From assembly GCF_030068475.1 (NCBI RefSeq), contig NZ_JAQOSP010000081.1, positions 1 to 64,000 on the forward strand: 64,000 nucleotides of DNA, given 5' to 3'. The position numbers and the translations under genes were made by a program. Positions within the stretch are counted from its first letter, which is position 1. Each line of letters begins with the position of its first letter. Shown here in pieces: positions 1 through 64,000 of the stretch. Source of the DNA: Roseofilum acuticapitatum BLCC-M154 (GTDB taxonomy: Bacteria; Cyanobacteriota; Cyanobacteriia; Cyanobacteriales; Desertifilaceae). The notes beneath the pieces were generated by a model. It did no database searches. It saw only the letters and a program-made list of their open reading frames with translations, and was not told the origin of the DNA.

Positions 1-252
1 AATCCAGGTGAAGTGTGTACCTTAGTGACAGCATTATATTTGCCTTGGACATCGCCTCTGTTACAGATTCGGTTTGAGTTATTTGAGGATGGGTTATCGG
101 TGTTCTATCCCGATGGGACAGAGTTTAGGGAACCGGAAGCCGCTCTACTGGCACAAGAGCAAGCACAAGCAGAACGGGATGAGGCGCAAGCAAAACTGAA
201 TCAAGCTTTGGCGAAACTTCAGGAGTTGGGCATCGATCCAGATACGCTTTAG
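1..252 (+). CDS. Uma2-family-like protein, C-terminal part (partial)
   Basis: The reading frame is open from the window edge and ends at TAG 250-252, so only about 83 C-terminal residues are visible. They start with a core strand region (ALYLPWTSPLLQIRF), continue with FYPDGTEF and end in a charged Ala/Gln/Glu coiled coil closing on LQELGIDPDTL. That coiled-coil tail is typical of cyanobacterial Uma2 (DUF820) proteins, a PD-(D/E)XK nuclease-like family found in many copies per genome and of mostly unknown function. The catalytic core lies outside the window, so activity cannot be judged. Family assignment rests on the tail alone. Confidence 0.6.
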   Translation, partial: NPGEVCTLVTALYLPWTSPLLQIRFELFEDGLSVFYPDGTEFREPEAALLAQEQAQAERDEAQAKLNQALAKLQELGIDPDTL

Positions 253-337
253 GGTGAGGTAAGGGCGATCGCACTGACATCCCCCTTTGAGTGAGAAAGC
301 TCGGTTTCATGCTCCCTGAAAATGGTTTAAAACGCTC

Positions 338-2005
338 ATGTCTACTGACGAATTATTAAAACAAGGATTGGCTTATCACCAACAGGGACAATATGCCCAA
401 GCAGAACAGGTTTATGTGCAGATTTTGCGGCAGGAACCAGAGAATACGAATGTGTTGTGTTTATTGGGGATCGTGGCGCGGGGACAGGGAAAGCTAGAAG
501 AGGCGATCGCCTGTTACCAAAAAGCGATCGCCCTGAAACCGGATTTTATTGAAGCGCGGTTTAATTTGGGTAATGCTTTGAGTGCCAGTCAACGTAGAGA
601 AGAGGCGATCGCCTGTTATCAGGTTCTCTTAGAGCTACAACCGAGTCATGCTGGAGCTTACAGTAATCTGGGGTTACTCTACCATCAACAGCATCAGATT
701 GAAGAGTCTAAACGGGCTTATTTGCAGGCGATCGCCATTGACCCCCATCAAGTCGAAAGCTTGTATAATCTCGGTAATCTCTATAAGACTGAACAGGACT
801 TCGATCAAGCGGTTAGCTATTACCAACAAGCTCTTAATCTCAATCCGAATTTTGCCCAAGCGCTGCTCAATCTGGGCAACACCCTACAAGAGCAAGAAAA
901 AGTAACCGGAATTAATCTCAAGCGTCGTCAAGAGGCGATCGCCTATTATCAGCGTGCCCTACGAGCAAACCCCAACTATACCGAAGCCTATTATACTCTC
1001 GGCCATGCCCTGATCCAACAAGGTCATATCGCCGAAGCTACCCTTGCCTATCAGAAATGCCTCAAACTCAACCCCGAAGAACCCAAAGCCCATACCGGAC
1101 TCGCGTTTGCCCTGCTGAGTCTCGGTTTTCTCGAACAAGGCTTTACAGAATATGAATGGCGCTGGAAAACCGAAGAATTCAGCACGGGTAACCTGACTCA
1201 ACCCTCTTGGAATGGGGAAGCTCTAGAGGGAAAAACCTTGATGCTCTATAGCGAACAAGGCTTAGGGGACATGATCCAAATGATCCGTTATCTTCCCTGG
1301 GTGAAGCAACAGGGAGCTAAAATTATCCTTGAATGTCGCCCACCCCTGAAGCGTCTCTTTGCCACTTTGCCCTATGTGGAGCAAATCGTTACTAGGGAAG
1401 AGACGCTACCCCCTTTTGCTGAACATGCCTCCTTAATGAGCTTGCCCCACCTGAGCAAAACCTCATTAGCTAACCTTCCTGCGCCCCTTCCCTTCCCCTT
1501 GCCCGATCTACCTGAAGCTCTGAGGCTGCCAGAAACACCGGGTAAACTGAAAGTGGGGTTAGCTTGGCAAGGTAACCGGGAACATCCCAATAATGATCTG
1601 CGCTCCTGTCGGTTTTCTGAGTTACTGCCTCTGTTGCATGGCCACAAGGTAGAATTTTATAGCCTGCAAAAAGAAGTCTCTGGAGGTGATCTTTCTCAGG
1701 AACTGGGGCAAATTCCTATGCAACCGTTCCCGCAAGAGTGCGAGGATTTTCTAGATACGGCGCAGATCGTCCGCCAATTGGATTTGGTGATTACTGTGGA
1801 TACGGCGATCGCCCATTTATCGGCCACATTAGGCAAACCTACCTGGATACTGTTACATTTTAGCTGTGATTGGCGGTGGATGATCCTGCGGGTAGACAGT
1901 CCCTGGTATCCCACCGTCCGCCTATTTCGCCAAACCCAACCGGGAGATTGGACTACAACTATCTTTCAAGTGCAACAAGCACTAGAGAAAGAATTGAGAA
2001 CTTAA
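338..2005 (+). CDS. TPR protein with C-terminal glycosyltransferase-like domain
   Basis: 555 residues. The N-terminal half (about 1-275) is a run of roughly seven TPR units of 34 residues (for example AIACYQKAIALKPDFIEARF), a protein-interaction solenoid. The C-terminal half (about 290-555) contains YSEQGLGDMIQMIRYLPWV, KVGLAWQGN and DLVITVDTAIAHLSATLGKP, the pattern of heptosyltransferase-like GT-B domains (GT9/GT41-like) that follow TPRs in many cyanobacterial proteins. The acceptor is unknown; protein or glycan glycosylation are both possible. There is no signal peptide, so it is probably cytoplasmic. The start is ATG 338; several HIP1 sites lie inside the gene. Fold assignment is good, substrate is unassigned. 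Confidence 0.8.
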   Translation: MSTDELLKQGLAYHQQGQYAQAEQVYVQILRQEPENTNVLCLLGIVARGQGKLEEAIACYQKAIALKPDFIEARFNLGNALSASQRREEAIACYQVLLELQPSHAGAYSNLGLLYHQQHQIEESKRAYLQAIAIDPHQVESLYNLGNLYKTEQDFDQAVSYYQQALNLNPNFAQALLNLGNTLQEQEKVTGINLKRRQEAIAYYQRALRANPNYTEAYYTLGHALIQQGHIAEATLAYQKCLKLNPEEPKAHTGLAFALLSLGFLEQGFTEYEWRWKTEEFSTGNLTQPSWNGEALEGKTLMLYSEQGLGDMIQMIRYLPWVKQQGAKIILECRPPLKRLFATLPYVEQIVTREETLPPFAEHASLMSLPHLSKTSLANLPAPLPFPLPDLPEALRLPETPGKLKVGLAWQGNREHPNNDLRSCRFSELLPLLHGHKVEFYSLQKEVSGGDLSQELGQIPMQPFPQECEDFLDTAQIVRQLDLVITVDTAIAHLSATLGKPTWILLHFSCDWRWMILRVDSPWYPTVRLFRQTQPGDWTTTIFQVQQALEKELRT

Positions 2006-2028
2006 ACAACGATCTCGATCATCAACCT

Positions 2029-2889
2029 ATGAACGAACCCTCATCCTACACCCCTCCCCAAGTCTGGCAACCGGATGCCGACAACGGAGGAACCTGGTCA
2101 AAAATCAATCGTCCCGTTGCCGGTGCTACCCATGAGCAAGAATTACCCGTAGGCAATCATCCCCTCCAGCTCTATTCCCTAGGGACTCCCAATGGTCAAA
2201 AAGTGACGATTCTTCTAGAAGAATTGTTGGCTCTGGGGATTGCTGGAGCCGAGTATGATGCTTACCCGATTAAAATTAATGAGGGAGATCAGTTTGGTAG
2301 TGGGTTTGTGGCCCTTAATCCCAATTCTAAAATTCCCGCTCTGATTGACCGCAGCACCACTCCCGAAACTCCCATCTTTGAATCTGGCTCTATCCTGCTC
2401 TATCTGGCGGAAAAATTTGGGGCATTCCTCCCCCCTGAACCTCTTGAGCGCACAGAATGCCTCTCTTGGCTGTTTTGGCAGGTGGGTTCAGCGCCCTATG
2501 TTGGCGGTGGGTTTGGCCATTTTTATAGTTATGCCCCCACTAAGATTAAATACTGCATTGACCGGTTTACGATGGAGACGAAGCGCCAGCTCGATGTCCT
2601 CGACCGGCAGTTAGGGGATAAGCAATATATCTGTGGTGAGCAATATACGATTGCCGACATGGCCATCTGGCCCTGGTATGGGGCGTTGGTCTTGGGCAAG
2701 CTGTATGATGCAGGGGAGTTTCTAGAGGCCCAGTCTTATACCCATCTGCTCCGGTGGGCGGAGGAAATGGCCTCCCGTCCAGCCGTGCAACGGGGACGCA
2801 GGGTCAACCGGACTTGGGGGCCGGAGGAGGAGCAATTGCACGAGCGGCACTCGGCGAGTGATTTTGAAACCCATAGCTCTGCTCAGTAA
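2029..2889 (+). CDS. yghU: YghU-type glutathione-dependent disulfide-bond oxidoreductase
   Basis: 286 residues from the ATG at 2029, which gives MNEPSSYTPPQVW; the frame is open further upstream but that part overlaps the preceding gene. The N-terminal thioredoxin-fold GST domain (about 45-130) has LYSLGTPNGQKVTILLEEL and ALNPNSKIPALID, and FESGSILLYLAEK is the glutathione-binding region. The helical GST_C domain follows, with the YICGEQYTIADMAIWPWYG cap. Length and motifs match E. coli YghU and the Ure2p-like nu-class GSTs, which reduce organic hydroperoxides and disulfides with two glutathiones. It starts 23 bases after the TPR gene and may be cotranscribed. Stop at 2887-2889. Confidence 0.88.
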   Translation: MNEPSSYTPPQVWQPDADNGGTWSKINRPVAGATHEQELPVGNHPLQLYSLGTPNGQKVTILLEELLALGIAGAEYDAYPIKINEGDQFGSGFVALNPNSKIPALIDRSTTPETPIFESGSILLYLAEKFGAFLPPEPLERTECLSWLFWQVGSAPYVGGGFGHFYSYAPTKIKYCIDRFTMETKRQLDVLDRQLGDKQYICGEQYTIADMAIWPWYGALVLGKLYDAGEFLEAQSYTHLLRWAEEMASRPAVQRGRRVNRTWGPEEEQLHERHSASDFETHSSAQ

Positions 2890-3161
2890 TAAGACCCCCC
2901 AGCAGGGAAAACGGCTCTATCTTTTTTGGCTAAAATCCGACGCTGGGGGGGTGTGGAAATTGCCCTTGAGTCTAAAATGGCTGTATGGCTTGCCCAGTGT
3001 GGCTTACAGCGATTTTAATTTTAAAGGTAGCGTCGGACTATACGGGGTAAGGGTTTCACCGATTTGGACTTGCTTTTTTACGGTGAGTGATGTATGATTA
3101 GGGGTGTGCGTCGGAAATGTACCTTGAAAACTAAATATAGTAAGGGTCTCAGGAGCCAGCA
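2890..3161 (+). promoter_or_regulatory. Putative CRISPR leader
   Basis: This 272-base AT-rich, gene-free stretch separates yghU from the first repeat. It holds a strong sigma70-like promoter pointing into the array (separate entry), an inverted repeat of C and G runs (2894-2903 with 2942-2952) and three copies of an 8-mer: TCCGACGC at 2936-2943 and its complement GCGTCGGA at 3030-3037 and 3108-3115. Leader identity is inferred from position, base composition and repeat orientation, since repeats end in ATTGAAAC as in transcribed cyanobacterial arrays. Confidence 0.6.
3070..3098 (+). promoter_or_regulatory. Candidate promoter of the CRISPR array
   Basis: A -35 box TTGCTT at 3070-3075 and a -10 box TATGAT at 3093-3098 are separated by 17 bases. 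Transcription would start near 3105 and enter the first repeat about 57 bases later. Confidence 0.6.
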
Positions 3162-4391
3162 GTTGAAACCAACATAAATCCCTATTAGGGATTGAGTTGA
3201 AACCAACATAAATCCCTATTAGGGATTGAAACTGGTGGATCACCCCCAATGGTTTAGAATATCGTGGTTGAAACCAACATAAATCCCTATTAGGGATTGA
3301 AACTGGCTTTGTGTTAACAGGCCGATTCCTACTGCACTTGCAAGTTGAAACCAACATAAATCCCTATTAGGGATTGAAACGTGAACTAGGATCAGGGCTT
3401 GGATTAGCAATGCTTGGATCAGGTTGAAACCAACATAAATCCCTATTAGGGATTGAAACATATCCGGTCTGTTGCGGATCGTTCTCATCCTTAGTTGAAA
3501 CCAACATAAATCCCTATTAGGGATTGAAACACACATAAATGAGTGTTGCAAACTCTTCAGATGGTTGAAACCAACATAAATCCCTATTAGGGATTGAAAC
3601 TGTTCGGCAGGGAAAAGATTAAACGGAAAACGAGAACGCCGTTGAAACCAACATAAATCCCTATTAGGGATTGAAACATCGAGACAATGGGCAAGCAGGT
3701 AACTGTATCTACTGTTGAAACCAACATAAATCCCTATTAGGGATTGAAACACAAATTCTGAAGGATCGCGCATAACTTCATAAAATGTTGAAACCAACAT
3801 AAATCCCTATTAGGGATTGAAACTCAAATTAGGCAATCTTCGCCTAATAATGTTCCGCGTTGAAACCAACATAAATCCCTATTAGGGATTGAAACTCCAG
3901 TGGAAGAAAGCTGTTATTCCACGACTTTGGAAACCCCGGTTGAAACCAACATAAATCCCTATTAGGGATTGAAACAATATCATCCTTAGTTGGTTGGGTT
4001 CTATTGAAGTAGAATGCGGTTGAAACCAACATAAATCCCTATTAGGGATTGAAACTCAGAGTTTGCGTATTCTGGAGTCTCTTCTTTCCCGTTGAAACCA
4101 ACATAAATCCCTATTAGGGATTGAAACTTACGGTGTTATTCAATTGTCAAGATCGAGCTATTGTTGAAACCAACATAAATCCCTATTAGGGATTGAAACT
4201 GAAGAGAATGCAGAAGTGCATAAGCGAATAATAATGTTGAAACCAACATAAATCCCTATTAGGGATTGAAACGCGTTGGGTCTACTCAACGAATCAGTAC
4301 CCTTAAGTTGAAACCAACATAAATCCCTATTAGGGATTGAAACCGACTGTCCTCTTACCACTGCTTCCACTTGGTTCGGGTTGAAACCAAC
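3162..4391 (+). CRISPR. CRISPR array, 37-bp repeats, 16 spacers, no cas genes in window
   Basis: Sixteen full identical 37-bp repeats begin with GTTGAAACCAACATAAATCC and end with CTATTAGGGATTGAAAC. They start at 3196, 3267, 3344, 3423, 3494, 3564, 3641, 3714, 3787, 3859, 3939, 4019, 4091, 4163, 4236 and 4307. The inner AATCCCTATTAGGGATT is a 17-bp palindrome that would form the crRNA hairpin. Spacers are 33 to 43 bases and all different. Both ends are damaged: the first repeat (3162-3195) lacks its last three bases and abuts the second repeat with no spacer, and the last keeps only 12 bases (4380-4391) before a dispersed element. Orientation is inferred from the ATTGAAAC 3' end and the upstream promoter. 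Repeat type suggests a class 1 (type I or III) system encoded elsewhere. Confidence 0.98.
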
Positions 4392-4543
4392 TATTCATGT
4401 CCGCGAAGCGGAAATACCCTAATTAGAAATCCAGGGAGCAAGATGCTCCCACTCCAGTCATATCAAAGAATTCGAGGAGTGCGGGCATCTTGCCCGCTTC
4501 TTAACAAATTTTCATGTCCGCTTGCGGAAACCGGACTTGATAT
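4392..4543. repeat. Dispersed hairpin-rich element, copy 1
   Basis: This copy starts in TATTCATGTCCGCG and ends in CGGACTTGATAT. It contains four short hairpins: TCCGCGAAGCGGA, GGGAGCAAGATGCTCCC, GCGGGCATCTTGCCCGC and TCCGCTTGCGGA. Near-identical copies occur at 25837-25984 and 48151-48316, with partial ones at 20453-20522 and 25756-25836. Compared with 48151 its left terminal inverted repeat is missing; it joins the CRISPR array in the middle of a repeat. Confidence 0.85.
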
Positions 4544-4704
4544 TACCTGGAGTCCAGATGGGACAGAAATGATAGATTTAACTGAAGTCGGTAGAGCGGC
4601 GATCGCTACATTACAGATGAATCGTCCAGCATTAGTCCGCGAAGCGAGAAATGTGGGTTGAATTAGGTGAACATCCACCAGTAACCGATGACTATTAATC
4701 AAAT
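4544..4704. other. Intergenic remainder without recognisable gene
   Basis: After the dispersed element there is a short open stretch on the plus strand (stop near 4661) reading SPDGTEMIDLTEVGRAAIA, with no start of its own outside the repeat. It may be a gene remnant but I recognise no family. Confidence 0.4.
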
Positions 4705-5172
4705 CTATACCTCATTCTCTGGCCAATAGTCGCTATCTAAGGTTTCGGCGATGGAAAAGGGACACACCTCTGGAAAATCATCCCTGTTCATTCCCGTTTC
4801 TAGAGCTGCCATGGTTCGCGCTTCTGTGTAACAGGAGTCAAACACTTGCTCAAAATATCCGCGTAAACTAGGGCTATCTTTAAACGCTTTCTTGAGTCGT
4901 TTTCGATGTTCGTAAATCGTGTAGCGCCAGCTATTCGTCTGTTTTTCCGGTTGATATTGGTACTTGAGTAAGTGCATTAGGAGGATTTCCAGGTTACTCT
5001 CGATCGCCCGTTTCTCACTTTTCCCCATATCTTCCAGTTCTTCTGCCAGATGCTCTAGATCGATACGATCGAGTTGGCGATTCCGCAATAACTGTGATGT
5101 CGTTGCCAACCACAGGGAATAATCGCGATCGTAGAGATCCGATAGAAGAGAGCGATCAAGGGTGGTTTCCAT
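4705..5172 (-). CDS. DUF29 family protein
   Basis: 155 residues. The N-terminal segment YDRDYSLWLATTSQLLRNRQ, the helix DLEHLAEELEDMGKSEKRAI and the middle LLMHLLKYQYQPE/SWRYTIYEHR are the hallmarks of DUF29, a helical family multiplied in cyanobacteria and of unknown function. It ends in DSDYWPENEV; the same ending recurs as an isolated fragment at 6109-6160, showing a second, lost copy nearby. Its 5' end faces the MazF/antitoxin pair, 66 bases from the end of mazF on the same strand, so it may be transcribed after that pair. Confidence 0.88.
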   Translation of the reverse strand: METTLDRSLLSDLYDRDYSLWLATTSQLLRNRQLDRIDLEHLAEELEDMGKSEKRAIESNLEILLMHLLKYQYQPEKQTNSWRYTIYEHRKRLKKAFKDSPSLRGYFEQVFDSCYTEARTMAALETGMNRDDFPEVCPFSIAETLDSDYWPENEV

Positions 5173-5238
5173 AACGCTTGTGCTGTTGCATTTTTCGCTA
5201 CTCTAGCACAGGTTGAGGCTGGCGATCGAAGGGTAAAC

Positions 5239-5586
5239 TTATAAACCCAGACAGTAGCGAACCGTCTCTTCAACTTCCAGCATTTTTGCATAGGATAAAC
5301 GACCTGTCGGTTGTTCTGGAAAGCGATCGCGATCGAGAGAACGAATTTGAAAACACAGAAAAACAGTTTCTAACCGAAGTCCACTCTCTTCTGGAGATAC
5401 TCTGACATTAGTTGGGAAGTCACGAGTAATATTTTCTCCCTTTGTCCCTACAATTACAGTTACCACTAAAGGGAGTTGGTTAATATCGTCTACAGAAAGC
5501 ACTAAAACAGGTCTCTTTCCCGCTTGTTCTTTCCCTTGTACTGGGTTGAGATTAACAAAATAAATCTCCCCTCTATGAATGGTCAT
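5239..5586 (-). CDS. mazF: MazF/PemK-type endoribonuclease toxin
   Basis: 115 residues. MTIHRGEIYFVNLNPVQGKEQAGKRPVLVLS is the start of the MazF/PemK fold, with the conserved RGEIYFV and the G-x-E-x-x-K-R-P core. It then runs through strands ending near TVFLCFQIRSLDR and LEVEETVRYCLGL. Proteins of this family cut mRNA at short sequences and are neutralised by the upstream antitoxin. The start codon overlaps the antitoxin stop by four bases (ATGA), so translation is coupled. Residue conservation around RGEIYFV and KRPVLV suggests an active enzyme. Confidence 0.88.
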   Translation of the reverse strand: MTIHRGEIYFVNLNPVQGKEQAGKRPVLVLSVDDINQLPLVVTVIVGTKGENITRDFPTNVRVSPEESGLRLETVFLCFQIRSLDRDRFPEQPTGRLSYAKMLEVEETVRYCLGL

Positions 5587-5834
5587 CTTTGGGTTAAACC
5601 ATCCAATTCAATTCCATTAAATTCGCGATCAATAGCTGCAAGCTCTTCTTGAATTTCTGGGTCATAGGCCATGATCTCCAGTTGCTGTTTAAGCATCGCT
5701 TTATCAGAAAACTTTCTATTCTTTTGCGTCTGAGATTGCACTTGTTGGGTCAGACGCTCAAGCAGCCATTGTTGCTCTTCTAATGACAAATCCCTGATAG
5801 TACGTTCAATTTCTAGTAATTTAGTGGACTGCAT
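5583..5834 (-). CDS. Antitoxin partner of MazF-type toxin
   Basis: 83 residues, strongly helical and charged (LEIERTIRDLSLEEQQWLLERLTQQVQ; LKQQLEIMAYDPEIQEELAAI), ending in a short acidic/polar tail. There is no obvious AbrB-type DNA-binding strand pattern, but the size, position directly upstream of mazF and four-base overlap identify it as the cognate antitoxin. Cyanobacterial genomes commonly place such LSLEEQ/LPLEEQ helical proteins in front of MazF or PIN toxins. Autoregulation is expected for the class but no operator is evident. Confidence 0.7.
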   Translation of the reverse strand: MQSTKLLEIERTIRDLSLEEQQWLLERLTQQVQSQTQKNRKFSDKAMLKQQLEIMAYDPEIQEELAAIDREFNGIELDGLTQR

Positions 5835-5936
5835 AGAGAATTGTCAGAATATTGCTCTGGGCTGAAATCATTATAGCAAAAACTTATCCTGAACGAGAAA
5901 GTTTACGCAGAATTCCCAGGTGACTGGCGAATGAGA

Positions 5937-5986
5937 TATACAGCGCGAAGCGCTGTGATGGGGGGATGGGGGGATGGGGGAATGGA
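5937..5986. repeat. Hairpin plus GGGGGAT heptamer repeat
   Basis: A palindrome ACAGCGCGAAGCGCTGT is followed by a run of GGGGGAT-type heptamers. The same hairpin-plus-G-run composite recurs at 14082-14124 and 59800-59830. Confidence 0.6.
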
Positions 5987-5989
5987 AAG

Positions 5990-6076
5990 TTAAACTTTTT
6001 CTTCAATGTCCAGGGCGGTAATCGCATTGACTAAGGAATCAAAGGGAATGTTTAATTGAATGGTTCGTTCTGTCAT
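5990..6076 (-). pseudogene. Truncated small protein (antitoxin-like N-terminus)
   Basis: A 28-residue open frame, MTERTIQLNIPFDSLVNAI plus TALDIEEKV, begins at ATG 6076 and stops at 5990-5992. It resembles the N-terminus of small cyanobacterial helical proteins (pattern LVNAIxxLDxEEK) that usually go on for 60 to 80 residues and act as antitoxins or are unassigned. Here it is cut where the G-run repeat begins, so it is probably a broken gene. It could still be expressed as a peptide. Confidence 0.4.
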
Positions 6077-6108
6077 TTGAGAATTAATGGCTCTTGTTTT
6101 ATTATTCT

Positions 6109-6160
6109 ATACCTCATTCTCTGGCCAATAGTTCATATCCAGTTGGCGATCGCGGTTATT
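6109..6160 (-). pseudogene. Remnant of a DUF29 gene 3' end
   Basis: On the minus strand the frame reads DRQLDMNYWPENEV followed by a stop, matching the last residues (DSDYWPENEV) of the DUF29 gene at 4705-5172. At DNA level the last 22 bases are identical to that gene's 3' end. Nothing of the rest of the gene is visible. Confidence 0.7.
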
Positions 6161-6203
6161 GCCTGTGATTGGAGACTATATAATTGTTAATTGTTCATTG
6201 AAA

Positions 6204-7847
6204 TTACTCATTTTCCCAAACCCCCCAAGCTTCCAATTGTTCCTGAATTAATTCCATAGGATAAACCACTCCCGTTTCTGTCATAGCTGGAGTAAAAGGA
6301 GTCTCGGTTTCTGTGCCAATAGCTCCCACATGACCTAACATGGCAATTACCTGTCGGTCTTCATTAAGAATGGGGCTACCTGCATATCCTTGGGCTAAAT
6401 TAGCAGTAATTTTAACCGGTTGAGCATCAGCATCTACATTGCCGCTCACGGTTTGCCAAGGGTTAGCATTAAAAGGATGGCCAATTAAGTCTACTTCTCC
6501 ATCGGCCAATTCCGGATTCATCTCCAACGGTTGAATGGTTTCCGGAAGTCCCGTCACTTGTAAAACCACTAAATTTGTGGCTGCATCTTCTGGGGTAATA
6601 TGCATCAGTTTGGCACTATAGCGGGGTAAAATGCCTGTTTCTGAGGGTTGAAAAAACTCGACCTGAATCCGATCATTTTCCAAAGAAGAAGCATAGGCGA
6701 TCGCCTCCCGACAGGTGATAACCAACGCCCGATCTTCTGTCCGTTCCACCAGCCAACCGGTTCCAATATTCACCCCATTGGGAATCGGGGTAATAATGCG
6801 AGCAATGGGGGCTAAAGGAGAAGCCGTTTCAGCCTCTTCTGAATTCACCTCATTTTTGTCATCTGAAGCATTCGGGGCATCTTCTAGAGCCAATAAGCGT
6901 TGGGATTCGAGGAGATTGTAGTGGGCCAGCACCCCATTCGGATTTTGATTAATGGCACTGGTGTAAGCGGCGATCGCCTCTTCCCATTTCCCCAACTGTT
7001 GCCAAGCATAGCCCAAAGCCGTATACACCCGGTCATCTTCTTCGAGTCTCACCCCCGCTTGGTAAACCTCCACCGCTTGCGGCCAATCTTTTTGTTGATA
7101 ATAAATATCACCCAAGCCAAAATAGCTAGAGGCATCAAAAGCATCTAACTGAATAGCACTTTTATACGCTTCGATCGCCCGATCCAACTGATTATTTTCT
7201 CTCAGAGCATTCCCCAAACCCACATAACTCGAAACAAACTGCGATCCCAGTTCGATCGCCTCATTATAAGTGGCGATCGCCTCCTCCACATTGCCCAACC
7301 TCAGCAGCACATCGCCCAAATCATTATAAACCGGCACAGAATCCGGCTTCAGCTTCAGGGCAATCCGAAATTGGGCGATCGCCTCCTCCACATTACCCAA
7401 ATCCGCCAACACATTACCCAAATTCCAATACACCCCTGGCAAATTCGGATTCAGCTCAATCGCTTGTTCATACTGAACTTTAGCCGCTTCCAACTGATTA
7501 TTTTCTCGCAGAGCATTCCCCAACCCCACATAACCAAAAGCATAATTGGGATCGATGGCGATCGCCCTCTCATAAGCAGCGATCGCCTCTTCCAATTTAT
7601 TCTGATCGCGCAAACGATTCCCCAACCCCAAATAAGCCGGAGCATTATTCGGATCTTGCTCGATTACCTGTCGCCAAATTTCCTCAGCTCCTTGATAATC
7701 TCCCTCCTTCCGCGCTTCCTCCGCTTGGCGAAACAACGCTTCTAATCCTTGTCCCCAAGCCAATTGAGGACTTAAAATCATGCCAAAACCTAACAGCATT
7801 GCCCAGATTTTTCTTGAACCACGCTCCTTTTGATTAATCATTATCAT
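6204..7847 (-). CDS. Secreted TPR protein with inactive trypsin-like domain
   Basis: 547 residues. A signal peptide (about 1-33, MLLGFGMILSPQLAWGQG) is followed by about eight TPR units (35-315) with the usual AIAAYERAIAIDPNY pattern. A chymotrypsin-fold domain follows (345-547). Aligned with the two paralogues in this window, the catalytic triad is gone: Glu381 replaces His (TCREAI for TNRHVI), Asn425 replaces Asp (TNLVVL for LDLAVI), and Ala489 replaces Ser (GYAGSP for GNSGGP). The frame is intact and the fold motifs (GTGWLVER, LIGHPF, GYAGSPIL) are kept. It is therefore a likely pseudoprotease acting as a periplasmic binding protein. The fold is clear; the role is inference. Confidence 0.85.
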   Translation of the reverse strand: MIMINQKERGSRKIWAMLLGFGMILSPQLAWGQGLEALFRQAEEARKEGDYQGAEEIWRQVIEQDPNNAPAYLGLGNRLRDQNKLEEAIAAYERAIAIDPNYAFGYVGLGNALRENNQLEAAKVQYEQAIELNPNLPGVYWNLGNVLADLGNVEEAIAQFRIALKLKPDSVPVYNDLGDVLLRLGNVEEAIATYNEAIELGSQFVSSYVGLGNALRENNQLDRAIEAYKSAIQLDAFDASSYFGLGDIYYQQKDWPQAVEVYQAGVRLEEDDRVYTALGYAWQQLGKWEEAIAAYTSAINQNPNGVLAHYNLLESQRLLALEDAPNASDDKNEVNSEEAETASPLAPIARIITPIPNGVNIGTGWLVERTEDRALVITCREAIAYASSLENDRIQVEFFQPSETGILPRYSAKLMHITPEDAATNLVVLQVTGLPETIQPLEMNPELADGEVDLIGHPFNANPWQTVSGNVDADAQPVKITANLAQGYAGSPILNEDRQVIAMLGHVGAIGTETETPFTPAMTETGVVYPMELIQEQLEAWGVWENE

Positions 7848-7882
7848 TATTTCCTAATTTCAATCGTCAATGTTCCCTTGTT

Positions 7883-9355
7883 TTAAGCCACCACCCGCCA
7901 AATTTTCACCGTATGATCGAAACTGCCCGTGGCCATGGTGTCACCCTTAGCACTGATGGCTACCCCAACCACATAATTGAGATGATCCGTAAAAGTTTGT
8001 AATAAATTGCCGGTCTGTAAATCCCATAATTTCACCGTACCGTCATCACTAGCACTAGCAAGAATCTTATTATCGGCTGTAATCATCACCGAAGTAACGG
8101 CCGCTGTATGTTCCGAAAGCACTTGCTCAACTTCTCCAGTTTGCAAATTCCATAGACGGATGGTTTGGTCACTACTGCCACTGGCTAACCGTTGACCATC
8201 CGGACTCATGGCTACAGAACGCACGCGATCGCTATGGCCAGTTAAAGTATAGAGTAACTCTTTGCGGTCTAAATTCCACACCTTAATACTCTGATCGTTA
8301 CTCGCCCCGCTAATTTTATCCCCTTGACGACTCATGGCGATCGAGCGCACGCCTCCCGCATAGCCAGCTAAGGTACTGGTTAACTCTCCCGTTTTCCAAT
8401 TCCACAGCTTAATCGTTTTATCCTCACTTCCTCCGGCCACAATCTGATGATCGGGACTAATGGCTACCGTCCACACTTCTCCAGAATACCCAGCTAAGGT
8501 ACTCATTAACTCACCCGTTTTTGCATTCCACACCTTAATCGAGTGGTCGCTACTGCCACTGGCTAAAATTTCTCCATCAGAAGAAATCGCCACAGACAAG
8601 ACTGAACCACTATGGCCCGTGAGAGTACGGTACAGTTCCCCCGTTTCCCCCTGCCAAATTTTAATCGTTTGGTCATTGCTGCCACTGACCACCCATTGGC
8701 CATCTGGAGAAACGGCGATCGCCCGCACCGGGCCATCATGTTCACCGGTATACACACAGGAAAACAGTTGATAACTCTCTAGTTTGAAGGCTTCTAGAGC
8801 TTCCTGAGCCTTAAGTGAAGCACTGCGTTGGAGTAATAAATAGGCCACTCGCTTAACAGCCAGGGATTCATCCTGTAGGGCATCAATGATTAAATCTAAG
8901 CCATCGGAACCCATTTGCGCTTGGGCTAACTCTAGTAACTCCTGAGTTTGGCTCAGTTCCTGTTGGAGGCGAGCTTGGGTTTGTTGCAATTCTAACAGCG
9001 TTTCTCCCCCATCCCCTTGATTCACAAACAAGGCCTGGAGTTGGGCTGGACTAATTCCCTCGATTTGCGAATATACTTGAGACAGTTGACTTTGGAGGAG
9101 CGATCGCTCTTGAGTCGCCAACTCTAACTGAGACTGCAATTCCCCCAGTTTCGATTGTAACCTCACCCGCGAGGCCAATTCCCTCGCCCTGGCCCAAACC
9201 CCTTTGGCCCAGGCCAAGCGCAAACGCTCTCGTTGCAGCAAGACTTGTAGGACTTGATCGGGAATAGACTCTGGAGTTAAATCCCAACCACAGGTTTTAC
9301 AGAGTTTCGTGGTTCCTTCAATATAATCTGTACCACAAACAGGACAATTGGTCAC
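7883..9355 (-). CDS. WD40 repeat protein with zinc ribbon and coiled coil
   Basis: 490 residues. The N-terminus has four cysteines (CPVC at 4-7, CKTCGW at 19-22), a zinc-ribbon pattern common in cyanobacterial scaffold proteins. A Leu/Gln-rich coiled coil spans about 70-150, followed by a short helical segment (LAVKRVAYLLLQRSASLKA). Seven WD40 units fill about 208-490, each with a GH/DH...SPDG...SGSxDxTIKxW pattern, enough to close one propeller. There are no membrane segments or enzymatic domain. Its role is presumably protein binding; partners are not deducible. It lies 35 bases downstream of the next gene on the same strand's start side, with the pentapeptide gene divergent to it. Confidence 0.88.
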   Translation of the reverse strand: MTNCPVCGTDYIEGTTKLCKTCGWDLTPESIPDQVLQVLLQRERLRLAWAKGVWARARELASRVRLQSKLGELQSQLELATQERSLLQSQLSQVYSQIEGISPAQLQALFVNQGDGGETLLELQQTQARLQQELSQTQELLELAQAQMGSDGLDLIIDALQDESLAVKRVAYLLLQRSASLKAQEALEAFKLESYQLFSCVYTGEHDGPVRAIAVSPDGQWVVSGSNDQTIKIWQGETGELYRTLTGHSGSVLSVAISSDGEILASGSSDHSIKVWNAKTGELMSTLAGYSGEVWTVAISPDHQIVAGGSEDKTIKLWNWKTGELTSTLAGYAGGVRSIAMSRQGDKISGASNDQSIKVWNLDRKELLYTLTGHSDRVRSVAMSPDGQRLASGSSDQTIRLWNLQTGEVEQVLSEHTAAVTSVMITADNKILASASDDGTVKLWDLQTGNLLQTFTDHLNYVVGVAISAKGDTMATGSFDHTVKIWRVVA

Positions 9356-9586
9356 AGACCCTCCCTAGGCGATCGGCAACAGGACAAACAATCAAATCTT
9401 ACATTCGGGGCCCATAAACCCCATCCTTGAGCGGTTAGCTTCAAGGCCAACCTCCTCTCATTTAAGATAAAGACTTCTCATCTGGCAAGCCTTTAGGTTC
9501 CTATACAACCCCACTTTCTCACGATCCGAAGGAAATTCACCAGCAGGAAAATTCATCTACTCATTAGCTCCTTAGTCATCCCTGTT

Positions 9587-10351
9587 ATGGCCAATCAAGA
9601 ACATTTAGATTTACTTCATCAAGGAATAGACGCTTGGAATACTTGGCGCAAAAGCCATCCTGAAATTATACCGGATCTCAGAGGAGCAATATTGAAAGAA
9701 GGAAATTTCAATGGCATTAATTGGAGCGGAACCCATTTAGAAAAAGTTAATTTAAATGGGGCATTTTTGTGCAAAGCCGATTTAACTGGGGCAATTCTTC
9801 GCCATAGTTTTCTGAGTGGGATTAATTTAAGTGACTCTAATTTAAGTCATGCCAATCTGAGTGGCGCATTCGTCAATCAAGCCAATCTCAGACGGGCAAA
9901 TTTGAGTTATGGTATTTTACGACGCACCCATTTAAGTCAATCTTTTTTTACTCAGGCGAATTTATCCCATGCTAATTTATTTCAGAGTAATTTAATGGGC
10001 GCTTTCTTAAATCAAGTAGATTTTTCCCAAGCTAACCTAGTAGGAGTCGATTTAACTCAAGCCTTCTTAAATCAGGCCAATTTAACCTCAGCCGAGTTAT
10101 TTCAAGCGGATCTAGAGCGAGCCTTTTTAAGTGAGGCGCTCCTCTGTCGGGCCAATCTTTCTAAAGCCAATCTTTACCGAGCTGATTTAAGTGATGCCAA
10201 TTTACGGGAAGCGGATTTTACTGGCTCTAATGTCCAGGATGTTACCTGGAAAGATACCATTCTCACTCATACCGAGTTTAATCATACTAAGGGAATTCCG
10301 GCCCATTTACGCTTTCAGTTTAAGGATTTAGGCGCTCTGTTCCTAGATTAA
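9587..10351 (+). CDS. Pentapeptide repeat protein
   Basis: 254 residues. After about 45 N-terminal residues a nearly unbroken series of A(D/N)Lxx pentapeptides runs to about residue 225 (ADLTGAILRHSFLSGINLSD and similar), which would fold into a right-handed quadrilateral beta-helix of some nine coils. No signal peptide or enzyme domain is present. Cyanobacteria have dozens of such proteins, mostly of unknown function. A second member lies at 21757-22716. The last four bases overlap the convergent ABC ATPase gene. Confidence 0.9.
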   Translation: MANQEHLDLLHQGIDAWNTWRKSHPEIIPDLRGAILKEGNFNGINWSGTHLEKVNLNGAFLCKADLTGAILRHSFLSGINLSDSNLSHANLSGAFVNQANLRRANLSYGILRRTHLSQSFFTQANLSHANLFQSNLMGAFLNQVDFSQANLVGVDLTQAFLNQANLTSAELFQADLERAFLSEALLCRANLSKANLYRADLSDANLREADFTGSNVQDVTWKDTILTHTEFNHTKGIPAHLRFQFKDLGALFLD

Positions 10352-11301
10352 GTCTGTATATTCGATAAACCCTCAATCTTAGACTGGAAAAACTCCTCTA
10401 AGGACTGACGGGCTAACTTTAACTCCAGAAGTTCAGCATCCATGAGCCGCAAACTGGCGATAAAATCATAGGGATTCCCTTGAACTTCACCCACCCAACA
10501 GCCGCGATCGAAAGTGAGATTGGGAATCCAGCGCTTAATCACGTCTAATGTGCCACCTTTACCTCGCGCTTGGTAGGATTGCACTCGACCTAATAACTCA
10601 TCTAAGGAACCACAACAAATGAGATCCCCTTGGGATAAAATGGCGATGCGATCGCACACTTGTTCCACATCCGACAAAATATGGGAGTTAAAAAACAGAG
10701 TTTTTCCCGCCTGCTTCAGGGATAGAATAATCTCACGGATCTGATAGCGCCCAATGGGATCTAACCCGGACATGGGTTCATCCAGAAAGACCACCTCCGG
10801 ATCGTTAATCAAAGCTTGGGCAAAGCCAATGCGCTGTTTCATTCCCTTGGAATATTGGCGCAATTGTTTATTTTTAGCCGTTTTGATATCTAATCCCACC
10901 TGCTCCAAAAGTTCGGGAATGCGGGTACGAGTGACCGTTGTGGGAATTTGGAATAAGCCAGCCGTAAACTGCAAGAACTCCCAGCCGGTGAGATAATCGT
11001 AGTAATAGGCATTTTCGGGTAAATAGCCAATTTGTTGCTTAATGTGGCGATCGCCCAAAGGACGACCCAACAGAACCCCCCGTCCAGAAGTCGGGCGCAC
11101 AATTCCCAGTAACGTCTTCAGGAGCGTCGTCTTTCCTGCACCATTGGGCCCGAGTAAACCAAAGGTTTCTCCCGGATACACCCTCAAAGAGCAAGATTTC
11201 AGGGATTCAATCTTCTGGTTTAACCAAAACCCCGTCCGGTAAACCTTACTCAAATCCCAAGTTTCAATGATACAAGCGGTGTCTTCAGTCATAGATCCCA
11301 T
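10348..11301 (-). CDS. ABC transporter ATP-binding protein
   Basis: 317 residues. Walker A is GPNGAGKTT (about 52-60), the signature motif is YSKGMKQR, and Walker B is VVFLDEP, followed by the switch His in NSHILSD. The C-terminal extension (about 235-317) is the regulatory tail of DrrA/CcmA-type exporters. An ABC-2 permease lies 2.8 kb away on the same strand (14129-14908) and may be the partner, but they are not adjacent. The start could also be the internal ATG four codons on (MTEDTAC). Substrate unknown. Confidence 0.9.
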   Translation of the reverse strand: MGSMTEDTACIIETWDLSKVYRTGFWLNQKIESLKSCSLRVYPGETFGLLGPNGAGKTTLLKTLLGIVRPTSGRGVLLGRPLGDRHIKQQIGYLPENAYYYDYLTGWEFLQFTAGLFQIPTTVTRTRIPELLEQVGLDIKTAKNKQLRQYSKGMKQRIGFAQALINDPEVVFLDEPMSGLDPIGRYQIREIILSLKQAGKTLFFNSHILSDVEQVCDRIAILSQGDLICCGSLDELLGRVQSYQARGKGGTLDVIKRWIPNLTFDRGCWVGEVQGNPYDFIASLRLMDAELLELKLARQSLEEFFQSKIEGLSNIQT

Positions 11302-11416
11302 AAAGGAGTAATGAGTAATGAGTAACGAATAAACCTTATTTTCCCTTAAAGTCTAGCTTTTTAAGGCTTACAACCTGCCATTACTGATTACTCATTACCA
11401 GGATTTAGCGCTCGCT

Positions 11417-12313
11417 TTAGATCATAAACCATTCTGTTAGACTGATATCGCCAAGGACAACTTTGACCGCAAAGCGATCGCCCGTTTCGGCACTAAAATC
11501 GAGTTGTATGGATTTTGTACTTCGAGAAGAAGCTTGCATCACCACCTCATCGCGATCGTCTAAAATTGCCAATTCTAGGTCTGGGGGTAAATGGGATTGG
11601 CTCCCTAGGGGATAAACTTGAACAGAAATATCAAACTCTTCATTCACCATCGGATGAATCCCGATAAATAATCCAATTGGCTCCCCGTTGGGGTCGAATT
11701 GGAGCTTTTTTCCCCGTTCGCACAGGGTAGGCTCCGCAGCAGTAGAGCTAGGGCTTCTAAAAGCGAACTGGGGTTGAAAAGTTGACCAAAATTCACTCCA
11801 GGTTTGCCAACCGGATTCAACAATGTTGTCTAACCATTGGGTAAGTCTCACCGGATGCAAGTTTTCCAAGAGGGTATCGAGAGCATGAAATTCAGTTAAG
11901 GGGACTTCTGAGCGATAAACATGGGGTAGATATCCCAGAAGAGTAGCTTCCGTGAGGTCTGCATTGAGTTGAACCGCAATATAAGCCAGGCGATCGCCCC
12001 AAGTTTGTGGTGGAATAATACACCTAGATTCTCCCGGCAAAACCGGACGGCATTCTACCCGACCCTTACCCTCAATGAACAAGTCTGCACTATCCGATAG
12101 GGATTGGAAAATGGGCTTGCTACTGTTGGAGGCTTCCCAATCGGGATCGAGATCCAACCATTCTAAATAACTTTTCACCGCCTGAATCGCTAAGGTATTC
12201 AGATAGATCTGTTTGCCCTTACGAGGATCGGCTTGAGTGTGGGCACATTTGGCTGCCTGCTCATGGGCAGTCAAGGTTAAGGGGATTGCCATTTTAGGAT
12301 TAATTTTCATCAT
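11417..12313 (-). CDS. DUF1822 family protein
   Basis: 298 residues. The opening MAIPLTLTAHEQAAKCA and the segment YLNTLAIQAVKSYLEWLDLD are typical of DUF1822, a cyanobacterial family of unknown function usually encoded directly after a sigma70-like factor, as here. The body is rich in beta strands and ends in SLTEWFMI; no signal peptide or membrane segment is seen. The start overlaps the sigma gene by 14 bases, so the two are translationally linked. It may be a cofactor, target or regulator of the sigma factor, but this is inference from gene order only. Confidence 0.85.
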   Translation of the reverse strand: MMKINPKMAIPLTLTAHEQAAKCAHTQADPRKGKQIYLNTLAIQAVKSYLEWLDLDPDWEASNSSKPIFQSLSDSADLFIEGKGRVECRPVLPGESRCIIPPQTWGDRLAYIAVQLNADLTEATLLGYLPHVYRSEVPLTEFHALDTLLENLHPVRLTQWLDNIVESGWQTWSEFWSTFQPQFAFRSPSSTAAEPTLCERGKKLQFDPNGEPIGLFIGIHPMVNEEFDISVQVYPLGSQSHLPPDLELAILDDRDEVVMQASSRSTKSIQLDFSAETGDRFAVKVVLGDISLTEWFMI

Positions 12314-13049
12314 CGTTCGAGTTAGGGAGAGTGTGGGTCAAGATATAGTGTTTAATGAGGGCAGAAAACCGATCTAAACACCGGTGATAAAACCGATTGA
12401 GCGTTGCTAGAGAAATGCCCAATCGATCGGCTGTTTCCTGCCAGGAATAACCCTCAATGACTCTGAGGGCAAGAAACTGGAAATTAGCAGCCGGTTTACC
12501 TGCTATATGGGTTTGCTTAAAGACTCCATCGGGATCGGCCCGAATCCAGGCAATCACCTGTTCCGAGAGCAAGGGCATTCGTTCTGGATAGATTTGTTCT
12601 AAGGTGACCGGATTTTCGGGCTGATTGAACTGTTTTTCTAAGTCATCAAGGCTAAGTCTTTTCACCCCCCTGGGAACGCTTTGCAACACCCAACGAGAGG
12701 CTTCTATGAAAAACCGTCTTTCTAGGAGAAAGTTCGCCCATTGTAAGACTTCACCTCTGTCGGGATCGTAATCATCGATTCGGTGGCACAGATGATAAAA
12801 TAGTTGCTGTTTTGCTTCTATATCAATCTCTGCATAGTGGTTTCTGAATTGATTCCGACTGGCTTTTACCAGCCGGTTGGAGCCGATCAGAATCCCGATC
12901 AGTTTTTCCAAAAGGTGCTTTCGGTGCAGACTTTTGGGGGGCTGCTGTTTGGCGGCGATCGCCAATTCTCTTAAAATTTTGTCGAACTCTGCCCAGTCTG
13001 ACATGCTTTCCCCATTCATGAGAGAACCTCTAATATCGAGGTGCTGCAT
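12300..13049 (-). CDS. Sigma70-family RNA polymerase sigma factor (DUF1822-linked)
   Basis: 249 residues from the first ATG. The N-terminal two thirds are helical; region 4 is recognisable near the end: LRVIEGYSWQETADRLGISLATLNRFYHRCL. A classic region 2 is weak, so this is a divergent group of sigma-like factors. Three starts are possible: 13049, 13019 and 13004. The first two both have GAGGT Shine-Dalgarno sequences, and both lie in or next to a hairpin (13022-13069). It overlaps the DUF1822 gene downstream. Confidence 0.8.
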   Translation of the reverse strand: MQHLDIRGSLMNGESMSDWAEFDKILRELAIAAKQQPPKSLHRKHLLEKLIGILIGSNRLVKASRNQFRNHYAEIDIEAKQQLFYHLCHRIDDYDPDRGEVLQWANFLLERRFFIEASRWVLQSVPRGVKRLSLDDLEKQFNQPENPVTLEQIYPERMPLLSEQVIAWIRADPDGVFKQTHIAGKPAANFQFLALRVIEGYSWQETADRLGISLATLNRFYHRCLDRFSALIKHYILTHTLPNSNDDEN

Positions 13050-13069
13050 GACACCTCTATAGGGTTCTC
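13022..13069 (-). promoter_or_regulatory. Hairpin over the sigma gene translation start
   Basis: Outer arms GAGAACC (13022-13028) and GGTTCTC (13063-13069) enclose inner arms GAGGTG (13038-13043) and CACCTC (13052-13057). In the minus-strand mRNA the Shine-Dalgarno of the first start lies in the inner stem and its ATG in the 8-base loop; the outer stem's 3' arm covers the Shine-Dalgarno of the second start. It could be a translational control element or a DNA operator. Confidence 0.45.
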
Positions 13070-13163
13070 AGTTTTTGAGGGCGGTTTTTATGCCAACTTT
13101 ACAAAATTTTACATTTTTGGGGGTTTATGTTAAATTTTGTTGCTATTTGCCAGGGGGGTGCAT

Positions 13164-13180
13164 AAAATCACGGTGATTTT
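13164..13180. promoter_or_regulatory. 17-bp palindrome upstream of the sigma gene
   Basis: AAAATCAC, one central G, GTGATTTT: a perfect inverted repeat 115 bases upstream of the sigma gene's first ATG. It has operator-like size; no regulator can be assigned. Confidence 0.35.
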
Positions 13181-13275
13181 CCTGAGAGATCTAATGAAGG
13201 CTTCATGAAGGCTTCACAGTTGGGGAATAGGAAGCGCTGTAACTGGTGACTCATCCCTATTCCTCATTACTTTAG

Positions 13276-13360
13276 GAGTGCGTAGTGTGTAGCGTGTCCA
13301 CAGGACAAACATCTTGCTCGCTAGAGGAAGGCAGCGAGCAAGATGCTCGCACTCCAGAAA
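13276..13360. repeat. GAGTGCG/TGCTCGCACTCC hairpin repeat
   Basis: A 13-bp perfect stem (CATCTTGCTCGCT at 13310-13322 with its complement at 13333-13345) is embedded in sequence related to the hairpins of the dispersed element family at 4392. It lies in the 472-base gap 13050-13521, which holds no gene. Confidence 0.6.
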
Positions 13361-13398
13361 ACCTATTGCACTATTTTAGATAAAACAGTCCAGTAGGG

Positions 13399-13512
13399 TC
13401 GTGACCGCTCTAAAATAAGGCATTAGTGTAGGGTGGGTTAGGCGGCTAAAACCTAGACTGTGATAGCAATCTCTCAATCCGCCGTAACCCACCATTTTAG
13501 AGTTGTCACGGC
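13399..13512. mobile_element. MITE-like element with 18-19 bp inverted ends
   Basis: The left end reads TCGTGACCGCTCTAAAAT (13399-13416) and the right end (13494-13512) is its near complement. Inside is a second inverted pair, GTGGGTTAGGCGG against CCGCCGTAACCCAC. The whole 114 bases could fold into one long hairpin, as in non-autonomous elements. No coding capacity. Confidence 0.55.
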
Positions 13513-13521
13513 AGTAGTGCT

Positions 13522-13920
13522 TTAATTAAACAAGCTGCGGATTTCTTCAATGCGTTTGCGGTTGACTCCTAAATCCGATTGCCCTAACCGGGAAGCAGAG
13601 CGCACCTGGATGGCTTTCGCCGTCTGATCGACATAAAATTCTACATCATCTACATAGCCCATGAGTTGGCTAGTAAACTCAGCATAAAGATAATTCTCTG
13701 ATTCAGTAATAATGGCGGTTCGGGGCATTCCTTGGATAATAGATTTTAGTTTATCGATCGCTTCTGAGGGAGTGCCAGCATAAGAGAAAGGCTGAATATA
13801 ATGTTGAGTATCGGTGGTTGAACATTGGCTACAAACACAATTGGGGGAGGATGGACAGGGGGCGAGTTTGCCATCTTTAACCCCTAGATTTGTGGGACGT
13901 TTGCCAGAAAATGAGAACAT
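13522..13920 (-). CDS. DUF1499 family protein
   Basis: 132 residues, matching the short DUF1499 family: LGVKDGKLAPCPSSPNCVCSQ near the N-terminus, the core SEAIDKLKSIIQGMPRTAII, and the C-terminal block YVDDVEFYVDQTAKAIQVRSASRLGQSDLGVNRKRIEEIR. The two cysteine pairs at about 22-33 are conserved in the family. Function is unknown; no signal peptide is obvious. It is flanked by repeats on both sides and appears to be a single transcription unit. Confidence 0.88.
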   Translation of the reverse strand: MFSFSGKRPTNLGVKDGKLAPCPSSPNCVCSQCSTTDTQHYIQPFSYAGTPSEAIDKLKSIIQGMPRTAIITESENYLYAEFTSQLMGYVDDVEFYVDQTAKAIQVRSASRLGQSDLGVNRKRIEEIRSLFN

Positions 13921-14081
13921 AAATTAAGGCGATGCTTGTAAATAGACAACAGATTCATGCTATCACCACCCGAATAATTTTTAATGTTTACAGCAGTTTC
14001 CTCTGCTATGAGATACATTAATGATGGTTTTTAACGATATCTAGAACAGCTCAGAGCTTCTACCAAGTCTATTGTTTGCTC

Positions 14082-14124
14082 CCCCCATTCCCCCATTCCC
14101 CCACTACAGCGCAAAGCGCTGTAA
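14082..14124. repeat. CCCCCAT heptamers plus ACAGCGC hairpin
   Basis: CCCCCATT heptamer-like units are followed by ACAGCGCAAAGCGCTGT, in mirror arrangement to 5937-5986. It lies just downstream of the permease stop codon. Confidence 0.55.
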
Positions 14125-14128
14125 TGGA

Positions 14129-14908
14129 TTAACTAGAGGCACTGGTATAGTAGCGTAGGGCAAATTTCCAGAAGGCATGAGAGAAAATTAAAAGAGCGAT
14201 CGCCAGTACCAAAGAACCCAGTAACCCAACCATCTTGATTTCCCCTAACAGGGCTTGGGCGGGAACTGTAGTCAAAAAAGTAACGGGAATGACAAAAGTA
14301 AAGAAAACCCGGTAAGCTACAGGATAGGCGATGATCGGATAGCGTCCCGCATCTAAAAACGCTCTTAGGACTTCGGTTATATTATAAATTTTGACAAACC
14401 AGACGCTAGTTGTACCCAAGAGAAACCAGAGACTATACAGAATCACAATCCCGAAAAACAGGGGAAATAAACCGAAAATAAAGTCAGATAGGCCCAAATT
14501 GAGGCGATTACCCGCATAGAGAATCACCCCGAAACCTAAAGCCACATCGGGTAATCCCCAGGGGGACATCATCCGGGTAGAAAGCCAAAATTGACTGCTA
14601 ATGGGTTTGAGCAACACAAAATCTAGGGTTCCTTCTTCCACTTGGTTAACAATGCGATTGAGATTAGGGGCAAGAAAGGCATTGGAGATGCCTTGCAACA
14701 GGGTAAAAAATCCCATGACTAATAAAGCTTTTTCCCATGACCAACCGTCAAAAGTGTAGCCGGTTCGGTAAAATAGGAATAGCCCAAAAATTCCGCCCAC
14801 GAGATTACCGAGACTGGTTAAAGTGGCGATCGCAAAATTGAGGCGATATTCCAACTCAGCCGCGATGGATGTTGTCCAAAATAACTGAACGATCTTAAAA
14901 TACTGCAT
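14129..14908 (-). CDS. ABC-2 type transporter permease
   Basis: 259 residues with about six hydrophobic segments (for example LTSLGNLVGGIFGLFLFYRTG; FIFGLFPLFFGIVILYSLWFLLG; MVGLLGSLVLAIALLIFSHAFW). The intracellular stretch NRIVNQVEEGTLDFVLLKPI is diagnostic of the DUF990/ABC-2 permease family, normally paired with a second permease and an ATPase. No such partner is adjacent; the ATPase at 10348-11301 is a candidate. The inner membrane location is clear, the substrate is unknown. Confidence 0.88.
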   Translation of the reverse strand: MQYFKIVQLFWTTSIAAELEYRLNFAIATLTSLGNLVGGIFGLFLFYRTGYTFDGWSWEKALLVMGFFTLLQGISNAFLAPNLNRIVNQVEEGTLDFVLLKPISSQFWLSTRMMSPWGLPDVALGFGVILYAGNRLNLGLSDFIFGLFPLFFGIVILYSLWFLLGTTSVWFVKIYNITEVLRAFLDAGRYPIIAYPVAYRVFFTFVIPVTFLTTVPAQALLGEIKMVGLLGSLVLAIALLIFSHAFWKFALRYYTSASS

Positions 14909-14947
14909 GATTTTACTGATTCCCGACCCATGACTGCATGAAACCCC

Positions 14948-16129
14948 TTAATAAGGATTTTGAACCCATTCTTGATTCTGATTAAAGGGCAGCTCTTGAT
15001 TAATCGCATCAATTTGTAATTGCTCCGCCTCATTAATTTGATCGATATGGGTTTTCATAATCTGCATTAAGCGCTGATTGTAAAAGCGGTGTAAGCTATG
15101 GTGGGGAGTCGCTGGAAAGCCTCGCCGCTTCTTGTGTCTGCCTCCAGCACCGGGATCGAAGCGTTGAATTCCGTTGGCGATCGCCCACTCAATGGGCGTA
15201 TAGTAACAAGCATTAAAGTGCAGACAATCAAAATCTTCAAAACTGCCCCAATAGCGTCCATAAAGTTGATCCCCTTTCGTCACACAAAAGGACATCCCCA
15301 CCGGTTTACGCTCATCTCCCTCTCGATAAGCAGCACTCAAAACCAGGCGATGGCGATAATCATCATACAAGCGCTCAAAAAATGCTTTGGTTAAATATTT
15401 GCTCCCCCACCAGCCAAATTGATCGCAGTGATGGCTATAAAATTGGTACATATCCGCGAGCAGATGATGGCTAATCTCTTCTCCCGTATGGACTTTCATC
15501 GTTAATTGCGCTTTCTCAACCGCTTTGCGCTCCCGCTTAATATTGCGCCGTTGATTGGCATTAAACATACCCAAATAATCATCAAACGTCTGGAAGCCTT
15601 GATTATGCCAGATGCTGCTATGGTGCAACCAAGCGGAAAAACCGTATTTTTGGATCATCGGCCGCCATTTGGGGTCAACATAGAGGAAATTGCAGCCAGA
15701 AATATTATGGCGATCGCAAAATTGATCGATCGCCGCTACCATCAGTTCTGTTATCCTCTCCTCATCCTCAGCCAGATCCACCAAAAACCGATAGCCCAAT
15801 GCAGGCGTAAATGGACTCATCCCCAACAGTTTCGGATAATATTCTATGCCCAGACGATAAGCCAAATCCGCCCATTGATGATCGAAGACAAACTCACCAT
15901 AACTATGACCCTTAACATACAAAGGAGCCGCCGCCACTAGAGTCTCCTCACGCCACACCGTTAAATGACAAGGTTGCCAACCCGCTTGCGCTGTAGCACT
16001 CCCAGAAGCCTCCATATTGTGCAACCATTCCCACTCTAAAAAAGGAGTTTTCAACGGTTGCGCCAGAGCATCCCACTCTGGTTGAGGCACTTCAGAAATT
16101 TGTGAAATCCAACGAATTGAATGACCCAT
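14948..16129 (-). CDS. GNAT/FemAB-like acyltransferase (DUF482-like)
   Basis: 393 residues. Features include PFLEWEWLHNMEASGSA near the N-terminus, FNANQRRNIKRERKAV in the middle, FYSHHCDQFGWWGSKYL, and AYREGDERKPVGMSFCVTKGDQLYGRYWGS followed by HFNACYYTPIEWAI and FDPGAGGRHKKRRGF. This is the peptidogalycan biosynthesis/FemAB-related acetyltransferase family (DUF482), long annotated but of unsettled substrate. It is 39 bases upstream of the permease on the same strand. No signal peptide. Confidence 0.85.
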   Translation of the reverse strand: MGHSIRWISQISEVPQPEWDALAQPLKTPFLEWEWLHNMEASGSATAQAGWQPCHLTVWREETLVAAAPLYVKGHSYGEFVFDHQWADLAYRLGIEYYPKLLGMSPFTPALGYRFLVDLAEDEERITELMVAAIDQFCDRHNISGCNFLYVDPKWRPMIQKYGFSAWLHHSSIWHNQGFQTFDDYLGMFNANQRRNIKRERKAVEKAQLTMKVHTGEEISHHLLADMYQFYSHHCDQFGWWGSKYLTKAFFERLYDDYRHRLVLSAAYREGDERKPVGMSFCVTKGDQLYGRYWGSFEDFDCLHFNACYYTPIEWAIANGIQRFDPGAGGRHKKRRGFPATPHHSLHRFYNQRLMQIMKTHIDQINEAEQLQIDAINQELPFNQNQEWVQNPY

Positions 16130-16131
16130 AA

Positions 16132-16227
16132 ATTAATTAACAATGAACAATTAACAATTAACAATTAACAATGAATGGGTTATTCCTCCCCATTCCCCCA
16201 TTCCCCCATCCCCCCATCCCCCCATCA
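16132..16227. repeat. Short tandem repeats (AACAATT and CCCCCAT types)
   Basis: Two adjoining runs: TTAACAA-type heptamers (16132-16174) and CCCCCAT heptamers (16186-16227). They lie between the RibD-type gene and the acyltransferase gene. Such short tandem repeats (STRR) are typical of filamentous cyanobacteria; related runs are at 40365-40405, 40451-40493 and 54489-54534. Confidence 0.75.
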
Positions 16228-16228
16228 C

Positions 16229-16924
16229 CTACCCTAACCGATAGTGTAAAAACACCTCTTGCCCTACGGGGTGAGCGGAGAGTAGCGTTAAAGATTTGGG
16301 TAGACTTAAGCCTAATCCATCTACTGGAGTAGGGGCAGTTGCGCCACCTAAAAGCACTGGACATACCGTTAGCCATAATTCATCAATCCAATCTCCAGCC
16401 AGTAAACTCGCCACTAGCGCCCCTCCTCCCAATAAAGCCAAGCGCTTAATCTTCAGTTGGGCAAATTGGACAAAAATCCCACTCCAATAAAAGCCCCCTT
16501 CATGGGTAGGAGCCGTGAGAATGCGGTCAAATTTGGGTATTAACTCCCGTTCATTTTCCCAGGGCATGGCTCCCTCTGGGGTTGTGAGGAGCCATCGGGG
16601 AACCGGTTGTTGAAAAAAGCGACAGGAGGCCTCTAGATAACCCGTTTGGGAGACTACAATTTGTACGGGTTGGGGCTGATAGTGCTGTTGCTGGCGTTGG
16701 CGTAGGAGTTGGGAGTCACTAATACTTAGGGTGGTTCCGTAAGCGCGAAGAGTCCCCGCACCAAATAGAACCGCATCGACTTTAGCAATTTGTTGCTCTA
16801 GATGGGATTTATCAATCGCCGAGCCAAACCGAGCCGGAGACCGACCCACGTCTGAGATTTTACCATCGGCGCTCATGGCGAGAATAGCAGTAATGTGGGG
16901 GCGATCGACGGCAGAACCAGTCAT
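16229..16924 (-). CDS. RibD C-terminal-type reductase
   Basis: 231 residues. RPHITAILAMSADGKISD is the opening of the RibD_C/dihydrofolate reductase-like fold, DAVLFGAGTLRAYGTTLS the substrate-binding turn, and LALLGGGALVASLLAGDWIDELWLTVCPVLLGG the NADPH-binding Gly-rich end. The deaminase domain of full-length RibD is absent, so it is a stand-alone reductase. It may reduce the riboflavin pathway intermediate or another pyrimidine/pterin; this cannot be decided here. Confidence 0.85.
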   Translation of the reverse strand: MTGSAVDRPHITAILAMSADGKISDVGRSPARFGSAIDKSHLEQQIAKVDAVLFGAGTLRAYGTTLSISDSQLLRQRQQQHYQPQPVQIVVSQTGYLEASCRFFQQPVPRWLLTTPEGAMPWENERELIPKFDRILTAPTHEGGFYWSGIFVQFAQLKIKRLALLGGGALVASLLAGDWIDELWLTVCPVLLGGATAPTPVDGLGLSLPKSLTLLSAHPVGQEVFLHYRLG

Positions 16925-17282
16925 AGCATAGGAGTAAGGACTTTTACGAAGTATACAATATGTTTCTTTATGTTGCTCTTCAGAGAAATTAACTTGCCTT
17001 CAGGTAAAGATTCTTGATAGGCTAGAGATGGGAAAACCAAAAAACTAAGGGCTACAGCTTATTCCCTTCAATTCCCAGAGCCAAAACAGGGTGCAAGCGA
17101 TCGCGAATAATCCTTACGCTAGAAACTGTGATAAAGAACACAGTCCGATCGCTGCTGAAATCATAGCCTAAATGATCAAAATCTTTAGAATAGAAATATA
17201 GTGGTATATTAATTGTATTTTTCGATGACCTTACCCCTTATTTTTCAACCTTGAACCAATCTACCCAACCCCAACTGAGATT
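16925..17282 (+). promoter_or_regulatory. Regulatory gap upstream of sigF
   Basis: 358 bases without a gene between the divergent RibD-type gene and sigF. It contains the hairpin ACTGTG (17125-17130) with CACAGT (17139-17144), loop of 8, and a TATATT box near 17200. No promoter can be fixed with confidence. Confidence 0.35.
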
Positions 17283-18056
17283 ATGACAACTTCAGCTTCC
17301 CAAAATCTTAAACATGAAAATATTGATTTGCTCTCCGCTTATCAACATAACCCTTCCCTAGAATTGCGGAACAAAATTGTCAAATCGAATATGGGTTTAG
17401 TCAGGAAAGAAGCCCATCACTGGATGCACCAATGCAGTGAAGGATATGATGATTTACTGCAAGTTGGCTGTATTGGTCTGATTCGTGCCATTGAACGGTT
17501 TGAGCCGGGTAAAGGTCATGCTTTTAGTTCCTTCGCCATTCCCTACATTCGCGGCGAAATTCAACATTATTTACGCGATCGCAGCAACACCGTCCGTATT
17601 CCCCGACGGTGGCTCACCATGCAGCGCCAAGCCGAAACCCTGATTCGCGATTTACAAGTCCAACTCAACCGCTATCCCAAAGACACCGAAATCGCCCAAG
17701 CCATGGGCCTATCCGTAGAAGAATGGCAAGAAGTCAAACTCGCCTCTAAAAACCGCTCCCTCCTCAGTCTAGATGCACCCGTCAGCGACGAAGGCGAACA
17801 AGCCACCAGCTTAGGCGAACTGGTTCCCGACCATCGCTATCGCAGTTTCCAGTTAGCCATGGAAGACCAAATTCGCCTGCAACAAGCCCTAGTGAACTTA
17901 GAAGACCGCACCCGCAAAGTCCTAGAATTCGTCTTTCTCTACGACCTCACCCAAAAAGAAACCGCCGAACGGATGGGAATTAGCGCCGTTACCGTCTCTC
18001 GCCAGGTGAAAAAAGGTCTAGAACGGTTGAAAAAAGTAATGACCACCGAGATCTGA
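17283..18056 (+). CDS. sigF: Group 3 sigma factor SigF
   Basis: 257 residues with the full alternative sigma set. Region 2 (about 35-105) includes DDLLQVGCIGLIRAIERFEPGKGHAFSSFAIPYIRGEI; region 3 contains VRIPRRWLTMQRQAETL; region 4 (about 200-255) contains VFLYDLTQKETAERMGISAVTVSRQVKKGLERLK. This is the cyanobacterial SigF pattern. In other cyanobacteria SigF controls type IV pilus and envelope or stress genes. No anti-sigma gene is adjacent. The two downstream genes encode envelope proteins. Confidence 0.9.
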   Translation: MTTSASQNLKHENIDLLSAYQHNPSLELRNKIVKSNMGLVRKEAHHWMHQCSEGYDDLLQVGCIGLIRAIERFEPGKGHAFSSFAIPYIRGEIQHYLRDRSNTVRIPRRWLTMQRQAETLIRDLQVQLNRYPKDTEIAQAMGLSVEEWQEVKLASKNRSLLSLDAPVSDEGEQATSLGELVPDHRYRSFQLAMEDQIRLQQALVNLEDRTRKVLEFVFLYDLTQKETAERMGISAVTVSRQVKKGLERLKKVMTTEI

Positions 18057-18062
18057 AGCCCC

Positions 18063-18137
18063 GATCCCCCTAAATCCCCCTTAGAAAGGGGGACTTTCTT
18101 GATTCCCCCCCTTTTTTAAGGGGGGTCAGGGGGGATC
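18063..18137. repeat. GATCCCCC...GGGGGATC hairpin repeat, copy 1
   Basis: A palindrome-rich dispersed repeat bounded by GATCCCCCTAAATCCCCC and GGGGGGATC, with inner hairpins CCCCCTT/AAGGGGG. A second copy is at 20217-20288. It could terminate sigF transcription. Confidence 0.8.
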
Positions 18138-18238
18138 TTTAATTCTGGTCGTTCCCTAACAATCAGCTTAAAATGGCAGTACCATTAACCCAGTAACTCA
18201 AATCGCCAGCTAACCGTGCTAAATCGTGGGGGTTTTCC

Positions 18239-19384
18239 ATGCGTCCATCCTTCTTACTCCTATTCCTGAGTGTCCTCACTCTAGGCTTATCCAGTTGTGG
18301 TTTATTTGGTGGGGGAGGAGAAGACCCTGCCGCCGAAGCGCCCCCACCAGAACCGGTAGCGGCTGCCCCCCAAACTACCCCCACAGAAGGGGAAGCCCCA
18401 GCAGAAGTCTTTCCAGAAGAAGAACCCCAAGCCGAAGAACCTCCAGCACCCCCTCCCCCTCAATCCGCTCTGGAACAATCCACCAATTCTGAACAGCGCG
18501 TTCAGTCCGTGGGCAATACCACTGGCAAAAAAGACCCCTTTAATCCTCCGGGGATTATCGTTACTGGGGGTTCTGGCACGGGAGAAGGGGGGCCCGCAGG
18601 AGGTGTGCCAGAGATCGTCGTCGCTACCCCCCCACCGCCAACGCCCCCACCGCCCCCGAATAATGCTGCTGGGGGAGGTGGTTCAGGGCCTGGACGGGGA
18701 GTGCCAGCGATCCCTAAAATTGCCCCTCTCTCGATACCCGAACTGCCCCAAGTGGAACCGCCCCCGAATTTGGGTATAAATCCGAGGTTTCGACCGGTAG
18801 TGGCTCAAGCGCCCTTTGATCCGGGGCCGCCCCCTCCGAATACGGCTAGGGCGGTGGAAGTGTCGGCTGTGGTACAAGTGGGACAGACGGTTAAGGCGAT
18901 TGTTAAATCCCCTGGTGAAGACAGTCAGTATGTAGGAGTAGGGGAATATATTGGCGGCGGTTCGGTGTATGTGAAGGATATTAATGTTTATGCTCCGGCT
19001 GAACCGGTGGTAATTTTAGAAGAGTTTGGGCAAGAAGTGGCCCGTGCAGTTGGTGCTGCTCCTTTACCCGAAATTGCTGCCCCCACTCCGCCTGGAGGAG
19101 GTTCTGAAGAAACAACGATTCGTGGGATTAAGGTCAGTGAGCTAAAGTTAACTGGGTCTACGCTTCTAGGGAAAGTTAAAAATGATAGCGATGAACCCGT
19201 TCAAGTTAAACAGTTAACGTTACGGTTTGAAACCAAAGATGGAGTTCTAGTCGGTACAACTTCTGTAGGGGGCCCAAATGGAGTGCTTACTCCTGGCCAA
19301 GAAGGGTTTGTTAGAAGGCTGTATGTAGATACTTTTGGATTACCCGCCGACCAACTGACGGTAAAATTTGAGGATTGGGAATAG
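18239..19384 (+). CDS. Proline-rich lipoprotein
   Basis: 381 residues. The signal peptide FLLLFLSVLTLGLSSCGLFG ends in lipobox LSSC (Cys about 20). The next 190 residues are Pro/Gly/Ala/Glu-rich with runs such as PPPPTPPPPP, likely an extended linker across the periplasm. The C-terminal 180 residues look folded: VSAVVQVGQTVKAIVKSPGE, and a final beta-rich block about 295-381 (GIKVSELKLTGSTLLGKVKN...FVRRLYVDTFG) resembling an FxLYD-type domain. TonB-like overall architecture but no TonB motif. Codon use and G/C-rich linker make many shadow frames. The MORN gene follows 25 bases downstream. Confidence 0.8.
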   Translation: MRPSFLLLFLSVLTLGLSSCGLFGGGGEDPAAEAPPPEPVAAAPQTTPTEGEAPAEVFPEEEPQAEEPPAPPPPQSALEQSTNSEQRVQSVGNTTGKKDPFNPPGIIVTGGSGTGEGGPAGGVPEIVVATPPPPTPPPPPNNAAGGGGSGPGRGVPAIPKIAPLSIPELPQVEPPPNLGINPRFRPVVAQAPFDPGPPPPNTARAVEVSAVVQVGQTVKAIVKSPGEDSQYVGVGEYIGGGSVYVKDINVYAPAEPVVILEEFGQEVARAVGAAPLPEIAAPTPPGGGSEETTIRGIKVSELKLTGSTLLGKVKNDSDEPVQVKQLTLRFETKDGVLVGTTSVGGPNGVLTPGQEGFVRRLYVDTFGLPADQLTVKFEDWE

Positions 19385-19409
19385 CGCGGATTCAGTGAGG
19401 AGTAAGCGA

Positions 19410-20174
19410 ATGAAAAGCCTAAAAATCAAACTAGGAAAAATAGTATGGGTTCTCTTGGGAGCAATGATAGTGAGTGGTTCGGGGACTCCTACTGCTCAGG
19501 CACAACTGTCAGGGGACACTCTAGGAACGGATGAAGAGTTAATTCCCACTTGCCAACCCGATATTGCTAATGGAGTGGTTAAATGTAGTTATCCCAATGG
19601 CGATCGCTATCAAGGGAACTTTGTCGATGGCCAGCCTAACGGTCAAGGAACCTATATTTCCCTTGAAGGAAGCCGCTATGAAGGAAATTTTCTCAATGGT
19701 CAACCCCACGGTCAAGGGGTTTTTATTCGAGCAGATGATACCCGGTTTGAAGGGGTTTTTCAAAATGGCACATTAACCGGTACAGCCAATCGACCCGGTA
19801 AAATTGTATTCTCTACCGGTGAAGTTTACCAAGGTAGCTTTGAAGTTTTTCCAGTGCCTGGAAATCCCACAAGACAAACCAGCCGCCCCAATGGTCGAGG
19901 AGTGTTTATTTTCCCGGATGGCAGTCGCTATCAAGGAGAATTTTTCCAGGGTGAAATTTTAGGTCAAGGTATCCTCGTTCGCCCAGATGGGAGTCGTTGC
20001 CAAGGTCGTTTTTTTAATCAAACACTGGATGCTAGAGTTCAATGCATCTTTCCCGATGGCACAAGATACGAAGGAGAATTACGCGGTGGCATTCCCCATG
20101 GGCAAGGTGTTCTCATTACTCCCAATGGTCAACGCACCTCTGGACGCTTCCGCGATGGTGAATTGGTCAATTAA
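19410..20174 (+). CDS. Secreted MORN-repeat protein
   Basis: 254 residues from ATG 19410, preceded by AGGAG 8 bases upstream; the frame is open further back but overlaps the lipoprotein gene. A signal peptide (about 1-33, ending GTPTAQAQ) is followed by about eight MORN units, pattern Y-x-G-x-F-x-(D/N)-G-x-x-x-G-x-G (YQGNFVDGQPNGQGTY). A 41-residue gap separates the early and late units around VFPVPGNPTRQT. MORN sheets bind lipid or protein; secreted versions in cyanobacteria are unassigned. Likely an operon with the lipoprotein. Confidence 0.88.
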   Translation: MKSLKIKLGKIVWVLLGAMIVSGSGTPTAQAQLSGDTLGTDEELIPTCQPDIANGVVKCSYPNGDRYQGNFVDGQPNGQGTYISLEGSRYEGNFLNGQPHGQGVFIRADDTRFEGVFQNGTLTGTANRPGKIVFSTGEVYQGSFEVFPVPGNPTRQTSRPNGRGVFIFPDGSRYQGEFFQGEILGQGILVRPDGSRCQGRFFNQTLDARVQCIFPDGTRYEGELRGGIPHGQGVLITPNGQRTSGRFRDGELVN

Positions 20175-20216
20175 TTTGGAGTATACAGCAGTTTTTGCTC
20201 CTATGGGGTACATTGC

Positions 20217-20288
20217 GATCCCCCTAAATCCCCCTTAAAAAGGGGGACTTTCCTATTCCCCCCTTTTTAAGGGGGGCAAGGGGGGATC
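20217..20288. repeat. GATCCCCC...GGGGGATC hairpin repeat, copy 2
   Basis: Near-identical to 18063-18137, here nested between TACAGCAG (about 20184) and CTGCTGTA (about 20294), which form an outer inverted pair. Confidence 0.8.
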
Positions 20289-20317
20289 TTTTTCTGCTGT
20301 ACCTCATTTTTCTGTGT

Positions 20318-20556
20318 ACTGTAGAGACATGGTGAGGGAGGGCGGGTTTCCGCAAGCGGACATGAATACAAAAATAGTTGTCAGTCTACAAGATTTGGGT
20401 ATAACCCGCCCCTACAGAGATCTGTAGCGTAAATAAATAGATTTGAGATAAGAAGGAGTGCGGGCATCTTGCCCGCTTCTTAACCAATTTTCATGTCCGC
20501 TTGCGGAAACCGGACTTGATATCACCCATTCACCGGACTGAATAGGACAGTACAAC
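20318..20556. repeat. Fragments of two dispersed repeat families
   Basis: 20392-20424 holds the right end of the GTAGGGGCGGGTT family in reverse orientation (TATAACCCGCCCCTACAG); 20453-20522 is a partial copy of the element seen at 4392-4543, ending in CGGACTTGATAT. No gene is visible in this gap. Confidence 0.75.
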
Positions 20557-21675
20557 CTATGACTGATTAATCGCAAAACCAGAGTAAGCCAACTCACTCA
20601 CAGCGTGCCAACCAAAAATATCCGCTTGGAACTGTTGCCAAGACTCATAAATCTCCTTAAAAGCCGCATTACTATTCGCCTCTTGGGTCAATAAATCCTG
20701 AGTTGCTGTACGACAAGCCGTTAAAATTTCTGGGCTGAAGGGCTGTAACTGTGTGCCTCCATCCCGAAGCCGTTTCAATGCCTGCGGATTGAGGGTATCA
20801 TAGCGAGCTAAACAATGAATATTAGTATCGGCTGTGGCACTTTTGAGAGCATCCTGGTATTCTTTCGGCAACTGATTCCACTGGTTTAAATTTACCTGTA
20901 ACTCAAACGTAGAGCCGGGTTCCCACCAACCGGGATAATAATAATATTGGGCCGCTTTATTCAAGCCTAACTTTTCATCATCATAGGGGCCCACCCATTC
21001 GGCTGCATCAATCGCCCCCCGCTCTAGAGCGAGGAAAATTTCACCTCCGGGCAAGACTTGCACATTTACCCCTAAACTGGCTAAAACTTTGCCCCCAAAG
21101 CCCGGAATTCTCATTTTCAGGCCATTTAAGTCAGCAACGCTATTCACCTGACGCTTAAACCAGCCCCCCATTTGTACGCCACTATTGCCCGCAGGAAAAG
21201 CAATCACATTAAAATCGGCATAGAGCTTATTCATCATCTCTAAGCCACCGCCGTAGTAGAGCCAGGCATTTTGCTGTTGAGCATTGAGGCCAAAGGGAAC
21301 CGTTGTGCCAAAAACTAGGGCAGAATTTTTACCAATATAGTAATAACTAGCACTATGGCCGCATTCGACGGTTCCTGCTTGCACTGCATCTAAAACTTGC
21401 AGTCCGGGGACAATTTCCCCAGCCGCAAAGACTTCGATGATAAACCGGCCATCAGTGATGGCTTCGACTTTTTCGGCCACCATTTTAGCTGACCCATAGA
21501 GGGTTTCTAGGGAGGTGGGCCAACTGGTGGCCATTTTCCATCGAATGTTGGGGAGAGCGCTGCTGGTGGGACTGCTGCTCGTCTCTGTTAAGGTGGTTTG
21601 GGCGCTACAAGCCGCCAGAGCTAAGGTGGTGGCTGCTCCTGTGGTGGTATAGGCTAAGAGTTTACGGCGTTTCAT
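20557..21675 (-). CDS. TRAP transporter solute-binding protein (DctP type)
   Basis: 372 residues. The signal segment MKRRKLLAYTTTGAATTLALAAC has a twin-Arg-like KRRK stretch and a lipobox (ALAAC). The mature part has the DctP pattern: IRWKMATSWPTSLETLYGSAKMVAEKVEAITDGRF, VLDAVQAGTVECGHSASYYY, KMRIPGFGGKVLASLGVNVQVLPGGEIFLALERGAIDAAEWVGP. It is close to the 2-oxoacid-binding TakP-like group. The DctQ and DctM membrane subunits are not adjacent, so it is an orphan in this window. Confidence 0.88.
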   Translation of the reverse strand: MKRRKLLAYTTTGAATTLALAACSAQTTLTETSSSPTSSALPNIRWKMATSWPTSLETLYGSAKMVAEKVEAITDGRFIIEVFAAGEIVPGLQVLDAVQAGTVECGHSASYYYIGKNSALVFGTTVPFGLNAQQQNAWLYYGGGLEMMNKLYADFNVIAFPAGNSGVQMGGWFKRQVNSVADLNGLKMRIPGFGGKVLASLGVNVQVLPGGEIFLALERGAIDAAEWVGPYDDEKLGLNKAAQYYYYPGWWEPGSTFELQVNLNQWNQLPKEYQDALKSATADTNIHCLARYDTLNPQALKRLRDGGTQLQPFSPEILTACRTATQDLLTQEANSNAAFKEIYESWQQFQADIFGWHAVSELAYSGFAINQS

Positions 21676-21756
21676 AGGTTAAATTCTGATTAAAAAGCGG
21701 ATTGAAAAGTCCATCATACCTCTGAACCTAGGTGACTACAACGGAAACCCAAACCG

Positions 21757-22716
21757 TTAATCTAGAGTTCTCAGACGCTTGAGAAATTCTTGGACGACTT
21801 TTTGGGGGTTCTTTTGGCATTGCTCCAGGGCATAGGAGTCAATGAGAATGATGCCATATTTCTGTAACAGGCGATCGCGCTTCAGATCGAGATAACAGGA
21901 TTCCGATTCGATTTGCAAGATGCCACATTTACCCCTATCAATGACCAAAAAATAAGGATGATGCTCTAGTTGTCCATCTAAAATGGTTCGCACATGGGGA
22001 TAAAATAAGACTTTCTCTCGGTGTAGGGCTTGGGCAATTTCTAATTCAGCCTGAGAAAAAAATTCTAAGCCTTGCCACTGATAGGGGGAAATTTCTGGCT
22101 CATTGAACGATCGATCTAAACCTTCCGCATGAACCAAATGGGTATCGGTTAAATTCGTATCATTCAAATTGGTGCTACGAAAAATAGCATAGGCAGCATT
22201 ACAGCGTCCTAAGTTGGTCTGATTTAAGTTGGCTTCGCTTAAGTCGGCTTTAATTAAGTTGGCTCCACTGACATTGGCTCGACTTAAATCTGCCCCACTT
22301 AAGTTCGCTCCACTTAAATTAGCCTGAGCTAAAGAAGCCTGAAGTAAGCAAGCTCCGTTCAAATCGGCTTGCACTAAATTGGCAAAAATCAGATTTGCGC
22401 CACTTAAATCAGCATGGGCCAAATTAATGTTAAATAAATAGGCGCTACTGAGGTTCGCCAGAGTCAAATTCGAGCCACTGAGGAAGGATAAAAATAGATT
22501 GGCACAGCTTAAATCGGCATGGGCCAGATTAGAGTGGCTGAGATTAGCATGGGAAAAGTTAACATGAAAGAGGTTGGCACGGGCCAGATTACTCTGACTT
22601 AAATCAATACCACTTAAATCGGTGTAACTGAGATCGATCCCAGCTAAATCCAGACCGCGAAAATCCCGTTCTCCTCCCCGATAACAGTCTAAAAGGGTTT
22701 GTTTATCCATGGACAA
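21757..22716 (-). CDS. Pentapeptide repeat protein with C-terminal domain
   Basis: 319 residues. Residues about 15-205 are A(N/D)LS/L pentapeptides (ANLFHVNFSHANLSHSNLAH), forming a beta-helix. After residue 210 comes a different domain: AQALHREKVLFYPHVRTILDGQLEHHPYFLVIDRGKCGILQIES and DRLLQKYGIILIDSYALEQC, which looks like a small nuclease-like alpha/beta fold, with the D-x-x-L-E-x-x-P-x-F order. The second domain is an inference; the first is clear. Start ATG 22716, near the upstream ctpA stop on the same strand. Confidence 0.8.
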   Translation of the reverse strand: MSMDKQTLLDCYRGGERDFRGLDLAGIDLSYTDLSGIDLSQSNLARANLFHVNFSHANLSHSNLAHADLSCANLFLSFLSGSNLTLANLSSAYLFNINLAHADLSGANLIFANLVQADLNGACLLQASLAQANLSGANLSGADLSRANVSGANLIKADLSEANLNQTNLGRCNAAYAIFRSTNLNDTNLTDTHLVHAEGLDRSFNEPEISPYQWQGLEFFSQAELEIAQALHREKVLFYPHVRTILDGQLEHHPYFLVIDRGKCGILQIESESCYLDLKRDRLLQKYGIILIDSYALEQCQKNPQKVVQEFLKRLRTLD

Positions 22717-22767
22717 GCACCCAAATGGTTGAGATGATGTAGACGCGATTGACTCACTTTGGAGAGT

Positions 22768-24015
22768 TTAACTGTGGGTTTGTTGGGCCAGCACTTCTAG
22801 AGCAGCTTGATACTGGGGATCGGAAGCGGTGGCGATTTGATTGCGGGAGATGGACTCTAAGGGAACAACCCGATCGGGTTCAATGCCCAACTTATTAATA
22901 TCATGATGGTCTGGAGTTTCGTATTTGGCAATGGTTACGGCTAATCCAGAACCATCGGATAAATCAAACAAGGATTGAATGAGTCCTTTCCCAAAGGTTG
23001 TTTCGCCTAATAATTGAGCGCGATCGTTGTCTTGGAGGGCCCCGGCCAAAATTTCACTAGCACTAGCGGTTCCATGATTGACCAAAACCACGAGCGGATC
23101 GTTAGTCAGGGCCGATCCAGTCGCTTCAAAGCTCTCTAAAACCCCTTGACGGTTAACGACATAAACAATCGTACCGCGATCGATCCATTGTCGAGCAATT
23201 TCAATGCCTGCGGTTAATAACCCACCTGGATTATTGCGTAAATCGAGGATATAGCCTGCGGCTCCTTGGTCTTCTAAGCGGGCGATCGCCTGGCCGAGTT
23301 CTTGGGAGGCATAGGCATTAAACTGGGTTAAGCGCATATAGCCAATGGGAATGGAGCCAGATTTGGAGTCGATGGAGCGCAAATCAGCAATCACCGGATT
23401 GAGGGTAATATGGTCGCGGGTAATCTCCACGGTTTCCCGCTCTTGGCGATCGCTCTCAATGGTTAAGGTGACGACTGTTCCTATGGGCCCGCGCATCCGG
23501 TTAGCGGCCTCTTCTATGGTTAACTCGCGAGTAGAAATGCCATCAATAGCCATGATGCGATCGCGGGGCTGAAGTCCGGCAGCTTCTGCTGGCGATCCGG
23601 CGATCGGTGCAATCACCGTTAACAGACCCGTTTGAGCATCCAAAGCAATTTGTAAACCTACGCCACTCAACTCTCCCGAAGTCGTCACCTGCAAGCTGCG
23701 ATAGGATTCTGGAGGTAAAAACCGGGTAAAGGGATCGTCCAAACTCTTCAGCATTTGGTCAATGGCCGTGTAGGTCTCCTCACGAGTCCTGAGCGGCTTT
23801 TTCAGCGCCTTCTGGCGCACGAACCACCAATTTTGATGATTAAAGGTCTCATCCAAATAAGACCGATTCACAATCCGCCAGACCTCATTGTAGAGCTTCT
23901 GTTCCTGGGTCAGAGCATAGGCTGGCGAGATCCAACCCCCTAGGGCGATCGCCAGATACAACACCAAAAAACAGACCACCCCAAAAAATCGCTTTACCAT
24001 CACCTGTTTTATCAT
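22768..24015 (-). CDS. ctpA: Carboxyl-terminal processing protease (D1-processing type)
   Basis: 415 residues. A signal sequence (about 6-34, ending ISPAYA) directs it to the lumen or periplasm. A PDZ domain (about 105-190: [23 protein letters not shown]) precedes the S41 protease domain with the Ser/Lys dyad S318 (HGTASASEI) and K343 ([10 protein letters not shown]), 25 residues apart as in the Scenedesmus D1 protease. In cyanobacteria CtpA removes the D1 C-terminal extension before manganese cluster assembly. It is divergent from petB with 61 bases between the starts. An internal ATG six codons on is an alternative start. Confidence 0.9.
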
Positions 24016-24076
24016 TACTTTGGCTATGTTACATTTCTATAAGAGCGCATTAATCTTTGATAGGATCGTTAACCGC

Positions 24077-24745
24077 ATGTTTACCAAGCAGGTAAGAGAC
24101 TCAAAAACCTTTCAATGGTTTCAAGAACGTTTGGAGATCCAAGCCATCTCCGACGACATCACCAGTAAATACGTCCCTCCTCACGTCAATATCTTCTACT
24201 GTCTCGGTGGAATTACCCTCGTGTGCTTCCTCATCCAGTTTGCCACGGGATTCGCCATGACCTTCTACTACAAACCCACGGTAGCTGAAGCCTTTAGCTC
24301 CATTCAATACATCATGAATGAAGTCAGCTTTGGATGGTTAATCCGCTCCATCCACCGTTGGTCTGCCAGTATGATGGTACTAATGATGATTTTGCACATC
24401 TTCCGAGTTTACCTTACCGGAGGCTTCAAAAAACCCCGCGAGCTAACTTGGGTCACCGGAGTTGTCCTAGCTGTGATCACCGTAACCTTCGGAGTTACCG
24501 GCTATTCTCTACCTTGGGATCAGGTGGGATATTGGGCCGTTAAAATTGTAAGTGGTGTTCCTGCTGCTGTTCCTGTGGTTGGAGACCTGGTAGTAGAACT
24601 GATGCGAGGCGGTGAAAGTGTAGGCCAAGCCACCCTAACCCGGTTCTATAGCCTTCATATTTTCGTCCTTCCTTGGTCGATCGCCGTCTTCATGTTGGCT
24701 CACTTCTTAATGATTCGTAAACAAGGGATCTCTGGCCCCTTGTAA
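24077..24745 (+). CDS. petB: Cytochrome b6
   Basis: 222 residues from ATG 24077 ([10 protein letters not shown]), the standard length; an in-frame ATG at 24020 would add 19 unrelated residues. Haem b ligands are in [17 protein letters not shown] (TM2) and the later [10 protein letters not shown], with four transmembrane helices and the conserved Cys near IFYCLGG for haem c_n. The C-terminus [13 protein letters not shown] is identical to the family. It is the core of cytochrome b6f, moving electrons from plastoquinol to plastocyanin. petD follows after 234 bases of repeat-rich sequence, longer than usual. Confidence 0.99.
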
Positions 24746-24809
24746 AGCGCTTCGCGCTAGGGAATGGGGAGAACTATAGCGATCCTGAGAAATGAATGGT
24801 GAATAGTTT

Positions 24810-24890
24810 CCCCTCATCCCCTAACCCCTTCTCCCGCAGGAGAAGGGGAAAAAGTCCCTCTCCCGTGGGAGAGGGATTTAGGGAGAGGGC
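24810..24890. repeat. Dispersed palindromic repeat within petB-petD
   Basis: CCCCTAACCCCTTCTCCCGC with its complement, followed by CCCTCTCCCGTGGGAGAGGG, form two hairpins. This is a family of repeats common in cyanobacterial intergenic DNA, here placed inside the petBD operon. Confidence 0.7.
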
Positions 24891-24979
24891 AAAGCAGCAC
24901 AAATCAAACGGAACTCCTATATCAACCCTAAAACCCCTTGACCTCGATATAATCGTCCTATTTACTCATTGGTTGAACC

Positions 24980-25462
24980 ATGTCCATTCAAAAGCCACCC
25001 GCCTTATCCGATCCCAAACTCCGGGAAAAACTCGCCCAAGGCATGGGCCATAATTACTATGGTGAACCCGCTTGGCCCAATGACCTGCTGTATACCTTCC
25101 CCGTTGTAATTGTGGGAACTCTCGGCTGTATCGTTGCCTTAGCGGTACTCGATCCGGCCTTCATCGGCGAACCTGCCGATCCCTTCGCTACTCCCCTGGA
25201 AATTTTGCCAGAGTGGTACTTCTATCCCGTATTCCAAATCCTGAGAACAGTTCCCAACAAACTGTTGGGGGTTGTGATGATGGCTTCTGTTCCCCTGGGC
25301 TTAATCCTAGTTCCTTTTATCGAAAGCGTGAACAAGTTCCAAAATCCTTTCCGCCGTCCCGTAGCGACTGCGGTGTTCCTGTTTGGAACCCTGGTTACCC
25401 TGTGGCTAGGTGTTGGAGCGGCTTTCCCTATCGATAAATCTCTGACCTTGGGATTATTCTAA
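24980..25462 (+). CDS. petD: Cytochrome b6f subunit IV
   Basis: 160 residues, the family's exact length. Features are [26 protein letters not shown], the Qo-site [13 protein letters not shown] (the PEWY motif), and three transmembrane helices (about 37-57, 95-115, 125-145). It completes the cytochrome b moiety with PetB. It ends with LTLGLF. A stem-loop terminator follows at 25491. Confidence 0.99.
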
Positions 25463-25490
25463 ATCGAGAATAGTATCTTTTTTCTTTAAG

Positions 25491-25547
25491 CACCGGTAAG
25501 GGAACTGGCGATCGCCCGATCTTTAGATCCCCTGCCGGTGTTTAAGT
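25491..25547 (+). terminator. petD terminator
   Basis: CACCGG (25491-25496) pairs with CCGGTG (25535-25540) and is followed by TTTAAGTTATTT. The inside contains two further hairpins, GGCGATCGCC and GATCTTTAGATC. Confidence 0.6.
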
Positions 25548-25550
25548 TAT

Positions 25551-25755
25551 TTATTAATTATACAGTTGCAAGACTTCGAGACGTTGCTCGGTTTTTTTGC
25601 TAATTTTGTATTGGACACCAATCTAGTTAAACAAATTCTGAGGTGGGATATGTCGGTACTAGAAGCATCACCTTTATACCGAGAATTACTGGAACAGGCG
25701 AGAAAAACGGTTTTACAACAAGGTATTGAACAAGAGCGCCGAAAAACTAAAAAAT
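25551..25755 (+). pseudogene. Rpn-type/transposase-associated nuclease C-terminal remnant
   Basis: The open stretch reads FANFVLDTNLVKQILRWDMSVLEASPLYRELLEQ followed by a Lys/Arg/Gln-rich tail, the C-terminal pattern of cyanobacterial Rpn-like (PD-(D/E)XK recombination-promoting) or DUF4351-type proteins. It has no N-terminal domain and the frame runs into a dispersed element at about 25756, so it is broken at both ends. Family assignment is moderate. Confidence 0.55.
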
Positions 25756-25984
25756 CCAGGGAGCGAGAGGCTCCCACTCCAGTCATATCAAAGAATTCGA
25801 GGAGTGCGGGCATCTGGCCCGCTTCTTCACCCTTTATATCAAGTTCGCTTATTCATGTCCGCGAAGCGGAAATACCATGATTAAAAAATCCAGGGAGCAA
25901 GATGCTCCCACTCCAGTCATATCAAGGGATTAGAGGAGTGCGGGCATCTTGCCCGCTTCTTCACCCTTTATCCGGACTTGATAT
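25756..25984. repeat. Tandem copies (one partial, one full) of the dispersed element
   Basis: 25756-25836 is a right-hand part of the element, 25837-25984 a full 148-base copy with terminal inverted repeats ATATCAAGTTCG and CGGACTTGATAT. The nadE stop codon lies nine bases beyond. Confidence 0.85.
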
Positions 25985-25992
25985 AAGGAAGA

Positions 25993-27678
25993 TTATAAAC
26001 TGGGGATACCTTTGGCGGCGATGGGCATTCGCCAGCCTGTGCCGAAGGCTCTGGAGGTGATTTTTAAGCCGGGAGGAGCTTGGCGACGCTTAAATTCTGC
26101 TCGTTTGACGAGGTGTAAAATTTTATTGATGATGGCTGGATCGTGTCCGGCAGCCGCTATGATTTCTGGGGATTGGTGATCGTGGATGAGGCGATGAAGA
26201 ATATCATCGAGGGTATCATAATCGGGGAGAGAGTCTTGATCGCATTGATCGGGTTTGAGTTCGGCGCTGGGGGGTTTAACCAGGATATTTTCGGGAATGA
26301 TTTCTTTTCCAGAACGCTGATTTAGCCAACGACAGAGGCTATACACGCGGGTTTTGGGGACATCGGCGATCGCCGCTAAACCGCCGTCCATGTCTCCGTA
26401 GAGCGTGCAATATCCGACTGCCATCTCCGATTTATTGCCGGTAGACAGGAGCAGATGACCGAATTTATTGGCGATCGCCATGAGCAGATTTCCGCGAATC
26501 CGAGATTGAATATTTTCCTCCGCCACACCGGGTTCTGTCCCCGCAAATAGGGGGTCTAGAGTGCGATCGAAGCCGCTCATTAACTCGCCAATGGCAAGGG
26601 TTTGGGTTTGAATGCCGAGATTTTGTGCCACTTGCAGAGCATCTGTAATGGAGTGTTCGGAGCTATAGGGAGAAGGCATGAGGACACCGAGAACTTGGGA
26701 GGGGGCGATCGCTTCTGCGGCGATCGCCGCCACCAAAGCCGAATCAATTCCCCCACTTAACCCCAACACAATTTTACTAAAGCCACACTTGCGAGCATAG
26801 TCTCGAACCCCTAACACCAAAGCCGACCAAATCTCTAAATTTTCATTCTCAGAAACTTCTGGAGCATCACCGATTAAATCATGCTCTTGGGAATCAAACG
26901 TCAGCACCTGAAAATCAGACTCAAATCCTTCTAACTGAGTCACAACTTTACCCGTCTGATTCACGGCCAAACTATGACCATCAAAAATCAAATCATCATT
27001 TCCCCCCACCTGATTCACATAAATAATCGGCACTTGGTAACGACTGGCGCTATAGCTTAACATTGAAGTTCTCAAAGCCGGTTTATTTAAGCTATAGGGA
27101 GAAGCCGATAAATTAACCACTAAATCTACATTTTTATCCATTAAATCCGCCAAAGGATTAATCGCATAAGAGCGTTTACCCCAAAACTGTTCATCATTCC
27201 ATAAATCCTCACAAATTGTTACCCCAATTCTTAGATCCACGCCCTCCGTATGTAGGGCCAAAACTTGACTTTCGTGACCGGGTTCAAAATACCGGTCTTC
27301 ATCAAACACATCATAGGTAGGCAGCAAGCGTTTATGAAACTCCGCTAAAATATCCCCTTGATAGAGCGCCACCACACTATTGAATAACTCTTTTCCGCCC
27401 TGTTTGCTTGCTCTTGAATTGCGAGTGACTGTGCCCACACAAACAATTAAATCATTGGGTATTTTCTGAGCCAATTCTTCAATTAAATGACCCATTTTAT
27501 CGATAAACACGGGATAATTTAACAAGTCACGGGGAGGATAACCACACAGAGATAATTCCGGAGTCAGCAACACTAGAGCGCCCTGAGCAGCCGCAATTTC
27601 TGCCGACTTCAGGATCATTTGGGCATTATTTTCTAGATCGCCAATTGTGGGATTGAGTTGAGCGATAGCAATTTTCAT
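25993..27678 (-). CDS. nadE: Glutamine-dependent NAD+ synthase
   Basis: 561 residues with two domains. The N-terminal nitrilase-type glutaminase (about 1-260) carries Glu in LLTPELSLCGYPPRDLL, Lys in LPTYDVFDEDRYFEPG and Cys in TICEDLWND. The C-terminal ATP pyrophosphatase (about 285-561) has LGLSGGIDSALVAAI and GNKSEMAVGYCTLYGD. It converts nicotinate adenine dinucleotide to NAD+ with glutamine as nitrogen donor. It is the last gene in a same-strand run nadD, NrtR-like, RNase III-like, nadE. Its start is 113 bases after the preceding gene, so a separate promoter is possible. Confidence 0.97.
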   Translation of the reverse strand: MKIAIAQLNPTIGDLENNAQMILKSAEIAAAQGALVLLTPELSLCGYPPRDLLNYPVFIDKMGHLIEELAQKIPNDLIVCVGTVTRNSRASKQGGKELFNSVVALYQGDILAEFHKRLLPTYDVFDEDRYFEPGHESQVLALHTEGVDLRIGVTICEDLWNDEQFWGKRSYAINPLADLMDKNVDLVVNLSASPYSLNKPALRTSMLSYSASRYQVPIIYVNQVGGNDDLIFDGHSLAVNQTGKVVTQLEGFESDFQVLTFDSQEHDLIGDAPEVSENENLEIWSALVLGVRDYARKCGFSKIVLGLSGGIDSALVAAIAAEAIAPSQVLGVLMPSPYSSEHSITDALQVAQNLGIQTQTLAIGELMSGFDRTLDPLFAGTEPGVAEENIQSRIRGNLLMAIANKFGHLLLSTGNKSEMAVGYCTLYGDMDGGLAAIADVPKTRVYSLCRWLNQRSGKEIIPENILVKPPSAELKPDQCDQDSLPDYDTLDDILHRLIHDHQSPEIIAAAGHDPAIINKILHLVKRAEFKRRQAPPGLKITSRAFGTGWRMPIAAKGIPSL

Positions 27679-27791
27679 AGTTTAGGGAATGGGGAATAGG
27701 GAATGGGTAATAGAGTGAATAGGTACAAAAAAGCTCTGGTTGTCACCATTTTATGAAGACAAGAAAATAGGATTTAATTTAAGAAAGCTAG

Positions 27792-28520
27792 TTATTTTTC
27801 AGCTTTCTGAATCAAGGAAATTAACTTATTTCTCACAAAAACAAATTTACCTTTTACATAATTTTTTCCCAAGGATTTTTCATCAATTTTTCCCAGATCT
27901 AGCATTTTTTCCTTGCACCCTTCTCGAATATGACATAATACATCTTTGGGCACTCCAGGAAATCGAGCATATAAATAATCGCTGGCAATTAAATTTAAGG
28001 CTGATGTCCCCAAATGAACAAAATCGCGATAGGGTTCGGCACTGCCGGGGTAATCTGGGGGAATGAGGGGATTATCAATACCAATCACTTGCCCCAAAAA
28101 CCAATCGCGCACCTGATAAAAATTACAATCGAGGTAAATCATACCGGTGAGCAATTTGAGGAATTGTCCTAAATGGATCAATCGTTCATCGCCCCAGCGT
28201 TCGGGATGATCGACTCGAATTTGTATCCAATCGGTGACTTCTAACTGATCGGCTAATTTTCCCAGGGTTTTCGGCTCTAGAAATTCAATCCAGGCTTTGG
28301 GTCGTTCATAGCAGCAGTCAGCCGCAATCATCTGTAAAACGGCTTCTCCAAGGAATAAGAGGCGATCGCCTGATTCATCGAGAGCTTTGCCTTGCATTAA
28401 GGCTCGACCCGATTTCAGCACTTGCCAAAGATATTCCTTTTCATTAAACTGGTAACGAATTGTAACTTCAATCCGTTCGGCTTGATGGACTTGTCCGGGG
28501 TTATCGTAGATTTTAGTCAT
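27792..28520 (-). CDS. RNase III-fold-like protein in NAD cluster
   Basis: 242 residues. Two internal segments resemble the RNase III signature helix: GDRLLFLGEAVLQMIAADCCYER (about 54) and RDFVHLGTSALNLIASDYLYARFPGV (about 169). In RNase III the pattern is N-E-R-L-E-F-L-G-D; here the first copy has D, L and E at the three acidic positions and the second has none. It would be a single-chain pair of RNase III-like folds, probably not a normal dicer. No dsRNA-binding domain is seen. It is 13 bases after the NUDIX gene on the same strand. Fold is a motif-level inference; function unknown. Confidence 0.5.
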   Translation of the reverse strand: MTKIYDNPGQVHQAERIEVTIRYQFNEKEYLWQVLKSGRALMQGKALDESGDRLLFLGEAVLQMIAADCCYERPKAWIEFLEPKTLGKLADQLEVTDWIQIRVDHPERWGDERLIHLGQFLKLLTGMIYLDCNFYQVRDWFLGQVIGIDNPLIPPDYPGSAEPYRDFVHLGTSALNLIASDYLYARFPGVPKDVLCHIREGCKEKMLDLGKIDEKSLGKNYVKGKFVFVRNKLISLIQKAEK

Positions 28521-28533
28521 GCGATCGCACTCA

Positions 28534-29268
28534 TCAAATAAACACCATAGGTTTATCTTTCAGTAAATCGAACGCTTGTGCATCAAATCGATAAAGGCTG
28601 GCTGGTCTCCCTGCTCCCCGTGAGGCTTTCACCCCTGTATCGTATAGGAATCCTAACTTCAGCAAGCGAGCGCGGAAGTTAGAATAGTCTGAAAAATTTT
28701 CCCCTAACACCGTAGTGTAGAGCTGATACAAGTCGTTGAGGGTGAACATCTCCGGTAGGACATCGAAGGCCACGGGACTATATTCCAATTTGTTGCGTAA
28801 ACGTCTGTAGCCATATTCTAGGATCTGATTATGATCAAATGCTAGGTCTGGCACTTGATGAATGGGATACCAAGCAATGCCACTGACTCCATCGGCAATC
28901 AGTTGAGCTTCATCAAAACGCACGAGGGCAAAGTAACTGACGGAAAGATATCGGACTCCATATTGATCGGGAGCTTCCCTGGGGTCGCGTCCTGGGTCGC
29001 CAAAGGTATAGAGTTGCTCTAGATAGAGATTTTGGGCGCGAATTTTCTCTGAGAGAATGCGATAGGCGGCTTGTTCGAGGGATTCGGAGCGACGGACAAG
29101 GGTTCCGGGTAAACTCCATTGATTGAGATAGGGGTCTTCATGGCGCATCACCAAGAGGACGAGGAGTCGGTTGAGGGCGCTATCAACGGAAAAGATGACG
29201 TTATCTACGCCCACCTTAAAATCAGCTAACGGCTCTTTGTGAGTTGGTTTGGAATGGCTCTCTGGCAT
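28534..29268 (-). CDS. nrtR: NrtR-like NUDIX regulator
   Basis: 244 residues from ATG 29268 ([11 protein letters not shown]). The N-terminal NUDIX-like domain (about 15-140) has [39 protein letters not shown]; the catalytic Nudix box is imperfect (G...REL/xE is not complete), as in NrtR, where it senses ADP-ribose. The C-terminal domain (about 150-244) is the NrtR winged helix: [37 protein letters not shown]...[10 protein letters not shown]. NrtR is a repressor of NAD genes in bacteria. It overlaps nadD by 47 bases. The regulated site may be the inverted repeat in the nadD and pncB promoters. Confidence 0.82.
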
Positions 29269-29827
29269 GATACAACTGCTCCCGATGGATGTAATCCTGG
29301 ATGGGAGGCGTAATAACTTGGGTCTCCTTTCTTTCACGATACGCTGTTGAGGACACAGGTGGCACATCAAAATCGGCGATCGCCACTTTTCCTCCCAATT
29401 CGGTGAGCGCTTGCACTTGCTCCGAGGCGATCGCATACCCCGATCGCTCTACAATGAGAACTTCGACTTGCTGCAATAAGGTTTTGATTTGATACCACTT
29501 GGGCATTTGGGCAATTAGATCGGAGCCAACAACTAGGATAAACTGGGTTTCAGGCCATAGTTGGCGGGCGACATGGACGGATTCTAGCGATCGCGAATAA
29601 CCCAATTGGGGATACAAGCCAATATTGTCATAGCCCTCTTTGAGGTCTTCGATCAACAACTCCAGCATCGCCAGACGATGATCGAGGGGGGTTTGATGGT
29701 CTTTGAACGGGTTATTGGAAGCCCAAACCGCCACATAATCATAATATTGGCTCAACCATTCGAGAATGGCTCGATGTCCGTGGGTGGGCGGATCGGCGCT
29801 AGTTCCAAAAAGGGCAACAGTGTTCAT
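29222..29827 (-). CDS. nadD: Nicotinate-nucleotide adenylyltransferase
   Basis: 201 residues. The nucleotidyltransferase signature is [22 protein letters not shown] (the (T/H)xGH motif appears as THGH), followed by [27 protein letters not shown] and SSTAYRERK (the ISSTxxR-type motif). It adenylylates nicotinate mononucleotide to form NaAD, the substrate of NadE. It is the first gene of the cluster; its upstream region holds a consensus promoter and a 23-bp inverted repeat. Confidence 0.95.
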
Positions 29828-29910
29828 GGGTAAAAGGTAATGGGGAATAGGGAATGGGGAATGGGGAATGGATCGTTCGCCATCCTCCTTCTCAGGTTAC
29901 TCCTCCTCTG

Positions 29911-29941
29911 ATTATAGTGCAATAAACCATAATACTGTCAA
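29911..29941 (-). promoter_or_regulatory. nadD promoter with candidate NrtR operator
   Basis: On the minus strand TTGACA (29936-29941) and TATAAT (29911-29916) are both perfect boxes, separated by 19 bases, which is long. Overlapping them is an imperfect inverted repeat ATTATGGT-N7-ACTATAAT (29911-29933). The same arrangement, nearly base for base, stands upstream of pncB (35825-35855). That conservation supports a shared operator; assignment to NrtR is inference. Confidence 0.65.
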
Positions 29942-30100
29942 CCTGTTTTTTATGAAATGACCTTAAAATAGCCTGAAAACCAAAATCAAACCCCTTATTT
30001 GCCTCCTAACTCCACTCATTTATAGTTTTTAGCACCAATATGCTCATCCCCCCACTCATGATTGCTAAATGCCAAAGTCACAATTTTTAGTTGTTGGCTT

Positions 30101-30130
30101 GTAGGGGCTTTCCGGCCGGAAAGCCCCTAC
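30101..30130. repeat. 30-bp perfect palindrome
   Basis: GTAGGGGCTTTCCGG followed directly by its exact complement. There is no loop. The stop codon (30127-30129) of the aspartic protease gene lies within it. It may end transcription of that gene or be a degenerate repeat. Confidence 0.85.
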
Positions 30131-30492
30131 AGCTCATCGATTGTCACCAATCCACCCTCCGTAAACTGAATGACTAATTCTTGCTCATCAAGCAGTGCAG
30201 TTCCAATCAATGGTCGTCGCCCTGTCGCAAACACACGAACATCTCGTTCTGCTCTATCCCAAAAGATTGTCGCTTGATGGACAGGCAAAACAACTGAACT
30301 GTTGTCTGCCAGGTTTGCAGGCAAATTGTACAAAAACGGAAGTCTGAGCAAATTTACTGCCTCTGGCGGGAGACAAAGGTGATCTGTAAAGCCTGTATCG
30401 ATGACAAAATCGATCGGGAAAGTTGCACCATTGGCCAACAGAAAGGTCAATGAAACGATCGCATGTCTGTCAGTCACCATACCGGAAATCAT
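30127..30492 (-). CDS. Retropepsin-like aspartic protease
   Basis: 121 residues. One D-T-G motif appears in IDFVIDTGFTDHLCLP, the active-site turn of clan AA proteases, and the C-terminal psi loop carries PLIGTALLDEQELVI. A single such domain must dimerise to work. Cyanobacteria often carry this small protein beside a short partner, as here (30470-30760). The role is unknown; a toxin-antitoxin function has not been shown. Either ATG 30492 or 30480 could start it. It ends inside a perfect palindrome. Confidence 0.75.
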   Translation of the reverse strand: MISGMVTDRHAIVSLTFLLANGATFPIDFVIDTGFTDHLCLPPEAVNLLRLPFLYNLPANLADNSSVVLPVHQATIFWDRAERDVRVFATGRRPLIGTALLDEQELVIQFTEGGLVTIDEL

Positions 30493-30760
30493 TGCCTACC
30501 CGCTCCATCACACCGCCGAAAGAAGCCGCTACATTATAGCCGATGCGGATGCCAAATAGTCTTGCGTATGGGGACTTTGCCTGAAGGTTTTTAGCGGCTT
30601 GTAGTCCGGTTTCATCCAGGTCATAGTCACCGGTCTCAATATTGATGATGACCATTTTGCCAATATTTTCCTCGGTTTCAACCTTTTTGCGAATTTCACC
30701 TTCATAGATTTGGTAGGCGCGTTTGGCAACTTCTTCACTGCTTAATAGGATTGCTTGCAT
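30470..30760 (-). CDS. Partner of the aspartic protease, unknown family
   Basis: 96 residues, charged. The centre reads GEIRKKVETEENIGKMVIINIETGDYDLDETGLQAAKNLQAKSP; it has an alpha/beta character with a Gly-rich end (ARLFGIRIGYNVAASFGG). It overlaps the protease gene by 23 bases, so translation is coupled. Similar small proteins precede retropepsin-like genes in cyanobacteria, but I cannot assign a function. It begins at ATG 30760. Confidence 0.6.
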   Translation of the reverse strand: MQAILLSSEEVAKRAYQIYEGEIRKKVETEENIGKMVIINIETGDYDLDETGLQAAKNLQAKSPYARLFGIRIGYNVAASFGGVMERVGNDFRYGD

Positions 30761-30843
30761 AGGTTTGCGATCGCTACATTAACATCTGAGAACTGCTCGA
30801 TCATATCCCATGAATCAGAATTTGTTTATTGTCATCAAGAAGC

Positions 30844-30873
30844 ATTGAGTTCAAGTGCCCGGCGATAGGACTC
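30844..30873. repeat. 30-bp fragment matching the TPR-protease gene
   Basis: ATTGAGTTCAAGTGCCCGGC and the ten bases following are identical to the repeated TPR-coding unit at 33437-33466 and at two neighbouring units. It is isolated here, just before the gene at 30891. Confidence 0.7.
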
Positions 30874-30890
30874 AACCGATGAGGTATCCT

Positions 30891-31160
30891 ATGAATCAAA
30901 AACTACTTCAGTCCTTAGTGCAAATTATTACTTCGCTCTCCGATGAAGAGCGGCAATATCTAGAACGTGAAATTCGCCAATATTCTCTAGCCAAACAAAT
31001 TAAAGATTTAGAAGATAAGGTAAAAGAATTTGAAGATAAATACAAAATGTCTTCGGATATTTTTTATCGTCAGTTTCAAGCCGGAGAACTTCAAGATTCT
31101 AGTGATTTTTTTGAATGGAATACTTATCATGAAATGTTAAATCTAGCACAACAGTCTTAA
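30891..31160 (+). CDS. TumA-like antitoxin / small helical protein
   Basis: 89 residues from ATG 30891, with GAGG seven bases upstream; the longer frame upstream would start inside the TPR fragment. It is helical: LVQIITSLSDEERQYLEREIRQYSLAKQIKDLEDKVKEFEDKYK, then a short tail. It resembles small antitoxins placed before TumE-like toxins, and the next frame 6 bases on is a truncated TumE-like gene. Function is an inference from size and order. Confidence 0.55.
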   Translation: MNQKLLQSLVQIITSLSDEERQYLEREIRQYSLAKQIKDLEDKVKEFEDKYKMSSDIFYRQFQAGELQDSSDFFEWNTYHEMLNLAQQS

Positions 31161-31165
31161 CAGCG

Positions 31166-31330
31166 ATGAATTTAGAGCAATATATTTCTGATATTAAGGG
31201 CAAATTATCTGGCAGTCCAATCATTACTATAACTGAGATTATTGATGAACGCATTCTACTAAATCGGGGCTATTTTCGGGCTAGATTGACCCTAATTAAC
31301 ACTGATTTCTTGGAATCTGAAGTACGTTAA
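31166..31330 (+). pseudogene. Truncated TumE-like (DUF6516) protein
   Basis: A 54-residue frame, MNLEQYISDIKGKLSGSPII and TEIIDERILLNRGYFRARLTLINTDFLESEVR, starts five bases after the antitoxin-like stop. The N-terminus and the GYFRARLTLINTDFLE strand pair match the start of TumE/DUF6516 toxins, which normally run to about 100-120 residues. Here a stop follows after 54, so the toxin half is lost. It could be a decayed toxin-antitoxin pair. Confidence 0.5.
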
Positions 31331-31352
31331 AATTTGTATTGAGGAAAAGATA

Positions 31353-31625
31353 ATGGTTGATATCGAACAAATCCAAACAGACATTAATGAATTACCTGAA
31401 GAAGCGCAAAGCTTACTCTTGGATTTTATTGATTTATTAAAAAAGCGCTATTCAACACCAGAAAAACGAGCAATAAACTCAGACTTCTCCCCAAATCATC
31501 AATTGAGTACCTTAGACATTCTCAAAGAATCTGAGTTGATCGGTTGCATCAGTGCAGAACCCAACCTTTCTACTGATTATAAATCTATTGTTCAAGAAAA
31601 ACTAGACTCCAAATATGATCGCTGA
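31353..31625 (+). CDS. DUF2281-like helical protein, likely antitoxin
   Basis: 90 residues. The N-terminus IEQIQTDINELPEEAQSLLLDFIDLLKKRY is the DUF2281-type opening common in antitoxins of cyanobacterial toxin pairs. The rest is polar (KRAINSDFSPNHQLSTLDILKESELIGCISAEPN). It lies 22 bases after the truncated TumE-like frame. No toxin gene follows, as the next gene is convergent. Confidence 0.55.
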   Translation: MVDIEQIQTDINELPEEAQSLLLDFIDLLKKRYSTPEKRAINSDFSPNHQLSTLDILKESELIGCISAEPNLSTDYKSIVQEKLDSKYDR

Positions 31626-31664
31626 AACTTAGAAAAAGGGGCCGCCAACGTTGGCTCGACTCCT

Positions 31665-32297
31665 CTAGGGTTCGATGGGAACGCTTGGGGCTTGGCGAGC
31701 AGGCTGGGGAGAGGAGACAGGTTCAGAGGCAGGTTGTGTTATCGGTTGCGCTTCTCCTTCCACATTGGGGGTCACCATTTCTGAGTTAGTCGGATCGTCT
31801 AAAGGCGCTAATAGTTTGGACACATCAATATAAGGACGACCTCCACTTTCATACAGAGGGCCTGAACCTAAGTCGCGAACATCAAAGAGTCTTTGTAATC
31901 TATCTGCTGCATTCTGACCCGGTTTAAGGGTAAATAAAACATTGGAGCTATCGCAACGTCCTCCCGCTGTCGTTGCACACACTACAGGTAAACCATTGAC
32001 AATACCTGTTGTAAGATAGTCGAGTCGTCCACTATCACGAGCGGATTGAAATCGCCTTGAGACTTCTTGGCAGTGCCTCATCGAATCATACCCAGAAGCG
32101 GTCAAATACTCGGAGAGCCAGCGAATCACAGCAATACTGTTACCTGTCTGTGTATTCGTGGCAATGGTTGTCGGTAAACCACGATCTATGACGCACTGAA
32201 ACTGAACTGATTGAGCGTAACTGGGTTGACTGACAACAGCTCCTAAAACCGTCAACCAAGCTGCACCAGCTACAACTCCTAAAGACTTACGCAACAT
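31665..32297 (-). CDS. COP23-domain secreted protein
   Basis: 210 residues. A signal peptide (about 1-28, LGVVAGAAWLTVLGAVVSQPSYAQ) leads to the COP23 domain: VQFQCVIDRGLPTTIATN, IRWLSEYLTASGYDSMRHCQEVSRRFQ, NGLPVVCATT...CDSSNVLFTLKP. Four cysteines are likely paired. COP23 is a circadian oscillating periplasmic or outer-membrane-associated protein in some cyanobacteria. A Pro/Ser/Gln-rich tail (about 170-210) follows. It lies 43 bases downstream of the TPR-trypsin gene on the same strand, an arrangement often seen in this group. Confidence 0.88.
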   Translation of the reverse strand: MLRKSLGVVAGAAWLTVLGAVVSQPSYAQSVQFQCVIDRGLPTTIATNTQTGNSIAVIRWLSEYLTASGYDSMRHCQEVSRRFQSARDSGRLDYLTTGIVNGLPVVCATTAGGRCDSSNVLFTLKPGQNAADRLQRLFDVRDLGSGPLYESGGRPYIDVSKLLAPLDDPTNSEMVTPNVEGEAQPITQPASEPVSSPQPARQAPSVPIEP

Positions 32298-32340
32298 TTG
32301 TATACCTCCTATCTACAAACCCATTATTAATTATTCATTT

Positions 32341-34326
32341 TTAATCCATCATCCGCCAGCGCCGCAGTTGGTTAACAACTTGGTCGATACTGTGACCGTA
32401 GCCGAGTAAGCCGGTGGTTGATAAGGTCACTGGTTGGTTAGGAATGAAGGCGACAATGCCGATAACTTCCTTAGTTTCAGCGTGGAGAATAGGGCCGCCA
32501 GAGTTACCGTTGTTCAGCCGTGCATCTAGGTTGAGTCCAGTAGAATCTGCACTGCTGATGATTCCTTGAACAACATCCCAGTCCCTATCAACATTCAGTT
32601 GCTTGGGATGACCAATAATCACCACTTCTTGGGCGCGGGGAATGTAACCCGAATAGAATTTCAGGGGGCGGATGGTGTCGTCGTCTTCTCGGATGCCTTC
32701 AACTTTAAGGATGGCTAGGTCGAGGAGATCGTCGGGGTCGGTAATATGTTCCAGGGTGGCACTGTAGCGGGGACGTTGGTTATAGTCTAAGCTGCTGAAC
32801 AACTGGACTTCAATGGTGTCGCTGGGACGGTTTGCACCAAAGGGTTGGAGGACATGGCGGTTCGTGATAATCCAGATGGTATCTCCTTCTCGCTTGAATA
32901 TCCAACCTGCCCCATAATCTGCACCCAGAGCCTGTGGGTCAGTGCTTTCAGGAATAATAATGTGGACAGTGGAGCGCAGTTCATAGACCAGGGGTTCGTC
33001 TTCTGAACTGGGAACATGGGCTAGGTCGCTGGTAGGAGGAGGAGTTTTCTGTTGTTCGAGTAGACGCTCGGCTTCCCGGAGGTTATTGCGGGCGGTGGCA
33101 AAGTTCGGGTCAAGTTGAATGGCTTGGTTGTATTCGGTAATGGCGGCTTGCAGGTCACCTTGTTGTTGTAGGATATAGCCGAGATTATTGTGAGCCAGGG
33201 TATGGACACTCGCTGGTATTGCGTTTTGATCGGGTAAACTGAGGGCGCGGCGATAAGCCTGCTCTGCCTCTGTGAATTCCTTTTGCTCTATAAAAATACT
33301 GCCTAAACCGATGTGAGGAGAGGCAAATTGCGGGTTGAGTTCAATGGCGCGGCGATAGGACTCCACCGCCTCGGTCAGTTTGTTTTGGTCTCTGAGAGCA
33401 ATGCCCAGGTTGTAGTAAGCAGTGGCATATTGGGGATTGAGTTCAAGTGCCCGGCGATAGGACTCCACCGCTTCCGTCAGTTTGTTTTGGTCTCTGAGGA
33501 CATTACCCAGGTTGTAATAAGCAGTGGCATATTGGGGATTGAGTTCAAGTGCCCGGCGATAGGACTCCACTGCTTCCATCAGTTTGTTTTGGTCTCTGAG
33601 GACATTACCCAGGTTGTAGTAAGCAGTGGCAAACTGGGGATTGAGTTCAAGTGCCCGACGATAGGACTCCACCGCCTCCGTGAGTTTGTTTTGGTCTCTG
33701 AGGACATTACCCAGGTTGAGGTAAGCAGTCGCATATTGGGGATTGAGTTCCAGTGCCTGGCGATAGGACTCTACCGCCTCCATCAGTTTGTTTTGGTAGT
33801 AGAGGGCATTGCCCAGGTTGTTGTAAGCGATCGCATCGATCGCATCTTCGGGGTTCAGTTCAATAGCGCGGTTATAGGACTGCACCGCTTCCATCAGTTT
33901 CCCTTGGTCTCTGAGGACATTGCCCAGGTTGAGGTAAGCAATGGCCAATTGGGGGTTGAGTTCAAGTGCCTGGCGATAGGACTCTACCGCCTCCATCAGT
34001 TTCCCTTGGTCGTAGAGGACAATGCCCAGGTTGTTGTAAGCGATCGCATATTGGGGATTGAGTTCCAGTGCCCGGCGATAGGACTCCACCGCTTCCATCA
34101 GTTTTCCTTGGTTTTTGAGGGCAATGCCCAGGTTGTAGTAAGCGATCGCATTGTCCGGTTGTTCTCGAAGGACTCTGAGCCAAATTAATTCAGCTTGGGC
34201 ATAATTCCCGGCCCTTTGGGCTGCGTTGCCCTGTTTCGATAACTCGTCAATGGTCTGTGCAACCGTGGCTTGGGGAGTCACAACCACGGCCAGAGTGAAC
34301 CAAAATACCCAGAACTTGCGAAACAC
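32341..34326 (-). CDS. Secreted TPR protein with active trypsin-like domain
   Basis: 661 residues, GTG start at 34326. A signal peptide (about 1-24) is followed by about eleven TPR units (25-420), many almost identical because the DNA is a 102-bp tandem repeat (see 33338-34160). The trypsin domain (440-661) has the intact triad: H491 (TNRHVL), D536 (LDLAIL) and S609 (GNSGGP). It is likely a periplasmic Deg-type or HtrA-like serine protease whose TPRs present substrates. A near copy lies at 38975-40360, a degenerate relative at 6204-7847. No PDZ domain is visible. Confidence 0.9.
   Translation of the reverse strand: MFRKFWVFWFTLAVVVTPQATVAQTIDELSKQGNAAQRAGNYAQAELIWLRVLREQPDNAIAYYNLGIALKNQGKLMEAVESYRRALELNPQYAIAYNNLGIVLYDQGKLMEAVESYRQALELNPQLAIAYLNLGNVLRDQGKLMEAVQSYNRAIELNPEDAIDAIAYNNLGNALYYQNKLMEAVESYRQALELNPQYATAYLNLGNVLRDQNKLTEAVESYRRALELNPQFATAYYNLGNVLRDQNKLMEAVESYRRALELNPQYATAYYNLGNVLRDQNKLTEAVESYRRALELNPQYATAYYNLGIALRDQNKLTEAVESYRRAIELNPQFASPHIGLGSIFIEQKEFTEAEQAYRRALSLPDQNAIPASVHTLAHNNLGYILQQQGDLQAAITEYNQAIQLDPNFATARNNLREAERLLEQQKTPPPTSDLAHVPSSEDEPLVYELRSTVHIIIPESTDPQALGADYGAGWIFKREGDTIWIITNRHVLQPFGANRPSDTIEVQLFSSLDYNQRPRYSATLEHITDPDDLLDLAILKVEGIREDDDTIRPLKFYSGYIPRAQEVVIIGHPKQLNVDRDWDVVQGIISSADSTGLNLDARLNNGNSGGPILHAETKEVIGIVAFIPNQPVTLSTTGLLGYGHSIDQVVNQLRRWRMMD
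33338..34160. repeat. 102-bp tandem repeats encoding TPR units
   Basis: GTTC(A/C)AGTGCC blocks recur at 33441, 33543, 33645, 33747, 33858, 33960 and 34062, mostly 102 bases apart, one gap being 111 because of a 9-base insertion. Identity between units is high enough for unequal recombination. Confidence 0.9.
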
Positions 34327-34352
34327 GATTCAAGTAACAATTTAAGAATGGA

Positions 34353-34375
34353 GGTCGATCGCTATTGTAGTGGAT
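34353..34375 (-). promoter_or_regulatory. Conserved upstream block of TPR-trypsin gene
   Basis: 23 bases identical to 40408-40430, upstream of the second paralogue. On the minus strand it contains TACAAT, a possible -10. It shows that the duplication included the promoter or that the site is selected. Confidence 0.45.
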
Positions 34376-34443
34376 ACTTGGGGGTTGGGGTTCGTCAAAT
34401 CAGTTGTAGAGAGGCGGGGACGGCTCCCCATCTCCCTATCTCA

Positions 34444-35787
34444 CTATCCCCCCATCTCCCCGATCAATTGTTGTAGTTTAGGGGAAATTTCCATGGGTAC
34501 AGGAACGGGATCTTCTAATTGGCGACAGGAGGGGGGAAGACTGAGGACAGAGGTGCGGGTACGCTCTTGGATCAGATCGAGGGTATCGGGAAGAGTGACG
34601 AATTCTCCGGCTTTGAGCAGGGGTTGCAAGAGGGGGGTTTCTTCGGGTTCGGGGGGTTCATGGATTAAACCGAGGCGATCGCCGATACATTCTCCCTCAT
34701 GGAGTCGCCGAAAGATTTGTTTGCGTCCAGGATAGCTGACTTTATTGGTGGAGCGCTTCATCACTGGTTTGTCTGCAATTTCCACCAGTTTATAGACTCC
34801 GTTCACTGGGGAACCGGTGACCAATTTTGTGCCAATTCCATAGCCATCAATACAAGCACCGGCTTGATTTAAGCGTTGCATTTCGTATTCGTCAATGTCT
34901 CCACTGACAAAAATGGGCGCTTGGGGCAAGATTTGGCGGATGTTCTGGGATAGAGTAACCAGATCTCCGGAGTCTAGGCGAATACCGGCAACGTCTAGGG
35001 TTCCCGCTTTTGTTTGCTCGGCTAACCGTTCGGCTGCTGCCAAGCTGTCGTAGGTGTCAATTAACAAAGGAGCGCCGGGAAAATAGCGGTAAAAGGCTTG
35101 AAAGGCGGCATCTTCTGCACCTTCGCAGGCGGCGATCGCCATTACGAGAGAATGAGCCATGGTTCCTGCGGGGTTGCGACCCAATTTTAGGGCGGCTAAT
35201 ACATTGGATGTGGCATCCATTCCCCCGGCGATCGCCGCTCGTGCTGCCCAGAGTGCCCCCTGGGGACTAAAAGCCCGTCTTGTGCCAAATTCCAGGATCG
35301 AGGCATCCTCACCCGCCATATCCCGCATTCGGGCGGCTTTGGTGGCGATGAGGGTTTGATAATTTAAGGTATTGAGTAAATAGGTTTCCACCAGTTGAGC
35401 TTGCCAGAGGGGAGCTTCAATTCTCAAGAGGGGTTGATTGGCAAAAATAGCGGTTCCTTCGGGTACAGCCCAAACATCGCCAGTAAAGCGAAACTGGGCT
35501 AATTTTGTCCAAAACTCGGCAGGGGCATGGTCAAAAATACCCGTTGCTCGGAGTGCTTGAATCTGATCGGGCGTAAATTGCAGGTTTTGCAGATACTCCA
35601 GCGCCGGTTGCACTCCCATGGCGATCAGGTAACCGAAACCTGGAGGTAAACGGCGGGTGAACAGTTCAAAGCTGGCGCGGTGTTCTGCTATGCCTTCGCC
35701 GATGTAACAGGCGTTCATGGTGAGCTGATAGAGATCGGTGAGTAGGCTGTTGTCTGCGAGGTTGAGGGTGAGTAAGGAGTGTTGCAT
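34444..35787 (-). CDS. pncB: Nicotinate phosphoribosyltransferase
   Basis: 447 residues. Key segments are LADNSLLTDLYQLTMNACY, LFTRRLPPGFGYLIAMG, the catalytic region DASILEFGTRRAFSPQGALW, and RLDSGDLVTLSQNIRQIL with FVSGDIDEYEMQRL and DGYGIGTKLVTG (phosphate loop). The family makes nicotinate mononucleotide from nicotinate and PRPP, the first step of NAD salvage, feeding NadD. Its promoter carries the same 23-bp inverted repeat as nadD. Its C-terminal tail is longer than needed and ends near PPSCRQLEDPVPVPMEISPK. Confidence 0.95.
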   Translation of the reverse strand: MQHSLLTLNLADNSLLTDLYQLTMNACYIGEGIAEHRASFELFTRRLPPGFGYLIAMGVQPALEYLQNLQFTPDQIQALRATGIFDHAPAEFWTKLAQFRFTGDVWAVPEGTAIFANQPLLRIEAPLWQAQLVETYLLNTLNYQTLIATKAARMRDMAGEDASILEFGTRRAFSPQGALWAARAAIAGGMDATSNVLAALKLGRNPAGTMAHSLVMAIAACEGAEDAAFQAFYRYFPGAPLLIDTYDSLAAAERLAEQTKAGTLDVAGIRLDSGDLVTLSQNIRQILPQAPIFVSGDIDEYEMQRLNQAGACIDGYGIGTKLVTGSPVNGVYKLVEIADKPVMKRSTNKVSYPGRKQIFRRLHEGECIGDRLGLIHEPPEPEETPLLQPLLKAGEFVTLPDTLDLIQERTRTSVLSLPPSCRQLEDPVPVPMEISPKLQQLIGEMGG

Positions 35788-35824
35788 TTTGGCGATCGCC
35801 TCCTTTAAGGCTGCTTCCCTTCCT

Positions 35825-35855
35825 ATTATAGTAGATTAAACCATAATTGTGTCAA
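35825..35855 (-). promoter_or_regulatory. pncB promoter with candidate NrtR operator
   Basis: Minus-strand TTGACA (35850-35855) and TATAAT (35825-35830), 19 bases apart, overlap ATTATGGT-N7-ACTATAAT (35825-35847). 29 of the first 34 bases equal the nadD upstream block. The start codon is about 31 bases downstream of the predicted transcription start. Confidence 0.65.
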
Positions 35856-35881
35856 CCTATTTTTATAAAAACCACCTTTAC

Positions 35882-37174
35882 TCAGGGATTGGGGGGAACT
35901 TTGGGGTCATTCTCCGGAAGCGTGACAAACAAATAGGGCAATAAAAACCCAATGACTGCCGCAGCAAATGATAGGGCAGCCGTAATTTGATCGGGACTCA
36001 GATAACGACTGAGCCAACTGGAGTTTAAGGTTTGTACGGGATAATCTGGATCGAGTCCTACAGTCAACTTCTTGCTTTTCCCCGCTAACCTAACTTGCAG
36101 CCCTACAGGATCACAATTGAGGTCAAAATAGCGCAATTTCTCAATATCCTGAGCATCTGCTGTGGTTAAAAATTGATTGTCCTGTATCGTTAGAGTTTTA
36201 TCATTCATACGGACTTCCCCTTTCAGAATAGAAGAGTGAGGGAAATCATTGCGAGAATCTCCCACGCGATCGATCCATTTTAAGCTCACATCAGTTACCG
36301 GTAAATTTCTCCCAATCCATTCCGGTTCTGTCTGCATGTTTTCCCTAAAATTTAGCGATAACTGGGTTGAAGAAAACAGGGCTAATTCAGGATTGAGGGG
36401 CGCATTAGGAGTAAATTGAAGTTCGGTGATGGGGGCTTCTAATCCCTCTATTTTGATATTTTCAAGGACTAAAATAAAGAGTTCTGGATTGAGTTTGAGT
36501 TGTAGAATAGCCGGTTTTTGGGGGGACTCATTGGTAGGAAAGTTCAACCCCAGATTCAGTTGAGTTTCCGGAGGATAGGAACGATAACTGAGATTGACTT
36601 GAGTGGTTGAATTTAAAGCCAGCCGATCGATCGCTAAACCTTGAGCAGTTGAAGGATAGAGTAACAGGTGACTGTTGGCTTCAGAAAAGGTAAACGAGAG
36701 TTCTGTTTTTTGGCTTAAAATTGAGTTGATTTGAGGATTTTCTGGACTGGTAAAAGTTCCCCTTAAGGTTAGAGTTTCTGAGGAGGTTTGTAAACTTAAA
36801 GAGGTTAGATCGTCGATATTTTGCAGCAAGAAGCGGGAGTTGGGTTCCGGAGTCGTGAATTGAATATGACTGATGAGTAAGGTGGCTTCAAAGTTTTGGG
36901 TTCCGGGAATAAAAAAGTGGGTCAGCAAGATAATAAAAGATACGGAACATAGGATAAATGCAGCGATTTTATCTTTTTTACTTGTCAAGCGTTTGAAGGG
37001 AATGGGGGAGACTTCAGCGAGGATCAGAATGATTTTGAAAAAGCCGACTATGGGTAAATATATCAATACCGACAGAATCCAGGCAAGCCCATCGATAAGG
37101 TGAGACCAAATAGGGCGATCTCGGTCAGATTTTGAGGCGTTCTGTTTGGGGTGGTTTCGGTTGGAAGATTTCAT
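35882..37174 (-). CDS. Membrane protein of unknown function
   Basis: 430 residues. Two hydrophobic segments near the N-terminus (about 30-52, LAWILSVLIYLPIVGFFKIILIL, and about 70-90, AAFILCSVSFIILLTHFFI) are followed by a long beta-rich extracytoplasmic region with many SFTFSEAN/LQLKLNPEL-type strands. A third membrane segment lies near the C-terminus (ALSFAAAVIGFLLPYLFVTLP). I recognise no family. It sits 94 bases downstream of pncB's start region, on the same strand, and before another envelope protein. Confidence 0.6.
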   Translation of the reverse strand: MKSSNRNHPKQNASKSDRDRPIWSHLIDGLAWILSVLIYLPIVGFFKIILILAEVSPIPFKRLTSKKDKIAAFILCSVSFIILLTHFFIPGTQNFEATLLISHIQFTTPEPNSRFLLQNIDDLTSLSLQTSSETLTLRGTFTSPENPQINSILSQKTELSFTFSEANSHLLLYPSTAQGLAIDRLALNSTTQVNLSYRSYPPETQLNLGLNFPTNESPQKPAILQLKLNPELFILVLENIKIEGLEAPITELQFTPNAPLNPELALFSSTQLSLNFRENMQTEPEWIGRNLPVTDVSLKWIDRVGDSRNDFPHSSILKGEVRMNDKTLTIQDNQFLTTADAQDIEKLRYFDLNCDPVGLQVRLAGKSKKLTVGLDPDYPVQTLNSSWLSRYLSPDQITAALSFAAAVIGFLLPYLFVTLPENDPKVPPNP

Positions 37175-37199
37175 CTAGGAGTTATGTTCAAATTAGGCG

Positions 37200-37928
37200 C
37201 TAAAACCAGGCTGGATTATGATAAAATAGAATAATTCGGGTATCCGTTTCTTTAGGTTGTCCTGGTTTTTGTTGTTCCATCACTATATAGAGTTCGTAGC
37301 GTCCCGCAGGAGCATTACCAAATGTCCAAGTAAAGGGGACTTGTCCAGTTTTGGGAATTTTTTGGGAAATATTATGGTAAATTCTACCGTCTTTGCGAAT
37401 TTGTACAGTGGGGAAAGTGGTACGTGCATTGCCGACAAATAGGGTGAATTCGTAGCGTTGAGAAGAGGGGTCGAGAATAACGGGATAGTAGATAGTTTCG
37501 CTCTTTTGGGTCAGATATGCAGTGGCTCGCAGACTATCGGGAGCAACTCTAGCTCGTTGTAAAATGGGCTGGGTATCTAAGTTATATTCCATACCATTGC
37601 GGATAGGCAAGAAGCGGTTGAGGTTGTCGAGCAGGTAACCGCGATCGAACGATTGCATGATAAATTGGGGCTGTTGGTTAATGCCGGGAATGCGGAGGGT
37701 GAGGGGGTTGGGATATGCCGCAGGTGCGCCCGTGGTAAAGGATACTAAGCGAATGCTGGCGCTAATGTCGTGATTGACTAAGCCTTCGCAGCGATCGCCC
37801 CTATCCATATAGGCTAGACTATTACGGTTACCCGTGGGACAAGCCAAAGCCGGTGTAGCGCTGAGGGTAACCGCGAGAGATAGGAGCGTTAGGAAAATTT
37901 TGGTATTTCTGCAAGCGGACATCAACAT
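37200..37928 (-). CDS. Secreted protein of unknown function
   Basis: 242 residues with a signal peptide (KIFLTLLSLAVTLSATPALA, about 10-29). Two cysteines at about 30 and 48 bracket a short polar loop. The mature part is beta-rich, with FTLFVGNARTTFPTVQIRKDG and WTFGNAPAGRYELYIVMEQQ near the end, resembling a periplasmic beta sandwich. No known motif is visible. It is 25 bases upstream of the membrane protein gene on the same strand and may form an operon with it. Confidence 0.55.
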   Translation of the reverse strand: MLMSACRNTKIFLTLLSLAVTLSATPALACPTGNRNSLAYMDRGDRCEGLVNHDISASIRLVSFTTGAPAAYPNPLTLRIPGINQQPQFIMQSFDRGYLLDNLNRFLPIRNGMEYNLDTQPILQRARVAPDSLRATAYLTQKSETIYYPVILDPSSQRYEFTLFVGNARTTFPTVQIRKDGRIYHNISQKIPKTGQVPFTWTFGNAPAGRYELYIVMEQQKPGQPKETDTRIILFYHNPAWF

Positions 37929-37976
37929 GATTCAAGCCTCACTCAAGACTGATTCTATTATAAGAAACATTATCCT

Positions 37977-38142
37977 GTAGGGGCGGGTTATACCCAAATA
38001 TAGGATACCCACAAATCAATTCTCTCAACCCGCCCCCACCCCACCATTAAACCCACCGGATAGAATTGTCTCGATGTCGTGTTGGGCGGGTTTACAAAGG
38101 TTATCGGTGGGTTTTGAAAATGATTGGTGAACCCGCCCCTAC
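37977..38142. mobile_element. MITE-like element, GTAGGGGCGGGTT ends, copy 1
   Basis: 166 bases with perfect 13-bp terminal inverted repeats (GTAGGGGCGGGTT at 37977-37989, AACCCGCCCCTAC at 38130-38142). The inside holds ACCCGCCCCCACCCC and GTTGGGCGGGTTTACAAAGG and no coding frame. ATCCT stands on the left and again three bases beyond the right end. A related 138-base copy is at 38799-38936. Confidence 0.75.
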
Positions 38143-38171
38143 GAATCCTGATTGTTTTCTCATTTTCAGAT

Positions 38172-38741
38172 TTAGGATAATGTTAAATAACCAAATAAAC
38201 CATCGCAGGAGAGGCGAAACCCCGGTAAAATGCTCAAGGTGGGGAGAATAGCTTCCCCTTGGTGAACTTGGGGTTGTTGTTGAGGCTTGAAGCTCATCAC
38301 AGAACGTACCTCTGGATCAATTAACCAGCCTAACTCTGTACCGTTATTGAGACAAAAGAGAATCTTTTCAATCACTTGCATAGAACTTTGCTCAGGGGAG
38401 AGAATTTCAATCGCCCAATTGGGGGCAGCAGTAAAGGTATCGGTAACTTCTCCTTCTGGGTTTAAGGGGATGCGTTGCCAGGAAAAGACGCTAATATCAG
38501 GAACCAGAGAACGACCGGCAAATGTACAGCGCAGTTCAGTAAATGCCAGGGCAATCTTTTCCGGTTCTGCCACCTGATTGAGTGCCGTAGCTAAACCCGT
38601 TTGCAACCGGCTATGTCGTCCTTTAGGCATGGGTTTAGAAGAGATTTGGCCATTACTATATTCTTGTGCGGGTTGGGTTTCTGGGAGGTTGAGAAAGGCT
38701 TCGAGAGACAGTTGAGAGGCAACAACCATAATCATGAGCAA
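38172..38741 (-). CDS. Uma2 family protein
   Basis: 189 residues, probably from the inner ATG at 38729 (MVVASQLSLEAFLNLPE). It has the family opening, MPKGRHSRLQTGLATALN, LRCTFAGRSLVPDISVFSW, WAIEILSPEQSSMQVIEKI and GTELGWLIDPEVRSVMSF, a PD-(D/E)XK nuclease-like pattern with the PDISVF...EILSP core. The function of this expanded cyanobacterial family is unproven. It is bracketed by two MITE-like elements. The shadow of the same family at position 1 has a different tail. Confidence 0.88.
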   Translation of the reverse strand: MLMIMVVASQLSLEAFLNLPETQPAQEYSNGQISSKPMPKGRHSRLQTGLATALNQVAEPEKIALAFTELRCTFAGRSLVPDISVFSWQRIPLNPEGEVTDTFTAAPNWAIEILSPEQSSMQVIEKILFCLNNGTELGWLIDPEVRSVMSFKPQQQPQVHQGEAILPTLSILPGFRLSCDGLFGYLTLS

Positions 38742-38798
38742 TGAATAATGAATTAGTGTAGACCAGTTGGGCGGGTTTCGCTGTTAATCGATCGTCCT

Positions 38799-38936
38799 GT
38801 AGGGGCGGGTTATACCCAAATCTAGAACACCAAGCCATCAATGAACTAAACCCGCCCCCACCCCTTGATGTCCGGTTGGGCGGGTTTACAAAGGTTATTG
38901 GTAGGTTTTGAAAAGGATTGGTGAACCCGCCCCTAC
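38799..38936. mobile_element. MITE-like element, GTAGGGGCGGGTT ends, copy 2
   Basis: 138 bases with the same 13-bp terminal inverted repeats as 37977-38142 and the same inner CCCGCCCCCACCCC, but with a shorter middle. Both lie in the same orientation relative to the Uma2 gene between them. Confidence 0.75.
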
Positions 38937-38974
38937 GAATCCATTGTTAATTGTTCATTGTTCATTGTTAATTT

Positions 38975-40360
38975 TTAATTCATCACCCCCCAGCGCCGCA
39001 ACTGTTCAACCACCGAATCAATGGGGTGGCCGAAACCGAAACCCCGCGTCGCGATAGGATTTTCGGGGATGTCTGGTGTGGCGATATTGGGGTCGGTGTC
39101 GATACCTTCAGTGGTAATCAGTTGGATGACAATACCGATGACTTCCTTGGTTTCCGAGTTGAGAATGGGGCCGCCAGAATTGCCAGAGGCGAGGTTTGCG
39201 TCTAGGGTCATCTTATGGCTGTTGAAGTTAACATTGGTGACGTTGCCGATGACCACATTCCAGTGGTCGCTCAGATTATAGGGATGACCGATAATCGTCA
39301 CCGGTTGGGTGCGCGGAATAGCACCGGAATGGAATTTCAGGGGGCGGATGGTGTCGTCGTCTTCTCGGATGCCTTCCACTTTAATCACCGCTAGGTCGAG
39401 GGGGTCTCCAGGACGGGTAATGTGTTCCAACGTCGCTGGGTAGGGGGTACGTTGGTTATAGTCTAGGGTGCTGAAAAACTCCACTTGAATGGTTTCGCTG
39501 GGACGGTTGCCGTGTTGAATGACATGGCGGTTGGTCATAATCCAGAGGGTATCCCCTTCGCGCTTGAAGATCCAACCCGTGCCATAGTCTTTACCCTGGC
39601 TGTTTTCGGTAATGATGCGAACCGTGGAGCGCATTTCATAGACCAGGGGTTCGTCTTCTGGGCTGGGAACATAGGCCAGGTCGCTGGGTGGGGGTGGGGT
39701 GCGCTGTTGGGCCAGGAGGCGCTCGGCTTCCTGGAGGTTGTTTTGGGCAGCGACAAAGTTGGGGTCAATTTGAAGGGATTTTTTGTATTCGGCAATGGCC
39801 CCTTGCAGGTCGCCTTGTTGTTGCAGGGCATAGCCGAGAGCATTGTGAGCGAGGGTATGGGCGCTGGCTGGTGTGGCTTTTTCATCGGGTAAACTGAGGG
39901 CGCGGCGATAGGACTGCACTGCCTCCGGGAGTTTCCCTTGCTGTCTGAGGGCAAGGCCCAGGTTGTTGTGAGCGCCGGCAAATTCGGGGTCAAGTTGAAG
40001 AGCGCGGCGATAGGACTGCTCTGCCTCCGTCAGTTTCCCTTGGTCTCTGAGGGCATTGCCCAGGTTGTTGTGAGCGCCGGCAAATTCGGGGTCAAGTTGA
40101 AGGGCGCGGCGATAGGACTGCACTGCCTCGGTGAGTTTCCCTTGGTTTCTGAGGGCATTGCCCAGGTTGATGTGAGCGCCTGAATTATCTGGGTCTTCTC
40201 GGATGACTCTGAGCCAAATTAATTCGGCTTGGGCATAGTTGCCAGCACTCTGGGCTGCGTTGCCCTGTTTCCATAACTCGTCAATCGTTTGGGCAATGGT
40301 CGCTTGGGGAGTGACGACCACGGCGAGAGTTAACCAAAATGCCCAGAATTTGCGAAACAC
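38975..40360 (-). CDS. Secreted TPR protein with active trypsin-like domain, paralogue
   Basis: 461 residues, GTG start at 40360, the same start codon as its paralogue at 34326; the frame is open upstream but without relatedness. A signal peptide (VTPQATIAQ end, about 1-24) is followed by about six TPR units (30-215), fewer than the 661-residue relative. The trypsin domain (235-461) keeps H279 (TNRHVI), D322 (LDLAVI) and S395 (GNSGGP). Signal peptides and domain ends of the two genes are almost identical, pointing to a recent duplication. There is no PDZ domain. Role presumably periplasmic proteolysis. Confidence 0.9.
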   Translation of the reverse strand: MFRKFWAFWLTLAVVVTPQATIAQTIDELWKQGNAAQSAGNYAQAELIWLRVIREDPDNSGAHINLGNALRNQGKLTEAVQSYRRALQLDPEFAGAHNNLGNALRDQGKLTEAEQSYRRALQLDPEFAGAHNNLGLALRQQGKLPEAVQSYRRALSLPDEKATPASAHTLAHNALGYALQQQGDLQGAIAEYKKSLQIDPNFVAAQNNLQEAERLLAQQRTPPPPSDLAYVPSPEDEPLVYEMRSTVRIITENSQGKDYGTGWIFKREGDTLWIMTNRHVIQHGNRPSETIQVEFFSTLDYNQRTPYPATLEHITRPGDPLDLAVIKVEGIREDDDTIRPLKFHSGAIPRTQPVTIIGHPYNLSDHWNVVIGNVTNVNFNSHKMTLDANLASGNSGGPILNSETKEVIGIVIQLITTEGIDTDPNIATPDIPENPIATRGFGFGHPIDSVVEQLRRWGVMN

Positions 40361-40364
40361 GGTA

Positions 40365-40493
40365 TCAATTAACAATGAACAATGAACAATGAACAATGAA
40401 CAATGGGGGTCGATCGCTATTGTAGTGGATTTTTGCGGGTGGGGGGTTTTCATCTCCCCATCCCCCCATCCCCCCATCCCCCACTCCCCACTC
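40365..40493. repeat. Short tandem repeats upstream of the paralogue
   Basis: GAACAAT-type units (40365-40405) and CCCCCAT-type heptamers (40451-40493). The conserved block 40408-40430 sits between them. Confidence 0.7.
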
Positions 40494-40556
40494 ATTATTA
40501 CTAAACGCAACAGAATATAAAGAATAGTAGCGTAGCGATCCCACTTGTCAGAGAAT

Positions 40557-40565
40557 TGCTATAAT
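40557..40565 (+). promoter_or_regulatory. Extended -10 promoter of the 48-residue gene
   Basis: TGCTATAAT, a perfect TGN extended -10 box. No clear -35 box lies at 17 bases. Transcription would start near 40572, with a 45-base leader. Confidence 0.6.
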
Positions 40566-40616
40566 CAAGACATCAGGAATAAATCCAATAATTTCAATTC
40601 AAGAAAGGAGACAGTT

Positions 40617-40763
40617 ATGAATATGTTTTCTGCCATAAACGATCTCGTGATGTATATGTTTGATGCCATCGGCGAAATCTTCAGTCCCAATCACGATCAA
40701 TATCCCAGTGTTGGCGTACAACCCTTTAACGGTGAAGCCTTGTCCGAGTGGATGGAATTCTAA
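40617..40763 (+). CDS. Small 48-residue protein
   Basis: 48 residues from ATG 40617, with AAAGGAG seven bases upstream. The sequence runs MNMFSAINDLVMYMFDAIGE (amphipathic or hydrophobic helix), then IFSPNHDQYPSVGVQPFNGE and ALSEWMEF. The Tyr-Pro-x-x-Gly-Val-Gln-Pro-Phe core looks like a conserved binding stretch. A longer open frame upstream lacks a Shine-Dalgarno. It has its own extended -10 promoter and a terminator, so it is a monocistronic gene. I do not recognise a characterised family. Confidence 0.7.
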   Translation: MNMFSAINDLVMYMFDAIGEIFSPNHDQYPSVGVQPFNGEALSEWMEF

Positions 40764-40819
40764 TCTTGTTGGAAACCTTTTGAGAGAAACGCTTAAATTT
40801 TATGAATCTGTTGACCCTT

Positions 40820-40856
40820 CCCGGTAGTTTGTTCCCAAACAGGCTACCGGGTTTCT
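40820..40856 (+). terminator. Terminator of the 48-residue gene
   Basis: CCCGGTAG (40820-40827) and CTACCGGG (40844-40851) form an 8-bp stem, followed by TTTCTC. Confidence 0.65.
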
Positions 40857-40875
40857 CATGGCACTACACTAGGCG

Positions 40876-41322
40876 TTAAGACTTAGCAGAGATGGGTTGA
40901 TCGTCAAAGAGATTTAAGGGGAAATAACCAAAGGTTCCATTGAGTTGATCGTAGTCAGAAGATAAACAAGAAATTAAAACCCCTCGATAGTCTCCTGTAT
41001 AGCTATCGTGATAATGGGCTAAGGTTTGGCCATTAAACTTAATATAAACCGGTTCATCGATCGCCGGAAGTTGCACCAGATTAAAGGGAACCGGATAGCC
41101 CAAAGCGCTCAAATAATGGGCAAGAGCGGTAAACCCTTGCGTCCCCTCATCGGCACACACCCCGAAATTATGATGATCGGCTAAACTCGCAACATGGATT
41201 AAGTGCGATCGCAGTTGCTCCCGTTGCTCTGGTACACTCAGATCCACAGACTCCGGTTGCAGACTAAACACTTGCAGATACTTAAGAGCAGCTTGGGTTT
41301 CAAGACTCAAAGATAAGGACAC
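40876..41322 (-). CDS. DUF1824 family protein
   Basis: 148 residues. LRSHLIHVASLADHHNFGVCADEGTQGFTALAHYLSALGY, YIKFNGQTLAHYHDSYTGDYRGVLISCLSSDYDQLNGTFGYFPLNLF are the family's conserved blocks (the RGVLIS-x-x-SS core). DUF1824 is a cyanobacterial/plastid family of unknown function. The start is 61 bases from the UbiA gene's stop on the same strand. Confidence 0.85.
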   Translation of the reverse strand: MSLSLSLETQAALKYLQVFSLQPESVDLSVPEQREQLRSHLIHVASLADHHNFGVCADEGTQGFTALAHYLSALGYPVPFNLVQLPAIDEPVYIKFNGQTLAHYHDSYTGDYRGVLISCLSSDYDQLNGTFGYFPLNLFDDQPISAKS

Positions 41323-41382
41323 AATGGGTAAGGATAATAGAACAGCAAGCCATCATCATAGCGAAAGAGGGACACACCAGTG

Positions 41383-42270
41383 CTATCCCAACAGTGTGCC
41401 GGAAATCATGGCAGCTAAGAGCATGAAGCCAATGATTACATTTTGACCAAAAATTTGCCCGTAGAGACTGGGGGAAACCTCCGGTTGTAGGAGATCGTAA
41501 ACCTGTTTCGCCCAAAAAATCACCGCCAGGCTCCACCCTAACCAAAATGTCCAATGGAGCGCCATTATTTGGCTCTCTAGGGCTAATAAAAGGGCAGTTC
41601 CGGCAAAAAAGACTCCCACGGCGATCGGAGTGTTATCGCCGAAAAATAGGGCGCTGGAGTTGACTCCGATGCGTTGGTCATCTTGGCGATCGGGCAGGGC
41701 ATAGACGGTATCAAAACCGAGAGTCCAGAGGACAACTGCCCCCCAGAGTACCCAGGTGGCGGGTTCTAGGTTGGCGGTAATGGCGCTCCAGCAGATGAGG
41801 ACGGCAAAGCCCCAGGCAATGGAGAGAACCAGTTGGGGCACGGGAAAGACTCGTTTGGCAGTGGGATACAGGACGATGACGGGAACAGCAGCAACGCAGA
41901 GCAGGAAACTAAACCGGTTGAGATAGAGGGCTAGGAGGGCAGCACAAAATAGGGCTAAAATGGCGATCGCCACTCCCACCTGAACTGAGAGAGCGCGAGA
42001 CGCTAGGGGACGGGTTTGGGTGCGTTCCACTTCCGGGTCAATATTGCGATCCCACAGGTCATTAATCACACATCCAGCAGCACTGGTGACGAATGTTCCG
42101 ACAATAATCACACCCACTAGGGGCAAGGGGGGAGTCCCTTGGGCAGCCAGGAATACAGCCCATAGGGCGGGAATCATGAGAATAAAGCGACCGGCGGGTT
42201 TATGCCAGCGTAAGAGTTTAATGATACTGAGCCAGGTGGGATCGGTTTGGGATGGTGATGGACTAACCAT
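41383..42270 (-). CDS. UbiA-type 4-hydroxybenzoate polyprenyltransferase
   Basis: 295 residues from ATG 42270 (MVSPSPSQTDPTWL); a longer frame upstream has no support. The two Asp-rich motifs are NDLWDRNIDPEVERTQTRP (first, binding the prenyl diphosphate) and YALPDRQDDQRIGV (second). About nine transmembrane helices follow. In cyanobacteria this enzyme prenylates 4-hydroxybenzoate for plastoquinone synthesis, so it supplies the cytochrome b6f substrate pool. Gene order to DUF1824 is same-strand. Confidence 0.93.
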   Translation of the reverse strand: MVSPSPSQTDPTWLSIIKLLRWHKPAGRFILMIPALWAVFLAAQGTPPLPLVGVIIVGTFVTSAAGCVINDLWDRNIDPEVERTQTRPLASRALSVQVGVAIAILALFCAALLALYLNRFSFLLCVAAVPVIVLYPTAKRVFPVPQLVLSIAWGFAVLICWSAITANLEPATWVLWGAVVLWTLGFDTVYALPDRQDDQRIGVNSSALFFGDNTPIAVGVFFAGTALLLALESQIMALHWTFWLGWSLAVIFWAKQVYDLLQPEVSPSLYGQIFGQNVIIGFMLLAAMISGTLLG

Positions 42271-42411
42271 AGTGAATGAGATTGAATGAGTTGAAAGGAG
42301 AGAGCGATCGTTAATAGGGTTTTTCAAGTCAATATACACATTTATTGGCTTGTCCGTCACCCAGGAAAGAAAGGTAGTAAATTAGGATAAATACTTTGCA
42401 TCCTATCCTCC

Positions 42412-43728
42412 ATGACTCCTCGCACCCTCTTAGAGCAAGACCGCTATTGGCTCTATAATGCCCATGTTCCTCTGTCTCTGTTTCTCCCGAAACATTGCCC
42501 CCCCACAGCCAAACCGGACTCGGAAAAATTAGTGCAGGTGGATCTCCAGATTGAAGATGGCATGATTACGGGGATTTGCGCCAGTGGTAACCGCCTTGTG
42601 AGTGATTCAAATGAGGTTTACGATCTCAAAGGAGGTCAAGTTTGGCCGGCTTTTGTGGATATCCATACCCATCTGGATAAGGGACATATTTGGGATCGTA
42701 GCCCTAATCCTAATGGTACATTTGAGGGGGCGATCGCCGCTTCCGTCCAAGATAGCCATCTTTACTGGACTGCCGAAGATCTCTATCGCCGTATGAATTT
42801 TGCCCTCAAGTGTAGTTATGCCCACGGTACTCAAGCCCTCCGCACCCATCTAGACTTTAGGGGCGCAGAAATGGAAGTCACTTGGGAAGTCTTCCAAACT
42901 CTGCGCCAAGAATGGCAAGGGAAAATTGACTTGCAAGCCGTGAGCTTAAGCACCTTAGAACAATTATGTACTCCAGAAGGACAACAGTTAGCCGATCGCC
43001 TCGCAGAAATCGGCGGTATTTTAGGCGGAATGCCCCTCATGAATCCTAATTTTTCGCGCCAACTTGATTCTGTATTTTCTATGGCAAAAGAGCGCAATTT
43101 AGATCTAGATTTCCATACCGATGAAAATCTAAATGTAGAAGCGCGTACCCTTTATCACGTAGCACGAACAGCGCTGGACTATCAATTTCAAGGGACAATT
43201 ACCTGCGGTCATTGTTGCAGTTTATCGGTACAAACTCCAGAAATCGTTACACAAACCCTAGATGCAGTAAAAGCCGCTAACATTGCCCTTGTCAGCTTAC
43301 CCTTGTGTAACCTGTACCTACAAGACCGACAACCAGGCAAAACCCCCACCCATCGTGGGGTAACCTTAGTTCAGGAAATGCAAACTATGGGCATTCCCGT
43401 CATGTTTGCCTCCGATAATTGTCGCGATCCCTTCTTTGCCTTTGGCGATCATGACGTGCTAGAAGTCTTTAATCAATCGGTACGAATTGCCCATTTAGAT
43501 ATTCCTTATGGCAACTGGCCCCAAGCCGTGACCACAATTCCCGGTAAAATCATGAAATTACCGTATCCTGTGGCGATCGCCGTCGGTTTACCTGCTAACT
43601 TAATACTCTTCAAAGGACGGCACTTTACCGAACTTTTAGCCCGCTCCCAACATGACCGGATTGTATTGCGTAACGGTAAACCCATCGATACAACCTTACC
43701 CGACTACGCCGAAGTTAACCCCTATTAA
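42412..43728 (+). CDS. Cytosine deaminase-like amidohydrolase
   Basis: 438 residues. The metal-binding signature VWPAFVDIHTHLDKGHIWD (about 78-96) supplies two His; later ligands include DFHTDENL (His about 237), ITCGHCCSL (His about 270) and PVMFASDNCRDPF (Asp about 333), an amidohydrolase-fold cytosine deaminase pattern. The C-terminal region GLPANLILFKGRHFTELLAR is also typical. A pyrimidine salvage role is likely; another ring deaminase is possible. It is divergent from ubiA (141 bases) and upstream of a patatin gene. Confidence 0.85.
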   Translation: MTPRTLLEQDRYWLYNAHVPLSLFLPKHCPPTAKPDSEKLVQVDLQIEDGMITGICASGNRLVSDSNEVYDLKGGQVWPAFVDIHTHLDKGHIWDRSPNPNGTFEGAIAASVQDSHLYWTAEDLYRRMNFALKCSYAHGTQALRTHLDFRGAEMEVTWEVFQTLRQEWQGKIDLQAVSLSTLEQLCTPEGQQLADRLAEIGGILGGMPLMNPNFSRQLDSVFSMAKERNLDLDFHTDENLNVEARTLYHVARTALDYQFQGTITCGHCCSLSVQTPEIVTQTLDAVKAANIALVSLPLCNLYLQDRQPGKTPTHRGVTLVQEMQTMGIPVMFASDNCRDPFFAFGDHDVLEVFNQSVRIAHLDIPYGNWPQAVTTIPGKIMKLPYPVAIAVGLPANLILFKGRHFTELLARSQHDRIVLRNGKPIDTTLPDYAEVNPY

Positions 43729-43874
43729 ACTCCAGTCCAGTGAACCCGATATTATGAGAGGTTTCGCCCTCTGGCTGAGTTTAACCCAGTACACTATCCT
43801 ATGTAGAGAGAATTGGCGATCGTACTCTACAATTCTTACAGCACCCTCTCAAACCCCGATCTCCGAAGCTGAAC

Positions 43875-45011
43875 ATGGAATTTATTAACATCAATCCCCA
43901 ACTTCTCGAAGATCAAAATCTCCGACTCACCCCAGAAGAAAAACAATCCATTTGGAGTCGTTTTCCCGAACCCATAGACGGTCATTACTGCGCCGATGCC
44001 ATCTTTGAAGGGGGAGGAGTACGGGGTGTTGCCCTGCTCGGAGCCTTGCGATGTTGTGAAGATCTACACATTCACTGGAAAAAACTCGCCGGAACCTCCG
44101 CCGGTTCCCTAACCGCAGCCCTCTTAGCCGCTAATTTTCCCATCCATGAACTCGAAGCCATTCTCAGCACCATCAACTACGATCGCATCCTATCGAAAAA
44201 AACCAGCCCCTTCATTTTCAACGGCGATCCCAGTAATGACCTGCAAGCACCCTTATGGATGATTATTTCCTTACTCTTAACCCAACAACTCGGTCAATAT
44301 TCCTCCGATCCCTTCCGGGACTGGATCGCCAAAACCATTGAACCCAGAGGGATTAAAACCTTTGCCGACATTAAAATTCCCGATCCTCAACGGGAGCTAA
44401 AGGTCGTTGTCTCCAATATCACCCACTCGGAAATGCTCGTCCTACCCGACGACCTCAACCCCAACCTCGATCGCCTCACGCCAAAACAAAAAGAAAGTCG
44501 TGAAGCCATGCTAAAACAGCATAATCTCACTGATTATCGGCAGTTTAGCATTGCTGAAGCCGTTCGCCTATCCTCCAGTATTCCCCTCTTCTTCAAACCC
44601 GAACAACTTGGAGATGCCCATATTCTCGATGGCGGTTTACTCAGTAACTTCCCTCTGTGGATTTACGACCGTCCTGCGGGCGATCCCCTCAACCCCCCTA
44701 AATGGCCAACCTTTGGATTTCGCTTAATCGATCAAACCCTCGACCCACCCCAAATTAACAATGCTCTCGATCTATTTACCGCTTCTCTTAGGGCAATGGC
44801 CAATGCTAGAGACCGCTACCATCAACGCCACGGTGACCAAGGCCGCGTCATTAACATTGATGTCACTGATGCTGAAGTCACCACCACTGAGTTCGGCCTC
44901 AGTTCTGCCAAAAAAGTCAAGCTTTATTGTTTAGGATATGAACAAACCAAAAACTTTTTCCTCCACCATTGGGACTGGAAGCGCCATTTGCAGGAGCGGG
45001 GATTTGATTGA
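43875..45011 (+). CDS. Patatin-like phospholipase
   Basis: 378 residues. The oxyanion hole motif GGGVRGVALLGAL (about 38-51), the nucleophile GTSAGS (about 70-75) and the catalytic Asp in ILDGGLLSNFPLWIYD (about 265) are all present, so it looks like an active serine lipid acyl hydrolase. There is no signal peptide. Substrate unknown. The last part ends in FFLHHWDWKRHLQERGFD. The preceding 146 bases show no gene. Confidence 0.9.
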   Translation: MEFININPQLLEDQNLRLTPEEKQSIWSRFPEPIDGHYCADAIFEGGGVRGVALLGALRCCEDLHIHWKKLAGTSAGSLTAALLAANFPIHELEAILSTINYDRILSKKTSPFIFNGDPSNDLQAPLWMIISLLLTQQLGQYSSDPFRDWIAKTIEPRGIKTFADIKIPDPQRELKVVVSNITHSEMLVLPDDLNPNLDRLTPKQKESREAMLKQHNLTDYRQFSIAEAVRLSSSIPLFFKPEQLGDAHILDGGLLSNFPLWIYDRPAGDPLNPPKWPTFGFRLIDQTLDPPQINNALDLFTASLRAMANARDRYHQRHGDQGRVINIDVTDAEVTTTEFGLSSAKKVKLYCLGYEQTKNFFLHHWDWKRHLQERGFD

Positions 45012-45029
45012 AAAAAAGCCTCCATGCTC

Positions 45030-45058
45030 TTGCTCTTCTCAACGAAGTTTGTTATGAT
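45030..45058 (+). promoter_or_regulatory. Promoter of tRNA-Ser
   Basis: TTGCTC (45030-45035) and TATGAT (45053-45058) are 17 bases apart; the predicted start lies about 10 bases before the tRNA. Confidence 0.6.
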
Positions 45059-45074
45059 TGCTAATGCTTACCTT

Positions 45075-45163
45075 GGAGAGGTGGCTGAGTGGTCGAAAGC
45101 GGCAGATTGCTAATCTGTTGAAGGTATTAATACCTTCCGAGGGTTCAAATCCCTCTCTCTCCG
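45075..45163 (+). tRNA. trnS: tRNA-Ser (anticodon GCU)
   Basis: 89 bases. Acceptor stem GGAGAGG pairs with TCTCTCC, then the G discriminator (45163); CCA is not encoded. The anticodon arm GCAGA-TTGCTAA-TCTGT (45102-45118) presents GCT at 45109-45111. A long variable arm (GGTATTAATACC) and GGGTTCAAATCCC T-arm complete a class II tRNA. It decodes AGC/AGU. Confidence 0.97.
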
Positions 45164-45316
45164 TTCTCTGTAATCCTTGTGAGAGTAAGATTTCAACACT
45201 CGGACAGCTATTTAACCTTGAAGCTGCACCTAATCCGAGTTCTTATTTATTACGGGGATTTAATAAACCGATCAACACCGTAAATCAATTTCAATCCTTA
45301 TCAACAACATAGCGAT

Positions 45317-46411
45317 TTGAGTTCACCGCGTCCTGGATATACCCTACCCGTGTTTGCGGCCGCTTCCGCCGTAGCCGCCCTGAAATGCTTAAATGGGGAA
45401 GAGCAGATCGAGAGCGTATCCCTAGATTTAATCGATCCCGCCCAAATTGTCCAGGTGGCGATCGCCCAAGTCTCCATAATTCGCCCTGGAATGGCCTTGG
45501 GAATCACCCATAGCGATCCCGGTGATAATCTGGATTTGACGCGCTATACTCCCATTTGGGCATTAGTGGAAACTGTCCCCAGAACAGACTCTGAAGATCA
45601 GATCGAAATTGTAGGGGGAGAAGGCATTGGCAAACAGTCCGAAAATGAAGGAAAAGCCGCCATTTATCGCTACGCTCAGAAGGTACTCCATCACAATCTA
45701 CACCCGCAATTATCCCCCGATCAAAACATTCGCATTACCTTAGTGCTTCCGGAAGGGAGGTCTTTAGCCAAACGGACTTCTCTAGAAGCTTTTGGCATTG
45801 TGGAAGGCCTATCTTTATTGGGAACCACGGGCATTTCTCAACCCTTAAGTTCCCCCGAACAGTTAAGCCAATTTCGGCAAATTTTACAGGAAAAAGCCCA
45901 GCACTACGATCGCCTGTTCTTCTGCTTAGGTGAAAATGGGTTAGCCTTAGCCCAACAAAAAGGCATCGATCCCCAACAAATCGTCAAAACCGCCAATTGG
46001 CTCGGGCCCATGTTAGCAGAAGCAGGAGCGCAACAGATCAAAGAAATTGTCTTATGGGGCTATCATGGCAAACTGATTAAGTTAGCGGGAGGCATTTTCC
46101 ATACACACCACGATTTAGCCGATGGTCGTCTAGAAATTTTAACTGCTTATGCCGCTAAGGTGGGCTTATCAGGGGACAAGTTAACCGAGTTGTTCAGCGC
46201 TAACACCGTACAAGAAGGCTTAGAAAAACTGCGTCAGTGGCAAAAGGAGTCAGGAGAAAACTGGGTCGAGCGAGTTTATAGTGAAATCGTGACCCAAATC
46301 AATCGCCGATCGCAAGCTTATATCACCAAGCAAACCCAGCAACAGGTAACGGTTCACTCCGTTCTCTTTGATGGCGATCGCCAGATTATTCTCCAAAGTG
46401 TGAAAATCTAA
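45317..46411 (+). CDS. cbiD: Cobalt-precorrin-5B (C1)-methyltransferase
   Basis: 364 residues, TTG start at 45317 chosen because SSPRPGYTLPVFAAASAVAAL matches the family N-terminus and no better start lies upstream. Other marks are ITHSDPGDNLDLTRYTPIWALVETVP, IRITLVLPEGRSLAKRTSLEAFGIVEGLSLLGTTGI and HGKLIKLAGGIFHTHHDLADGR. CbiD transfers a methyl group to C1 and is part of the anaerobic-type corrin ring synthesis used by cyanobacteria to make pseudocobalamin. It stands 154 bases after the tRNA and 132 bases before guaA. No cobalamin riboswitch is evident upstream. Confidence 0.9.
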   Translation: MSSPRPGYTLPVFAAASAVAALKCLNGEEQIESVSLDLIDPAQIVQVAIAQVSIIRPGMALGITHSDPGDNLDLTRYTPIWALVETVPRTDSEDQIEIVGGEGIGKQSENEGKAAIYRYAQKVLHHNLHPQLSPDQNIRITLVLPEGRSLAKRTSLEAFGIVEGLSLLGTTGISQPLSSPEQLSQFRQILQEKAQHYDRLFFCLGENGLALAQQKGIDPQQIVKTANWLGPMLAEAGAQQIKEIVLWGYHGKLIKLAGGIFHTHHDLADGRLEILTAYAAKVGLSGDKLTELFSANTVQEGLEKLRQWQKESGENWVERVYSEIVTQINRRSQAYITKQTQQQVTVHSVLFDGDRQIILQSVKI

Positions 46412-46543
46412 CTATTAGATGGGCGATCCTGTGATACCCTAATAAGATCAAATGTTATTCACCCCTACGACGAGCGGGCACTTGCCTTCAGTTCGGACTA
46501 CGAAAACCTACAAGTCTTCTATTCATCGCATCGACCCCTTCTT

Positions 46544-48151
46544 ATGACTGTGCAAACCGAAACTACTCTTCCAACGACCCCCGTTCGCGGACTCGATCGC
46601 CAAATGATCATTATCCTCGATTTCGGTTCCCAATACTCTGAACTGATTGCCCGTCGAATTCGAGAAACCCAAGTTTATTCAGAAGTTCTATCCTATCGAA
46701 CCCCTGTAGAGCAAATTGAAAAGATTAATCCGAAAGGAATCATTCTTTCCGGTGGCCCCAATTCAGTTTACGATCCCAGAGCGCCCCAGTGCGATCCCCA
46801 AATTTTCCACATGGGCATCCCCATTTTAGGGGTTTGCTATGGGATGCAATTAATGGTGCAACAATTGGGCGGTAAGGTGGAAAAAGCAGAACGGGGTGAA
46901 TATGGAAAAGCGGCCCTGTTTATTGACGATCCCACAGATTTATTCACCAATGTGGATACGGGTAACACCATGTGGATGAGTCATGCGGATTCCTGTTTGA
47001 AACTGCCAGAAGGTTTTGAAATTCTTGCCCATACCAATAATACGCGCTGTGCGGCGATCGCCAATCACGAACGGAAACTCTATGGCGTGCAATTTCACCC
47101 GGAAGTGGTTCACTCCATTGGCGGTATCGCCCTAATTCGCAACTTTGTCTATCATATCTGTGATGCCGAACCTACTTGGACAACGGAAGCCTTTGTAGAA
47201 GAGTCCATTCGGGAAATTCGCGCTAAAGTGGGACAACAACGGGTATTACTGGCCCTCTCTGGAGGCGTGGATTCGTCTACCCTAGCCTTTTTACTCCATA
47301 AGGCGATCGGCGATCAACTCACTTGCATGTTCATCGACCAAGGATTCATGCGAAAAGGGGAACCCGAATCCTTGCTCAAACTTTTTGAGGGGCAGTTCCA
47401 TATTAATGTGGAATATATCGAAGCCCGCGATCGCTTCCTCAAAGCCATTGAAGGCGTAACCGATCCCGAAGTCAAGCGCAAACGCATCGGCCATGAATTT
47501 ATCCGCGTCTTTGAAGAAGAATCCAAACGCCTCGGCCCCTTTGATTATCTCGCTCAGGGAACCCTCTACCCCGATGTAATTGAATCGGCCGATACCAACG
47601 TAGACCCCAAAACCGGCGAACGGGTGGCCGTAAAAATCAAAAGCCATCACAATGTCGGCGGATTACCCAAAGACCTCCAATTTAAACTCATTGAACCCCT
47701 GCGAAAACTCTTCAAAGATGAAGTCCGTAAACTTGGACGCTCCATCGGTTTACCCGAAGAAATTGTTCAACGTCATCCCTTTCCCGGCCCCGGTTTAGCC
47801 ATTCGCATTTTAGGGGAAGTCACCTCTGAGAAACTCAATATTCTCCGAGATGCTGATTTCATTGTCCGCGATGAAATTCGCAACCGAGGTATTTACCATG
47901 ACTTTTGGCAAGCCTTTGCCGTCCTTTTACCCATTCGCAGTGTCGGAGTCATGGGAGACCAGCGCACCTATGCTCACCCCGTAGTCTTGCGTTTTATCAC
48001 CAGTGAAGATGGCATGACCGCCGATTGGTCTAGAGTTTCCTACGATTTGTTAGAAGCCATTTCTAACCGCATTGTCAATGAAGTCAAAGGGGTCAATCGG
48101 GTGGTGTATGACATTACCTCTAAACCCCCCGGAACCATTGAATGGGAATAA
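46544..48151 (+). CDS. guaA: GMP synthase (glutamine-hydrolysing)
   Basis: 535 residues. The class I glutaminase domain (about 20-210) carries the catalytic Cys98 in [15 protein letters not shown] and His/Glu in [11 protein letters not shown]. The ATP pyrophosphatase domain starts at [16 protein letters not shown], followed by [13 protein letters not shown]. The C-terminal dimerisation domain contains [15 protein letters not shown] and ends [11 protein letters not shown]. It converts XMP to GMP with glutamine, downstream of the IMP dehydrogenase step. The final A of its stop codon is the first base of a dispersed element. Confidence 0.98.
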
Positions 48152-48316
48152 TATCAAGTTCGCTTATTCATGTCCGCGAAGCGGAAATACCCTAATTAAA
48201 AATCCAGGGAGCAAGATGCTCCCACTCCAGTCATATCAAAGAATTCTAGGAGTGCGGGCATCTTGCCCGCTTCTGAACAAATTTTCATGTCCGCTTGCGG
48301 AAACCGGACTTGATAT
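48151..48316. mobile_element. Full dispersed element with TIRs
   Basis: 166 bases with terminal inverted repeats ATATCAAGTTCG (48151-48162) and CGGACTTGATAT (48305-48316), 11 of 12 complementary. The four hairpins match those at 4392-4543. No coding capacity; it begins exactly at guaA's stop codon. Confidence 0.85.
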
Positions 48317-48318
48317 AG

Positions 48319-48437
48319 TCAGTCATTGCGAACGGAACGCAGTGGAGTGAAGCAATCTCATAATCTAGGCAGTCTTGGCGTTTACGAAGTATGCGCGAAG
48401 CGCGAATGCTTCCCGGAGGTCGCCATGACAACTGTTT
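48319..48437. repeat. GTCATTGCGAAC...GTCGCCATGAC dispersed repeat
   Basis: GTCATTGCGAACGGAACGCA at the left and CGGAGGTCGCCATGAC at the right are imperfect inverted ends. The inside contains CGTTTACGAAGTATGCGCGA. It resembles the widely dispersed GTCATTGCGA family of many bacteria. The remaining bases to 48501 hold no gene. Confidence 0.6.
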
Positions 48438-48501
48438 AGCCGGACATGATATCACTGTTAATCGAATTGACTATATCCATCTATTTATTCCAATTCAATC
48501 C

Positions 48502-51258
48502 CTAAGCCGTTTCATTAACCGGGAAACGATTCAGTAACTTCATGGCGGAAATGGCATTATCCTTGAGGGTATCGGAAATATGGGGAACATGGGGAATTTG
48601 GGATAATAAGTCTAAGGTTCGTCGCAGTAAGCGGACAATATCCCCTTCATCTAAACTCGTCTGTTCGCAGAGTTCTGCCCAATCCTTTTCTTGGGCCCAT
48701 TGTTCCACTAAAGCAATGAGTTCATACTCTAACCAAACCGGCAGAAGCGGGGTTTGATATTTTCCGTCTTTGTCTTTGTCTTCGTCCTTGTCTTTGTCTT
48801 TGTCCTTGTCCTCGTCTTGTTTCAGAAAGCGCCATTGTTGCTTAATCAGTTGATGACGCACTGGTTTTAAGTTTGATCGGCTCTCAATGACGGGTTGCGA
48901 GGTATGATAGTTTACCCAAGTATCAGGCCGGGGGGTTTCGGTCACTAGGGCAGCGCAAGCGGCGGCTAAATGATGGGGTTCTAATTGGGCAAAGACTTCA
49001 GAGGTTAAGGCGATACCGAGCCATAATTCATTTTCTCCTCGCAGGGTGGCTGCGGATTCACCTAGGGGAGTGGGAACTAAGTTATCATCAAGGGCATTGA
49101 ATGCTTTCAAAATAGCAATTAAATTCAGAAATTGTTGCCAATAGCGAGATTTGAGGCGCTCGAATTTGCTGATCCGATCGCCAATTTCTGTTTCCAGTCT
49201 AGCAGCACGAGAAATCTGCTTGAGAATCCGACCCCGTTCTGGCCACTGATGGGCGGGATGCTCCATAATCCAACTGGTAATCTGATCGACTTGCAACTGT
49301 TGCTCATCGACCTCTGGAGCGGCTAACGTCGGTTCTAGCTGGGGAATTTGGTTGGCTGTGGCTGCCGTTTCTGCTCCACTCTTGCGACATTCTCCCGGTT
49401 TTAACTGTAACTCTGGGGGCAGTTGCCAACCATCAACCACCTTAAACCGGGGAATATCCCCATATAAACCCACCACATCCCCATAGGTCGCCACCATCCA
49501 GCGATTATCCTCTCCTAAACAGACCAAATAGGGGGCTTGGCCGCTGCCGGGGACTTTTCTGACCAAAATGGCGGAAATTGGCTCAGAAACCGTAATATAC
49601 TTACCTTTGAGACTGAAGAGGGTTCCCTGGACGGCAAAATCGATCGCCGCCGCCAAATCCTTGGTTCGCGCCCGTTCTGCTTGGGTTTGCAAGGTTTTGT
49701 GCAGTCGTTTGGCTTCCCGCAGGCGCTCTTGCAGTTTCTTATAGCTGCTGGCCAACTCCTGGAGGGTTTCTAGGTCGCCATAGGGAGCGAGTTGGGAGTA
49801 AATCTGCTTTTGTTCACTTTGCAGAGCGGCGATCGCCTGATGTTGGGGAATTAAACTTAAATTCGCCATATACTGACCAAAACTGCGCTCGATCAGTTGT
49901 TTGGCTTCGTCTAGGGTATGGATTTGCAGCAGGTTTAGTACCATCCCATAGCTAGGGGTAAACTGACTCACCAAGGGATCGGCCCCGGCAGTGGCTAAAT
50001 AGCCTGCTTCTTTGGCTCCTTCAAACCGAGTTTCTACAACCACCAAATGGCCAATTTTATCCATTCCCCTGCGTCCGGCTCGTCCAGCCATTTGCAGAAA
50101 TTCACTGGGGTTGAGCAGACGATGGCCCTGGTCGGTACGCTTGGATAAACTGGAAATGACGGTGGTGCGAGCGGGCATATTAATCCCCGCCGCCAGGGTT
50201 TCCGTGGCAAATACGACTTTGATTAATCCCTTTTGAAAGAGTTCTTCTACAAGAGATTTCCAAGCCGGTAATAACCCCGCATGGTGAGCGGCTACCCCTC
50301 GATAGAGACATTCCACCTGGGAGCGGCGAATGGCTTCAGGATGCTTCTGTAGCGCCAGCTCTAGATGAGCTGCAACTTGCCGCTTTTCTTCAGAGGTCAG
50401 TAGAGAAAGTCCAACGGTCTGATCCACCGCCTCATCACATCTCTTACGGGAGAAAATAAAGTAAATTGCCGGTAACATATCCCGCTCTTGGAGTTGAGCC
50501 ACCACAGATAATAAGCTAGGGACTTGATCCTTGGGTTTAACTTTGGGGGGTTTTTTGCCCTTGTATTTTGTATTCAGCAACAGGCGGTTAATGCCGTTCC
50601 CTTTCTTGTTCAGCAGGGGAAAGATCCCTTTAATATTGCAAAAGTTATATTGTAGGGGGACGGGACGGAAGTCTGAGTAAATGCGTTCTGTGGGGCCGTG
50701 AACTTGGGAAATCCAGTCCGTGAGCTGGTCGCTGTTGGCTACGGTGGCCGAGAGCGCAACCAGTTGAATATGGGGAGGACAGTAAATAATGGACTCTTCC
50801 CAAACGGTTCCCCGTTGGCGATCGTTCATGTAGTGACATTCATCAAGAACTACCGCCTCTACCCCTTTAATTGATGTGCCAATTTGACCGATTGGAGTTC
50901 CGTAGAGCATATTGCGAAACACTTCTGTGGTCATGATTACTACGAGAGCTTCTCGGTTGAAGGATAGATCTCCTGTAACCAATCCTACATTTTTTTTACC
51001 AAAAAGCTGACTAAAATCACGTAATTTCTGATTGGAGAGCGCTTTCAGGGGAGTGGTATAGAAGACTCGTTTTCCCCGTGACAGGGCGCGATAGATGGCG
51101 TATTCTCCGATTAAGGTTTTACCCGATCCGGTGGGAGCGCACACCACCACAGACTTATTTGCATTCAATGCGGCGATCGCCTGATGTTGAAACTCATCGA
51201 GTTCAAATGAGAACAAGCGTTTCAGGTCAAGGTCGGTAGGGGAAGGAGAACTATTCAC
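48502..51258 (-). CDS. Ski2-like DEAD/DEAH-box RNA helicase
   Basis: 918 residues. Motif I is APTGSGKT (about 40), motif II DECH (VVLDECHYMNDRQRG), motif III SAT (ALSATVANS), and motif VI QMAGRAGRRG; FATETLAAGINMPART is the Ski2-family signature. The C-terminal half holds an arch-like and helical region as in Mtr4/Ski2 relatives. A charged KD tract (KDEDKDKDKDKDEDKDKDGK) near 820 is encoded by a GTC(T/C)TT hexamer tract (48765-48820). Likely RNA remodelling or decay; targets unknown. No partner genes adjacent. Confidence 0.9.
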   Translation of the reverse strand: MNSSPSPTDLDLKRLFSFELDEFQHQAIAALNANKSVVVCAPTGSGKTLIGEYAIYRALSRGKRVFYTTPLKALSNQKLRDFSQLFGKKNVGLVTGDLSFNREALVVIMTTEVFRNMLYGTPIGQIGTSIKGVEAVVLDECHYMNDRQRGTVWEESIIYCPPHIQLVALSATVANSDQLTDWISQVHGPTERIYSDFRPVPLQYNFCNIKGIFPLLNKKGNGINRLLLNTKYKGKKPPKVKPKDQVPSLLSVVAQLQERDMLPAIYFIFSRKRCDEAVDQTVGLSLLTSEEKRQVAAHLELALQKHPEAIRRSQVECLYRGVAAHHAGLLPAWKSLVEELFQKGLIKVVFATETLAAGINMPARTTVISSLSKRTDQGHRLLNPSEFLQMAGRAGRRGMDKIGHLVVVETRFEGAKEAGYLATAGADPLVSQFTPSYGMVLNLLQIHTLDEAKQLIERSFGQYMANLSLIPQHQAIAALQSEQKQIYSQLAPYGDLETLQELASSYKKLQERLREAKRLHKTLQTQAERARTKDLAAAIDFAVQGTLFSLKGKYITVSEPISAILVRKVPGSGQAPYLVCLGEDNRWMVATYGDVVGLYGDIPRFKVVDGWQLPPELQLKPGECRKSGAETAATANQIPQLEPTLAAPEVDEQQLQVDQITSWIMEHPAHQWPERGRILKQISRAARLETEIGDRISKFERLKSRYWQQFLNLIAILKAFNALDDNLVPTPLGESAATLRGENELWLGIALTSEVFAQLEPHHLAAACAALVTETPRPDTWVNYHTSQPVIESRSNLKPVRHQLIKQQWRFLKQDEDKDKDKDKDEDKDKDGKYQTPLLPVWLEYELIALVEQWAQEKDWAELCEQTSLDEGDIVRLLRRTLDLLSQIPHVPHISDTLKDNAISAMKLLNRFPVNETA
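48765..48820. repeat. Hexamer microsatellite within helicase gene
   Basis: GTCTTT/GTCCTT units encode the Asp-Lys tract; length may vary between strains without frameshift because the unit is six bases. Confidence 0.85.
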
Positions 51259-51347
51259 CGTTCTAAAATTCTGAGCATAAGCTAATTTGCTCTATTTTAG
51301 TGTATTCTGGCTGAGAGCGTAGGCAAACGGGCGATCGCCTCCTGAAT

Positions 51348-52415
51348 CTACTTCCGTTCTGGATGATTTTGAGCCTCCGAAGGTTGACCCATCTGGTTAA
51401 TCCGATGAATCATCTGATAGAGTCGCCCATGATCCCGTTGATTAAAGTGTAAGACCAATCGAGGCAAGTCATGGACATCACTGAGCCTTTCTTCGGGTAA
51501 AGCTTTCGTTTTCTCAATCCTACCGCTAACCAGGATATCCCTAAACTCTTGATTGAGTTCCTCTACCTCAGCATCCGAGAGTTCAGTTTTCAAGCGCATG
51601 ACAAACTGCTCGCGCACATAGCGACTGGAATGATAAACTCGATAGAATTCGGCGATCGCCTGACACGCTACATCCACTCGATCCGTAATCGTATACAGAC
51701 TCAAATCATCTCCATTAATCAGATTTTGGCTTAAGAGATGATCCTGCACATATTTTTGCCATCCGTGCCAATACTGACCACCTGGTTGATCCAATAATAC
51801 CAAAGGCATTGGCCCCGCTTTTCCGGTTTGACAGAGCGTTAAACACTCAAACGCTTCATCCTGAGTCCCAAACCCTCCAGGAAACAAGGCTACTGCATCC
51901 GTTTCCCGCAAGAAAAATAATTTGCGAGTAAAGAAATACTTAAACTGAATCAGTTTATCTTCTGTCACAAAAGGATTCGATCCCTGTTCAAAAGGAAGCT
52001 GAATATTTAGCCCAAAAGACTGCTCTAAACCCGCGCCTTCATTCCCCGCTTGCATAATTCCGCCCCCAGCTCCCGTCATCACCATAAATCCCTGTTGGGC
52101 AACTTGCCGGGCAAACGCTAGGGCAATCTGGTAGGCTGGAGCATCGGACGGTAAGCGAGCCGAGCCAAAAATACTAATTTTACGCACATGGCGATAGGCA
52201 GAAAAGATCTCAAAGGCTCGTTCCATATCCTGTAGAGAACCCGTTAAAATCTTCCAGTCTAAACGGTCGATCTCTTCTGCTGCAATTCGCAGGATACCGA
52301 TCAGAGCTTGTTCGACCCATTTGCCATGTTCTAAACTCGGCAATTGTGCCAGAAGTTCTAGCAAATCCGCTTTCAGTGTAGCGCCAGGATCTGGAGTGGA
52401 TAAAGTCATCCGCAA
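51348..52415 (-). CDS. LOG family protein (TIGR00730-like)
   Basis: 355 residues. The core Rossmann fold has ISIFGSARLPSDAPAYQIAL, MTGAGGGIMQAGNEGAG and the family signature ALFPGGFGTQDEAFECLTL (the PGGxGTxxE motif). Flanking regions on both sides extend the usual 190-residue LOG domain. LOG proteins release cytokinin bases from nucleotides or hydrolyse other nucleotide phosphoribosides; many were misnamed lysine decarboxylases. Function in this organism is unproven. Confidence 0.88.
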   Translation of the reverse strand: MRMTLSTPDPGATLKADLLELLAQLPSLEHGKWVEQALIGILRIAAEEIDRLDWKILTGSLQDMERAFEIFSAYRHVRKISIFGSARLPSDAPAYQIALAFARQVAQQGFMVMTGAGGGIMQAGNEGAGLEQSFGLNIQLPFEQGSNPFVTEDKLIQFKYFFTRKLFFLRETDAVALFPGGFGTQDEAFECLTLCQTGKAGPMPLVLLDQPGGQYWHGWQKYVQDHLLSQNLINGDDLSLYTITDRVDVACQAIAEFYRVYHSSRYVREQFVMRLKTELSDAEVEELNQEFRDILVSGRIEKTKALPEERLSDVHDLPRLVLHFNQRDHGRLYQMIHRINQMGQPSEAQNHPERK

Positions 52416-52575
52416 TTGACTGTTGTGAGTAAACAGGAGTAAGTAGAGTGAGCTTAGGTTTTTGACCCAAGAAACCTAATCTGCCGTATTCTGCTCTATT
52501 GTGGATTAGGTCAATTAACCCTTATGGTTTTAGATCGGGCGATCGCGAGTTGGAGCGATTGCCTAATCAATACTT

Positions 52576-52616
52576 GGGCTTTTCTTTTCGGAAGATCTAC
52601 AACCTTAGAAAAGCCC
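52576..52616. terminator. Stem-loop near trxA 3' end
   Basis: GGGCTTTTCT (52576-52585) pairs with AGAAAAGCCC (52607-52616). The T-rich tract GTTTTCTTTACTT is on the plus-strand side. It lies 40 bases beyond the trxA stop. Confidence 0.45.
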
Positions 52617-52655
52617 GTTTTCTTTACTTGACTGATTCTGTATTGGGTTTAGTGC

Positions 52656-53012
52656 TTACTCTTTCTCACCTTCAGAGGCACTCTGACCGCCAGGTAGATG
52701 TTTTTCTAAGGTTTGAATCAGAGTAGTTTTTGGCACTGCACCAACAACCATATCCACACGCTCACCATCTTTAAAGATCATCAGCGTAGGGATGCTGCGA
52801 ATACCGTACTTACTAGCCACCTGTGGATTCTCATCGGTGTTGACTTTAACCACTTTGACTTGTCCATTAAATTGTTCCGCCATTTCTTCAACCACAGGCG
52901 CAACCATGCGGCAGGGGCCACACCAGGGGGCCCAAAAATCGACTAAAACAGGAATTTCGCTTTGAAGCACTTCCCCATCAAAAGTTTTATCTGTAACTGG
53001 TGCTGCTGCCAT
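52656..53012 (-). CDS. trxA: Thioredoxin
   Basis: 118 residues. The active site is WCGPC (30-34, in [23 protein letters not shown]), followed by the cis-Pro loop [11 protein letters not shown]. It is the m-type thioredoxin of cyanobacteria, with a short acidic tail [11 protein letters not shown]. It reduces target disulfides using ferredoxin- or NADPH-thioredoxin reductase. The upstream gap to guaB3 holds the Yfr1 RNA gene, an order conserved in cyanobacteria. Confidence 0.97.
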
Positions 53013-53082
53013 TAGGGGTAATCCTTATCCTACATTGCACATTAGGAATTCTATCATAACAGACCGATCGCTTTAAATAAGA

Positions 53083-53153
53083 AACCGCCCGAACAAACTG
53101 TTCAGGCGGAGTGTGGTGTGAGGAGTGAACGGAAACATTATGCGTCTCCGCTA
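53083..53153 (-). ncRNA. yfr1: Yfr1 small RNA
   Basis: On the minus strand the invariant unpaired motif ACTCCTCACAC stands at 53116-53126. A 5' stem-loop (53130-53150, stem CGGAGACG with TGTTTCCG, loop CATAA) and a 3' terminator hairpin (stem CCGCCTGAAC/GTTCGGGCGG, 53085-53109, then TTTCTTATTT) flank it. This is exactly the Yfr1 layout, and its place between guaB and trxA is conserved across cyanobacteria. Yfr1 binds outer-membrane protein mRNAs through the motif. A TACAAT box at 53160-53165 could be its -10. Confidence 0.92.
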
Positions 53154-53248
53154 TTCCCTATTGTAAACAACAGATTTCACTTTTCCCCGAATTCTGTACA
53201 AATCGTAGGAATCTTTCTCAGACTTCTGACTGTTGAGAAAATTTGGGT

Positions 53249-54433
53249 CTATTTGCCCATACCGAGTTGTTGGGCTTTTTGATAAACCTTACCTTCGGTG
53301 AGCAAGGATGGGGCAATTACCACTTCCACTTCCTGCATTTCGCGGATGGTTTGAGCGCCTAGGGTTCCCATACTGGTTTTGATCGCACCCAGGAGGTTAT
53401 GGGTTCCGTCGTCTAACTGGGCTGGGCCGCGCAAAATTTGTTCTAGGGTTCCGGTGCTACCAACCCGAATTCTTGTGCCTCTGGGCAATACGGGGCTAGG
53501 GGTGGCCATGCCCCAGTGATAGCCTCGGCCGGGAGCTTCTTTGGCTCTGGCAAGGGGAGAGCCGATCATGACTCCATCTGCACCACAGGCTAAACATTTA
53601 CAAATATCGCCACCGGTGATAATGCCACCATCGGCGATGACGGGGATATAGTTGCCGGTTTCTTGATGATAGGTGTCCCGTGCGGCGGCACAGTCGGCGA
53701 TCGCCGTCGGTTGGGGCACACCCACCCCTAAAACCCCCCGCGACGTACAGGCTGCCCCCGGGCCAATACCCACCAATACCCCAGCCGCACCCGCCCTCAT
53801 CAGGTTTAGAGCCACATCATAGGTGACACAGTTGCCTAAAATCACCGGAATAGGCATCTCTGCACAGAATTTTGCCAAATCTAAAGGAGTAACCGACTCT
53901 GGAGAGAGGTGATCGGTAGAGACTACAGTCCCTTGGACAAAAAACAGGTCGGCTCCCGCTTCGGCTGCCACCTGACCATATTTAATGGCTCCTACTGGGG
54001 TGGCACTGACAGCCGCAATACCGCCTTTCTCCTTAATTTCTTTAACCCGTTTGGTAATCAGTTCTGGATCGATAGGTTGGGCATAGAGTTGTTGCATCAA
54101 GGATACAAATTCATCTTTCCCTACCGAGGCAATTTTGTCTAAGACGGGGTTGGGATCGTCGTAGCGAGTATTAATTCCTTCTAAGTTCAATACTCCCATT
54201 GCGCCTAACTCAGACAAAGCCACAGCCGCATTCACATCCACAACCCCATCCATGGCACTGGCAATAATGGGAATTTCCCGCTCTATTCCCCCCAAGGTGA
54301 GGGTGGTCTCGGCCAAACTCGGATCGAGTGTCCGAAGACCCGGTACTAGGGCGATTTCATCGATTCCGTAAGCTCTGCGGGCTGTTTTTCCCCGTCCAAT
54401 TTGAATATCCACTGTCTCTCTTGCGTTTCCCAA
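53249..54433 (-). CDS. guaB3: GuaB3-type IMP dehydrogenase-related protein
   Basis: 394 residues. Marks are [40 protein letters not shown] (catalytic Cys229), [32 protein letters not shown], and the mobile flap [20 protein letters not shown]. The CBS domain pair of ordinary IMPDH is missing, as in the GuaB3 group, which has been shown to be an IMP dehydrogenase in some cyanobacteria. It feeds guaA. The Yfr1 gene lies just downstream, and its terminator may also end guaB3 transcripts. Confidence 0.92.
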
Positions 54434-54488
54434 AATATATTTAAATAGCCTATCAAATTCATTCGGAAATTAAAAAGGGGTGGGTTTG

Positions 54489-54534
54489 GGATGGGGGGAT
54501 GGGGAGATGGGGGGATGGGGAGATGGGGAGATAG
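54489..54534. repeat. GGGGGAT/GGGGAGAT short tandem repeat
   Basis: Heptamer and octamer units in a run (GGGGGATGGGGAGAT and similar) between guaB3 and the flotillin gene. The two genes are on the same strand. Confidence 0.8.
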
Positions 54535-54560
54535 GGCAGGTGAACTGCCCTGGGTTGAGT

Positions 54561-56495
54561 TTAACTGGCGGTGGGATTTTCTGGAACTGAGGGGGGTTTC
54601 ACCGGTTGCCGTTTGGTGGGGGCGATCGCCTTTGAGGACTTCTCTGAAGCATGGCTGGATGCTTCCGGTTTGGGTTGGGAGTTTTGGCTCGTTGCTTCTG
54701 GAGGGTTGGGGTTACGCACCATTTGGCTGATTTGTTGCAGCAGTGTCCCCAATTTTCCCTCTTCCATCAGGGCATTGACTAAGGATAAGCCACTGGTGGA
54801 CATCAGCAGTTTATTCAAGTCGCCCATACCGTTGCTGCCATTGTTGCCATTGGCTCCAGGGAAAGAATAAATGCGGGTATCGCCCAAGATACCGGGTTGG
54901 GGTGTGAGGGCTTTGACAATTTCAGGTACATGGGGCGCGAGAGTGGGCCAAATTTCCGAGATCAGTTGGGCGGAGAGTTTGGCATCGGAGAGGGCATTTC
55001 TGGCTTCAATGAGGGCTTTTTCTCCCTCAGCTTCCGCTAAGGCTCTATCCCGGTTGGCTTCGGCTAGGGTACGGATGGACTCGGCTTCGAGTTCGGCGGC
55101 TTGGCGGGCAATTTCGGCTTGCCGACGGCGACGGAAAACGTCGATTTCCACCACGTTTTGCTCGGAAATGCGCTGTTTCTGGGCTTCTTTTTCGGCTTCG
55201 ATCGCGCTTAATCGTTGGGCACGTTCTGCTTGTTCGATTTCTTGGGCGGTAATGACGGCAGCTTCGGCTTGGGCACGTTCGGCATCGGCGGCTAACCGTT
55301 GCTTTTCTTTTTCGACAATGGCGATCGCTGCTTCCTGTTGTGCAATCTTCGATTCTCGTTCTGCTGCCGCAATTTCAATCTTGGCTTTAAGTTGGGAAGA
55401 TTCCACCATTTTCTGACGGTTAATTTCCGCAACCTCAGATTCTTGTTTTTGCAGCGCTTGGGCGATTTTCAACTGTTTATTGCGCTCTTCTAAGGCAATA
55501 TTGGCATCAATTTGACTTTGTTGAACGGACAACTGTTGCAGAATCTTTTCTTCTTCAACTGCCTTAGTTTGCAACAATTTATTGCGTTCAATTTTGGCCA
55601 ACTCTTGGTCTTTTGACTCCTGAATCTCCCGCTCCCGTTGTGCGGTCATCGATTCGACTTCCAGTTTTTGGTCTAAATTGGCCTCTTCTTTTTCCTTTTT
55701 AATGCGTAAGGATTGTTTTTCCGCATCCAGTTCTCTCTGCTCGATCAAAACCTTGGTTTTCAGCTCCACTTCCCGCTTCTGCTGAATGGATTTCTGAATC
55801 GTTTCCGTCCTCAAGCGCACGCCTTGAGCATCGAAGAAGTTATTTTCATCATAGGTATCGCTTTCTTCAATCTCGGAAATAGCAATATTATTCAGGGTCA
55901 AACCAATTTTTTTCAAATCCTGTTGAATCAGGTTCAAGACTTCATCAGCAAACCCTAATTTGTCTGAGTCAATTTCCGCTAAACTTTTCTTTTTCGCCGC
56001 CGCACGAATGGCATCATCTGCCCGTTTTTCGAGGGCTTCTTTAATATCGGTAGCAGAAATAATTCCTTCTTTTGACAACCGAGCTGCAACCGTCAAAACA
56101 TCCTGTTGATTGGCACTCACGCACACATAAAACGTGACGCGCATATTTGCCCGTAAATAATCTTGAGTCCGCACGGCTAAATTCCCGGTGCGTTCCACAT
56201 CGATAGAAATTTCTCGTAAAGGCACGCGGGTGATTTCATGAAAGCCGGGAATTACCACACAGCCCCCGTTTAAAAAGACCCGTTTTTGTTTAATAAATAC
56301 GCCCCCTGTACGAACAAATGCTTCGTTGTTTGGTGTGATCTTGTAAACGCTGGTATAAGCGATAATTCCTAGGATTAGAAAGAAGACAAATCCTAGGGAA
56401 CCACTGACTAAAAGCATCCCCACCGATCCCATTTGGGGCAGGGGATTTTGAGCGAGTAGGGGTTGGGTGGGTTGTTCAATAATGGTTTGTTTCAT
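54561..56495 (-). CDS. Flotillin/YqiK-like membrane-associated protein
   Basis: 644 residues from ATG 56495 (MKQTIIEQPTQ); a longer frame has no support. One membrane anchor lies near the N-terminus (MGSVGMLLVSGSLGFVFFLILGIIAY), followed by the PHB/SPFH domain (about 65-220: YKITPNNEAFVRTGGVFIKQKRVFLNGGCVVIP) and a very long Glu/Gln/Ala coiled coil (about 230-530). The tail (about 560-644) is Pro/Ser/Gly-rich. Flotillin-like proteins organise membrane microdomains. The next gene up encodes an OB-fold membrane protein, the usual YqiJ-YqiK style pair. Confidence 0.9.
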   Translation of the reverse strand: MKQTIIEQPTQPLLAQNPLPQMGSVGMLLVSGSLGFVFFLILGIIAYTSVYKITPNNEAFVRTGGVFIKQKRVFLNGGCVVIPGFHEITRVPLREISIDVERTGNLAVRTQDYLRANMRVTFYVCVSANQQDVLTVAARLSKEGIISATDIKEALEKRADDAIRAAAKKKSLAEIDSDKLGFADEVLNLIQQDLKKIGLTLNNIAISEIEESDTYDENNFFDAQGVRLRTETIQKSIQQKREVELKTKVLIEQRELDAEKQSLRIKKEKEEANLDQKLEVESMTAQREREIQESKDQELAKIERNKLLQTKAVEEEKILQQLSVQQSQIDANIALEERNKQLKIAQALQKQESEVAEINRQKMVESSQLKAKIEIAAAERESKIAQQEAAIAIVEKEKQRLAADAERAQAEAAVITAQEIEQAERAQRLSAIEAEKEAQKQRISEQNVVEIDVFRRRRQAEIARQAAELEAESIRTLAEANRDRALAEAEGEKALIEARNALSDAKLSAQLISEIWPTLAPHVPEIVKALTPQPGILGDTRIYSFPGANGNNGSNGMGDLNKLLMSTSGLSLVNALMEEGKLGTLLQQISQMVRNPNPPEATSQNSQPKPEASSHASEKSSKAIAPTKRQPVKPPSVPENPTAS

Positions 56496-56537
56496 GATCG
56501 GTAATGGGTAATGGGCAGAAGGGTAAACTGTATCCAA

Positions 56538-57212
56538 TTAGCCTAACCAGCGTTTTTGATCGACGCTATCTTTACTTACAGCCAAATAAAAGTGTTCGCA
56601 ATACTCGATAACGATCACTTGATCGCCCCGTTTAGGAATTTGAGTAGCCCAGTCGGGAAGTTGCACATTAATACTAACTAAATTATGGGCGGGATCGATC
56701 GCATCGACTTGCCCAATTTGGGTGGTAGGCTGTTGGGGAATACTCACCGATACGACGGTTCCGGTACATCCGATCAGGCGATCGCCACGGGTATCTTCTC
56801 CAAATGCCGCAAACAGTTTACCAATGGGCCGAGAGATGATACTACCGCCCAATAGGCCTAACATTAAGGAGACGATTAACACAGCATTGCCTAACAGCCC
56901 CGTTGGAATTCCTAAGAGCAGGTTAAGAACCCATCCTAGAAGTCCCCATAAACTAAAATCAATGGCTAATAAGAGCAATAGGGGCGCTTTTCCTAAGCCT
57001 AACCATCCCAAGGCTTGTAGAGCGGTAAAACCACCATCAGCATCTGCGTCTACTTCTATATCTAGGTCAGTATCCCAATCTCCATCAATGTCTACATCGC
57101 CATCAACATCAGCATCATTGTCTCCACCTCCAGAAAAAATGACCAGCAGAAACAGCACGACTCCTAAACCGAGAAAGATCCAATAGGGGAGGTTTGCCGG
57201 GTCAAAGACCAT
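56538..57212 (-). CDS. YqiJ/NfeD-like OB-fold membrane protein
   Basis: 224 residues. Segments about 10-28 and 80-130 are hydrophobic. Between them an acidic loop (SGGGDNDADVDGDVDIDGDW) holds repeated DxDxDG-like units that may bind calcium. The C-terminal OB-like fold (about 145-224) ends with PKRGDQVIVIEYCEHFYLAVS. Together with the flotillin gene (43 bases downstream) it forms a YqiJ-YqiK type pair. Localisation is the membrane; function unknown in cyanobacteria. Confidence 0.78.
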   Translation of the reverse strand: MVFDPANLPYWIFLGLGVVLFLLVIFSGGGDNDADVDGDVDIDGDWDTDLDIEVDADADGGFTALQALGWLGLGKAPLLLLLAIDFSLWGLLGWVLNLLLGIPTGLLGNAVLIVSLMLGLLGGSIISRPIGKLFAAFGEDTRGDRLIGCTGTVVSVSIPQQPTTQIGQVDAIDPAHNLVSINVQLPDWATQIPKRGDQVIVIEYCEHFYLAVSKDSVDQKRWLG

Positions 57213-57455
57213 ATGTAAAAACCTGAAAGTTGAGAGAATTTGAAATCAGAATATTGATCTCCAGGATAGGGATTGATCCAGGAGGTAAGTGCAAATATAT
57301 ATATGGTCTTAATTTAACTCATCAGACTTGCTTTATATGGCTTTCATTGATGGTTTTGTAATATTTCGTAAAAAAAATAAGTTAATTAAGGGTAGATTAA
57401 GTCCTATAATGAGTCATCAATAGCCTTGAACATCCGGCAATGAGGGAGTTGAGTG

Positions 57456-57689
57456 ATGGTAGAGTTTAATGGGTTGATCTTTGGCCTGTTCTTGTGGATT
57501 GCCTATTCTTGGGTGCTGTTGCAATTGTTTAGCCCTCGCGATGCCTTCATCCCCCAGAATTTGGCCTATGACCATGCAGGAGCAACCATTACGGTTGAAT
57601 GTAGAGTCGCAACGGTTTCGGATTCCCGCAATTTGCCCGATCGCCGCCGGACAAGGAATAATCGTTATCTGCGATCGCCGATAACCTAA
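57456..57689 (+). CDS. Small membrane protein of unknown function
   Basis: 77 residues from ATG 57456, with GGGAG 11-15 bases upstream. One membrane segment (LIFGLFLWIAYSWVLLQLF) is followed by a polar tail ending in RRTRNNRYLRSPIT. It is divergent from the OB-fold gene. I recognise no family; an overlapping frame is also open, so its reality is uncertain. Confidence 0.4.
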   Translation: MVEFNGLIFGLFLWIAYSWVLLQLFSPRDAFIPQNLAYDHAGATITVECRVATVSDSRNLPDRRRTRNNRYLRSPIT

Positions 57690-57725
57690 TATTTTCTGAT
57701 GCTCCGAAGCGCCTCCCCATTCCCC

Positions 57726-58931
57726 TCAACTTGGGCAAGCGTTTTCTAAAGCCGCTTCATATTTCTTGCCCATCTGTTCCCAAGTGAACCGATCTTCAAT
57801 GAGTGTGCGCCCGTTTTGAGAAAGTTCGGCTCTGAGTTGGGGGTTTTCTAACAATTGGGAAATGGCTTCAATGTACTCTTCTACCCTATTGGCTCGCAGA
57901 GCAACGCCATCCGCATCGAGTCCTTCTAAACCGCGATCGCTCCCCACCACGGGTACACCTGCTGCCATGGCTTCTAGGGTCTTATTTTTAATGCCAAAAC
58001 CGGTTTGTAAAGACACCACACAAACCGTGGTTTGATGGAGCGCTTCCACCATGGAAGAGACTCTTCCCGTCACCTCTACACCGGGTTGATTAGCTAAGGC
58101 TTTAATTTCAGGAGTCGGACGATTGCCAATGATGCGATACTTGACTTCAGGATAGCGCTGACGCAGTTGGGGGAAGACTTTTTTGGCAAAGAAGATCGCC
58201 GCATCCATATTGTGAGTTAAGTCCATGGAACCCACAAAGGCTAAGGTATAGCCCCCAGGATCTTGGGTTCGACAGGGAAATAAGTCTAGATCGACACCAT
58301 TGGGAATCACTTCAATTTTATCAGCAGGGGCAAAAATTTGCAGTTGTTTTTGATCGTCCATGGTGGTGACGACCAGTTTATCGGTAATTTGAGAGTATTG
58401 TTTTTCGTAGCGATAAAGAACCGGTAAATAAAGGCGATCGCGCCATGGATTTTCGGAAGCTCCCATCTCAATGGCATTTCTGGTTCCCCAATACATGGAA
58501 CTATGGACATTAACCACCATACCCACTCGATTTTTTAGCTCTGGACGTAAATAAACGGCGTTGGCACTATGTTCGCAGGTAATGGCATCATACTTGCCCC
58601 GATCGACCCCTTCAAGAACCAGGGTTTGAATGTCTTTGCAGTAACGGTGAATCACATTTTGGGGTTTTCCTTCCCAGAATGAGGAGAATAGGCGCTTTCC
58701 TTTGGCGATCGCCCCCTTGCGCTCATCGGCGACAATGGGAAAAATCTTCAGATCGCTGACCTGCTCCTGTAAGCCGGTAATATCTTCATCAGTAACATCG
58801 GGCGATCGCTGGGCAACTACAGTTACTTGATGATCTTTTTGTAGATATTTAAGCAGATTAAATGTCCTCACTTCTGTCCCTGACCGACTAGGGGGGTAAG
58901 GAAAAGTGGAGGAAAGCATCAGAATTTTCAT
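57726..58931 (-). CDS. Glycosyltransferase family 4 protein
   Basis: 401 residues from ATG 58931 (MKILMLSSTFPYPPSRSGTEVRTFNLLKYLQ), which is the normal GT4 opening. The C-terminal nucleotide-binding half has LAFVGSMDLTHNMDAAIFFAKKVFPQL and VCVVSLQTGFGIKNKTLEAMAAGVPVVGSDRGLEGL, with the EX7E-like Glu pair. Donor and acceptor are unknown; envelope polysaccharide is likely. The methyltransferase gene is divergent 60 bases away. Confidence 0.9.
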   Translation of the reverse strand: MKILMLSSTFPYPPSRSGTEVRTFNLLKYLQKDHQVTVVAQRSPDVTDEDITGLQEQVSDLKIFPIVADERKGAIAKGKRLFSSFWEGKPQNVIHRYCKDIQTLVLEGVDRGKYDAITCEHSANAVYLRPELKNRVGMVVNVHSSMYWGTRNAIEMGASENPWRDRLYLPVLYRYEKQYSQITDKLVVTTMDDQKQLQIFAPADKIEVIPNGVDLDLFPCRTQDPGGYTLAFVGSMDLTHNMDAAIFFAKKVFPQLRQRYPEVKYRIIGNRPTPEIKALANQPGVEVTGRVSSMVEALHQTTVCVVSLQTGFGIKNKTLEAMAAGVPVVGSDRGLEGLDADGVALRANRVEEYIEAISQLLENPQLRAELSQNGRTLIEDRFTWEQMGKKYEAALENACPS

Positions 58932-58990
58932 ATAATTACCGTCGAGGACTCTACCGATCCGTTCTACCATAACCGAGGAAAAATTCAGCC

Positions 58991-59788
58991 ATGAAGCAGA
59001 TTACAATTCCCCCAGAATCCCCCGCCAGTTGGCAAGAAGTATTTTACTATGACCAGATAGAAATTTATGGCGATCGCCGGGTTCTCGGTCATACCTATGC
59101 TTACCAGAATCGTCGTCAGGTGGTCATTGATTTGGTGCAAAAAGTGGCCCAACCTGGCGCTAAAGTCTTAGATGTGGCGGCTTCCCAGGGCAATTATAGT
59201 CTATGGCTGGCGGAATTGGGCTACCAAGTGACTTGGAATGACCTGCGATCGGAATTAGTCGATTACGTGAAAATGAAGTATGAAAAGGGAGATATTGAGT
59301 ATGCTCCCGGTAATTTATTTGATTTAGGGTTTGATTCTTGCTTTGATGTGGTCTTGATTACGGAGATTATTGAGCATGTGGCCCATCCCGATCAATTTCT
59401 GCAAAAAATTTCCCAATTGGTAAAACCGGGAGGGTATATTGTGATGACCACCCCCAATGGGGAATATATTCGCCATAATTTACCCAAGTTTTCCGATTGT
59501 CCCGATCCCTCTTTGTACGAAGAACAGCAATTTAGCCCCAATTCTGATGGTCATATTTTTCTGTTGCACACGGATGAAATTCCGCCTCTGGTGAAGCAAG
59601 CAGGTTTAGAAATAGAAGAAATTCGCCTGTTTACCAATTCCTTAACTAATGGCCATATTAAACTAGAATATTTGTTAAAGGTTTTACCTAAAGGGGTGGT
59701 GGATGGCATGGAAAAATTGACCGGCTCTTTACCTTTTTCTCTGCAACGGAAACTGCATAAAGGAATGGCGGTTTTGATTCGGCGATGA
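58991..59788 (+). CDS. Class I SAM-dependent methyltransferase
   Basis: 265 residues. Motif I is AKVLDVAASQGNYSLWLAEL, motif II/acidic is VTWNDLRSELVDYV, and post-motifs include DVVLITEIIEHVAHPDQFLQKI and VKPGGYIVMTTPNGEYIRH. This is the UbiE/COQ5-like class I fold with a C-terminal helical tail. Substrate unknown; an O-methyltransferase acting in glycan or lipid modification fits its neighbour. Confidence 0.88.
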   Translation: MKQITIPPESPASWQEVFYYDQIEIYGDRRVLGHTYAYQNRRQVVIDLVQKVAQPGAKVLDVAASQGNYSLWLAELGYQVTWNDLRSELVDYVKMKYEKGDIEYAPGNLFDLGFDSCFDVVLITEIIEHVAHPDQFLQKISQLVKPGGYIVMTTPNGEYIRHNLPKFSDCPDPSLYEEQQFSPNSDGHIFLLHTDEIPPLVKQAGLEIEEIRLFTNSLTNGHIKLEYLLKVLPKGVVDGMEKLTGSLPFSLQRKLHKGMAVLIRR

Positions 59789-59799
59789 TGCGATCTACA

Positions 59800-59877
59800 G
59801 CACTTTGCGCTGTATTGGGGGAATGGGGGAGTGCGGGCATATTGCCCGCTAGTTTATACCATTTACCGGATTTAATA
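59800..59877. repeat. ACAGCAC hairpin with GGGGGAAT units and GAGTGCGGGCAT fragment
   Basis: ACAGCACTTTGCGCTGT, then GGGGGAAT units, then GAGTGCGGGCATATTGCCCGC, a hairpin belonging to the same family as in the 4392 element. Confidence 0.55.
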
Positions 59878-59896
59878 TTACTCATTACTTAGTAAT

Positions 59897-61060
59897 CTAA
59901 GGGATAATCTCAGTAATGACTCTGGTGCGATCGCCACTACTCACGGTTATATTTTGATCCTTTAACTGACCAAAGGCTCTCGCTCCTTGCAAAAATAAAG
60001 GGGGATTGACTTGGCGATAAGTGACATTACCCGTTGCTTCTACCTCCTCGGTTCCAAAAGACCAAGTGACATTTTCTGCCGAGAGATCCGACTGATTGCG
60101 TCCACCGGTTACCCGGACATTTTGGGTTAAATAGGCAACTTGATTGGCTAAATCTACCGTACCGCGATCGCCCACTAAGGTCAGTTGTTCATCCAAATGG
60201 TCTAGGGTAATCTTTTGATTGGCTCCAACAGACTGGGATTTCAAATCCCAAGTCATAGAATCACTTTTAGCTTCTAACGCTGGATTGGCTGCGGTTAAGG
60301 TGACTTGATTCATTAAGGTCACCGATTCATTCTCTAAATCCACCATACTTCCTCCAGCTAAAGCCGTATGGCTAGGGGGCATTTCTGGTTCCTCGGCTAA
60401 CTTTTGTTTGTTGTCTTCTTCTCCTTCATAATGTTTGATTTCGATTGGAATCGATCCCACCACTTTCCGATCTTTCATCAGCCAGACTAAGTGTTCGGTA
60501 TTCATCCGTAACTGAGGACTATGGGTAATCGCCTCTACCTTACCGATCAATTCCATTTGCCGCAAGCGGCTATAGACTTTAACTTGCTCGGCTTTGGCTT
60601 CTACCTGGGGATGGGAACCAGTCAACGTATTATTAACAACTAGGACATCCGCCTGGGGTCGCCATTCCAGTTCATTCCCTTCTAACACCACTTCATCTTC
60701 AACGGCGATCGCCTTAATGCCATCTTTGAGTAAAATTAAATTGCCGTCTTGGTGAACTTCTCCCCGCTTCGCTTCCACCCGATAGACTAATTTCCCATCT
60801 TGATACAATTCTCCTAATGGTTCTTCGACCGTGGCAATTTGTCGGTCTTCACTATAGGTGGCCGATTTGGCATGGACTTTCCACAATAACTGACCTTGAT
60901 CGTCGCCCTGTTCTAGGGTGATATCTTTAAAGACCAGTTGAATGGCATCTGAGTCTTCAGCATCGGATGCTGCTTGCACCAGTTGATCGGGTGTATTCGA
61001 GCCACCACAAGCGGATAAGGCGATCGCCAAAATTAAGCCTAAACTGGTTTTGACTCTCAT
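59897..61060 (-). CDS. lptC: LptC-like lipopolysaccharide export protein
   Basis: 387 residues from ATG 61060 (MRVKTSLGLILAIALSACGG), whose lipobox is LSAC. The mature part has a run of about eight beta-strand units of LptC/OstA type: AVEDEVVLEGNELEWRPQADVLVV, TLTGSHPQVEAKAEQVKVYS, MTWDLKSQSVGANQKITLD, and so on, longer than the single-domain E. coli LptC. It would bridge lipid A transport from the inner membrane to the outer membrane. ABC partners are not adjacent. The longer frame upstream has no lipoprotein signal. Confidence 0.85.
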   Translation of the reverse strand: MRVKTSLGLILAIALSACGGSNTPDQLVQAASDAEDSDAIQLVFKDITLEQGDDQGQLLWKVHAKSATYSEDRQIATVEEPLGELYQDGKLVYRVEAKRGEVHQDGNLILLKDGIKAIAVEDEVVLEGNELEWRPQADVLVVNNTLTGSHPQVEAKAEQVKVYSRLRQMELIGKVEAITHSPQLRMNTEHLVWLMKDRKVVGSIPIEIKHYEGEEDNKQKLAEEPEMPPSHTALAGGSMVDLENESVTLMNQVTLTAANPALEAKSDSMTWDLKSQSVGANQKITLDHLDEQLTLVGDRGTVDLANQVAYLTQNVRVTGGRNQSDLSAENVTWSFGTEEVEATGNVTYRQVNPPLFLQGARAFGQLKDQNITVSSGDRTRVITEIIP

Positions 61061-61126
61061 CTTAAGAGGATCGCCAGTTTTCTTTCCCATGCTCCAGGAT
61101 CTATAACCCATGTACAGCCCATAACC

Positions 61127-61744
61127 TTAGCGTTTTTCTTGCCGTTCATCCATCAGACTTAAACTGGATAAGGGGCGATAGGAATAAGTGTTTTGCCGGG
61201 GTGTTTTTTGGATATCTTCCTTAATGCTTTCGAGATCGATATAGCGATCGGCTACATTAATTAAACTATCGCTGGTCATCGATCGCAAACTCACGACCTC
61301 GACCCGTACCCCCCGATAGCTCACCGAATCCACTGCATAGGCCAGATCCCCATCCCCACTGACTAACACCGCCGTATCATAACAGCCCACTAAAGACATC
61401 ATATCCACGGCAATTTCCACATCCAAATTGGCTTTTTTCGAGCCATCTGGCAGTTGTACCAAATCCTTAGCGATCACTCGATAGCCATTGCGACGCATCC
61501 ATAACAAGAATCCTTGCTGCTTCTCATTCGTGCGATCGACTCCTGTATAGAAAAATGACCGTAACAAGCGAGAACCATTGGTTAAGCGGCACAATAACTT
61601 AGTGTAATCAATCTCCATTCCCAATTGCAGGGCAGCATAAAAGAGATTAGAACCATCAATAAAAATGGCCACGGTTCCCCGATTGGACAGCACTTGTTCG
61701 GGAGTACAGAAACTTTGATTTTGTTCCATCGGTTCATACATCAT
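61127..61744 (-). CDS. LabA-like NYN domain protein
   Basis: 205 residues. The PIN-like NYN domain (about 22-180) has IFIDGSNLFYAALQLG (first Asp), LDVEIAVDMMSLVGCYDTAVLVSGDGDLAYAVD and DSVSYRGVRVEVVSL. LabA in Synechococcus is tied to low-amplitude circadian output and may act as an RNase or RNA-binding protein. Two in-frame ATGs near the start (61744, 61741) are equivalent. It is divergent from nothing nearby, on the same strand as metG and LptC. Confidence 0.85.
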   Translation of the reverse strand: MMYEPMEQNQSFCTPEQVLSNRGTVAIFIDGSNLFYAALQLGMEIDYTKLLCRLTNGSRLLRSFFYTGVDRTNEKQQGFLLWMRRNGYRVIAKDLVQLPDGSKKANLDVEIAVDMMSLVGCYDTAVLVSGDGDLAYAVDSVSYRGVRVEVVSLRSMTSDSLINVADRYIDLESIKEDIQKTPRQNTYSYRPLSSLSLMDERQEKR

Positions 61745-61823
61745 TGTTATACCTCAGTTATTAAAATCTTATGGTTTTATGGTGGTTTGGAAAGAGAAAG
61801 TAAAGGTTGTCATTATATCAAAC

Positions 61824-63422
61824 TTAAGCTTCGATTAACTCTAGACGCTGAAAAACCGGTTTGGGTGTTCCTAGAGTCTGCTGACCGGGTAAGATGCCCC
61901 ATTGGGCATGACGTTCAAAGGAGATTGGGTTTTGAAGGTCTCTAACCTGGTTAAAATCAATGCTAAAGCCTAATTGGCTATAGATGGCGGTGCTGATGTC
62001 AGGAATAATCGGTGAGAGCAGATAAGCTGCTAAACGCACGGATTCTAGAACCGAGTAGAGAACTTCTGCTAATGCCTCTTGCTTCCCTTGTTTATACAAC
62101 GTCCAGGGCGCTTGCTCGTCAATATATTTGTTACTGCTTTGCACCAAGTCGAGGATGGCTTCACAGGCTTGGGAATAAGCCAGGTCGTTGTAGTGCCGAT
62201 CTACTTTTGACTTCAAGGAACTTCCTAGGGTTTTCAGAGGATTATCATCAGGAATGTCATTAGGGGCGATCGCCGGAACTTGACCTTGACCATATTTTCT
62301 CACCATCCCTAGAGTCCGATTCAGCAGATTTCCTAAATCATTGGCTAGATCCGCATTCAGAACATTAATAAATCGAGTTTCATTAAAGTCCCCATCCTTA
62401 CCAAACTCAATCTCCTTAAGAAAATAGTAGCGCACCGCATCAGCTCCATAGCGATCCACTAATTCATAGGGATTTAAGGTATTGCCCAAACTTTTACCCA
62501 TCTTCATGCCATCTTTGGTCAAAAAGCCATGGCCAAATACCCGTCCGGGTAAAGGTAGACCCGCAGACATCAGCATTGCTGGCCAGTAGACCGTATGGAA
62601 GCGCAGAATATCTTTACCAATCAGATGGGTTTGAATGGGCCACCATTTGGCGAGGGCATTCTCTAAGGTGGGAGAGTCTTCCGGATCGAGTAAGGCGGTG
62701 ATATACCCTAATAGGGCATCAAACCAAACATAAAGGGTATGTTCGGGATCGGTGGGAACGGGAAAACCCCAATCTAGGTTAACTCGCGAGATGGAGAAAT
62801 CTTGCAGCCCACGGGCCACAAAGCTCAGGACTTCATTCCGGCGACTTTCCGGTTGAATGAAGTCCGGATTCTCACTATAGAAGGTTTCTAAGGAGTCTTG
62901 ATATTTGGATAAGCGGAAGAAATAGTTATTTTCATCTCGCCATTCTGTAGATTTGTTGGGATGGATGGGACAACGGCGATCCTCAAGCAGGTCTCGTTCT
63001 TCTTTGAATTCTTCACAGGAAACGCAATACCATCCTTTTTGCACTCCTTGATAAATGTCCCCATTCTCCCAAACTCGTGTGAAGAATTCTTGTACAATTT
63101 GATGGTGTTTAGCGGCCGTCGTCCGACTAAAGCGATCGTATTGGATGTTAAGCTTATGCCAGAGGGTTTGAAAACCCTCGACAATTTCATCACAATGGGT
63201 TTGGGGGTCTTTCCCTCGCTCCTGAGCAGTGCGTTGGATTTTTAAGCCATGTTCGTCGGTTCCGGTAATCATCAAGACTTCTTCCCCCCGAAGTCTCCAG
63301 TAGCGGGCTAAAACATCTGCGGCAATGGTGGTATAGGCGCTGCCGATATGGGGCAAGTCATTGACGTAGTATAGAGGAGTTGTAATGGTAAAGGTTTTTT
63401 TTGCTGGATAGTTAGAGTTCAT
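61824..63422 (-). CDS. metG: Methionine-tRNA ligase
   Basis: 532 residues. The HIGH motif is PHIGSAY, the zinc cluster is CVSCEEFKEE...CPIHPNK, and the KMSKS motif reads KMGKS (KDGMKMGKSLGN), an acceptable variant. The anticodon-binding helices occupy about 370-500. It charges tRNA-Met. No C-terminal dimerisation domain is present, a common short form. Confidence 0.97.
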   Translation of the reverse strand: MNSNYPAKKTFTITTPLYYVNDLPHIGSAYTTIAADVLARYWRLRGEEVLMITGTDEHGLKIQRTAQERGKDPQTHCDEIVEGFQTLWHKLNIQYDRFSRTTAAKHHQIVQEFFTRVWENGDIYQGVQKGWYCVSCEEFKEERDLLEDRRCPIHPNKSTEWRDENNYFFRLSKYQDSLETFYSENPDFIQPESRRNEVLSFVARGLQDFSISRVNLDWGFPVPTDPEHTLYVWFDALLGYITALLDPEDSPTLENALAKWWPIQTHLIGKDILRFHTVYWPAMLMSAGLPLPGRVFGHGFLTKDGMKMGKSLGNTLNPYELVDRYGADAVRYYFLKEIEFGKDGDFNETRFINVLNADLANDLGNLLNRTLGMVRKYGQGQVPAIAPNDIPDDNPLKTLGSSLKSKVDRHYNDLAYSQACEAILDLVQSSNKYIDEQAPWTLYKQGKQEALAEVLYSVLESVRLAAYLLSPIIPDISTAIYSQLGFSIDFNQVRDLQNPISFERHAQWGILPGQQTLGTPKPVFQRLELIEA

Positions 63423-63793
63423 AGAAAATATGATTAGCGTTTTTAATGACCTGCTTTGTCAAATCAACCCGTTAGGTTGTCTTATGGATTTTACTCAGGA
63501 TTTTACTCAACTGATCGATAAGGGGAATTGATTCTGATTGTAGCCTTAGTTGCTCAGGTTTGTCTTGATTGCTCATCAATTCGAGGTGAAACTAAGATAA
63601 CAGACTTCCGAGAAATTGAATCGATTGCTCCTTAAGGCTTCAAGGGATGGCAGAATAGGCAATGTTCCAGGCAATGGTCAGAGACAGAATAAAAGGGCAT
63701 TATCTATAATCAGGATGAGTTAATTTTATTTTCGGGATCGGTGCAATGGTTATCGATCTTAAATCCCCAAGGTTATATTTTCCATTGGCTCCT
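63423..63793. other. Gap between metG and the next gene
   Basis: 371 bases with no gene. A TATAAT box (63705-63710) with GAGACA (63681-63686), 18 bases apart, could drive the hydrolase gene at 63794. Nothing else is evident. Confidence 0.4.
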
Positions 63794-64000
63794 ATGTCTG
63801 ATCTTTGTCCTCATTTTCTTCAGTTGACTCCTGTTCGCCCCCAGGCGGATCTATGGGTTTTCTTGCCCGGTATGGATGGTTGGGGATCGCTGTTTGCTCG
63901 TCAGGCACAAGGGTTGCAAAGGGATTTTGAGGTGCGGGCGATGAGAATTCCTTCTGAGAATCGCCTGGATTGGGATGGGTTGAGCGATCGCCTCACCGAG
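63794..64000 (+). CDS. Alpha/beta hydrolase, N-terminal part (partial)
   Basis: 69 residues from ATG 63794, open at the window edge. MSDLCPHFLQLTPVRPQADL is followed by WVFLPGMDGWGSLFARQAQG, where LPGMDG(W/T)G is the oxyanion-hole turn of cyanobacterial alpha/beta hydrolases of the haloperoxidase/lipase type. An upstream ATG (63747) is in another frame and ends quickly. The nucleophile elbow lies outside the window. Confidence 0.65.
   Translation, partial: MSDLCPHFLQLTPVRPQADLWVFLPGMDGWGSLFARQAQGLQRDFEVRAMRIPSENRLDWDGLSDRLTE

Follow-up and report, generated by a model that had tools for sequence, protein, structure and literature searches.

In Roseofilum acuticapitatum BLCC-M154 the genes pncB and nadD share a strand, with pncB 4.6 kb upstream, and each of the two genes is preceded by almost the same stretch of DNA. 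This raises the question of why two separated genes of NAD metabolism share a promoter, and of which regulator acts on it. We analysed the window, by which we mean the whole stretch of 64,000 nucleotides, together with the complete genome, its Roseofilum relatives (G001 to G005) and further loci from the same bacterial class. The features on which the argument rests are collected in Table 1.

The shared promoter block and the neighbouring regulator

The nadD upstream region (29911-29944) and the pncB upstream region (35825-35858) are identical at 29 of 34 bases on the plus strand. Read on the minus strand, both blocks have the form TTGACA-N19-TATAAT, with an inverted repeat, ATTATGGT-N7-ACTATAAT, that ends on the -10 box. 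This likeness, the two boxes at 19 bases and the repeat over the -10 had been described in an earlier note on this DNA, and on recounting all of them were present. The shared site is larger than was noted there: aligned locally, the two upstream regions extend over 74 columns in this genome, 81 in G005 and 134 in G003, the inverted repeat spans about 25 bp and not 23 (A-WTTWTGGT-N7-ACYATAAW-T in the class loci), and a further site at 30018-30042 had been overlooked. Scanning all 5,220,084 bases of the genome for exact ATTATGGT-N7-ACYATAAT returned two matches only, the nadD and the pncB site, so the shared block is real and chance is ruled out. Allowing up to three mismatches gave 55 forward and 53 reverse matches genome-wide, no excess over the 61 and 67 of a backwards control, and the loose pattern alone is therefore unreliable. 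The same 31-bp block stands before pncB in the relatives, and also before nadD in Roseofilum genomes G003 and G005.

Table 1. Genes and predicted regulatory sites discussed in the text; coordinates refer to the window except for the nadA site.
Feature	Position	Strand	Evidence and remarks
nadE, NAD+ synthase	25993..27678	-	NF010588, 740 bits (cut-off 479)
RNase III-domain-like gene, flanked by nrtR and nadE	27792..28520	-	TIGR02191, 32 bits (under the cut-off of 166)
nrtR, Nudix-like and winged-helix regulator	28537..29268	-	PF21906, PF19368, PF00293; start codon chosen by us, open frame from 29436
nadD, nicotinate-nucleotide adenylyltransferase	29222..29827	-	NF000842, 251 bits (cut-off 167)
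Proximal NrtR operator of nadD, predicted	29910..29934	-	Right arm holds -10 box TATAAT 29911-29916; TTGACA 29936-29941; matrix 25.1 bits
Distal weaker NrtR-like operator CATATTGGTGCTAAAAACTATAAAT, predicted	30018..30042	-	13.5 bits, outscored in the window by the two proximal sites only
pncB, nicotinate phosphoribosyltransferase	34444..35787	-	NF006696, 602 bits (cut-off 503)
Proximal NrtR operator of pncB, predicted	35824..35848	-	-10 box 35825-35830; TTGACA 35850-35855; matrix 28.9 bits
Gene without family match, end abuts the pncB promoter	35882..37174	-	Open frame; no family match
nadA operator-like site of this genome	G000:C63:53708-53730		Sequence TTTTTAGTGAAACAAACTATAAT; like site at the same place in Roseofilum relatives

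That a NAD regulator is encoded in the nadD operon proved correct, with a Nudix plus winged-helix gene of the NrtR type directly after nadD. Given the close spacing of nadD, nrtR, the RNase III-like gene and nadE, we infer that the four are read as a single transcript. In the six Roseofilum genomes examined, nrtR and nadE are separated by an RNase III-domain-like gene, which also occurs there, at 32% identity, in G056; in 153 other annotated loci nadE follows nrtR and the RNase III-like match is absent. Related TPR-repeat proteins at 32341-34326 and 38975-40510 flank pncB, the first in the gap between pncB and nadD, and the second also weakly matches HtrA-type serine protease models.

The regulator combines an N-terminal Nudix-like domain (PF00293, 46.0 bits, cut-off 21.1) with the C-terminal NrtR winged-helix domain (PF21906, 71.8 bits, cut-off 27), the AraR_C model PF19368 scoring higher at 162.9 bits. 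It reached 123.2 bits against the cut-off of 400 for NF050029, an NCBIfam model of one curated equivalog and not the definition of the family. Its nearest relatives in the PDB are 5bs6 (BtAraR, the best) and 3gz5, which we take to be a Shewanella-type NrtR chain, the structure listing saying only MutT/nudix. An RDPRE arginine is invariant in the 12 aligned proteins, and we read the last arginine of RDPR as the counterpart of Arg98 of Shewanella NrtR. According to PMC4666351, Arg98 contacts ADP-ribose and its equivalent in AraR is Gly89. Compared by eye with the Nudix box consensus given in the same source, GX5EX7REUXEEXGU, the catalytic box is degenerate at the first G, the first E after R, the second E of EE and the last G.

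AraR of Bacteroides, the arabinose-responsive member of the NrtR family, resembles our protein as the best structural relative and through the best Pfam winged-helix model. We nevertheless rejected an arabinose regulator of the AraR type, which has arabinose targets and a glycine in the place of Arg98, whereas the gene context here is that of NAD and the arginine of RDPRE is kept. These features support the assignment of the protein encoded after nadD to the NrtR type. NrtR is a known repressor of NAD genes (PMC4666351, PMC6800001), and ADP-ribose is reported in PMC4666351 to suppress DNA binding by the Shewanella and Synechocystis NrtR proteins.

The operator across the class and the split operon

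Of the 388 genomes of the class, 292 have an NrtR match, and the class loci were taken from the NrtR matches listed among these 292. Among 219 annotated loci, drawn from two collections so that some genomes are counted twice, the gene order was pncB-nadD-nrtR-nadE in 147 and pncB-nadD-nrtR in 45, and one operon is therefore the usual state there. Enough pncB upstream DNA was available in 195 of the 219, leaving 174 distinct loci after identical upstream regions had been removed. The scoring matrix was trained on the proximal sites of the first 56 loci (a usable pncB start was present in 56 of the 60 retrieved), so that scores on those 56 are not independent; the other 118 lay outside the training, yet share families with it.

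The site recurs in related genomes, an operator standing upstream of pncB in 168 of the 174 distinct loci, seven of the 174 having been chosen for their match to the pattern. The six loci with no proximal site of at least 18 bits are L102, L136, L228, L231, L236 and L238, and in L102 a site lies so close to the start codon that the search range used misses it. In the class the operator reads WTTWTGGT-N7-ACYATAAW, preferentially preceded by A and followed by T, and this pattern occurs in 240 of the 388 genomes, against a backwards control that was mostly zero and at most two per strand. Among 20 matches examined that fell outside the known operon or had no known place beforehand, 16 lie before nadA, three before pncB and one was not assigned.

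Among loci whose genomes were chosen by kinship (L167-L182 except L169), an operator precedes nadA, identified by NF006878 at 473 bits, in 14 of 15; one duplicate genome was removed for the nadA count, and 16 loci fetched by pattern served only to judge the absence of a distal site, not the share of loci with a site. Operators of inverted-repeat form at NAD genes thus co-occur with the regulator, before pncB (168/174) and before nadA (14/15). In this genome the nadA site was accepted as a member of the regulon because a like site is conserved at the same place in relatives. It was the only one accepted, the other matches with two or three mismatches being no better than the backwards control, and a site-like stretch at 37370-37394 was taken as chance since it lies inside an open frame. 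The predicted regulon of this genome would then hold at least three promoters, those of pncB, nadD-nrtR-nadE and nadA. The earlier suggestion of a compact NAD regulon was right in kind, and nadA must be added to it. Family f34 (63 small genomes by eye count) showed no operator pattern, and none of the 292 NrtR matches belongs to it.

Outside family f33, 48 loci were compared; the operator's right arm carries T at column 17 in 41 of them and at column 19 in all 48. From the left arm one would predict C at column 17 and mostly A at column 19; both changes create TATAAT, and so the right arm seems to double as the -10 box. The earlier note had also made a functional point of the 19-base spacing. 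A -35 box matching at least five of six positions stands at 19 bp in only 3 of the 48 loci, though all 48 keep the operator (at least 14 of 16 arm positions), so the spacing is a detail of this lineage. On the same grounds, a -35 box and spacing that vary across the class while the operator stays, we dropped a MerR-like reading in which the regulator untwists the 19-bp spacer. The conserved feature appears to be the overlap of the right arm with a TATAAT-like -10, joined in many loci by the phased distal operator described below. An alternative reading with 16 or 17 bp between the boxes, taking TACTAT or TACCAT as the -10, suits pncB here and the f33 loci, and nadD poorly. In all eight f33 loci (L080, L087, L091, L095, L101, L103, L113 and L120) TTGACA and the CATAAW arm are exactly 20 bp apart, which places TACCAT at 17 bp, and their promoter may therefore sit 3 bp shifted relative to the operator.

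Among the Roseofilum genomes, G001, G002 and G004 have pncB and nadD adjacent behind one promoter; in this genome, G003 and G005 the two genes are apart, with a promoter each. Within the 134-column alignment of G003, the score of the upstream flank outside the core was reached by none of 2000 letter shuffles, and the downstream flank was not significant (p 0.34). The flanks of this genome and G005 scored weakly, with p of 0.04 and 0.08 upstream and 0.29 and 0.15 downstream. The pncB side of the shared region is shortened here by the gene at 35882-37174, which is also present in G005, has no match in the stretches examined from G001-G004, and occupies the place of the distal site of those relatives. 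Promoter copying thus appears clear in G003 only, the flanks in this genome and G005 being weak. We concluded that in this Roseofilum lineage the whole promoter was probably copied after the pncB-nadD operon split, the one at nadD being a copy of that of pncB, which would be why the two genes share it.

A distal site in helical phase with the operator

The weaker site at 30018-30042 falls inside the copied region, 108 bp upstream of the proximal operator of nadD, which makes 10 turns at 10.8 bp. Counterparts score 20.3 bits at nadD of G005, 15.8 and 11.6 bits at nadD and pncB of G003, and 16.3, 12.4 and 4.0 bits at pncB of G001, G002 and G004. The pncB operator of this genome has no distal partner, no other place within 400 bp upstream exceeding -1.7 bits. 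Across the class a distal site of at least 8 bits at 50-300 bp upstream was found in 34 of 55 training loci and 35 of 113 new loci, in total 69 of 168 pncB promoters. Matrices with permuted columns (100 trials) found a mean of 0.48 and a maximum of 4 in the 55-locus set, and a mean of 2.13 and a maximum of 8 in the 113-locus set. At the remaining pncB promoters the distal site is absent or degenerate. What distinguishes the distal sites from the proximal ones is that column 5 is A in 38 of 69 and that the right arm resembles TATAAA, with T at column 17 in 51 and at column 19 in 53 of the 69, and they appear to be weaker versions of the same palindrome.

At nadA promoters, 29 distinct loci with a site, there was no second site of at least 7 bits at 50-300 bp, and 26 of the 29 have a single operator. 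The nadA promoters of L158, L161 and L162 carry adjacent double operators 22-24 bp apart, about two helix turns.

We asked whether a distal site might instead serve a divergently oriented neighbour as its operator. Judged by the longest open frame upstream, the neighbour shares the strand in 35 loci and is divergent in 21, none was found in 11 and 2 were too short to judge; with 35 of the 56 judged neighbours on the same strand, this is not a general explanation. Fourteen loci score better in reverse orientation, several of them at 189-210 bp. In L097, L117, L213, L215, L216, L223 and L234 the sites lie 189-210 bp upstream of the pncB operator, favour the reverse orientation and are poorly phased, and such sites may serve another gene. 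CRISPR repeats gave weak matrix scores and were set aside; a CRISPR-like array occupies 3160-4330, with about 17 copies of GTTGAAACCAACATAAATCCCTATTAGGGATTGAAAC, mostly 70-80 bp apart.

The distances between proximal and distal sites cluster around 75, 86, 97, 108, 118, 130, 141, 152 and 162 bp. With the six Roseofilum rows excluded from all phasing tests, the first set (n=34) gave a best period of 11.05 bp with nR2 of 19.9. The new loci (n=32) had a best period of 11.25 bp and, at the fixed 11.05 bp, nR2 of 9.8 (about 5e-5), rising to 13.1 for their 26 spacings of up to 180 bp. Unique distances alone (n=37) gave 11.9. Eight spacings above 180 bp (189-278) weaken the phase, and sites beyond about 185 bp are poorly phased. 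Fixing the phase at zero gave a fitted period of 10.8 bp, and 51 of 58 spacings of up to 180 bp fell within 0.2 turn of an integer, where 40% would be expected. A further 96 loci whose best distal match is below 8 bits, many of them Nostoc relatives with a degenerate distal site, were also phased at 11.05 bp, with nR2 of 20.4 against a maximum of 14.7 among 200 permuted matrices. Roseofilum itself shows spacings of 86 bp, 107-109 bp and 130 bp, close to 8, 10 and 12 turns, the 86-bp case scoring 4.0 bits only.

Because the two locus sets have families in common, they lack phylogenetic independence. When only independent pairs were tested, p was 0.12 for all 21 pairs and 0.0097 for the 18 whose spacing stays within 180 bp. 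For the group of loci, a pair of operators in helical phase is present as in the lac system, the result from the independent pairs being weak.

Proposed loop-assisted repression and the competing explanations

Taken together, we consider the best joint explanation to be that these are NrtR operators, that an operon was split and its promoter copied, and that repression is assisted by a loop held by two NrtR dimers, to which we would give a probability of about two in three. The ancestral state would be a pncB-nadD-nrtR-nadE operon behind one promoter; this operon would have split in the present Roseofilum lineage, with a copy of the whole promoter now driving nadD. Since each operator contains the -10 box, NrtR bound at the proximal operator should cover it and block RNA polymerase. 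A second dimer on the weaker distal operator, on the same face of the DNA, would meet the proximal dimer, so that the roughly 70-180 bp between them would be looped and the proximal dimer held on the promoter with raised occupancy. By analogy with published NrtR proteins, ADP-ribose from NAD breakdown would free NrtR from both sites. Here nadD-nrtR-nadE would keep two operators 108 bp apart and pncB the proximal one only. The genes, the sites and their conservation, the promoter copy and the phasing are what can be read from the DNA; from them we infer NrtR binding, repression, looping and the effector.

A plainer account holds that single operators over the -10 box block RNA polymerase and that the distal sites are decaying remnants or unimportant. 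It has on its side that NrtR repression of NAD genes is already published (PMC4666351, PMC6800001), as well as the lone operator at nadA in most loci and at pncB here. We think it unlikely, as it leaves unexplained both the excess of distal sites and the helical quantisation that separate locus sets show for them.

It is less likely again that the distal site is an activator position, from which NrtR or another protein touches RNA polymerase while the proximal site represses. Because the -10 box lies inside the operator, phasing to the proximal operator is also phasing to the promoter, as activation would require; however, spacings of 75-176 bp are, on general knowledge, long for direct contact, and the distal motif is that of the repressor. 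The TATAA-like right arms of most distal sites mean that some could be second promoters with an operator of their own, giving two NrtR-controlled starts, but independent promoters require no helical phase, and as an account of the distal sites we regard this as very improbable. We give almost no weight to the phasing being a by-product of the ~11-bp A/T periodicity published for cyanobacterial genomes (PMC4132750): permuted matrices on the same promoters were mildly in excess (mean nR2 1.8 where 1 is expected), but the real value of 28.5 (n=66) lies above all 400 of them (maximum 14.0), 65 weak next-best matches of the true matrix gave 0.4 at 11.05 bp (7.9 at their own best period), and the start codon lies at no periodic distance from either site (nR2 0.01 and 0.04).

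The loop would resemble that of lac repression in its unequal operators, in spacings from tens of base pairs to about 180 bp and in its helical phase. The two repressor families are unrelated, and the quantisation here is across natural species whereas that of lac comes from engineered constructs. Table 1 of PMC1762422 lists an in-vivo lac helical repeat of 11.08 bp in one data set and 11.60 in another, and our free-phase period of 11.0-11.05 bp resembles the former.

A NAD-gene regulon under NrtR is of a known kind, and the ADP-ribose effect is already published for the Synechocystis protein. As in the NrtR regulons of Shewanella, Synechocystis and Mycobacterium smegmatis, the regulator is a Nudix-like protein with a winged helix and its targets are NAD synthesis and salvage. 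The M. smegmatis site given in PMC6800001, the 23-bp inverted repeat GTTTTCGA-N7-TCGAAAAC, has a like N7 centre and differs in the letters of its half-sites. What sets the present case apart is the operator overlapping the -10, the phased second operator of pncB in many loci, and the promoter copy after the split. RegPrecise 3.0 holds a cyanobacterial and an NrtR collection (PMC3840689). In a literature search for an NrtR or Nudix repressor with looping, paired or cooperative sites, or helical phasing, no report was among the matches listed, the founding NrtR paper and most subscription papers being outside its scope.

The locus therefore offers what would be a clear case of a split operon re-wired through promoter copying, and a sequence record of probable DNA looping across a bacterial class, in a regulator family for which our search found no report of it. 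We think it reasonably probable that cyanobacterial NrtR is a loop-forming repressor, that in many families of the class the auxiliary operator of the pncB operon shifts between species by whole turns (about 7 to 16), that these promoters record the in-vivo helical repeat (about 10.8-11.05 bp), and that the de novo gene nadA, with its single operator, is loop-free, so that the branches differ in their response. On this reading, cyanobacteria should switch NAD salvage more sharply than they switch de novo synthesis. If true, the helical repeat in vivo could be estimated from natural promoters, and the salvage and de novo branches would respond to one signal with different curves.
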